A stretch of 42,149 nucleotides of DNA from contig SCQD01000119.1 of the NCBI GenBank assembly GCA_004299145.1, forward strand, positions 1 to 42,149, read 5' to 3'. The stretch's first letter is position 1, and every line of letters starts with the position of its first letter. The translations under genes were made by a program, and so were the position numbers. The notes below the pieces were generated by a model. It made no database searches and was not told where the DNA came from. It saw nothing but the letters and a program-made list of their open reading frames with translations. This stretch comes from Methylococcaceae bacterium. Its GTDB lineage: Bacteria; Pseudomonadota; Gammaproteobacteria; Methylococcales; Methylococcaceae. Positions 1 to 42,149 of the stretch are shown one piece after another.

Positions 1-476
<476 letters not shown>

Positions 477-527
477 TCAAAAAATCCTCGTTGGGGGAAA
501 CGCTACGCCGATATTGCACCGCAAGCA

Positions 528-1169
528 TCAAACGCCCGACTCCGTCTCGCGCTTGACCAGCACGCTATCGATCAAACCATAGGCCACGGCGTCTTCACCA
601 TTCATAAAATTGTCACGATCGGTGTCCTGCTGAATACGCTCGATCGGCTGTCCGGTATGATGCGACAAGATGAGGTTCAGTCTGTCGCGTATGGCGAGAA
701 TTTCCCGTGCGTGAATATCGATGTCGCTGGCCTGCCCGTGAAAACCGCCCAGAGGCTGATGAATCATAACCCGTGAATGCGGCAGACTGAAACGCTTGCC
801 GGCAGCGCCCCCCGCCAACAACAGCGCGCCCATGCTGGCCGCCTGGCCGATGCACAAGGTGCTCACGTCCGGCTTGATAAACTGCATGGTATCGTAAATG
901 GACAATCCTGCCGTCACCACCCCGCCCGGCGAATTGATGTACAAATGAATGTCTTTGTCTGGATTTTCCGACTCCAGAAACAACAGCTGAGCCACCACCA
1001 GATTGGCCATATGATCTTCCACCGGCCCCACCAGAAAAATCACCCGTTCTTTCAGCAAGCGCGAAAAAATGTCGTAAGCCCGCTCGCCGCGCGCCGTTTG
1101 TTCCACCACCATGGGCACCAGACCGCCGGCTTGCGTCGTCGGCACGTGGCGTTTATCGATTCCGTACAT
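528..1169 (-). CDS. clpP: ATP-dependent Clp protease proteolytic subunit ClpP
   Basis: 213 aa ORF with ClpP motifs [14 protein letters not shown] (Ser) and [13 protein letters not shown] (His). Confidence 0.97.
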
Positions 1170-1203
1170 AGGTTGTTACCTTATAAAGTAGTCAGACTGC
1201 GGT

Positions 1204-2514
1204 TTATTCGTTGGCGTTGAGCTTCATCAGTTGTTCGAACGAAATCGGCTCGGCGACCATTTTCACCTGGGTCAGCACCAAATCGACGGCCTGATCTTCC
1301 AAAACCCGATGCTCCACCTCGCGCAATCGCTCCGGCTTGGCGTAATACCACTGCACTGCGGCTTCGGGATCCTGATAGCTCTGTGCGATGCTTTCCACCA
1401 GCGCCCGCACGCGGTTGTGATCAACCCTGATGTGATTGTCCTGGATGATCTCGCCCAGGATCAAACCCAAAGCCACGCGATGATGCGCCGACTTTTCAAA
1501 CACGGGCCGCATCACTTCGGCATCAAACGGTTGCCGGCGCTCTTTGGCGGCTTGAATATAAGGCCCCATCATTTGTTCGGCTTCATCCTGCACCAGACTA
1601 GGCGGTAAGGACAACGGATTGGCCTCGTACAGCGCCTCCATCACGGCGTTTTTCAAGCGTCCCTGGATGACCCGCTCCAATTCACGATCCATGTTTTCCC
1701 GCACGTCGTGCAGAAAAGCGTCTATGTCGCCATTTTCGATGCCATAGGTTTTGACGAATTCGGCATCCAGCTCCGGCAGGCGCGATTCCTCCACCTGAAT
1801 CAAATCCACGCTGAACTGCGCGACTTTCCCCGCCAATTGAGGCTGCCCTCGATATTCAGCCGGGAAAGTCAGGCCGAATTCCAGGTGATCGCCTGCCGAC
1901 TTGCCCAGTAATTCATTTTCAAAGTCTTCCAGCAATTGATTACCCCCCAACACGGCGGCATAATTTTCCACTACGCCCTGGGTAAAGTTGACGCCACTCT
2001 CGCTGCCTTCGAAATTCATCGTCACCCTGTCCCCCATTTGCACCGGGCGCGCCGCCACCTCCCAGGTTTTACGCTGCTCCCGCAACCGTTGCACCATGGC
2101 GTCCAGATCTTGATCGCCCACCTCGGACACGGGGTTTTTCACGGTCAAGCTACCTAACGGCGCCAGTTTCACTTCCGGGTAGACATCGAATTCGGCGTCG
2201 TATGCCAAGCCATGGCCCGCATCCGGGGCTTTGGGGGTGATGCGCGGCATGCCGGCCGGCCGTAAATTCTCGGCGGCTATCGCGGCGTGAAAACTGGATG
2301 CGACTATGTCGCTCAAGATTTCTTCACGCACCTTGCCGCCGTATCGTTTAAGCACCACCGACTGGGGCGCTTTGCCCGGACGAAACCCGTCTATCCGCAC
2401 ATCACGCGCCACGGACTTCAAGCGGGCAGCCACCCTGCTCTGAATCTGCTCCTCGGGGATTTGGACGGTAAGCCGTCTACTCAGCTCGGATGTGGATTGC
2501 ACGGATACTTGCAT
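1204..2514 (-). CDS. tig: Trigger factor (peptidyl-prolyl isomerase chaperone)
   Basis: 436 aa; MQVSVQSTSELSRRLTVQIPEEQIQ..., GFRPGKAPQSVV ribosome-binding signature; conserved tig-clpP-clpX order. Confidence 0.97.
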   Translation of the reverse strand: MQVSVQSTSELSRRLTVQIPEEQIQSRVAARLKSVARDVRIDGFRPGKAPQSVVLKRYGGKVREEILSDIVASSFHAAIAAENLRPAGMPRITPKAPDAGHGLAYDAEFDVYPEVKLAPLGSLTVKNPVSEVGDQDLDAMVQRLREQRKTWEVAARPVQMGDRVTMNFEGSESGVNFTQGVVENYAAVLGGNQLLEDFENELLGKSAGDHLEFGLTFPAEYRGQPQLAGKVAQFSVDLIQVEESRLPELDAEFVKTYGIENGDIDAFLHDVRENMDRELERVIQGRLKNAVMEALYEANPLSLPPSLVQDEAEQMMGPYIQAAKERRQPFDAEVMRPVFEKSAHHRVALGLILGEIIQDNHIRVDHNRVRALVESIAQSYQDPEAAVQWYYAKPERLREVEHRVLEDQAVDLVLTQVKMVAEPISFEQLMKLNANE

Positions 2515-2646
2515 GAATTTACCTCGAATCGGTTAGGCGTGAAAAACTGAATACTGAATACCCGCAGCGACATCCTTAAACTGGCAGGGTGATAAAAAAA
2601 CAGGGCGCGCCGACGGATAAACCCGCCGGCCGGCCCGAAAATTGAG

Positions 2647-2731
<85 letters not shown>

Positions 2732-2813
2732 ACAGAACCGGAAAATTATAACGAAAACGGCCTGCTTTGTCCGGCAATAATTGGGCCAACCACAGCACGC
2801 AAACAAACAGGGA

Positions 2814-3941
2814 TCAAACAAGATATGGCTTAAGCAAGGTTGCCAACAAAGCCACGTGAGCGGGGCTTTCATTTAAGGCAGGGATGTAATGATAGGCTTC
2901 ACCACCCGCAGCTAAAAACACCCGGCGATTTTCTTCAGCCATTTCTTGCAGGGTTTCCAGGCAGTCCACGGCAAACCCCGGACAAACCACGTCCACGGCG
3001 CGGACGCCGCGTTGCGGCAGTTCTTTCAGCACATCGACGCAATAGGGTTTCAGCCACTCGGCCCGGCCGAATCGGGATTGGAAAGCGATGCTCCACTGTG
3101 CGGATTGCAGCCCCAATGCCTCGGCGATCAACCCCGCACTGCGCAGGCATTGATCATGGTATGGATCGCCTTGTCGACGCGAGACATCCGGCAAGCCATG
3201 GAAGGACAACAAAAGATGGCCGCTGTCGCCATGGGCGGCCCGGTGGGCGGCAATGCCCGCGGCTATGGCTGCGATATAAGCAGGGTGAGCGTGATAATCG
3301 CCCAGCAAGGTTACCGGCGGCACATAGCGCCATCCGCGCAAGGCTGCACCCACGGCGTCGTAAACCGTGGCGGTGCTGGCCGAGGCGTATTGCGGATACA
3401 GCGGCAACACGACCAAACGCCCCACCCCGGCCTCGCGCAAACGCGCCAGGCCTTGCGCCACCGAAGGGTGACCATAGCGCATGGCCATTTCCACGCACAC
3501 GGCCTCCCCGGCAAAATGCCGCGCCAAGGCCACCGCCAGCGCCATGCTGTGCACTTTCAGCGGCGATCCCTGCCCATGGCGCCAAACCTGTCCGTAGGCT
3601 TGCGCCACGCGCTTGGCGCGCAACGGCAAAATGAGCAGATTTAAAACCAGCCACCATATCCAGCGGGGCAGCTCCACCATGCGTGGGTCCCATAAAAATT
3701 CACGCAGATAGCGGCGTATTGCACGGGGGGTAGGAGCTTCGGGCGTGCCCAGATTGACCAGCAACACGCCGGTTATGGCTTGCGGCGTATGGCCTGGCTG
3801 AAAGCCGCCGCGTCCTCGCGGAATAACTGAGGCTTCTTGAAAGCCGCCGCGTCCTCGCGGAATCACTAAGGCTTCTTGAAAGCCGCCGCGTCCTCGCGGA
3901 ATAACTAAGGTTTCCAGAAAGCGGCGAGCCATAGGGAACAA
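2814..3941 (-). CDS. hemH: Ferrochelatase, with an unusual N-terminal 13-aa repeat extension
   Basis: ITGVLLVNLGTPEAPTPRAIRRYLREFLWDPRMVELPR...; LLSFHGLP motif. N-terminal (LVIPRGRGGFQEA)x3 is encoded by a 39-bp DNA repeat. Confidence 0.93.
   Translation of the reverse strand: MFPMARRFLETLVIPRGRGGFQEALVIPRGRGGFQEASVIPRGRGGFQPGHTPQAITGVLLVNLGTPEAPTPRAIRRYLREFLWDPRMVELPRWIWWLVLNLLILPLRAKRVAQAYGQVWRHGQGSPLKVHSMALAVALARHFAGEAVCVEMAMRYGHPSVAQGLARLREAGVGRLVVLPLYPQYASASTATVYDAVGAALRGWRYVPPVTLLGDYHAHPAYIAAIAAGIAAHRAAHGDSGHLLLSFHGLPDVSRRQGDPYHDQCLRSAGLIAEALGLQSAQWSIAFQSRFGRAEWLKPYCVDVLKELPQRGVRAVDVVCPGFAVDCLETLQEMAEENRRVFLAAGGEAYHYIPALNESPAHVALLATLLKPYLV
3800..3930. repeat. 39-bp tandem repeat (about 3.3 units) with an internal CCGCG/CGCGG hairpin
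   Basis: Units at 3800, 3839 and 3878: gaaagccgccgcgtcctcgcggaatAactRaggcttctt; the period is 39 nt (13 codons). Confidence 0.95.
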
Positions 3942-3944
3942 CGA

Positions 3945-4487
3945 TCAGCGGTTGATCAGATTCAAGAACTCGGAACGGGTACTGAATTCTTTACGGAAAA
4001 CACCCAGCATGGCCGAAGTGGTCATGACTGAATTTTGCTTTTCGACGCCGCGCATCATCATGCACAAGTGCTTAGCCTCGATAACCACCGCGACGCCACG
4101 CGGATTGACGGCATTCTGCACGGCATCGGCAATTTCTTTGGTCAAGCGTTCCTGGATCTGCAAACGGCGGGCATACATATCCACGACGCGGGCGATTTTG
4201 GACAACCCCAGCACCTTGCCCTGGGGAATGTAGGCGACGTGGCATTTGCCGATAAAAGGCAGCAGGTGGTGTTCACACAGAGAATACAGCTCGATATCCT
4301 TGACGATCACCATGTCCTCGGTGTCGGCTTCAAATACCGCCTCGTTGAGCACTTCATCCAAAGTTTGCCCATAGCCCCGGTTGAGAAAGCGAAACGCGGC
4401 AGCGGCACGCTGCGGCGTATCGCGCAGGCCTTCACGGTTAACGTCTTCGCCGATTTGTTCAATGATTTGGGTGAATAGCTTATCCAC
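3945..4487 (-). CDS. folE: GTP cyclohydrolase I
   Basis: 180 aa; ...[50 protein letters not shown]... typical FolE. Confidence 0.97.
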
Positions 4488-4549
4488 GAGGCCGTATTCG
4501 CACTAAAAACTGAGCTGAACAGTATACATTGGCCGCACCCCTCTGTCTT

Positions 4550-4939
4550 TCAGGGCAGCATGACGAACGGTTCTGGCTGCCAGCCCGGGGCGCGATGATC
4601 CGCCACCACCGTCGTATAGATGCCGCCGCGCACGTTAAAGCGGGCCGTGACGCGCAAATAGCGCGGCTGCGTCGCATACACCAGATCCGCCAGAATCTGG
4701 TTGGTCACCGCTTCGTGAAAAGCGCCTTCCTCCCGATAGGACCAGAGGTAGAGTTTGAGCGATTTCAACTCGACACAGCGCAGGTCGGGCACGTATTCCA
4801 CCGTCAAGGTGGCAAAATCCGGCTGACCGGTTTTGGGACACAAACAGGTAAACTCCGGCATTTCCAGGCGGACGGTATAGTCCCGCTCCGGCTGCGGATT
4901 GTCGAAAACTTCCAATTCTTTGGTGGGTTGGGTGCTCAT
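4550..4939 (-). CDS. queF: NADPH-dependent 7-cyano-7-deazaguanine reductase
   Basis: [52 protein letters not shown]...; QueF catalytic Cys region [14 protein letters not shown]. Start chosen at the internal ATG (MSTQ). Confidence 0.94.
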
Positions 4940-5073
4940 GGGATTATGCAAAGGTTGAAGGGGGTAAAAATAAAAAGGGGAACCATGCGGCACGTTTCAA
5001 AATGTGCGGCTTAATTTACTGGACCGGGCGGGGTATTCACCCAAAGCACAGTGCCACGCGAAAAACGCCGTCA

Positions 5074-8000
5074 TCATGCCTCATCCGGCTCACCGGTATA
5101 GTGGCGCAAGGTTTCCAGCACCTCGCTCACTTTCACCGGTTTGGCCAGATAAGCATCAAAACCAGCGGCCAGGCCACGGTTGACGTCGCCGAGCATGGCG
5201 TTGGCACTGAGGGCAACCACGGGAATATGGCGGGTTTCCGGGATGGTGCGCAGCTTTGCCAAAGCGGCATAACCATCCATGGCCGGCAGGTTTATATCCA
5301 TCAGAATCACGTCCGGCAAATGCCGGCGCGCCAGCGCTATACCGATTTCCGCATCCGGCGCGGCAATCAGTTCATAGCCGCCGTGACGCGCCAACAAACA
5401 GTCGATAACCCGCAAATTTGCGGCGTTGTCTTCCACGTACAGCACCTTGTGACGGTGTTTGACGGCAGGCGCAGGGGACAAGCCGGTTACTACAATTTCC
5501 GACGGCGTAACATCCGCTGCCAGCTCTTCTCCCACCACCGGCAATTCCACCCAGAAGGTGCTTCCCTCCCCCGGGCTGCTGTGCACGCCGATTTCGCCGC
5601 CCATCATTTCCACCAGACGCTTGGCTATGACCAAACCGATGCCCGCGCCTTCCACTTCGGTTTGCTCGGCCCCCATACGGTTGAATGCCTCGAATAAATG
5701 CTCCAACTGTTCTTCATTCAAGCCGGCACCGGTATCCCTGACGGCAAGGCGCGCGCGCCCTTCGCCCGCTGCCGCCGGATAAACCCGCACCTCGCCGCCC
5801 AACCGATTGTATTTGATGGCGTTGGACAGCAAATTGAGCAATACCTGCTTGACGCGCACCTCGTCGGCCCACACGGCGCGAATCTGAGAAAAAGCCTCAT
5901 CCACGTGCACGCTCACCCGCCGCTCGGTGGCCAAAGGCCCCAACAAGCTGACGCACTCGTCCAGCACCGCCGACAATGCCACTTCACGCGTGTCCAACAC
6001 GACTTTGCCGGACTCGATGCGCGACAAATCCAGCACTTCGTTGATCAGCGTCAGCAAATGCCAGCCGGCGCGCAGAATCTGATCCAGATTTTCTTTTTGA
6101 TCGACACTCAATGGGGCGTCCGGGTCGCCGTCCATCAACTGGGCGAACCCCAGCACTGCGTTGAGCGGCGTACGCAACTCGTGGCTCATGCGCGAGAGAA
6201 ATTCGGTCTTGGCGTTACTGGCGCGCTCCGCCTCTTCCTTGGTTTCCAGCAACATTTCCTGCATGGCGCGCATTTCTTCCGCCCGATGCATGGCGTCCAT
6301 CACCACCGCCACCGTCGCGTCAAACGGCCGCAGAAAATCCAGCAAAGCCTGGTCGTAACCCTGCTTGCGATTGGCGCAGCCATAAATGGCCAGCATGGTG
6401 CCACCGTAATACACCGGCACACCCAGAAAACAATGCATGGGCGGATGCCCCGGCGGCAAGCCGCCCCGGCGCGGGTCATTGGCGGCATCATTGCTGATCA
6501 TGGGCTTGCCGCTGGTCAGCACGGCACCGAACAAAGTATCCAGGCGATGGAACTCCACGCCATACCCCCCATGCTTGCCATAGCGGGCACGGCTGGCTTC
6601 GTCCCAGGAAATATCGGTCATCGACAGGAAAAACAGATAAGGCGCGCCTTCATCGTCGTAACGAACCTCGCCCAAAAAGCCATATTCGCTCTCCGTCAAT
6701 GACACCATCGCCTGCAGCAGATAAGCGGCGATATCCTTCGCCTCCTCGCCGTCGATATAGCGCAACACCGCCTGCCGCAACACTTCCAGCAACTCCGTCT
6801 GCTTGAGCAGCGTTTCCTGGACTTCCTTCAGCGCGGTCACCTCGGTACGTATGCCGATATAGCGCTGAGGCACGCCGTTTTCGTCCAGGGACAAAGGCAC
6901 TACGCTGGATTCCACCCAATAGTAGCGCCCATCCTTGCGCCGGTTGCGCAACTCGCCCCGCCACACCCTGCCGCCGGCGATGGTGCGCCAGAGGTCTTCA
7001 TACAGTTCCGGCGGCATGTCGCCTTTGACGATGCGATGATTTTTGCCGATCAGCTCTTCGTGGCTATAGCCACTGATCTCACAAAACTTGCGATTGGCAT
7101 AAATGATGACGCCCAGCCTGTCGGTGATGCTGACGATGGCGTGTTGATCCAGCGCCTCCTTGAACTCTTGCAGCTCAGCAACCGCCAACAGTGCCCGCCG
7201 CGCCGACCATTGCATATTGCGAAAGCGCCGCACCCGGACCTTTACCGACTCGATCAAGCGCGCCTGGGTGATCGGCTTGGTCAAAAAGGTATCACCACCC
7301 TGATAGGTTGCCGCCAGTTGTTTTTCCGCATCGCTTTCGCCGAAAAAAAACAGGATGGGAATATCCGCATAGCCCGGAAATTGGCGCATCACCGCAGCCA
7401 ATTCCGGCCCGCTGCAATCGGCCATATGCAAATCGACGAGCAACAGTTCCGGATGCAGCGCGTCCAGCAAGGTCAACACGGATTCGGCGTTCTCCGCCAC
7501 CACCACGTTCATGCCGGCTTCTTCCATCCAGCGCTTATACTGGTTGGCGCTGGCGGCGTCATCCTGCAACAAAACCACCCGGTAAGGCACGGCATTGAAA
7601 TCGCTGACCAAGCTATCCAAGGCCTCCACCAACTGACCAACATCCACCGGCTTGGCAAAATAAAAAGTCGCGCCGACGCGCACCGCATTCAAGCGCGCCT
7701 GAAAATCGCTACGGCCGGTAAGAAAGAGAATGGGACAAACCAATTTGCCCGAACTGCGTAACGCGGCCGCCAATCCGATGCCTGCATCCACGCCGGCGTC
7801 CAATATCACATCCAATATCGCCACGTCGGGAGACTGCTGGTCCAGCGCCGCCGTAAACGCTTCGACACTGGTGAAATGAACGGGACGATAACCGCGAATT
7901 TCCAAATCCAGGCAAAACTCCCTGGCGAAATCCTGATTGTCCTCCAGCAAATAGACGCAAGCGCGCGAGCGCCGTTGCACCATATCCTCGTTCGCGGACA

Positions 8001-8391
8001 GATCGAGCCAGTTTTCCAGCGCAACATCCGGTGACGACCAGTGTTCTTCATCGTTCAGCTGCACGGCCATATCCAGCCATGACAGAAATGACTCCATTTG
8101 CTCCGTCAGCCACGGAGTAACGGGCCGGGACTCGCCGTCGTTCACGCCGCGCAAAAACATCTCGAAGCGCTGGGCTGCTTCACTCACCGCCGTAAAGCCA
8201 AACGCACCCGCCTGCCCGATCCAGCCATGCAAGCGGTCCGCCATATTGCCCAAACACCCCTCGGCGATCACGCCGGTCCGCTGCATAGCACGCCAAGACT
8301 CAGCGATTTCTTCCGCCTTCACCGGCAATTGTTTGGCGTACTGAGCGCGCAGACGCGAAGTATTACGACAAAGAAGATTCTGATCGTTCAC
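5074..8391 (-). CDS. Large hybrid sensor histidine kinase: Hpt-like, REC, REC, PAS, GAF, HisKA, HATPase, REC
   Basis: ORF open from 8607; likely GTG start near 8391 (VNDQNLLCRN). Hpt-like LHGWIGQAGAFGF; REC motifs LLEDN/ILDV and LLQDD/LLVDLHM; PAS; GAF; MSHELRTPLNAVLGFAQLM (H box); NLLSNAIKYN (N box); terminal REC VLYVEDN...VILMDINLPAMDG. Confidence 0.88.
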   Translation of the reverse strand: MNDQNLLCRNTSRLRAQYAKQLPVKAEEIAESWRAMQRTGVIAEGCLGNMADRLHGWIGQAGAFGFTAVSEAAQRFEMFLRGVNDGESRPVTPWLTEQMESFLSWLDMAVQLNDEEHWSSPDVALENWLDLSANEDMVQRRSRACVYLLEDNQDFAREFCLDLEIRGYRPVHFTSVEAFTAALDQQSPDVAILDVILDAGVDAGIGLAAALRSSGKLVCPILFLTGRSDFQARLNAVRVGATFYFAKPVDVGQLVEALDSLVSDFNAVPYRVVLLQDDAASANQYKRWMEEAGMNVVVAENAESVLTLLDALHPELLLVDLHMADCSGPELAAVMRQFPGYADIPILFFFGESDAEKQLAATYQGGDTFLTKPITQARLIESVKVRVRRFRNMQWSARRALLAVAELQEFKEALDQHAIVSITDRLGVIIYANRKFCEISGYSHEELIGKNHRIVKGDMPPELYEDLWRTIAGGRVWRGELRNRRKDGRYYWVESSVVPLSLDENGVPQRYIGIRTEVTALKEVQETLLKQTELLEVLRQAVLRYIDGEEAKDIAAYLLQAMVSLTESEYGFLGEVRYDDEGAPYLFFLSMTDISWDEASRARYGKHGGYGVEFHRLDTLFGAVLTSGKPMISNDAANDPRRGGLPPGHPPMHCFLGVPVYYGGTMLAIYGCANRKQGYDQALLDFLRPFDATVAVVMDAMHRAEEMRAMQEMLLETKEEAERASNAKTEFLSRMSHELRTPLNAVLGFAQLMDGDPDAPLSVDQKENLDQILRAGWHLLTLINEVLDLSRIESGKVVLDTREVALSAVLDECVSLLGPLATERRVSVHVDEAFSQIRAVWADEVRVKQVLLNLLSNAIKYNRLGGEVRVYPAAAGEGRARLAVRDTGAGLNEEQLEHLFEAFNRMGAEQTEVEGAGIGLVIAKRLVEMMGGEIGVHSSPGEGSTFWVELPVVGEELAADVTPSEIVVTGLSPAPAVKHRHKVLYVEDNAANLRVIDCLLARHGGYELIAAPDAEIGIALARRHLPDVILMDINLPAMDGYAALAKLRTIPETRHIPVVALSANAMLGDVNRGLAAGFDAYLAKPVKVSEVLETLRHYTGEPDEA

Positions 8392-8817
8392 GATGGGTAA
8401 CGGAAATAATGGCGGTTTAGCCACCACGGCCTGGTCCAGCAACAGCCTTACATGGCCGACTGCGCCGGTCCTTTCGACAAACACGAAAGACCGTGACGAA
8501 GCCGCTGGGCAGCAACCAGTGAGCACATAAAGATTCCGAACCAGGCCGGTGGCTTCAGAGCAGGCATTATTATGGACTTTACCGTTTCCCTCAAGCGCAA
8601 AGCGCACTGACGTGGTTCCCGGCTACATGGCAGATTCGGACGGCAATCAGCGCCATGGCGCGTGAAAGCAACCGCATTTGGAAAGGGAAAATCCAGCCCA
8701 TTTGCAGCAAACGGACTGGATATTATCGGCTGGAGAAAGGCCGAGAGTTTTTATAATGCAAATCCGGCATAACATCCTTGTCATCGCAAAAACGCGAACC
8801 GGCGTTATGATCAGGGA

Positions 8818-9225
8818 TTATTTCACACCCTTGCTATTCAAAAACGGGGTGTATTTTTTGTCCACCACCATGATATGGTTGTTAAGCCAATCTTTCAGGA
8901 AATTCATCACGTCCAGCGTGATCTGTGTTTTTCCGGAATCGAACTTCGTCTTCAATTCCGTCACCTGCTTCACCAGTTTTTCATGCTCCTGTTTATGGGC
9001 GGCGCTTTCAGGATAGCCGTGCTTTTGAAACAGCTTTTCCTCGGTGGAAAAATGGTAAACCGTATATTCCGCCAGTTCAGCCAGAACTTTCCCCAGAACT
9101 TCCTTGCCGTGCCCGGACGCCATGGCATCGTACAAGGTGTTTATCAAAGTAAAAAGCTTCTGGTGCTGCTGATCAATTTCAGCGATATTGACACTATATT
9201 TTGCGCCCCATTGTAGTAATGCCAT
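8818..9225 (-). CDS. Bacteriohemerythrin
   Basis: MALLQWGAKYSVNIAEIDQQHQKLFTLINTLYDAM...HFSTEEKLFQKHGYPESAAHKQEHEKL...DWLNNHIMVVDKKY: hemerythrin His/Glu/Asp ligand pattern. Confidence 0.95.
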   Translation of the reverse strand: MALLQWGAKYSVNIAEIDQQHQKLFTLINTLYDAMASGHGKEVLGKVLAELAEYTVYHFSTEEKLFQKHGYPESAAHKQEHEKLVKQVTELKTKFDSGKTQITLDVMNFLKDWLNNHIMVVDKKYTPFLNSKGVK

Positions 9226-9444
9226 AAAATTCTCCCGCATTCAAGTTATTAAAATATTTTTGTCAGTGCGAAGATAACAAGCATGATATAAACCGCAAGC
9301 TTAACTCCAAGCCCTACCATCTCAACAGCAACACCCCCTCGCGACGCCCCAAAAGCTGTCGACCCGGCACTTGATCATTCGATGCACCGAACCCTGAACA
9401 TCCCTACACTCAGTAAGGTTACTGTTTAACACAGCAACGCCACC

Positions 9445-10590
9445 TCAGTCAAGAAAAGGTGAATCCTGATCGAATTCCACCCAGAATAAACTGCCGACAT
9501 TGGGCTGGCTTTCCACGCCAATACGGCCGTGCAGGCCTTCTACAATCTTTTTGGTCAACGCCAGGCCGATACCGGAACCTTCAATGGCGGTGTGCTCAGC
9601 CCCCAGGCGATTAAATGGCTGAAACAACTTTTCCAGCTTATCTTCCGTTATACCCAAACCGGTGTCTTCGACGGCGATACGCAGGGCACCCGAGCGTGGC
9701 CGGCTGGTCTTAACCAGCACCGAGCCACCGGCCCGGTTATATTTGACGGCATTGGAGATAAGGTTGACCAACACCTGGGTCAGGCGGGTTTCGTCGGTTT
9801 GGACCATGCAGCCGGTTTGCTCAGGACTGTAACTCAGCGTGACCGCATGCCGCGCGGCCAGCGCGCTGTTGTAATTCATGCAATTTTGCACCAGTCGATC
9901 CACGTTGACCGCAACCGGGGAAAATGCCAGTACCCCCGCTTCAACCTTGGACAAATCGAGGATATCGTTGATCAGTTTCAACAAATGCCAGCCCGCACCC
10001 AGAATTTCCTGGACATACTCCTTATGGGCTTCCACCATGGGCACCCTATCGTCGGTTTCCATCAACTGACCGAAACCCAGAATGGCATTGAGCGGCGTGC
10101 GTAACTCATGGCTCATGCTGGAGATAAACTCGGACTTGGCGATATTCGCCTGTTCCGCCTCCTTTTTGGCATTGAACAAAGCGCGCTCAGCGTTATAGCG
10201 CGCAATACATGCTTTGGTACGGGCCAACAATTCTTGTGGCCGCAATGGCTTGGACACATAATCCGTAGCCCCCACCGAAAATGCCCGAACCACTATTTCT
10301 TTATCGACTATCCCGGTCATGACGATAATCGGCAGCTCTTTTTTGCCGATCAGCTGGCGCACCAAGCGGCAGACTTCCAAACCATCCGCCGCCGGCAAAT
10401 TAATATCCAGCAATACACAATCAAACGACTCGGTAGCAATCAGCCCCAGAGCATCCTCACCGATGCCTGACTCGGATATCTCGGCTTGCAACGGCGCCAG
10501 CACGGCGCGCACAAACGCCCTGATGCTACGCTGATCATCGACAATAAGTATACGGGCAGGCCGGGCTTCCGGGGCACTACCGATCTCCAT
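9445..10590 (-). CDS. Response-regulator/histidine kinase (REC-HisKA-HATPase)
   Basis: 381 aa; ILIVDDQRSIRAFVRAVLAPL...CVLLDINLPAADGLE REC; MSHELRTPLNAILGFGQLME H box; NLISNAVKYN N box. ATG overlaps the dnaJ stop by 1 nt. Confidence 0.93.
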   Translation of the reverse strand: MEIGSAPEARPARILIVDDQRSIRAFVRAVLAPLQAEISESGIGEDALGLIATESFDCVLLDINLPAADGLEVCRLVRQLIGKKELPIIVMTGIVDKEIVVRAFSVGATDYVSKPLRPQELLARTKACIARYNAERALFNAKKEAEQANIAKSEFISSMSHELRTPLNAILGFGQLMETDDRVPMVEAHKEYVQEILGAGWHLLKLINDILDLSKVEAGVLAFSPVAVNVDRLVQNCMNYNSALAARHAVTLSYSPEQTGCMVQTDETRLTQVLVNLISNAVKYNRAGGSVLVKTSRPRSGALRIAVEDTGLGITEDKLEKLFQPFNRLGAEHTAIEGSGIGLALTKKIVEGLHGRIGVESQPNVGSLFWVEFDQDSPFLD

Positions 10591-11726
10591 CAGCTGAACT
10601 TCATACCGTCAAAAAACTTTTTGACGCCATCAAACCAGCCGTGGGCCTGGGGACTGTGGCGACTGCCTCCTCCTGACAAGGAAAGTTCAAGCTGCTGTAT
10701 CAGGTCGGTCTGTTCTTTGGTAAGCGACACCGGTACTTCCACCCTGACGCGGCACAGCAGGTCACCCACGGGACCGCCGCGCACGGGTTTTACGCCCTTG
10801 CCGCGCAAGCGGAACAATTTGCCGGTCTGGGTCTCCGCAGGAATTTTCAGCATCACTTTGCCATCCAGCGTCGGCACCTCCAGCTCACCCCCCAAACAAG
10901 CCATGGGAAAACTGATGGGCACTTCGCAGTGCAGATTGGCGCCGTCGCGGGTAAAAATCGCGTGCTCGCGCACCTGGATTTGCACGTACAAATCGCCCGA
11001 CGGACCACCGGCTTCTCCGGCTTCACCTTCGCCGGACAAACGAATGCGGTCGCCGGTATCCACCCCGGCCGGCACTTTGACGGACAGGGTTTTGTTTTCC
11101 TGGATCCGGCCCTTGCCATAACAAGCACGGCAAGGATCGCGAATCTGCTGGCCGCTGCCGTGGCAAGCTGGACAGGTCTGCTGCACGGCGAAAAAGCCCT
11201 GCTGGATGCGCACGACGCCGTGACCGTGGCAAGTACCGCAGGTGGTCGGCGAAGTACCTTTGCGCGCGCCGTTGCCGCCGCACTCGGTACAGGGTGTCAG
11301 CGTGGGAATGCGGATTTTTACTTCCGTACCCGCGACGGCTTCTTCCAGACTCAGTTCCAGGTTGTAGCGCAAATCGGCGCCGCGCTGCACCCGGCTGCGC
11401 CCACCGCCACGCCGGCCGCCGCCGAAAATGTCGCCGAACACATCGCTGAAAATATCGCTGAAACCTTCCGCGCCCGCGCCGAATCCGCCGCCCATGGACG
11501 CTTCAACCCCTGCGTGGCCGAACTGATCGTAAGCCGAACGCTTTTTCTCGTCCGACAATACGTCATAGGCCTCCTTGACCTTTTTAAACTGTTCCTCCGC
11601 TTTCGGATTATCCGTATTGCGGTCAGGGTGATATTTCATCGCCAGCCGGCGAAAGGCTTTTTTGATTTCGCCGTCGCTGGCGTTGCGCGCCACGCCTAAA
11701 GTTTCGTAATAATCTTCTTTTGCCAT
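10590..11726 (-). CDS. dnaJ: Chaperone DnaJ
   Basis: 378 aa; [37 protein letters not shown], four CxxCxGxG zinc motifs. Confidence 0.98.
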
Positions 11727-11833
11727 CGGCTTAATCTGTGTTTTTCATAAATGATGGGGGTACGGCAGCCATCCTATAACAAACTAAAGCCGCCGATATA
11801 GGCGGCGGCTATAAGTTTTCGCAGGTTCCCGCT

Positions 11834-12015
11834 GGTTCCCAACCTCCGGGTTGGGAACCCGGCCCGGGAAGCTCCCGCTTCCCGAGTGGGGAAGGGAAAC
11901 TGGAGTCTTCAAGGGAGCGAGAACTGGGCTTGAACAAAGTTTTTTTGCGGTCGCACAGCGAGTATCGGGAAGCAGGAGCTTCCCTAACCGCGTTCCCAAG
12001 CAGAGCTTGGGAACG
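11834..12015. repeat. Inverted pair of BIME/REP-like composite palindromes
   Basis: Forward ggttcccaacctccgggttgggaacccggcccgggaagctcccgcttcccg; reverse cgggaagcaggagcttccctaaccgcgttcccaagcagagcttgggaacg. Confidence 0.85.
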
Positions 12016-12048
12016 AGACGAAACCAACGTCACTTAGTCAATCCGCTA

Positions 12049-12097
12049 CGCGACGCAGAGCGTCGCCGGCTGCGTTCCCACGCAGAGCGTGGGAACG
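12049..12097. repeat. Second BIME subtype (two stem-loops)
   Basis: cgcgacgcagagcgtcgccggctgcgttcccacgcagagcgtgggaacg; the reverse complement matches the element inside the acylase gene at 39427. Confidence 0.85.
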
Positions 12098-12112
12098 ATA
12101 GCCAGGAACGGC

Positions 12113-14053
<1,941 letters not shown>

Positions 14054-14125
14054 GGTACTATCTCCAGAATAGGTAATAAGGGGGTATCCGACTAACAGCG
14101 GATATGAGGCGAAACGGGGTTAATT

Positions 14126-14743
14126 TCAAGCGGTTTCATCGACGCGCGGCGTTTCCACGCCGCCTTTGGCAATCACCACCATGGCTGGGCGCAACAATCG
14201 CTCGTGCAACACATAGCCCTTTTGAAAAACCTTCACCACGGTATTCGCCTCTCCCTGCGCACTGGGATCGACCGCCATGGCCTGGTGCAACTCAGGATTG
14301 AACTTTTCACCCAAAGGATTCAGCTCCAGCACATTGAAGCGCTCCAGCACGCTGAGCAATTGTTTCAAGGTCAGCTCACCGCCTTCCCGCAGCTGGACGA
14401 CTTCCGGCGCGTCGCCCTTGGCGGCCTGGATGCCGAGTTCCAGGCTGTCGATGACCGGCAACAGTTCCTTGGCAAAACGCTCCAGGGCAAATTTGCGCGT
14501 ACTGTCCAGGTCTTTGTCCGTACGGCGGCGCAGATTGTCCATTTCCGCCTGCAAACGCAGCAGTTTGTCCCAGTTTTCATCGGCACGGCGATGGGCCTGT
14601 GCCAATTCCTCGCGCAAACCTCCCACGTCCAATTGCGCATCCAGCGCGGTCTCGAACAGCTCCCCTTCGATCGGTCCAGCCTCGTCCAGGGCGGCTGGCT
14701 GCACGTCTTGTTGTTGCTCCGGCTCCGCATTCATGTTTTGCAA
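14126..14743 (-). CDS. grpE: Nucleotide exchange factor GrpE
   Basis: 205 aa; coiled-coil then ...FNPELHQAMAVDPSAQGEANTVVKVFQKGYVLHERLLRPAMVVIAKGG; between dnaK and hrcA. Confidence 0.96.
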   Translation of the reverse strand: MQNMNAEPEQQQDVQPAALDEAGPIEGELFETALDAQLDVGGLREELAQAHRRADENWDKLLRLQAEMDNLRRRTDKDLDSTRKFALERFAKELLPVIDSLELGIQAAKGDAPEVVQLREGGELTLKQLLSVLERFNVLELNPLGEKFNPELHQAMAVDPSAQGEANTVVKVFQKGYVLHERLLRPAMVVIAKGGVETPRVDETA

Positions 14744-14777
14744 AACTCCCGTGAACTAAATTCTGATGGTTAAAAGC

Positions 14778-14885
14778 GTAGGATGCACTGAGTCGGCGAA
14801 GCGCATCGTTTGTAAGCGATGCGCTTTCCAGAAGCATTAGGCTTCCGCGAGAACGCGGCGGCTTTCCTTCGTTCAGCGCATCCTC
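14778..14885. repeat. MITE-like nested palindromic element between grpE and hrcA
   Basis: Ends gtaggatgcactga / tcagcgcatcctc are inverted; internal aagcgcatcg/cgatgcgctt hairpin and one copy of the hemH-type repeat (ttccgcgagaacgcggcggctttc). Confidence 0.75.
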
Positions 14886-14910
14886 CGTATACACATACCA
14901 TTAATGTGGG

Positions 14911-15981
14911 CTAGCTCGCCTGATTCAAGGCCGCGCCCAACAATTTAGCCGTCACGTCCACCAGCGGAATCACCCGCTCATAAGCCATGCGCGTGGGGCC
15001 GATCACCCCCAGCACGCCCACTACCTGGTCATCCATCGTATAAGCGGCCGTCACCAGCGAGCACTGATCCAGGGGTTTATATCCGGATTCTTCGCCGATA
15101 AAAATCTGCACGCCATCAGCTTCCAGGCAACGGTCCAACAGGTGCATGATGTCCTGCTTATGGTTGAACGCTTCGAACATATCGCGCAATTTGCTCAAGC
15201 TGGACAGTTCGGCAAACGTCATCAGATTGGTTTCACCGCTCAATACAAAGTCTTTGTCGCCTTCCTGGTCCTTGTTCTGCAACGCCAGTTCAGCCATGTG
15301 CGCGGCATTGATGAGTTCCTGATTCAACGCATCACGATCCTGCAGCAGTTCCGAGCGGATATTCAGGCGAATCTCGGCCAGATCCCGGCCCTGACACAAC
15401 GCATTGAGATAATTGGCCGCTGCTTGCAACTCGGCAGCGGTAAACTCACGGCTGGGATAAATGATGCGGTTATGCACTTCCTGCTGGTTGGTCACCAGAA
15501 TGACCAGCACCCTGCCGTTGGACAGGGACAAAAACTCGATGTGGCGAAAAGCCGTGCGCTGGGTCGGCAGCGGCAAAGTCACCAAGCCGGCCATGCGCGT
15601 GGCGGCCGACAACAGCCTGGAAGCCGTTTGCAAGACGCTCTGCGGGCTGCTCTGAGCCGTCAATGTCAGCTCCAGCTCTTGCAGCACGTTCTGCTGCAAC
15701 GGCTTGATGGTCAGCAAAGAATCCACGAACACCCGGTAACCGCTCACCGTGGGAATGCGCCCGGCGGAAGTATGCGGAGAAGTAACCAGGCCATATTCTT
15801 CCAGATCGGCCATGACGTTGCGGATGGTCGCCGAACTCAGCTGCAAATCGGTTTCACGCGACAAACAACGCGACCCCACGGGTTGGCCGTCGTGTATGTA
15901 ACGTTCAACCAGCGCCTTGAGTAAGCACTGGGCGCGTTCGTTGAGCTCGGGTAAATTGGGATAGCGGGAGGGCTGCACCAT
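14911..15981 (-). CDS. hrcA: Heat-inducible transcription repressor HrcA
   Basis: 356 aa; LVERYIHDGQPVGSRCLSRETDLQLSSATIRNVMADLEEYGLVTSPHTSAGRIPTVSGYRVFVD; hrcA-grpE-dnaK-dnaJ order. Confidence 0.97.
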   Translation of the reverse strand: MVQPSRYPNLPELNERAQCLLKALVERYIHDGQPVGSRCLSRETDLQLSSATIRNVMADLEEYGLVTSPHTSAGRIPTVSGYRVFVDSLLTIKPLQQNVLQELELTLTAQSSPQSVLQTASRLLSAATRMAGLVTLPLPTQRTAFRHIEFLSLSNGRVLVILVTNQQEVHNRIIYPSREFTAAELQAAANYLNALCQGRDLAEIRLNIRSELLQDRDALNQELINAAHMAELALQNKDQEGDKDFVLSGETNLMTFAELSSLSKLRDMFEAFNHKQDIMHLLDRCLEADGVQIFIGEESGYKPLDQCSLVTAAYTMDDQVVGVLGVIGPTRMAYERVIPLVDVTAKLLGAALNQAS

Positions 15982-16170
15982 AATCGCTGCAAGCTAGCCT
16001 TAACACTCGACAAGAAGACCGTCAACAGTAACAATCAGCCGCCACCAGTGTCAAGTAAAGCGGCGCTTACCCTATAAAGGCGTCTCACGCAAACGGCGCC
16101 AAACCGGCTAAACTGGTCGTGTATTGCGCGGCAATATGCCTTTCTTATCTCCCTTTATGGATGAACCTCT

Positions 16171-17184
16171 ATGAACATTACCATCGTTGGTTCCGGCGTA
16201 GCCGGTGTCACTTGCGCGGATGCGCTCATCAAAGCCAACCACAGCGTGACATTAATCACCCGCGAAACAGCGGGCTACTATTCCCGCCCCATGCTGTCGC
16301 ACGGATTCAGCCATGACGACGTCGAACAGCAGATCGTCACGCGCTCATTCGATGAACTCAGCCAAAGCGGCATTCACGTCCACAGCCATTGCGACGTCCG
16401 CCGCATCGACGCCGCCCAGCAGCGCCTGACCTGCATCAACGACCACGGCGAATTCATGCTGAACTACGACACGCTGATCCTGGCACTCGGTTCCATGGCC
16501 TTCGTACCGCCGCCGCTGACCGAGTTTCGCCGGCTGTTCAACGTACTCAACGAGCTGAACGATCTCATCATCCTGCGCCGCCTGCGCCAGCGCGCGCGCA
16601 AACAGGATAGCAGCGCGCGCTGGGCCATCATCGGCGGAGGCTTGATAGGCTGCGAACTCGCCGCCGACCTGGCCAAAGCCGGCGACGCCGTCACTGTATT
16701 TCACGTGGCAGGCCAACTCATGGAACGGCAGTTGCAGGCAGACGACGCCGACACGCTGCAACACACGCTGGAACAAGCGGGGATCGCGCTGGAGCTGAAT
16801 TGCAACGTGCTGGCAATAGAAGAAGAGGGAGATTACCGGGCCGTGGTCACGCAAAACGCCCGTCACGGCGGCTATTGCGGCGTGATCATCGCTTGCGGCT
16901 TTAAACCGCGCGCGCTGCTGGCCGAACAAGCCGGGCTGGCGGTGCAGCGAGGCATCACCGTGGATGGCTGGTTACGCACCAGCGATCCGCATATCCATGC
17001 GATAGGCGATGTCGCCCAGTGCAGCGATGGCCGCATTTACGCATTCATCGCGCCGATACGCAGCCAGGCCCAGTGGCTGGCACAATACCTCAGCGGCGCC
17101 ACGGAAAGCGCCTGGACGCCGCCCGTGTTCCACCCCAAAGCCAAAATCCACGGCTTTACCGCCAGCCATCCTTACCAATTCTAA
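16171..17184 (+). CDS. FAD-dependent NAD(P)-disulfide-type oxidoreductase (rubredoxin reductase-like)
   Basis: [32 protein letters not shown] (FAD), [27 protein letters not shown] (NAD), IHAIGDVAQ. Confidence 0.85.
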
Positions 17185-19337
17185 TCATTGTTTTCGCCCT
17201 CCAATGCTTCCCGCCGCAACCCCGTCACCACGCAGCGCAATACGTGGTAATCGATTTTGCCGTCCAGCAATTCATATAGCGGTTTCAGGCGGGTTTGCTC
17301 CTCTTCCGGCAAGGACAGCCAAGCGTCGGTGATGGCCTCGATCTGTGCTTCGGTAATTTCGGTGATTTCCCGGTAATCCAGCATGGAGGCTTCGACCGCC
17401 TGGACCACGTGCCCCCACACGGTGCTCAGCGCCAGGTTGCGGCGCTGGGCGATTTGCGCAATCGACATGCCCTGCAACAGCAGTTGCAGGCTTTGGCGGA
17501 AAGTCGCGGCTTCGGCCGGCGCGGCGGGCGGCGGACCGAATTGGCGCAATACTTCCAAAAATGCCGCGCCGTAATGGAGCAGCTTGTATTCACCGACGCC
17601 GGAAATTTTCGCCAATGCATCCGTGCTTTGCGGGCGCGATTGCGCCATTTGCGTCAGCACGCCGTCCGGGAAAATCATGTACGGCGCCACGCCCTGTTCT
17701 TCCGCCAGCTTGCGCCGCAAAGCGCGCAGTTCCTCGAAAATGCGGCCTTCCACGCCGTCCGGCACGCTGCCGCCGCGCCGGCTTTTGCCGGTCTCGGCGA
17801 CCACCTGGTCCTTGCGCAGCAACACCGGCTGCTCGCCGCGCAGCACCGGGCGGCTGGCTTCGGTCAGGCGCAAGGCGCCGTGCGCGTCCCAGTCCACCGC
17901 CAACAGGCCGCGCACCAGCAATTGGCGGAATACCGAGCGCCACTGGGTGGCGTCCAGGTCTTTGCCGATGCCGTAAGTACTGAGGCGGTCATGGCCGTAT
18001 GAGCGGATTTTTTCGGTGTGGTGGCCCAGCAGAATATCCAGCAGATGGACCACGCCGAAGCGCTGGCCGGCGCGATAAACGCAGGACAGCGCTTTGCGCG
18101 CCGCTTCGGTGGCGTCCCAGGTTTGCACCGGCTCCAGGCAGTTGTCGCAGTTGCCGCAGGGCTTGAGCATTTCGTCGCCGAAATAGGCTAGCAAAGCCTG
18201 GCGGCGGCAACTGGTAAGTTCGCAAAAGCCCAGCATGGCGTCCAGCTTGTGGCGCTCCACCTGCTTGTGCAGGTCGTCGGCTTCGGATTGTTCTATCCAC
18301 TGCTGCATCATCACCACGTCCTGCAGGCCGTAGATCATCCAGGCCTCGGACGGCAGGCCGTCGCGCCCGGCGCGCCCGGTTTCCTGGTAGTAGGCTTCCA
18401 GGGTTTTGGGCAAATCAGTGTGGGCGACGAAGCGCACATCCGGTTTGTCGATGCCCATGCCGAAAGCGATGGTGGCAACGATCACCACGCCGTCCTGGCG
18501 CAAAAAGCGGTCCTGATTTTGCTGGCGCGCCTGGGGCGTCATGCCGGCGTGGTAGGGCCAGGCGTCGTAGCCTTGTTCGCGCAGCCAGGCGGCGGTTTCG
18601 TCGGTTTTTTTGCGCGACAGGCAATAGACGATGCCGGCCTCGCCGCGCCGTGGGCTGAGGAAGGACAATAACTGCTGGCGGATGTTTTGCTTGGGCTGGA
18701 TGCGGTAGCGGATATTCGGCCGGTCGAAGCCGCTGACGAACTGCGCCGCTTGTTCCAGCCCCAGGCGCAACAAAATTTCTTCGCGGGTGCGGGCATCGGC
18801 GGTGGCGGTGAGGGCGATGCGCGGCACGGCGGGAAAGCGTTCGTGCAGCACCGACAGCTTCCAGTATTCGGCGCGGAAATCGTGCCCCCACTGCGACACG
18901 CAGTGCGCTTCGTCGATGGCGAACAGCGCCACTTCTCCCTGTTGCAGCATATCCAGCGTGCGTGGCGTCAACAGCCGCTCCGGGGCGATGTAGAGCAGGT
19001 CCAGTTCGCCGCGGCGAAACGCGCTTTCCACGGCATATTGCGCTTCGCCGTTCAAGGTGGAATTCAAAAACGCCGATCTCACGCCCAGTTGCTGCAAGGC
19101 ATTGACCTGATCTTGCATCAGCGCGATCAAGGGCGACACCACCACGCCGCAACCGGGGCGCAGCAGCGAGGGGATCTGGTAGCACACGGACTTGCCGCCG
19201 CCGGTGGGCATCAGCACCAGGGCATCGCCGCCCGCCGTGACGTGGCGGATGACGTCCGCCTGATGACCGCGAAATTGTTGATAGCCGTATACCCGCTGGA
19301 GCAGGTTCAGGGCAGGATCGGTAGCTTGAGGTGTCAT
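17181..19337 (-). CDS. recQ: ATP-dependent DNA helicase RecQ
   Basis: 718 aa; [33 protein letters not shown], zinc domain and HRDC domain. Confidence 0.97.
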
Positions 19338-19392
19338 GGATGAGGGTTGGTTGGTTTGTTCTCGTCTTTAGCAAAGACGATGGGTACAAAGC

Positions 19393-19639
19393 GTAGGGTA
19401 CGCTGTGCGTACCGTTTGCGCTGGTTCCCAAGCTCCTGCTTGGAAATCCGGTCAGTGAAGCTCCCGCTTCGCGTTTGTCCGATGGGATACCGCAGGCCAT
19501 GTGTCGGCCCGGGAAGCCGGAGCTTCCCGGCAGCATTCCCAAGCGGAGCTTGGGAACGAGCGCAACGCTCGCGCACAAGCGGGGCCAGTGTCATGGCTGC
19601 CGTTGTGCGCCGCATCACGGTACGCACAGCGTACCCTAC
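19393..19639. mobile_element. MITE-like element with perfect 22-bp terminal inverted repeats containing an inverted BIME pair
   Basis: gtagggtacgctgtgcgtaccg at 19393-19414 and its exact reverse complement at 19618-19639. Confidence 0.8.
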
Positions 19640-20670
19640 CGTTTCAACAGATAATCCAGTTCCGTCAGCACTCGCGCGGGTTCAATTTGGGTCAGGCAGT
19701 GCGTATGTCCATAAGGGCATGCGCGTTTGAAGCAGGGCGAGCAGTCCAGCCCCAGCCGCACGATGCGGGCCTTATCGCTCAATGGCGGGGTAAAGCCGGG
19801 ATCGGACGAGCCGTACAGCGCCACCAGCGGTTTGTCCAAAGCAGCGGCGACGTGCATCAACCCCGAATCGTTGCTGACCACCGCATCGGCCAGGGACAGC
19901 AGCGCCACCGCTTCGGCCAGACAGGTGCGGGCCGCGAAATTGATGCAACCGGGCGCGGCTTGGACAATGGCTTCGGCTGCCGCCTGGTCTTTGTCGGAAC
20001 CGAACAGCCACACCTGCCAGCCCGCCGCCAACTTAGCCCTGGCCAATACGGCAAAATGATCGGACGGCCAGCGCTTGGCCGGGCCGTATTCGGCGCCGGG
20101 ACACAGCGCCAGCACCTTAGCCGGGCCGGCCAAACCAAATTTGGCGAGTGCGGCGGCCACTTGTTGATCCGCTACAAACAAGCGCGGCGGCGGACAGTCC
20201 GGCGGCAAGGCGGCGTCTTTTTCCAGCCCCAAAGCGACAAAGCGCTGCACGGTGCGGGGCAGCAGGGTTTTGTCCAAGCGGCGGGCATCGTTCAGCAAGC
20301 CCCAGCGCAACTCCCCCAGATGACCGGTGCGGCGTGGAATTTGCGCAAAAAACGGCGTCAACGCCGATTTCCAGGAATTGGGCAGCACGATGGCCCAGTC
20401 GAAACTGCCGCGCAGTTCCAGCCCCAACCGTCGCCGTTTCGCAAAGCCGAACTGGCCGTGCCCCAATGGCATCGCCATGCCCTGCGCCACTTCCGGCATG
20501 CAGGCCAGCAACGGCAAGGTCCAGGCCGGAGCCAGCACGCTGATGCGGCTGTCGGGATAGCGTTGCTTGAGGCGCAAAAACAAGCTCTGCGCCATCACCA
20601 TGTCGCCAACCCAGGACGGGCCGACCACCAGTATGCGGGGATGTGTCTCGGTAACTTTCATATCACCCAT
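19636..20670 (-). CDS. waaF: ADP-heptose:LPS heptosyltransferase II
   Basis: RILVVGPSWVGDMVMAQSLFLRLKQRYPDSRISVLAPAW..., LCPGAEYGPAKRWPSDHFAVLA, SNDSGLMHVAAAL, CPYGHTHCL. Confidence 0.93.
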   Translation of the reverse strand: MGDMKVTETHPRILVVGPSWVGDMVMAQSLFLRLKQRYPDSRISVLAPAWTLPLLACMPEVAQGMAMPLGHGQFGFAKRRRLGLELRGSFDWAIVLPNSWKSALTPFFAQIPRRTGHLGELRWGLLNDARRLDKTLLPRTVQRFVALGLEKDAALPPDCPPPRLFVADQQVAAALAKFGLAGPAKVLALCPGAEYGPAKRWPSDHFAVLARAKLAAGWQVWLFGSDKDQAAAEAIVQAAPGCINFAARTCLAEAVALLSLADAVVSNDSGLMHVAAALDKPLVALYGSSDPGFTPPLSDKARIVRLGLDCSPCFKRACPYGHTHCLTQIEPARVLTELDYLLKR

Positions 20671-21001
20671 ACGACTGCGCCAAATTGGAACCCTTTGGCT
20701 GCAAATTGAAAGTTTCCTCAATACGGCACTTCGGGTTATTGGACTGGCGTTTGTTCATGACAATGACGTGGATAGCGGGGTTGCACCCTTAGTGATGCTC
20801 GGTGCTGGTGTGCATGGGGCCGGACTATGGCAAATCCATGAACGACGGTCAACCCCGTGATTTTTCCTGATAAAAACCACGGCTGTTCAAAATCGCTTCC
20901 AGCACGTAGCATGTGAGGGAGGCGGCGCGGCGCATCGATTGTGAACGGTGCGCCGCGCCGATCATCCACCCCATAAGCAAAATCTTTTGGAAACACAAGC
21001 A

Positions 21002-21292
21002 ATGAAAATATCCACCATCTTACTCGCCGCCGTACTGGTGGCTTTTTCCGCATTCCAGACCGGCAGCGCGGCGACGCCGGGGTGCGACATTGAACATATC
21101 AAGAAGATGATCCGGCAGGCCAGGAAGGATGGCACGCTGGTGCAGTTTTACGAAACGGCCCCCCAGCATTGCCCGGAATACGGTGGCGAGGGCGCTGCGG
21201 CCAAACAGGGACATGATCGTCTGGTGAGCCTGGTAAACGACGTCAGAAGAGAAAGCGAAAACCGCCAGGGCGGCGGGGGCGGGCATCACTAG
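21002..21292 (+). CDS. Small secreted hypothetical protein
   Basis: MKISTILLAAVLVAFSAFQTGSAATPGCDIEHIKKMIRQARKDG...: clear signal peptide. Confidence 0.6.
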   Translation: MKISTILLAAVLVAFSAFQTGSAATPGCDIEHIKKMIRQARKDGTLVQFYETAPQHCPEYGGEGAAAKQGHDRLVSLVNDVRRESENRQGGGGGHH

Positions 21293-21708
21293 CGGTATGC
21301 GCGGTTTTGCCGGGTGTTCCAAGTTATTTATGGTTTCGAGGGAGCTTCTTGCAAAACTCAACAGGCGAGTGGGATTTTCTGATTTGCGGTGGCAAAAAAG
21401 CGGGACGGGCGCCGCCGAGATCGGTGAGGCTGGCGCGCAAATCCAGCCGGCGCGGGTCCGGGTAATCCAGCAAACCCGCCAGGCGCTGGAACAACTGACC
21501 GCTGCCGGCGTGGCGGCTGGCATGGATGCCGGGCCGGAAACCGCCGTAGCGCCAGGGCACGCGGTACAGGGTGACGTCCGCCATGGCCGCCGTCGCTGCG
21601 GCGGCAGCGACCATGGCGATGACGCCCGCTTGCAGGTTTTTTTCATCATGATTTCTTCGCTATCACAAACCGGCCCGGTGTCGGCACGGCATTGGCGGCA
21701 GGGATACC

Positions 21709-22304
21709 GTGCCTGAAGCCGGCGCCATGAAACCATCAATACGCGTGCTGCTGGTAGACGACCACGTGGCGGTACGCGCCGGCTACCGTTTGCTGCTGAC
21801 CCAGTGGGAGATATTGCGGTGGTCGGCGAGGCAACCAGCGGTGAGGAGGCGTGCAGCCTGTATTGGAATCGTAAACCCGACGTCGTCGTCATGGACTTGA
21901 ACTTGCCGGGCATCGGCGGCTTGGCCTCGATTCGCCACATTTGTTGCCAGGCCCCCCACGCCCGACTGCTGGTATTCAGCATGCACGACGAACTGACCTA
22001 CATCACGCGGGCGCTGGAAGCGGGCGCCACTTACGTAGAGTCGCAAATCGCCCAGCGCATGGTGGCGCAAACCATCACCCGTGCCGGCAACAGCCCGGTG
22101 GACAGTCTCTCGCCGCGCGAGTTCGACGTTTTTTGCCTGTTGGCGCGCGGCTACACCGCCCACGAAGTCGCCGAACACATGCACTTGAGCTATAAAACCG
22201 TGTCCAATTACAGCACGTCGATCAAATCCAAACTCGATATCAGCACCAGCGCCGAAATGGCGCGCCTGGCCTATCAATATGGATTGACAGACGACGCGCA
22301 ATAA
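21709..22304 (+). pseudogene. NarL/LuxR-family response regulator, disrupted
   Basis: REC start (IRVLLVDDHVAVRAGYRLLLTQ) and remainder (GDIAVVGEATSGEEAC...VVVMDLNLPGIGG...HTH SPREFDVFCLLARGYTAHEVAEHMHLSYKTVSNY) lie in different frames; internal deletion after ALEAGATYV. Confidence 0.8.
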
Positions 22305-22366
22305 AGGATTAATCCCACAGGAAACCGGGAGTATTTCACCTGTATAAAGTTGGTGCGAACAATAAG

Positions 22367-22432
22367 AAACGGGGCTATGCATGCGTAATGCATAGCCCCG
22401 TTTAGCGTTTCCACGCAGGGCGTGGAAACGCT
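22367..22432. terminator. Two adjacent strong hairpins between convergent genes (possible bidirectional terminator)
   Basis: aaacggggctatgca/tgcatagccccgttt (15-bp arms) followed by agcgtttccacgc-agg-gcgtggaaacgct (13-bp arms). Confidence 0.6.
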
Positions 22433-22446
22433 GGAAAGCCGCCGGA

Positions 22447-22968
22447 CTAGTGTGCCGGCGCCGCGGCGTGGCGCGTCTTGGATTTGGCTGGTTCAGCCGG
22501 CTTGGCGTGCGATTTAGCCGTCGATGGTGACGGTGCCTTTTTGGTCTGGCGCGGTGCAGTAGCCGGCGCAACCGCTTTGACCGTGGGCTTGGCCGCTGAG
22601 GCTGCTGCTTTCGAGGCAGCTGCCGCGGCCGCTCCGGCTGTGGCCGCCGCTGCGGTTGCAGCGGCTCCCGGCACAGCCGGGGTGGGCTGCGCCTGGGCCG
22701 GCGCGGGCACGGCTTCCGCCGGCTGCGCGTTTTGCGTTTGCGCCACTTCCTGAGCCGCTTCGGTCTTGGCCTTCAAAGCATAGTGGCTGTAGCCGGTCCA
22801 TGAGGCCATGAACATCACCAGTGCAATGGCGACAATCACTTGCCGTCCCGGCGCCTCCTCGCCCAGCCATACCCACTTGGGCTTGATCAACCCCACGATC
22901 AAATACAACGCCGACAGTGCGACAAAAACCTGGAAAAAAGCAATCAAGCCATGAGTTTTCGTTAACAT
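22447..22968 (-). CDS. Membrane protein with a long Ala/Pro/Lys-rich low-complexity C-terminal tail
   Basis: Two hydrophobic helices then a tail AAATAAAATAGAAAAAASKAAASAAKPTVKAVAPATAPRQTKKAPSPSTAKSHAKPAEPAKSKTRH. Confidence 0.75.
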   Translation of the reverse strand: MLTKTHGLIAFFQVFVALSALYLIVGLIKPKWVWLGEEAPGRQVIVAIALVMFMASWTGYSHYALKAKTEAAQEVAQTQNAQPAEAVPAPAQAQPTPAVPGAAATAAAATAGAAAAAASKAAASAAKPTVKAVAPATAPRQTKKAPSPSTAKSHAKPAEPAKSKTRHAAAPAH

Positions 22969-23026
22969 TTATCTAACCTGAAATAAATTACCTTGAACAC
23001 GTAGCGGACAAACACCGCGCCCCAAT

Positions 23027-24283
23027 CTATTTTTTCATCATATTGAAAAACTCGGCATTCGTCTTGGTATCCTTAAGCTTACCAAGAAGGAACTCGCTGG
23101 CTGACATTTCATCCATGGGCTGCAGAATTTTTCGCAATATCCAGCATTTTTGCAACTCGCTTTCGTCCACCAGATACTCTTCGCGGCGCGTACCGGAACG
23201 GTTGATGTTGATGGCCGGGTAAACGCGTTTTTCCGCCAGTTTGCGCTCCAGGTGCAATTCCATGTTGCCCGTACCCTTGAATTCTTCGTAAATCACTTCG
23301 TCCATGCGCGATCCGGTATCCACCAACGCCGTGGCGATGATGGTCAGGCTGCCGCCTTCTTCGATGTTGCGCGCCGCGCCGAAAAAGCGCTTGGGCCGCT
23401 CCAGCGCGTTGGCGTCCACGCCGCCGGTCAGCACCTTGCCGGAAGACGGCACCACCGTGTTGTAAGCGCGCGCCAGACGGGTGATGGAGTCCAGCAAAAT
23501 CACCACGTCGCGCTTATGCTCCACCAGGCGCTTGGCTTTCTCGATCACCATTTCCGCCACTTGCACGTGGCGCGTGGGCGGCTCGTCAAACGTGCTGGAG
23601 ATCACCTCGCCCTTCACGCAACGCTGCATTTCGGTCACTTCTTCCGGGCGCTCGTCGATCAGCAGCACGATCAGATAACACTCGGGATTGCGCTCGGCGA
23701 TGGAATGGGCGATGTTCTGGATGATCATGGTTTTGCCGGCCTTGGGCGGCGAAACGATCAGTCCGCGCTGGCCTTTGCCGATGGGAGCGATCAGGTCGAT
23801 CACCCGGGATATCAGGTCTTCCGTGGAACCGTTGCCCTGTTCCAGCACGAAGCGCTGGTTGGCAAACAAAGGCGTCAGGTTGGCAAAATTGATTTTGTGC
23901 TTGGCGTTTTCCGGCGGTTCGTAATTGATCTGCTCCACCTTGAGCATGGCGAAATAGCGTTCGTTATCCTTGGGCGGGCGTATTTTGCCGGAAATGGTGT
24001 CGCCGGTACGCAAGGAAAAACGGCGGATTTGGCTGGGAGAAACGTATATATCGTCGGGGCCGGCTTGGAAGGAGCTATCGGCGCCGCGTAAAAACCCAAA
24101 ACCATCCGGCAGGATTTCCAAGACGCCATCGCCGTAAATGTCGTCGCCGTTTTTCGCCATTTTTTTGAGGATGGCGAACAGCAAGTCCTGCTTTTTGGCG
24201 CGGGCAACGCCGTCGATTTCCAGGGATTCGGCGATTTGGATGAGTTCGGGAACGGGTTTACGCTTAAGGTCGGTCAGATTCAT
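23027..24283 (-). CDS. rho: Transcription termination factor Rho
   Basis: 418 aa; [21 protein letters not shown]..., [37 protein letters not shown]. Confidence 0.99.
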
Positions 24284-24477
24284 GGGGCGTCGTGGATACG
24301 GATGGAAGGAAGGCTGCCGTCGGATTCAAGGTTTTCCCGATGATGGATGGAGTCGGGAAGCGCTGTCCGCTTGGGGAGGGCGTCGGCGGGGATGCAGACA
24401 AGATTCAGAAAGGAGTGCGAGGGCAATTTAACACAAGGGGAAAAGGCCCGTCCAGCATCGACGGGCGCTCCAGTGAC

Positions 24478-24804
24478 TTACAGATTGCCGTCGATAAAGG
24501 CGGCCAACTGGGCTTTACTCAATGCACCGACTTTGGTGGCTTCCACTTCGCCGCGATTGAACAGCATTAAAGTAGGAATGCCGCGCACGCCGTAGCGGCC
24601 TGGCGTCAGCGGATTTTCATCGATATTGAGTTTTGCCACGGTCAGACGGCCCTGATAGTCTTTGGCGATCTCGTCCAGCACGGGCGCGATCGACTTGCAA
24701 GGGCCGCACCACTCGGCCCAATAGTCCACCAGCACGGGGCCGCTGGCATTTAATACGGTGGCGTCAAAAGTGTCGTCAGTGACGTGAACGATTATTCCAC
24801 TCAC
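24478..24804 (-). CDS. trxA: Thioredoxin
   Basis: GTG start: [47 protein letters not shown]...; WCGPC active site. Confidence 0.95.
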
Positions 24805-24963
24805 GATGGTCTCCGAAAAGGTTGTTGCTATGGGTTCGGGGAAAAGAACTGGTCGAAACCCCGCGAAAGGGGGACGGCGGGAGAGCGCTGGGCGCAGGCC
24901 GTTGCTTTTGCCTGTTGCGTCACATTTCAGCTTATTCCCGGCCGGATTGCAAGTCCAAAGCAC

Positions 24964-25503
24964 CATGGCAACGACTGAACCGGGAGCGGCAACACAATCC
25001 GCGGATATTTTTTCAAACTCGACCGAGCGATTGAAAAACGCCTATCTCAAAATGCTGCCGAATCTGGGTGCATCCATGATTATCGGCTTTGCGATTTTGC
25101 CTCACTGCTAACCAACAGCGTCTGGCGCGACAGGCAGGAAGCACAAAATGCCGTACAGCAGGAAGCGCAAGCCCTCAAACTCGCCCCCCTTATTATCGAC
25201 AACGGCAAACATCCGTCCTGGAAGCAAGCCGTCATGAGCTATGCCGCCGCCGATGAAATTCCGTTTGAAATCTGGCTCACCGTGCTGCTGTCCGGCGGGG
25301 TGATACTGACCTTTTCGGCGATGGCGCACGCCCATGCGCCGATTGCATCCTTCATCATGGGCACTTTTGCCGGCCTGATCATGGGCGCCATGCTGTTCGC
25401 CATCATCGCAGTCAACCGCCCTTTTCTCGGCGAAGTGTCCGTCGCCAATACGCCCATCGCCGAAATTGCGGGACTGCGTGAACCGTCGCTGCAAGCCCCT
25501 TAA
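24964..25503 (+). pseudogene. DUF4239-like (bestrophin-like) membrane protein remnant, frameshifted
   Basis: N part ...LGASMIIGFAIL and C part SLLTNSVWRDRQEAQNAVQQEAQALKLA...PFEIWLTVLLSGGVILTFSAMAHAHAPIASFIMGTFAGLIMGAMLFAIIAVNRPFLGEVSV are in different frames, broken near 25100. Confidence 0.65.
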
Positions 25504-25527
25504 TGCTGTATCATCGACCTTTAGAAG

Positions 25528-26454
25528 CTACTCGTTACCGGACAGCACGTCTATATGCGCCGCCACGCAATCCCCCAGCCCCGGCAAGTCGTAGCCGCCT
25601 TCCAGCACCGACACGATGCGGCCTTGGGCAAATTTTTCCGCCAAGCGCTTAATCTCCCGGCTTACCCAGACGTAATCCTCCCTATCCCACTCCAGCATCG
25701 CCATGTCGTCGTCGCGGTGCGCATCAAAGCCGGCTGAGACAAAAATCATCTCCGGCTGAAAACGCTCCAGCGCCGGCAACCAGTCCCGCGTCACCGCCGC
25801 CCGGAAAGCGTGACCGTCGCTGCAAGCCGGCAGCGGCGTATTGATAATGTGCGCATTCCCGGTATCCGCCCCCCGAAAAGGGTAAAAAGGGTGTTGAAAC
25901 GTCGAACACAGCAGCACGCGCGGCTCGCTGCGAAATATATCTTCCGTGCCGTTGCCGTGGTGCACGTCGAAATCCAATATCGCCACCCGCGCCAGACCGT
26001 GCGCTTGCAGCGCGTGCGCCGCCGCCACCGCCACGTTGTTGAAAAAACAAAAGCCCATGGCCCGGCCGCGCTCGGCATGGTGTCCCGGCGGGCGTATGCT
26101 GCAAAACGCATTGTCCACCTCGCGGCGCATCACCAGATCCACGGCCAGCACCGCCGCTCCCGCCGCCAGCAGTGCTGCGTTCCAGGTATGCGGATTCATG
26201 GCGGTATCCGGGTCCAGATAGGCCAATCCGGCACGCGGCGCCGTGTGCTCGACGTGTGAGATATAAGCCGAATCGTGCACCCTCGCCAGCTGTTCGCGCG
26301 TGGCTGGGATGGCCTGGTAGTGCTGCAATTGCGCGTACAGACCGCAGGCCGTCAGTTGTTCGTGTATGGCGCTGAGGCGTTCGGGACACTCGGGGTGATA
26401 CTCGCCCATGGCGTGGAGCAAGCAGTCGGGATGGGTGATAAAAGCCGTCGTCAT
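25528..26454 (-). CDS. Histone deacetylase/acetoin utilization-type zinc hydrolase family protein
   Basis: CSIRPPGHHAERGRAMGFCFFNNVAVAAAHAL, AILDFDVHHGNGTEDIF, VSAGFDAHRDD. Confidence 0.93.
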   Translation of the reverse strand: MTTAFITHPDCLLHAMGEYHPECPERLSAIHEQLTACGLYAQLQHYQAIPATREQLARVHDSAYISHVEHTAPRAGLAYLDPDTAMNPHTWNAALLAAGAAVLAVDLVMRREVDNAFCSIRPPGHHAERGRAMGFCFFNNVAVAAAHALQAHGLARVAILDFDVHHGNGTEDIFRSEPRVLLCSTFQHPFYPFRGADTGNAHIINTPLPACSDGHAFRAAVTRDWLPALERFQPEMIFVSAGFDAHRDDDMAMLEWDREDYVWVSREIKRLAEKFAQGRIVSVLEGGYDLPGLGDCVAAHIDVLSGNE

Positions 26455-26631
26455 GGAATGCCTCGCAGAAATGTGTAATTTCACTCGATGGAGTATTACA
26501 ACAGCCTGCAAGAAACGCCGCACCTGCTTTCGACGCATTGCCCGCCATTCGCCTATAAAATACCCCACTGGACCTTGCCAGCCACGTCGGCTGCCCCAAG
26601 TAGCGCCACTTCGTAGTTAAGGATATTTCCC

Positions 26632-27474
26632 GTGAGCCAGCATTTCAGCTTTGAATTTTTCCCACCGCGCGACGCCGAAGCCGCCCTCAAGCTGCGTCAA
26701 GCCTACCAGCGCCTCGCCCCCCTCCAGCCGGAGTTTTTTTCCGTCACTTTCGGCGCGGGTGGCTCCACGCAGGATAAAACCACCGAAACGGTGCTCGACA
26801 TTGTGGCTCAAACCCCCATCGAAGCCGCGCCGCATTTATCGTGCATCGGCTCGCAACGCGGCAATATCCGCGCCATTCTCGACAACTACCGCAGCCACGG
26901 CGTCAAGCGCATCGTCGCCCTGCGCGGCGACATGCCGTCGGGCATGCTGTCGGCGGGTGATTTCAGCTACGCCAACGAACTGGTGGCTTTTATCCGCGCC
27001 GAAACCGGCGATCATTTCCGCATCGAAGTCGCCGCCTACCCCGAAGTCCACCCCCAGGCGCGCGACGCCGCCACGGATTTACGCAATTTCAAGCGCAAAG
27101 TCGACGCCGGCGCCGACGAGGCGCTGACCCAGTATTTTTACAACGCCGACGCCTATTTCGATTTTGTCGAGCGGGCCCGCCACATCGGCATCGACATCCC
27201 CATCGTGCCGGGCATCATGCCGATCGGCAATTTCAACCAACTGCGGCGCTTCTCGGAAAACTGCGGCGCCGAAATTCCACGCTGGATACAAAAGCGCATG
27301 GAAAGCTATGGCGACGACGCCGGATCAATTCGCGCATTCGGCCTGGAAGTGGTGACGCAGCTGTGCCGGCGCTTGCTGGATGGCGGCGCGCCTGGCCTGC
27401 ACTTCTACACCATGAATCAGTCCGAAACGATGCTGGCGCTGTGGAAAAACCTGGAATTGCCGGTGCCGGCGTAG
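26632..27474 (+). CDS. metF: Methylenetetrahydrofolate reductase
   Basis: GTG start; SFEFFPPRDAEAALKLRQAYQRLAPLQPEFFSVTFGAGGSTQDKT..., RIVALRGDMP, PIVPGIMPI. Confidence 0.95.
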   Translation: MSQHFSFEFFPPRDAEAALKLRQAYQRLAPLQPEFFSVTFGAGGSTQDKTTETVLDIVAQTPIEAAPHLSCIGSQRGNIRAILDNYRSHGVKRIVALRGDMPSGMLSAGDFSYANELVAFIRAETGDHFRIEVAAYPEVHPQARDAATDLRNFKRKVDAGADEALTQYFYNADAYFDFVERARHIGIDIPIVPGIMPIGNFNQLRRFSENCGAEIPRWIQKRMESYGDDAGSIRAFGLEVVTQLCRRLLDGGAPGLHFYTMNQSETMLALWKNLELPVPA

Positions 27475-27557
27475 GGAAACGCTTTATGGTTTCCACGCAG
27501 CCTAAAACGTGCTTGAATTACCGGCGGATTTTGCTTTATCTGGGTATTAATGGGGGA

Positions 27558-28250
27558 ATGATGATGAAAACAACAGCCACAGCCGCCGCTGTCGCAACTT
27601 TGCTGGCTGCGGGAATGACGGCTTGTGCACAGAGACCGCTGCCGACGGCGACCAGCTATCCGGTCAGTGCACAGCAAAAAATGCAGGCAGTACACCACTG
27701 GGACGTGCTGGCTGAAAATCTGGCGGCGAGCATCAGCGATAAGCTATCGATGAATCCCGGCAATCGTCCGGTTTATCTGGCAGCCGACGGGCAAAACTCG
27801 GACTTTGGCCGGGCGCTGCACAATATGTTGACCAGCCGCCTGCTGGAACGTGGCGTGGCGGTGTCCACCGCGGCCTATGGTGGTGCCGACAAACCGCTGC
27901 TGCTGAAGATCGACACGCAGGTGGTCAATTTCAACGATCGCGAAGGCTTGCGGCCACTGCCGGGGGATTTCACCTTACCGAAAGGACTGGCTTATTTGAT
28001 CTATCGTGCAGGCGATTTGTGGGCCGCCCCGGTCTGGGCGGTGCTGCCTTTGTCGGAATATCACGAAAATTATTTTCCCGCCGGCACGAATACCGAGATC
28101 GTCGTCAACGCGGCGGTCACCGACGGCGCCAGAGTGGTGTTCAGCGAAAGCCGCACTTATTACGTCGATGGCGTTGAGCAAGGCCATTATGCGGGGCCGC
28201 CCTTGGCGCCCGCTCCAGCTACCAGGCTTTATAAGGCGGTGGACCAATGA
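27558..28250 (+). CDS. Putative lipoprotein
   Basis: Signal with lipobox-like LLAAGMTAC; overlaps the following ORF by 4 nt. Confidence 0.75.
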   Translation: MMMKTTATAAAVATLLAAGMTACAQRPLPTATSYPVSAQQKMQAVHHWDVLAENLAASISDKLSMNPGNRPVYLAADGQNSDFGRALHNMLTSRLLERGVAVSTAAYGGADKPLLLKIDTQVVNFNDREGLRPLPGDFTLPKGLAYLIYRAGDLWAAPVWAVLPLSEYHENYFPAGTNTEIVVNAAVTDGARVVFSESRTYYVDGVEQGHYAGPPLAPAPATRLYKAVDQ

Positions 28251-28804
28251 TCAGAAACATGCGTAACGGCATTGCCGTCGGATTGGCGGCATTGACCGCC
28301 GTGGCTTGCAGCCGCACGGTCAAAGACAGCGACATTATCCAGGAGAGCTACTACGCCGCCGAAGTGTTGCAATCCGCCGCGGAAAGCCCCAAAGGGGTGC
28401 ACGGCGCTTTGGAACGCTTTCGGCCGTTGATGATGGCCAGCTTCGTCAACATCGACAACGTGCAGGCTTCATCCACGTTCGGCCGCATGCTGGCGGAACA
28501 AGTGGGCTCGTATTTCACGCAGCACGGCTACGACGTGATCGAGCTGAAACTGCGCAACGATTTGTTCATCAAGGAAGAAACCGGCGAACTGATGCTGTCG
28601 CGCGAGTTGAAAGACATTACCCAGCAGCACGATGCCCAGGCGGTAATCGTCGGCACTTATGCGGTGGCGGCGGACAAAGTGTTCGTGACGGCCAAGGTGA
28701 TCCGCGCGCTGGATGGCGTGATCCTGGGCTCCTACGATTACGTGTTGCCCATGGGCCCCAACACCAAGGCATTGCTGCAAAACGACCGTCAAAAACGCCG
28801 TTGA
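28247..28804 (+). CDS. FlgO-like outer membrane lipoprotein
   Basis: Lipobox ALTAVAC; ...FVNIDNVQASSTFGRMLAEQVGSYFTQHGYDVIELKLRNDLFIKEETGELMLSRELKDITQQHDAQAVIVGTYAVA resembles the FlgO domain. Confidence 0.75.
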   Translation: MIRNMRNGIAVGLAALTAVACSRTVKDSDIIQESYYAAEVLQSAAESPKGVHGALERFRPLMMASFVNIDNVQASSTFGRMLAEQVGSYFTQHGYDVIELKLRNDLFIKEETGELMLSRELKDITQQHDAQAVIVGTYAVAADKVFVTAKVIRALDGVILGSYDYVLPMGPNTKALLQNDRQKRR

Positions 28805-28862
28805 AAAAAAAGCAGGCGCTCCACGGAGGGAGGCCTGCTATCCAAGGAACGAACCGTCTGCT

Positions 28863-28912
28863 GGTTCCCAAGCTCCGCTTGAGAACCCACTCCGCGAAGC
28901 TCCGGCTTCGCG
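28863..28912. repeat. Single BIME/REP-like composite palindrome
   Basis: ggttcccaagctccgcttgagaacccactccgcgaagctccggcttcgcg. Confidence 0.85.
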
Positions 28913-28916
28913 TCCA

Positions 28917-29375
28917 TTAATTCCAGCGTTGTACTTCGGTTTTCCAGCTGCCGTCCGCCTGACGCTTGATCACGTTGAACAACTCGCCGTCATAGTTGTA
29001 GCGCAGCGTCTGGCTGGTGCGGGTCAGCGTCTGACGGGTGGAAAACACCGCTTTGGTGATGATGGTGCCGTCTTTGTCGGTGCGGGCATCCACGATGTTG
29101 ATTTGATACTCGCCACCCATGCGGCCGATCAGCGCTTGCCAGAACGCGCGGATTTCCGCCGGGTTTTTGGATACCTGGCCGTTGGGCGCAAGCAACATGG
29201 CGTTGTCGGCGTAGAGGCTGACGATATCGTCGACCCGTCCGCGGTGGAATGCTTCATTCCATTTGGCGATGGTGACTTCCGCCACTTCGCGTGGAGTAGC
29301 GACAGGCGCCGCCCATGCCTGGCCGGCCATGCCCGTCAATAAAATTCCGATCAACCCTATGCTTAACTTCGTCAT
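28917..29375 (-). CDS. Secreted SnoaL/DUF4440-like protein
   Basis: Signal peptide then ATPREVAEVTIAKWNEAFHRGRVDDIVSLYADNAMLLAPNGQVSKNPAEIRAFWQALI. Confidence 0.8.
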   Translation of the reverse strand: MTKLSIGLIGILLTGMAGQAWAAPVATPREVAEVTIAKWNEAFHRGRVDDIVSLYADNAMLLAPNGQVSKNPAEIRAFWQALIGRMGGEYQINIVDARTDKDGTIITKAVFSTRQTLTRTSQTLRYNYDGELFNVIKRQADGSWKTEVQRWN

Positions 29376-29512
29376 GGCTTATGCCCCTTTGTGTCGTCAA
29401 TATGTTTGTCATCTAGTACGGCTTTACTATATAGACGGCTGAGTTGGTGTACAATAGCATGATTGAATCATAGATTGTTTCACAAACAGAAATCATAGAG
29501 ACCGGACACTGT

Positions 29513-30478
29513 ATGGACAAACTTGCGAGCATGAACGTTTTCACCAAGGTGGCCAAAGCCGGCAGCTTTGCGGCGGCGGCGAAAGAGCTGGGCATTTCCC
29601 GTGCCATGACCACCAAGCACGTGATGCAACTGGAAAACTGCCTGGGCGTGCGCTTGCTCAACCGCACGACGCGGCACTTGAGCCTGACGGAAGTGGGCAC
29701 CACCTATTTCGAGCGCTGTCTGCAGATTCTCGACGATATCGAAGAAAGCGAACTGGCCGTCACGCAAATGCAGACCGAGCCGCGCGGCACGCTCAAAGTA
29801 GCTTGTCCGCCGTTCTTCGGCACTTATCACATGGCGCCGGCCATTTCCGAATACCTGCGTCACCACCCCGACGTGCACGTGGAATTGCTGTTGCAGGGCG
29901 GAACGGTGGACGTCATCGAAGCCGGTCTGGATTTGGCGGTGCACCTGGGTGAATTGGCCGAATCCAGCCTGATCGCCCGCAAATTGGCGACCTCGCGCCA
30001 GGTGGTGTGCGGCGCGCCGGACTATTTTGCCGCCCACGGCATCCCCAAAACGCCCAACGACCTCAAAAACCACAACTGCCTGTTCAACTGGAGCTGGCCG
30101 CAAAAGGACTATTGGCATTTCATGGACCGGGAAGGCAAAAAAGTCACGGTCAGGGTCAGCGGCAACCTCCAGGCCAATGTTTCCGGCGCTTTGCGTCTGG
30201 CGGCCATCAATGGGCTGGGGCTGGTATTGTTGCCGACCTATATGAGCGGCCACGACCTGCGCAAAGGCCGTTTACGGGCGGTGATGACCGACTACGAACC
30301 CGCCACCCTGGACATTCACGCGATCTATCCACACCGCAAAAACCTGTCGGCCAAGGTACGCACGTTTGTGGATTTTCTCTATGCACGCTTCCAGCCCCGC
30401 CCCTACTGGGATGAGTGGCTGGACACGCAAAACATCGGCGCCGACAAGACGGCGGAACACCTATACGGGATGGATTAA
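29513..30478 (+). CDS. LysR-family transcriptional regulator
   Basis: MDKLASMNVFTKVAKAGSFAAAAKELGISRAMTTKHVMQLENCLGVRLLNRTTRHLSLTEVG typical LysR HTH. Confidence 0.95.
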   Translation: MDKLASMNVFTKVAKAGSFAAAAKELGISRAMTTKHVMQLENCLGVRLLNRTTRHLSLTEVGTTYFERCLQILDDIEESELAVTQMQTEPRGTLKVACPPFFGTYHMAPAISEYLRHHPDVHVELLLQGGTVDVIEAGLDLAVHLGELAESSLIARKLATSRQVVCGAPDYFAAHGIPKTPNDLKNHNCLFNWSWPQKDYWHFMDREGKKVTVRVSGNLQANVSGALRLAAINGLGLVLLPTYMSGHDLRKGRLRAVMTDYEPATLDIHAIYPHRKNLSAKVRTFVDFLYARFQPRPYWDEWLDTQNIGADKTAEHLYGMD

Positions 30479-30480
30479 TT

Positions 30481-31110
30481 CTAAGCGCTGACGTCGACGA
30501 AAGTGCCCACGACAGGCGATCTGCCGCCGCCGGCATAAGCCGCAGACTTGCCCTGGGCCTGGCCGCGCGCCAGTTCGGCCTGCGCCTGGATCATCATTTG
30601 CGCAGCGGCGGCGGCCACGCTGAAATCCTGCGAAGAAGGACTGGCCGGAGCCAGAGCGGCACTGCGGATTTGCCGGGCTTTGTCGATAGTCGCCTGTGGA
30701 TCGCCCGGAATAGCCGAAGTATCGATGCTCACTTCACCGCCGACGGCATAAAACACGCCGTCGGGGCCGCGTTGGTAGCTGAAGTTGGCGCCGCTTCTGG
30801 CTATGCCGCCGGCTGCGGCCAGATGGGCGGCTTCGTGGGCGCGCACCTCCGTGTCGCGGGCTTTGAGTTGGCGCAGCTTTTCCTGGTCATCCCCGCTCAA
30901 TTCACCCTGACGGGTTTTCGCGCTGTCCGGGGCGGATTTATCGGCAGCGGTTTTTTGCGTCCGGGCGGATGGCGTGTCGGCGGAATTTTGCTGAGCCGTA
31001 GCGTCCGCACTGACGGCTTGCCGCTGTTTTTCGCCCTGCGCATTCCCCTCTGCCTTGGGCGGCAGCCCGAAGTAGCCGACGGGGGCGATGGCGGAAACGG
31101 ATAAGGCCAT
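30481..31110 (-). CDS. SprA-related putative metalloprotease (CJM1_0395-like family)
   Basis: KLRQLKARDTEVRAHEAAHLAAAGGIARSGANFSYQRGPDGVFYAVGGEVSIDTS; HEAAH motif. Confidence 0.85.
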   Translation of the reverse strand: MALSVSAIAPVGYFGLPPKAEGNAQGEKQRQAVSADATAQQNSADTPSARTQKTAADKSAPDSAKTRQGELSGDDQEKLRQLKARDTEVRAHEAAHLAAAGGIARSGANFSYQRGPDGVFYAVGGEVSIDTSAIPGDPQATIDKARQIRSAALAPASPSSQDFSVAAAAAQMMIQAQAELARGQAQGKSAAYAGGGRSPVVGTFVDVSA

Positions 31111-31177
31111 GGTCGTATGCCTTAGAACGTGAGGCGATTGTCCTTTATATAGGTGGATTTGGCGGAAAAGGCAATGT

Positions 31178-31249
31178 ATGAAAAATAGCGCGCTGTTTTG
31201 CCGCGATCCCGACGGCAATGCCCTGGAATTTATCGAGTCGGTGGGCTAA
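31178..31249 (+). pseudogene. C-terminal remnant of a VOC/glyoxalase-family protein
   Basis: Reads MKNSALFCRDPDGNALEFIESVG*; FxDPDGNxLEF is the typical VOC C-terminal signature. Confidence 0.55.
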
Positions 31250-31297
31250 TGGCAAAAGCTTCAATCAATGGGCGACGGAAGTTTTGGCGAGTGCGCA

Positions 31298-34200
31298 TTA
31301 ACGTTCACAAAGCAGGGCATAACACACCGGCGTCAGCAGCAGGCTGGCGGCCATGCCGACCAAAAGGCCCGCCGACAGGGACAGCGTCATGGGTATCAAA
31401 AATTGCGCCTGCGCGCTGCTTTCCAGCAGCGTCGGCAAAAAGCCGGCAAAGTTGGTGAGGAATGCCAGCAGGATGGGACGGAAACGCGCGGTGCAGGCTT
31501 CCAGGATCAGGCCGGAGACTGGAGATGGACGGCTGAAAGGATCTGTATGGAACGCTGCATCCGCCGCACTCCGGCCTCCGGTCTCCGGCCTCAAACCGCC
31601 TTCCCTCTCCCGGATGTAGTCCAACAACACCAGACTGTCGTTCACCACCACGCCGCTGGCGGCGATCATGCCCACCAGCGATTCCATGGACAAAGGCAGG
31701 CCGCACAGGCCGTGCGCCAGCACCGCGCCGCTCCAGGCCACCGGCGCCGCCAGCAGGAAGATCAGCGGTTTGCTGTAAGAGCGGAACGGCACGGCGATCA
31801 GCGCGTAAATCACCACCAGCGCGATCAGGCTGTTGCGCCCCAATTCCGCCAGCATGGTTTTTTGTTCCTGGCGCTCTTTGCCCACCGCCAGCTTCAAGTC
31901 CGGCTGCTGCCGTTGCAGGCGTTGCATCACCCCTGATTCCAACTCGGCATACACCGCGTTGACGTCGACCAGACGCTTATCGACCCGCGCGCGAATCTGC
32001 AATAAACGGCGCCGATCCTGGCGGGTCAGCTTGGCATAACCCTCGCTGAAGCTGAGATTGGCCAAGCCGCCCAACGGCGCCAATTCGCCGGTCGGCAGAC
32101 GGATCGGTAAGGCGCGCAACTGTTCCAACTGCGTTCTTTCCGCCGCAGGCAGGCGCACGAAGATTTTCACGTCTTTGCCGTCGCGCTGAAAACGCTGCGC
32201 TTCTTCGCCGTAAAAGCCGCGCCGCACCTGTTCCGCCACGTCCTTGAGCCGCAAGCCGAGCCGCTCCGCCTCGGGTTTCAGTTGAAAACGCACTTCAGGC
32301 TTGCCCGGCTCGTACGAATCGCCGACGTCGTACACGCCGGGATAACTCGCCAACGCCTGTTGCAAAGCGGCGCCGGCGGCGGCGAGCGTGGCGCCGTTCG
32401 GGGCACTGGCTTCGATGACGATATCGTAGGGCGATGCCCCCTGGCGGTAGAGAAAATCGATTTTGGCGCGGCCGATGTCGCCGATGCGCCGCCGCCAGTC
32501 CTGCACCAGATCTTCGATGGCGTAGCGCTGGCGGGCGTCCGGGGAAAACTCCACGTAAAACGCCACTTCCCGCTCCAGCACGATGGTTTCGAGATGGGAA
32601 ACGACGCTGGGCGTCCCGGTCGCTTGCGTGCAATCATAATGAAAATCGCGGCGACCTTGCTCCCCCTCTCCCGGGGGGACAAATCCGCCGGGAGCGGATT
32701 TGCACTTGCCCGCAGGGTGCCGGACAGGACAGTCCGGCATGACTGGGTCGGGGTGAGGGGAACGATCATGGCGCGCGTGACATTCATCGTCAGTAGTGGC
32801 ACGCGCGCCATGATCGTCCAGGCTATCGCGCAAATCGAACAGCGCTTGTTCCACCCGCTGCGCCAACGCGCGGCTGTCCTTGAAAGGCGTGCCGGGCGGC
32901 GGAGTGAGCGTTACCCGGAAATTGTCGCGGGTAACGTCCGCCTGCAGCGACAAGCGCACCCAGCCGGCCAGCGGCAGGGTCACGCTCAACAGGATGAATA
33001 CGGCGAACAGAGCAACCGTCAGATAGCGCCAGCGCAGCGCCGCTTCGAGCAGGGGGCGGTAATAACGCGCCACGCAGCACTCCAGCCCCCCGTTCAAACG
33101 CGCGCGCCAAGCGTCGAGCCGGCCGCTTTGTTGATCCGCGCCGGACGGGGTTTGAACCCCGCCCGTAACGTTTGCTTGGCGCTGCTGAGCCGGATCGATA
33201 ACAAAACTCATAGGTGCATGCAAACGTTCGGGACGGGGTTCAAACCCCGTCCCGCTCAAAGGTGCGCCGCCATCCGTCGCGGTAGCCAGGTGAGCCGGCA
33301 AAATCAGCAACGCCTCGACCAGGGAAAACAGCACCGTCAAAATCATCACCACGCACACCGGATACATCATCTGTCCGGCCCAGCCCGGCAGCGCCAGGCC
33401 GGGCAAAAAAGCCACCAGGGCAACCAGCACGGCCAGCACCACCGGCAGGGCCACGGATTGCACGCCGCGGATGGTGGCTTCGAGGCTCCCGCCACCCGCC
33501 TGACAACCATGCACCGCTTCGCCGACGATGATGGCGTCGTCCACCAGAATGCCCATGGCCAGCAGGAAGCCGAACAGCGAAAACAGGTTCAACGACACGT
33601 GAAACAGCGGCATCAGCCACAACGCGCCCAGCAGCGAGGTCAAAATGCCGGCGCCGGCCCAGAACGCCACCTGGGTGCGCAGAAACAGCATCAAAATCAG
33701 GAACACCAGCACAAAGCCGGCGATGCCGTCTTCCAGCAGCGTTTGCAGGCGCTCTTCGAACATGACGGAGTTGTCCCACCAGGTGGCGATCCGTATGCCT
33801 TGCGGCAACTGCGGGGCAGTCTGCGCCACGTATTCCTTGACGCGCCGCGCCACGTCCACGGCGTCGCTGTCGGCATACACTTCCCAGCCCTCGGTCAGCA
33901 CGCCGTCGAAGCGGTCTTCGAACGGCGTTTCGATCAGGCCGTCCTTGACGACCGCAACGTCCCCCAGGCGCAGGCGCGAACCGTCCGGGTTGGTGCGCAA
34001 CACCAGCGCGGCAAAATCCGGCGCCGCTTCGGCCCGCCCTTTGGCGCGTACCAGCAGCTCGCCCGCCTCGGTTTTCACCGCGCCGCCGGGCAGATCCAGC
34101 GAAGCGTTGCGCACCGCCTCGGCCACCTCGCCCAGCGTGAGGCGGTAGTGGCGCAGCTGGTCCACCGCCACCTGAATGGTGACTTCATAAGTGATGTCGC

Positions 34201-34765
34201 TGTTGTAGTCCATCAAACGCGCGACGCCGGGAATGTGCCGCAGATCGTCGTCGATGCGCTGTCCCAGGCGCTTCAGCGTCAGCGCATCGGTAGCCCCGTA
34301 CAGCATGACGTTGATGGCCTCCCAGGCTTCGTTTTTTTCCTTGATGTCCAGCCGTTCCAGCCCTTTGGGCAGGTTGCGGATTTCCTGGACGCGCGCCCTG
34401 GCGGCGCCGATCAACGCTTGCGGCTCGTAATCCGGATTCACTTGCAGCGTGAGCAGGCACAGACCTTCCTGCGCCTCGCTGTCCAGCCGTTTGATGCCGG
34501 TCAGCGCGTGGATGGCCTCCTCAATGGGAATGCACAGGGCTTGCTCGATTTCCTCGGGGCCGGCGCCGGGATAGTGCGCCTGGATGACGATCTGGCGCGG
34601 ATCGAAGCGGGGCATGACCTCCTTGCGCATGTGCCAAAAACTCGCGCCGCCGCCGATCATGATCAGCGCCATCAGCAAATTGGCCGCCACCGGATTGGCG
34701 GCGAACCAGGCGATCAGGCCGGAGGTTCCGGCTTTCGGGCTAGAGGATAAGGGAAGTGAGGGCAT
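31298..34765 (-). CDS. RND-family efflux transporter (AcrB/AcrD/AcrF type) with three in-frame repeat-derived insertions
   Basis: 1155 aa; GLIAWFAANPVAANLLMALIMIGG..., GILVDDAIIVGEAV, IAASGVVVNDSLVLLDYI, EACTARFRPILLAFLTNFAGFLP. Confidence 0.92.
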   Translation of the reverse strand: MPSLPLSSSPKAGTSGLIAWFAANPVAANLLMALIMIGGGASFWHMRKEVMPRFDPRQIVIQAHYPGAGPEEIEQALCIPIEEAIHALTGIKRLDSEAQEGLCLLTLQVNPDYEPQALIGAARARVQEIRNLPKGLERLDIKEKNEAWEAINVMLYGATDALTLKRLGQRIDDDLRHIPGVARLMDYNSDITYEVTIQVAVDQLRHYRLTLGEVAEAVRNASLDLPGGAVKTEAGELLVRAKGRAEAAPDFAALVLRTNPDGSRLRLGDVAVVKDGLIETPFEDRFDGVLTEGWEVYADSDAVDVARRVKEYVAQTAPQLPQGIRIATWWDNSVMFEERLQTLLEDGIAGFVLVFLILMLFLRTQVAFWAGAGILTSLLGALWLMPLFHVSLNLFSLFGFLLAMGILVDDAIIVGEAVHGCQAGGGSLEATIRGVQSVALPVVLAVLVALVAFLPGLALPGWAGQMMYPVCVVMILTVLFSLVEALLILPAHLATATDGGAPLSGTGFEPRPERLHAPMSFVIDPAQQRQANVTGGVQTPSGADQQSGRLDAWRARLNGGLECCVARYYRPLLEAALRWRYLTVALFAVFILLSVTLPLAGWVRLSLQADVTRDNFRVTLTPPPGTPFKDSRALAQRVEQALFDLRDSLDDHGARATTDDECHARHDRSPHPDPVMPDCPVRHPAGKCKSAPGGFVPPGEGEQGRRDFHYDCTQATGTPSVVSHLETIVLEREVAFYVEFSPDARQRYAIEDLVQDWRRRIGDIGRAKIDFLYRQGASPYDIVIEASAPNGATLAAAGAALQQALASYPGVYDVGDSYEPGKPEVRFQLKPEAERLGLRLKDVAEQVRRGFYGEEAQRFQRDGKDVKIFVRLPAAERTQLEQLRALPIRLPTGELAPLGGLANLSFSEGYAKLTRQDRRRLLQIRARVDKRLVDVNAVYAELESGVMQRLQRQQPDLKLAVGKERQEQKTMLAELGRNSLIALVVIYALIAVPFRSYSKPLIFLLAAPVAWSGAVLAHGLCGLPLSMESLVGMIAASGVVVNDSLVLLDYIREREGGLRPETGGRSAADAAFHTDPFSRPSPVSGLILEACTARFRPILLAFLTNFAGFLPTLLESSAQAQFLIPMTLSLSAGLLVGMAASLLLTPVCYALLCER
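31509..31605. repeat. Palindromic element inside the RND coding sequence (third insertion)
   Basis: aggccggagactgga (31509-31523) vs tccggtctccggcct (31577-31591), 14/15 inverted. Confidence 0.7.
32640..32817. repeat. Composite palindromic element inside the RND coding sequence (first insertion)
   Basis: ccccctctcccgggg...gggtgagggg outer arms, aaatccgc/gcggattt and ccggac/gtccgg hairpins, and an 18-bp perfect inverted repeat acgatcatggcgcgcgtg/cacgcgcgccatgatcgt (32762-32779 / 32800-32817). Confidence 0.85.
33141..33253. repeat. Inverted pair of ACGGGGTTTGAACCCCG-type palindromes inside the RND coding sequence (second insertion)
   Basis: ccggacggggtttgaaccccgcccgtaacgtttgc and gcaaacgttcgggacggggttcaaaccccgtccc; a related copy is at 34947-34982. 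Confidence 0.85.
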
Positions 34766-34809
34766 GGGGTGCGGGCCTGGGAAAAATCATTCGTTGCGCT
34801 CGTTGCGCT

Positions 34810-34943
34810 CGTTCCCAAGCTCCTGCTTGGGAACGCGGCCGGGGAAGCTTCGGCTTCCCCGGCCGACACGGCGCCGCCGCTCGCCGAACAGACGCGAAGC
34901 CGGAGCTTCGCGGGAGTGGGTTCCCAAGCGGAGCTTGGGAACC
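34810..34943. repeat. Inverted pair of BIME/REP-like composite palindromes
   Basis: Forward cgttcccaagctcctgcttgggaacgcggccggggaagcttcggcttcccc; reverse gacgcgaagccggagcttcgcgggagtgggttcccaagcggagcttgggaacc. Confidence 0.88.
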
Positions 34944-34946
34944 AGC

Positions 34947-34982
34947 GCAAAACGTTACGGACGGGGTGAATACCCCGTCCGG
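34947..34982. repeat. Intergenic copy of the ACGGGGT...ACCCCGT palindrome family
   Basis: gcaaaacgttacggacggggtgaataccccgtccgg; same family as 33141-33253. Confidence 0.85.
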
Positions 34983-34999
34983 CATGGGTTTGGCGCATC

Positions 35000-36430
35000 C
35001 TACGTTTCCAGGCAATCGACCGCCTCCTCAAGAATCGCAGCGATGGCGTCGACCTGCTCGGCGCTGACGATCAACGGCGGCAGCAAGCGTACCACGCTGC
35101 CCTGGCGGCCACCCAGTTCGACGATCAAGCCGCGCTGGAGACACGCGGTTTGAATTCGGCGCGCCAAATCGCGCGATGGCGGGTAAGCACCCAAGTGATC
35201 GACCCCGGCGCTTGCATCGACGATCTCGGCGCCTATCATCAACCCCCTGCCCCGCACTTCACCCAGGCAGCGCGCGGCCTGCCGGATGCGCTGCAAGTGG
35301 GCCAGCAAGCGCTCGCCCATGGCCGCGGCGTGGCGCTCCAGCCGGTGTTCCCGGATAAAACGCAAAGTGGCGGCACCGGCGGCCATGGCCAACTGGTTGC
35401 CGCGGAAGGTGCCGGCGTGGGCGCCGGGCTGCCAGCGGTCCAGGTCTTGGTGGTAAACCACCACGCTGAGCGGCAAACCGCCGCCGATGGCTTTGGACAG
35501 CACCAACACGTCCGGCAGGATGCCGGCGTGTTCGAAAGCATACATAGCCCCGGTGCGCCCCGCGCCGGTCTGCACCTCGTCGATGATCAGCGGAATATCG
35601 CGTTCCAGCGTGATGCGGCGCACGCCCCGCAGCCACTCGTCCGGAGCCGGGATCACCCCGCCTTCGCCCTGCACGGCTTCCAGGATCATGGCTGCGGGCG
35701 GCGCGATGCCGCTGTTGGCGTCGTCCAACAGGCGCTCGATGTAAGTGAGCGAGGCCTGCCAGCCCGCCTCGCCGCCGAGGCCGAACGGGCAACGGTAAGC
35801 GTAGGGAAACGGCAGAAAATGCACTTCCGGCATCAAGCCCGCCACGGCGAGTTTCGGGCCGATTTCGCCGGTCAGTCCCAGCGCGCCGTGGGTCATGCCG
35901 TGGTATGCACCGCGAAACGCCAGGATGGGCCGGCGCCCGCCGACGGTTTTAACCAGCTTGACGGCGGCTTCGACGGCGTCGGCCCCGGACGGCCCGCAGA
36001 ACTGGATGCGCGCCTGCCCGGCAAATTCCGCGGGGAGTGAGCCGAACAATTCCTCGACGAAGTCATCCTTGACCGGGGTCGTCAAATCCAGCGTTTGAAA
36101 AGGCACGCCATCCATCAAGCTCTGCTGCAGCGCCGCCAGTACCACCGGATGATGGTGTCCCAAAGCCAGGGCGCCCGCACCGGCCAGACAATCGAAATAA
36201 CGCCGGCCGTCGACGTCTTCGACGTATACCCCGCAGGCCTGTTTCAAAGCGATGGGCAGGCGCCTGGGATAACTGCGGGCATTGGATTCGAAGCGGCCTT
36301 GCCGTTCCAGATAATAGTCGTTACTCCCGACCCAAAACTTATCCGCCATTCCCCCATAAACCGGCCCTGCCGGAACGACTTCATCCAACGCGTATGCGGC
36401 TTCGGATTGCAGCAGACTTTGCATGATCAA
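35000..36430 (-). CDS. Diaminobutyrate--2-oxoglutarate aminotransferase family (class III)
   Basis: 476 aa; FDCLAGAGALALGHHHPVV, FCGPSGADAVEAAVKLVKT, LIIDEVQTGAGRTGAMYAFEHAGILPDVLVLSKAIGGGLPLSVVVY (PLP Lys). Confidence 0.88.
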   Translation of the reverse strand: MIMQSLLQSEAAYALDEVVPAGPVYGGMADKFWVGSNDYYLERQGRFESNARSYPRRLPIALKQACGVYVEDVDGRRYFDCLAGAGALALGHHHPVVLAALQQSLMDGVPFQTLDLTTPVKDDFVEELFGSLPAEFAGQARIQFCGPSGADAVEAAVKLVKTVGGRRPILAFRGAYHGMTHGALGLTGEIGPKLAVAGLMPEVHFLPFPYAYRCPFGLGGEAGWQASLTYIERLLDDANSGIAPPAAMILEAVQGEGGVIPAPDEWLRGVRRITLERDIPLIIDEVQTGAGRTGAMYAFEHAGILPDVLVLSKAIGGGLPLSVVVYHQDLDRWQPGAHAGTFRGNQLAMAAGAATLRFIREHRLERHAAAMGERLLAHLQRIRQAARCLGEVRGRGLMIGAEIVDASAGVDHLGAYPPSRDLARRIQTACLQRGLIVELGGRQGSVVRLLPPLIVSAEQVDAIAAILEEAVDCLET

Positions 36431-36562
36431 TACTCCCCGTCCAGGTTGTTTTCAGGTAACTGAGCTTTTTTTGCTTCAATCGGTTAATGTTTTTCCCAAG
36501 CGCCGCTCTCGTCGTTATACAGAAGCGAGCGGGTACTCCCGTGAGGTTAAAAACACCCTGAC

Positions 36563-36596
36563 GTAGGATGGGTGGAGGCGATAGCCGTAACCCATC
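36563..36596. repeat. GTAGGATGGGT...ACCCATC palindromic repeat
   Basis: gtaggatgggtggaggcgatagccgtaacccatc. Confidence 0.7.
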
Positions 36597-36636
36597 ACAG
36601 CGGCGCCGGACGTCAGCGGGTTTCGGCTCGTCGGCT

Positions 36637-36859
36637 CGTTCCCAAGCTCCGCTTGGGAACGCAGTCCGGGAAGCTCCGGCTTCCCGAACCCAGTGCCAGG
36701 GGAAGTGTCTGGCTTGCCGTCCATGGACACCTGGATACCGGCTTCCATGCCGCATGACGTGCGCGCTGAAGTGCTTTGCCGATCAGGTGCCGGTTTCCCA
36801 TTCCGGCTCTGGAAGCCGGAGCTTCCAGAGCCGGGTTCCCAACCAGGAGGTTGGGAACC
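36637..36859. repeat. Inverted pair of BIME/REP-like composite palindromes
   Basis: cgttcccaagctccgcttgggaacgcagtccgggaagctccggcttcccg ... cggctctggaagccggagcttccagagccgggttcccaaccaggaggttgggaacc. Confidence 0.88.
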
Positions 36860-36883
36860 AGCTAAAACCAGCGGACCAGCCCC

Positions 36884-38524
36884 CTATACGATTTCAAACA
36901 ACCGGCCCTCTTCCAGGCGCAAACACCGGTCGGCCATCTGGAAATAAGCGTCGTCATGGGTAATCACGACGACGGTTTTGCCCTTGGCCTTGAGGGCGGG
37001 CAGAATTTCGCCATAGAAAATGTTTTTGAATACCGGGTCCTGATCGGCGGCCCATTCGTCGAACACGTAAAAAGGCTTGTCCTCCAGATACGCGACCAGT
37101 AATGCCAAACGCTTGCGCTGGCCTTGCGATAAATCGAGCGTGGAAAATACTCCGTTGTCGATTTGCACCTTGTGTTCCAGCTGCAAACGGGTCAGATAAG
37201 CGCGCGCTTCAGCATCCAATTCAGGACTGTCGAAACCGAGCAGACTGTCGAATAAATAAAAGTCGGAAAACACCGCGGCAAATTGATTCCGATACTGTTC
37301 CAGGCCGGCCGGGCCGACCCGTCGCCCGTCCAGGCGGATTTCGCCCTGTTCGGGCAGGTACAGGCCGACCAGCAACAGCGCCAGGGTGGTCTTGCCGCTG
37401 CCGTTGCCGCCGACCAGGAATACCAGTTCGCCGGGTTGCAGCGTCAGGTCTATGGGACCGACGCAGAAGCGCCTGTCATCGCCGCCGCCGGCATAGTGGT
37501 GCAGCACGCCGGCCAACTCCAGCGCCGGCGTTCGCGGCAGCGCCGCCCGGGCGGCCGTGGTTCCGGGCGTCGGCTCGCCGGTCGCGCCGCCGAGCGCCTG
37601 GATTTTCTTGAGCGCGATGCCGGCCCGGCCAAAAGCCGGGATGCCTTCCACCAGGATTTCCAGCGGGGCCATCATGTACAGAATGGTCAGGCAATACCCC
37701 CGCAATACCTCCGCAGTCAGTTCAACATGAACCAGGTTGAGTGTATTGACCTCACCCAGGTAAGCCGGCAGGATAAACAGCAGGCTGCCGATCAGAACGT
37801 AAAACAGGCTGTTGCCCCAATTGGCGGCAAAAATAAACAACCGCATACCGTTCAGGTAATGGCGGCGATAATGCAGCGCGCTGGCTTCCAGGCATTCCGT
37901 CAAAAATGCGGCGCGGCGCGCGTCGTTCAACTTGAGTTCCTTGATGCCCTGCGTGAGGCTGCGCATGTGGCCGTACAAAGCATCGTCGCATTCCCGCGCC
38001 ATGCGCAAACCGCCCATGGCCCGTCCCTGAATCAAGCGATAACTGGACAGGCCCAGGATAATCGTCGCGACCACCAGCACCAGCAGCGACCCGGACAGCC
38101 AGCCCAAATAGATAAAGCAACCGGCGATGATGGCGCTGTTGACGCACATCACCGGCAACCAGCGGAAAGCTTCCGCCAGGGCGGCGACGTCCTGGGTCAG
38201 GCAGGCCAAAATGCGCGGCGGCCCCAACTCCTGCAAACGGTTCAGGGAAGCCGCCAGAATTTGCCGGCTGAGCGCCACGCGCAAACGGAAGATGGCATTC
38301 TGGCTGAGCCGCACCAGCAGGAAAGCCGAAACCACCCGCGACAGCACCATCAACAGGCACAGGCCCCAGAAAAACCACGCCAAATCGGCGAACGCGCCGG
38401 GGGCTTGATTCAGCGCCAGATTAATCGTGGCGATCAGACCGGCGCCGCTCAAACCGCTCAGCAATCCCGTCAGGATCGACACCGACAGCAGCCGGCGCGA
38501 GTTTTGCAACAGCAAGCGCATCAT
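36884..38524 (-). CDS. Cyclic-peptide-export-type ABC transporter (fused TM-ATPase, PvdE/SyrD-like)
   Basis: Six-TM domain, VGGNGSGKTTLALLLVGLYLPEQGEIRLDG Walker A, LSQGQRKRLALLVAYLEDKPFYVFDEWAADQDPVFKNIFY. Start ATG overlaps the upstream acylase stop (ATGA). Confidence 0.9.
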   Translation of the reverse strand: MMRLLLQNSRRLLSVSILTGLLSGLSGAGLIATINLALNQAPGAFADLAWFFWGLCLLMVLSRVVSAFLLVRLSQNAIFRLRVALSRQILAASLNRLQELGPPRILACLTQDVAALAEAFRWLPVMCVNSAIIAGCFIYLGWLSGSLLVLVVATIILGLSSYRLIQGRAMGGLRMARECDDALYGHMRSLTQGIKELKLNDARRAAFLTECLEASALHYRRHYLNGMRLFIFAANWGNSLFYVLIGSLLFILPAYLGEVNTLNLVHVELTAEVLRGYCLTILYMMAPLEILVEGIPAFGRAGIALKKIQALGGATGEPTPGTTAARAALPRTPALELAGVLHHYAGGGDDRRFCVGPIDLTLQPGELVFLVGGNGSGKTTLALLLVGLYLPEQGEIRLDGRRVGPAGLEQYRNQFAAVFSDFYLFDSLLGFDSPELDAEARAYLTRLQLEHKVQIDNGVFSTLDLSQGQRKRLALLVAYLEDKPFYVFDEWAADQDPVFKNIFYGEILPALKAKGKTVVVITHDDAYFQMADRCLRLEEGRLFEIV

Positions 38525-41232
38525 GGTTGTTCCCCGGGAGCGCGGCCATCCTGGCCGCACTGCGGCCAGGATGGCTGCGGCCCCAGGGGCGGGCAGGATG
38601 CCCGCACTCCCGGGATGAACGTCATCTTGTGCAAAGCCGGGCCGGCACGCAGCAGCAGGGCGCGGCCATGCGCCCAGGCCGCCTGCTGGTCGCGGTAATG
38701 GGGCGACAAAGGGTGACCGGACTGGCCGCCCGGCATGTGCAAAATGCCTGCCGACTCGTGCCCCGGCGCCACCACCAGCCGCTCGTCGGCACCGACCCTT
38801 TGCTCGTGCAGGCGCACGCACTCGGCGCAGCCGGCCAGAGACTCCGGCGGCATGTCCAACCAGGCCCCGAGTGCCGGCAGCGCCGCCGAGAGCGGATGGG
38901 CGATCAGCGCCTGGCTGGTTTCCCCCCAAACCGGCGCGGCGTGTGCGGCGGCTTGCAGCAGCAGGCCACGCAGCCAGGCGCGCCAGTCGGGAAAGCGCGC
39001 GGCAGCGGGCAGCAATTCCGGCGCTTGCGTTTCGAGCAGCTGCTGCAAAGGCAGGTCCAGCGTGGGCCAAAAATAGCTGAACCGCGCATCGAGCCGACGG
39101 CATTTTTCCAGGTAAGGGGGAATGACCGCCTCGATCAGGCGCCGGCGAAACTCCACCAGGATCGCGAGCCCGGCGGAATCAGGTTCCGCCCGGCCGTCCC
39201 AGGCGGCCAGGTTTGCTTTGATGCGCTGCTCCGCCGCAGCGTCGGCATCCAGCAAGGACAGGGCGAGTTGCTGGTAATAGCGATAAAACCCGGCGCGCGT
39301 GTCCAGCTGCAGCGCGAAAAGGTCGTGCTCGTCCATGGCTTGCATTTCGCCCAGCCGTTCGGCGATGCGAGAGGCGCGGTAGCCGTTGTCGAAGCCGTGG
39401 CCGATGACGTGGGGATAATAGGCCATCGTTCCCACGCTCCGCGTGGGAACGCATCCAGCGACGCTCCGCGTCGCGTCAACATCGGCAAAGGTGGTTTGTG
39501 ATTGCGCAGAGGTGATTTGCAAAAAACAACCTCCCCAGCGGTTGAGGAATACAGAATCGCCGCGAAGCGGTATCTTCAAGGTTTCCTGAGAATGTCCCGG
39601 ACTGCATTCCATAAGCCTGAGTAATTCCGCTTCGCGGTGGTTTTCCCACACCGAGCGTAATGGGAACGCTGCGGAAAACATTACGGGACGCTGAGCGTCC
39701 CAGACTGCATTCCCACGCGGAGCGTGGGAACGATGACAAGCCGCAGCTGCATCGTGGGTCACCATGGGCTGGTTGGCATTGACGATAAACCCTTGCGGCG
39801 GATCGACCCGGCGCGGCAGTTCGCCGGGCGGGATATAGCCGTCCCAGCCGCGCGTACCGTCCGCCCAGGAGCGGCTGGTCAGACCGTCCAGCCCGAAGCG
39901 GCGCGGGATTTTTCCGGTATAGCTCCAGCCGATATGCCCCCCGGCGTCGGCGACCAGGGCATTCAGCGGCGGGCTGCCGGCCCGGTTGAACACGGCCAGC
40001 GCCGCCGGTACGTCGCCGGCAAGGTCCAGGTCGAGCAGCCCGAGGTCGGTCGCCGCCGGGTCCAGCAGCGTCCAGTTGACCGCGACCGGCTTGCCGAGCA
40101 GCGTTTCCGCCGCCACCGGCCCCCACTGCGTGGTGCGCACCGGCACCGCCACGTCGGCGCCGCCGCGCACCCGTATCGTTTCGACGCGCTCGCCGAAGCG
40201 GCGATAGCCTTGCGGCGTCAGATAACGCCCGGCGTCCGCCGCATCGAGTTCCAGCGTCACCAGGTCGATGAAATCGCCCTGTATGCTGGTGAAACCCCAG
40301 GCGATCCGGCCATTGGAACCGGCGATGAGCAGCGGCACGCCGGGCAGGGTGAAACCGGTGAGTTCCACTGGCCCGTAGCGCAGTTCCGCCCGGTACCACA
40401 GGTTGGGAACGCCCAGCGTCAGGTGCATGTCGTTGGCGAGCATGGCGCGGCCATGGCGGGTCCGGCCGGGACCGACGACCCAGGCGTTGGAACCTTGCGG
40501 CGCCGGCGCCGGGGCGATCAGACCGGGCTGACCCGCAACGCCGGCGTCCGTCAACAGCGCGGCCAGCTCGGCCTTGGGCAGGACGGTGGCGGACGATGGA
40601 TGAGCAGCGGCCGGCGTAAAAAAGGCGTAGACCCGCGGCGGCAAGGCGGCCGCCATGATCGTCGCCATGCGTTCCGCATCGGCGGACCAGGTCAGTTCTT
40701 CGCCCATGGCCAACACCACCAGCAGGCTGTCTTCGGGACGCCAGGCGGAAAAACCGTAAGCCAGCGCCAAAAATTCCGGCGGCAGCGCCGTCATGGCCGC
40801 CACGGCCTGGTTCACGCCGGCCGCATACGCCGCCAGCGCTTGCTTTTGCTCGTCGGGCAGCCGTTGCAGGATGCGCCGCGCCACGTCTTCGAAACCCATG
40901 AGCCGGTGGCGGCGGTCGGATGCCGCCAGAGCGGCGCCCAGCACTTCGGCCAGACGTCCCGCCGTCCGCCGGCGCAGCAGGTCCATCTGGAACAGCCGCT
41001 CGCGCGCCGTGACGAAGCCCAGCACGCGGTAAGCATCATCCCGATCGTGCGCCAGAATTTTGGGAATGCCCAGGGCGTCGAATTCCACTTGCGCCTGCCG
41101 ATCGAGTCCCGGCAGGGCATGGACGCCGTCGAGATCGGGCAGCGAAGCGCGCAATGCCCACGACAGCGCCAGGGCCGCCGCCGACACGGCGGCGAGGGTG
41201 GAGAGTGCAAAAACGCGCCGGCTATATTTCAT
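38521..41232 (-). CDS. Penicillin-acylase-family Ntn hydrolase with an in-frame 306-bp repeat insertion
   Basis: MKYSRRVFALSTLAAVSAAALALSWALRAS (signal); LGIPKILAHDRDDAYRVLGFVTARERLFQMDLLRRRTAGRLAEVLG; GSNAWVVG (autocatalytic Ser); YPHVIGHGFDNGYRASRI. Confidence 0.9.
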   Translation of the reverse strand: MKYSRRVFALSTLAAVSAAALALSWALRASLPDLDGVHALPGLDRQAQVEFDALGIPKILAHDRDDAYRVLGFVTARERLFQMDLLRRRTAGRLAEVLGAALAASDRRHRLMGFEDVARRILQRLPDEQKQALAAYAAGVNQAVAAMTALPPEFLALAYGFSAWRPEDSLLVVLAMGEELTWSADAERMATIMAAALPPRVYAFFTPAAAHPSSATVLPKAELAALLTDAGVAGQPGLIAPAPAPQGSNAWVVGPGRTRHGRAMLANDMHLTLGVPNLWYRAELRYGPVELTGFTLPGVPLLIAGSNGRIAWGFTSIQGDFIDLVTLELDAADAGRYLTPQGYRRFGERVETIRVRGGADVAVPVRTTQWGPVAAETLLGKPVAVNWTLLDPAATDLGLLDLDLAGDVPAALAVFNRAGSPPLNALVADAGGHIGWSYTGKIPRRFGLDGLTSRSWADGTRGWDGYIPPGELPRRVDPPQGFIVNANQPMVTHDAAAACHRSHAPRGNAVWDAQRPVMFSAAFPLRSVWENHREAELLRLMECSPGHSQETLKIPLRGDSVFLNRWGGCFLQITSAQSQTTFADVDATRSVAGCVPTRSVGTMAYYPHVIGHGFDNGYRASRIAERLGEMQAMDEHDLFALQLDTRAGFYRYYQQLALSLLDADAAAEQRIKANLAAWDGRAEPDSAGLAILVEFRRRLIEAVIPPYLEKCRRLDARFSYFWPTLDLPLQQLLETQAPELLPAAARFPDWRAWLRGLLLQAAAHAAPVWGETSQALIAHPLSAALPALGAWLDMPPESLAGCAECVRLHEQRVGADERLVVAPGHESAGILHMPGGQSGHPLSPHYRDQQAAWAHGRALLLRAGPALHKMTFIPGVRASCPPLGPQPSWPQCGQDGRAPGEQP
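39427..39732. repeat. Inverted BIME pair (306 bp) embedded in-frame in the acylase gene
   Basis: cgttcccacgctccgcgtgggaacgcatccagcgacgctccgcgtcgcg ... gggacgctgagcgtcccagactgcattcccacgcggagcgtgggaacg; the core holds a hemH-type repeat at 39612-39646. Confidence 0.9.
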
Positions 41233-41270
41233 CGTCGCCTTCTGTTCGTAGCCGATTCGAAGCGCAGCTT

Positions 41271-41390
41271 GTAGGGTGGGCACCGCCCACCAAAGGCCCG
41301 CCGATCAAGATAAGTTTCATGGTTGCCATTGCTGCGCTCCAATCAAGGCGTTTTGCCTGTCGAGGTGGTGGTGGGCGATGCCCACCCTAC
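41271..41390. mobile_element. Small MITE-like element with 22-bp imperfect terminal inverted repeats
   Basis: gtagggtgggcaccgcccacca / tggtgggcgatgcccaccctac, 21/22 inverted match, 120 bp total. Confidence 0.8.
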
Positions 41391-42149
41391 GCCTTTCCGG
41401 CAAAAACGCCGCCGTGCATGAGCGCCCGCCCCAGGCCCAAGGCCAGTTCCACGGAACCGGTGGCGTCGATCTCGCCGTGCTCCAGGGCGGTGGTCAAATC
41501 CTTGCGGCCGGCCAGCAACTGGCGCAGCGTGGTGCCCGACATGCCGATGACGCAATCCGCCGCCGCATCTCCCCGGCGCACCTGCACCGGCGCGCTGCCG
41601 GCATCGATCACCCAGGAGCCGCCGCCGTCGCCGTGGACCCGCAGCGCGACGACGCTGCGCGGCAAAGGACTGCCGTTCAGCAGCGGCGGCAGGGCAAGCT
41701 CGACGAGATCCGCAATATCCGGCGCGTCCGCGGAAAGGCCGGCCTCCGCGCCGTCATAGCCCAGCGCCGCCAGCAAGGCGTGCATCCGCTCCTGCAGCTC
41801 GGGCGTTACCGTCGCCAGCGACAGGGAGCGGCCCTTGCCGACGGCGTCGTCGTAGAGCCTTTGCGATAAATGGAAGCCGGCGTCGCCTTCCGCCACGCCG
41901 CTGCGGTGGCCGGAAAAAGTGCGCTCCAGGATGGCGGCGTCGTGCGCCACGCCGACGAAGGCAAACAGGGCCGGCAGTACCCGCTCGGGCCGGGTCACCA
42001 GATCTTCGTAGCGCACGCGCAGGCAGGATGCCGCACAGCGCTGTTCGAATTGCAGGATCAGCGCGGTCTGATCGGCCCAGCTCTCGATGAGCGCCTGCAC
42101 CACGTTGTGCGGGCTGCGTTGAATATATGGGCAGACTTCCTGGGTATAG
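41387..42149 (-). CDS. Sulfotransferase-family protein with C-terminal SCP2 sterol-binding-like domain (N-terminus off the right edge)
   Basis: CLRVRYEDLVTRPERVLPALFAFVGV (sulfotransferase C-terminal motif) then LVELALPPLLNG...CVIGMSGTTLRQLLAGRKDLTTALEHGEIDATGSVELALGLGRAL (SCP2-like). Confidence 0.8.
   Translation of the reverse strand, partial: YTQEVCPYIQRSPHNVVQALIESWADQTALILQFEQRCAASCLRVRYEDLVTRPERVLPALFAFVGVAHDAAILERTFSGHRSGVAEGDAGFHLSQRLYDDAVGKGRSLSLATVTPELQERMHALLAALGYDGAEAGLSADAPDIADLVELALPPLLNGSPLPRSVVALRVHGDGGGSWVIDAGSAPVQVRRGDAAADCVIGMSGTTLRQLLAGRKDLTTALEHGEIDATGSVELALGLGRALMHGGVFAGKA

Follow-up and report, generated by a model that had tools for sequence, protein, structure and literature searches.

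An ATCG-tagged REP-like palindromic element lies in frame between active-site residues of a Methylococcaceae penicillin acylase

Introduction

Rickettsia supplies the best-known cases of palindromic repeats read in frame; such repeats may be junk that is tolerated or may open a way to new protein segments. Inverted palindromes also occur in pairs in the BIMEs of E. coli, which are regarded as extragenic. Rickettsia palindromic elements (RPEs) are found in frame in many unrelated genes, encode a conserved peptide, and are thought to be compatible with the fold of the protein that receives them (reviewed in PMC10969869). REP dimers tagged GTAG or CGTC are mostly intergenic, with some copies in frame within real genes (Di Nocera et al. 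2013, PMC3733652), where the insertions that they encode reach up to 43–82 aa in clusters. In RAYT-mobilised REPINs, an inverted REP pair acts as the unit.

Here we describe a palindromic repeat in a 42,149-nt stretch of a Methylococcaceae bacterium genome (contig SCQD01000119.1, assembly GCA_004299145.1; hereafter the window). The repeat shares short palindromes, head-to-head dimers, variable spacers, and some genic in-frame copies with GTAG/CGTC REPs, but has a 52-nt two-hairpin unit and an encoded segment of about 104 aa, and lacks a GTAG or CGTC end tag, its units being tagged ATCG (CTCG and CTGG in related subfamilies). Its host genes are largely those for PKS, NRPS, and acylase proteins together with lnt, rather than for DNA repair; the GTTCCCA motif is absent from the main text of the report on GTAG/CGTC REPs (PMC3733652). 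As with RPEs, in-frame copies occupy unrelated real genes, about ten in this case, although RPEs measure ~150 bp and reside in the small genomes of obligate intracellular Rickettsia, while the pairs described here span 83–541 nt in a 4.6-Mb genome; this likeness is one of behaviour, and we claim no sequence relation. REPINs differ in their tag, in the lack here of a RAYT gene flanked by the repeat, and in the mostly unrelated spacers of the present pairs. The initial annotation named the element a BIME, a name we have replaced since the repeat forms a different, ATCG-tagged family; E. coli BIMEs differ in both sequence and organism. By analogy with intragenic REPs and Rickettsia RPEs, the repeat is best described as a new REP-like sequence family that displays a phenomenon already known, though seldom documented.

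Results

Structure of the element in the acylase gene

Two mutually inverted palindromes lie at 39427–39451 and about 39708–39732 within an open minus-strand frame, and extend into arms of 53 nt each (39424–39476 and 39683–39735) that are 87% complementary and 206 nt apart. Across the window the core pattern matches 16 times when strands are counted separately, at 8 sites, whereas shuffles give an expectation of 0.00. Together with the PF01804 match of the surrounding frame (Table 1), these results bear out the original observation of an inverted pair inside the beta-chain region of an acylase. The boundaries first proposed, 39427–39732, had suggested a length of 306 nt and hence a multiple of three; genome copies instead place the ends at ATCG...CGAT, and the resulting element length is not divisible by three. 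The frame is kept by the net change relative to relatives, 333 nt (111 aa), which exceeds the element length by ~23 nt, as the two flanks (25 + 7 nt) are together longer than in relatives by that amount.

Table 1 Features of the palindromic element, the acylase gene, and further genes with in-frame copies. Plain coordinates are window positions.
Feature	Location	Strand	Remarks
Entire palindromic element, ATCG...CGAT	39425..39734	.	310 nt; ends set by comparing genome copies
REP-like unit 1	39425..39476	+	52 nt, two hairpins, 5' ATCG tag
REP-like unit 2	39683..39734	-	52 nt, inverted copy
Spacer	39477..39682	.	206 nt; internal inverted repeat 39555-39573 / 39624-39642
Recurrent spacer module	39594..39668	+	78-84% identity at five other genome loci
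Extra flank, V508 to element	39735..39759	-	25 nt, reads THDAAAAC; other side 7 nt
Penicillin acylase (Ntn-hydrolase) gene	38521..41283	-	920 codons, element in frame; PF01804 E=3e-147
Ser265	40489..40491	-	invariant in 34-sequence alignment; beta-chain N-terminal nucleophile by homology
Asn504	39772..39774	-	invariant in 34-sequence alignment
Arg636 of GYR	39376..39378	-	invariant in 34-sequence alignment
NRPS adenylation domain, in-frame repeat	L120		
FAAL-NRPS, in-frame repeat	L124		
Additional NRPS, in-frame repeat	L202		
PKS, in-frame repeat, one to several copies per contig	L171, L196 (two), L197		contigs C141, C291, C297
Hydrogenase/complex-I-like protein, in-frame repeat	L185		
Filamentous haemagglutinin-type (FHA) protein, in-frame repeat	L146		
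LuxR/AAA regulator, in-frame repeat	L126		
Apolipoprotein N-acyltransferase (lnt), in-frame repeat	L201:3687-5732 (G000:C330:9386-11431)		

The two units are up to 98% identical to other copies in the genome, so the insertion may be young. The spacer is largely unique, apart from the recurrent module, which is shared with loci on contigs C336, C207, C16, C285, and C113. When the 310-nt block is read in all six frames, the acylase frame alone is free of stops. The insert RNA can form a single long and very stable hairpin (z=-8.3). At 39531–39549 the sense strand of the insert has a weak terminator-like hairpin with a run of U, which could reduce read-through transcription.

The acylase gene and its product

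The open frame encodes 920 aa with zero stops across the insert. Both its Pfam assignment and the Foldseek matches of its predicted structure identify the product as an acylase; the top PDB sequence match is the D-succinylase 7ea4, and the score against the PvdQ equivalog NF051460 is 40.7 bits, below the cut-off of 950. The catalytic Ser, Asn, and Arg are all retained (S265, N504, and R636); counted from the invariant Ser265, the latter two correspond in position to AsnB241 and ArgB263 in the penicillin acylase of E. coli. Downstream of the acylase are encoded a cyclic-peptide export ABC transporter and a diaminobutyrate transaminase, a gene context which suggests a peptide natural-product locus. 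Just upstream of the acylase gene, at 41269–41390, the window holds an inverted GTAG-type repeat pair, GTAGGGTGGGCACCGCCCACC ... GGTGGTGGTGGGCGATGCCCACCCTAC.

Relatives lack the insert and the predicted fold is retained

The distance from Asn504 to Arg636 is 22–24 residues in all 33 relatives of a 34-sequence alignment, compared with 133 in the window, and an equivalent segment of about 100 aa, which would have argued against an insertion, was found in none of them. Acylases from 30 other genomes of the family or order align up to residue ~508 and resume at ~623, almost gapless on their own side. Judged by these alignments, the palindromic element is an insertion between two invariant active-site residues; the initial placement near the substrate-binding fold was right as to the beta chain and is now narrowed to the interval between N504 and R636. 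The closest acylase in the genome collection (61%; CAJPFO010000048.1) lies on a contig titled 'Myxococcaceae bacterium', which is possibly mislabelled or a contaminant. Another relative's acylase (L010, genome G003) carries an in-frame TAG just past the insert position (YP*IIGQ), and is apparently a pseudogene or the result of a sequencing error.

The structure of the product was predicted with AlphaFold2 (mean pLDDT 82, pTM 0.82). The model recovers the fold of 7ea4/7eby, with D-succinylase and cephalosporin acylases as top Foldseek matches, and leaves residues 512–620 disordered (pLDDT below 50) with the remaining acylase fold intact. Disturbance of the active site is possible, given that the pLDDT falls to about 69 (block mean) near N504 and that the insert separates two invariant residues.

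A dispersed repeat family

The host genome is a repeat-rich 4.6-Mb draft of 353 contigs. Among the loci retrieved from it we counted 147 palindromes at about 116 loci, with 47 inverted head-to-head pairs; exact core copies number 58 + 63. Strand-wise matches to the palindrome amount to 136/143 in this genome and 11/9 in a same-genus genome, and the palindrome is absent from 30 of the 41 genomes searched. The loci are mostly intergenic, with only about a tenth in genes. Short dispersed palindromes and head-to-head pairing are general features of REP/REPIN-like repeats, and both are present here. Three genes for Y1_Tnp (RAYT-type) proteins are present in the genome, and the palindrome was not found in the ~2-kb locus of any of them; we therefore do not claim RAYT mobilisation of the repeat. 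Palindromes of the related subfamilies CTCG-TTCCCAAGC and CTGG-TTCCCAACC occur in the window at 11836–12099, 34808–34943, and 36636–36860, partly intermixed with the ATCG type.

In-frame copies in other genes

To identify host genes, open reading frames that span an element and are codon-like on either side of it were compared with the Pfam and NCBIfam profiles. About ten further genes with family support hold the repeat in frame (Table 1), a recurrence that is not visible from the window alone; spanning frames at L139, L131, L129, L136, L165, and L191 had no family support and were left out of this count. The lnt gene is single copy in the genome, and its 203-nt element (68 aa, in frame) divides the LNT_N profile at position 95/100. 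The lnt of the same-genus genome has no element and is 79% identical in DNA up to within 1 nt of it. A sibling of this element on contig C123 encodes a peptide 71% identical. In the same-genus genome, a PKS-like frame (L223) also holds the repeat in frame.

No target-site duplication is evident flanking the acylase insertion or those in other genes. The net gain in lnt falls ~17 nt below the element length, and this difference, together with the +23 nt in the acylase, points to an unclean cut-and-paste or to flanks altered later.

Reading-frame bias

Readable 5' units in supported genes use the hydrophilic frame +2 (xRSHAPRGNA) in 10 of 11 cases; we calculate a probability of about 4e-4 that at least 10 of 11 would share a frame, whichever it is. 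This choice is not accounted for by stop codons, as free-standing pairs are open in each of the three frames (35, 49, and 42% for +0, +1, and +2). At 9 of the 11 loci where codon-like sequence meets both edges on one strand, the two sides are in phase, one of the nine having an internal stop. A codon-phase preference of the insertion process itself could mimic selection on frame. Most units are open in all six frames (96 of 127), as are 27% of shuffles and, among 52-mers drawn at random from the genome, 13.5%; since the copies share descent, this is weak evidence of selection. A bias of pair length toward 1 mod 3, seen in the first ~28 pairs, was dropped once 47 were counted (21/17/9, p about 0.09).

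Discussion

We consider it likely that the repeat is a selfish REP-like element whose surviving insertions in genes are those that are in frame, soluble, and located in loops, and that the acylase is still made. In the proposed scenario, a high-copy mobile element of head-to-head 52-nt two-hairpin units would have inserted in the acylase gene; the element would spread as a selfish repeat through a transposase acting in trans, genes would be struck occasionally, and purifying selection would retain only insertions that keep the frame open, whose hydrophilic, disordered peptide falls in a loop, and that still allow the protein to fold. As selection would keep only open-frame, fold-compatible insertions, the acylase is most likely still produced, with a predicted disordered loop of ~109 residues, and is probably at least partly active. 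Weak terminator-like sites in the sense direction and the stable RNA hairpin inside the insert weigh against this reading.

An unlikely alternative is that the insertion is a recent inactivating one and the acylase a pseudogene, open only by luck or youth: two invariant active-site residues are split, the near-identity of the units to other copies fits a young event, and with one open frame in six, an unselected in-frame continuation would be expected roughly 1 time in 18, a chance too large to neglect. The 920 codons are otherwise free of stops and frameshifts and keep all three catalytic residues, however, and the genome-wide bias toward in-phase, same-frame copies, along with the insertion in a single-copy lnt, argues for general tolerance. 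An assembly artefact, with repeats joining unrelated pieces, might be suspected in so fragmented and repeat-rich a draft, but is highly improbable given that the acylase halves are in correct order and frame around a block of only 310 nt with a largely unique spacer, and that about ten independent genes show the same pattern.

At the other extreme, the ~100-aa peptide may have been selected for a new role such as substrate gating or partner binding. Its position beside the active site, the nearby exporter and transaminase genes, and the presence of the same peptide in several NRPS/PKS genes would be in keeping with domestication; yet the insert is predicted to be disordered, its ends are the translated standard repeat consensus that is also present in unrelated proteins, and no sign of element-specific adaptation was seen, making this very unlikely. 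Removal or skipping of the insert at the RNA or ribosome level, as an intron or by translational bypassing, is hardly credible: the long hairpin might favour it, but an Rfam search of the insert gave zero matches and thus no known intron class, and neither the open frame nor the frame bias would be needed if the segment were skipped.

In the host genome, a single element family is thus fused naturally to about ten proteins, which belong to unrelated families that have been well studied; for at least two of these hosts, the acylase and lnt, relatives with an empty site are available for comparison. The inserts in a single-copy lnt and between Ntn-hydrolase active-site residues make the question of tolerance testable at the bench. 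Such inserts could also pass for domains or linkers in the annotation of PKS and NRPS genes. More speculatively, and with rather low confidence, the openness of most units in six frames and the single hydrophilic frame used in genes may mark these repeats as genomic parasites compatible with coding, which invade working enzymes, including lnt and PKS/NRPS, at tolerable cost; if so, they would be a steady source of new disordered protein loops.
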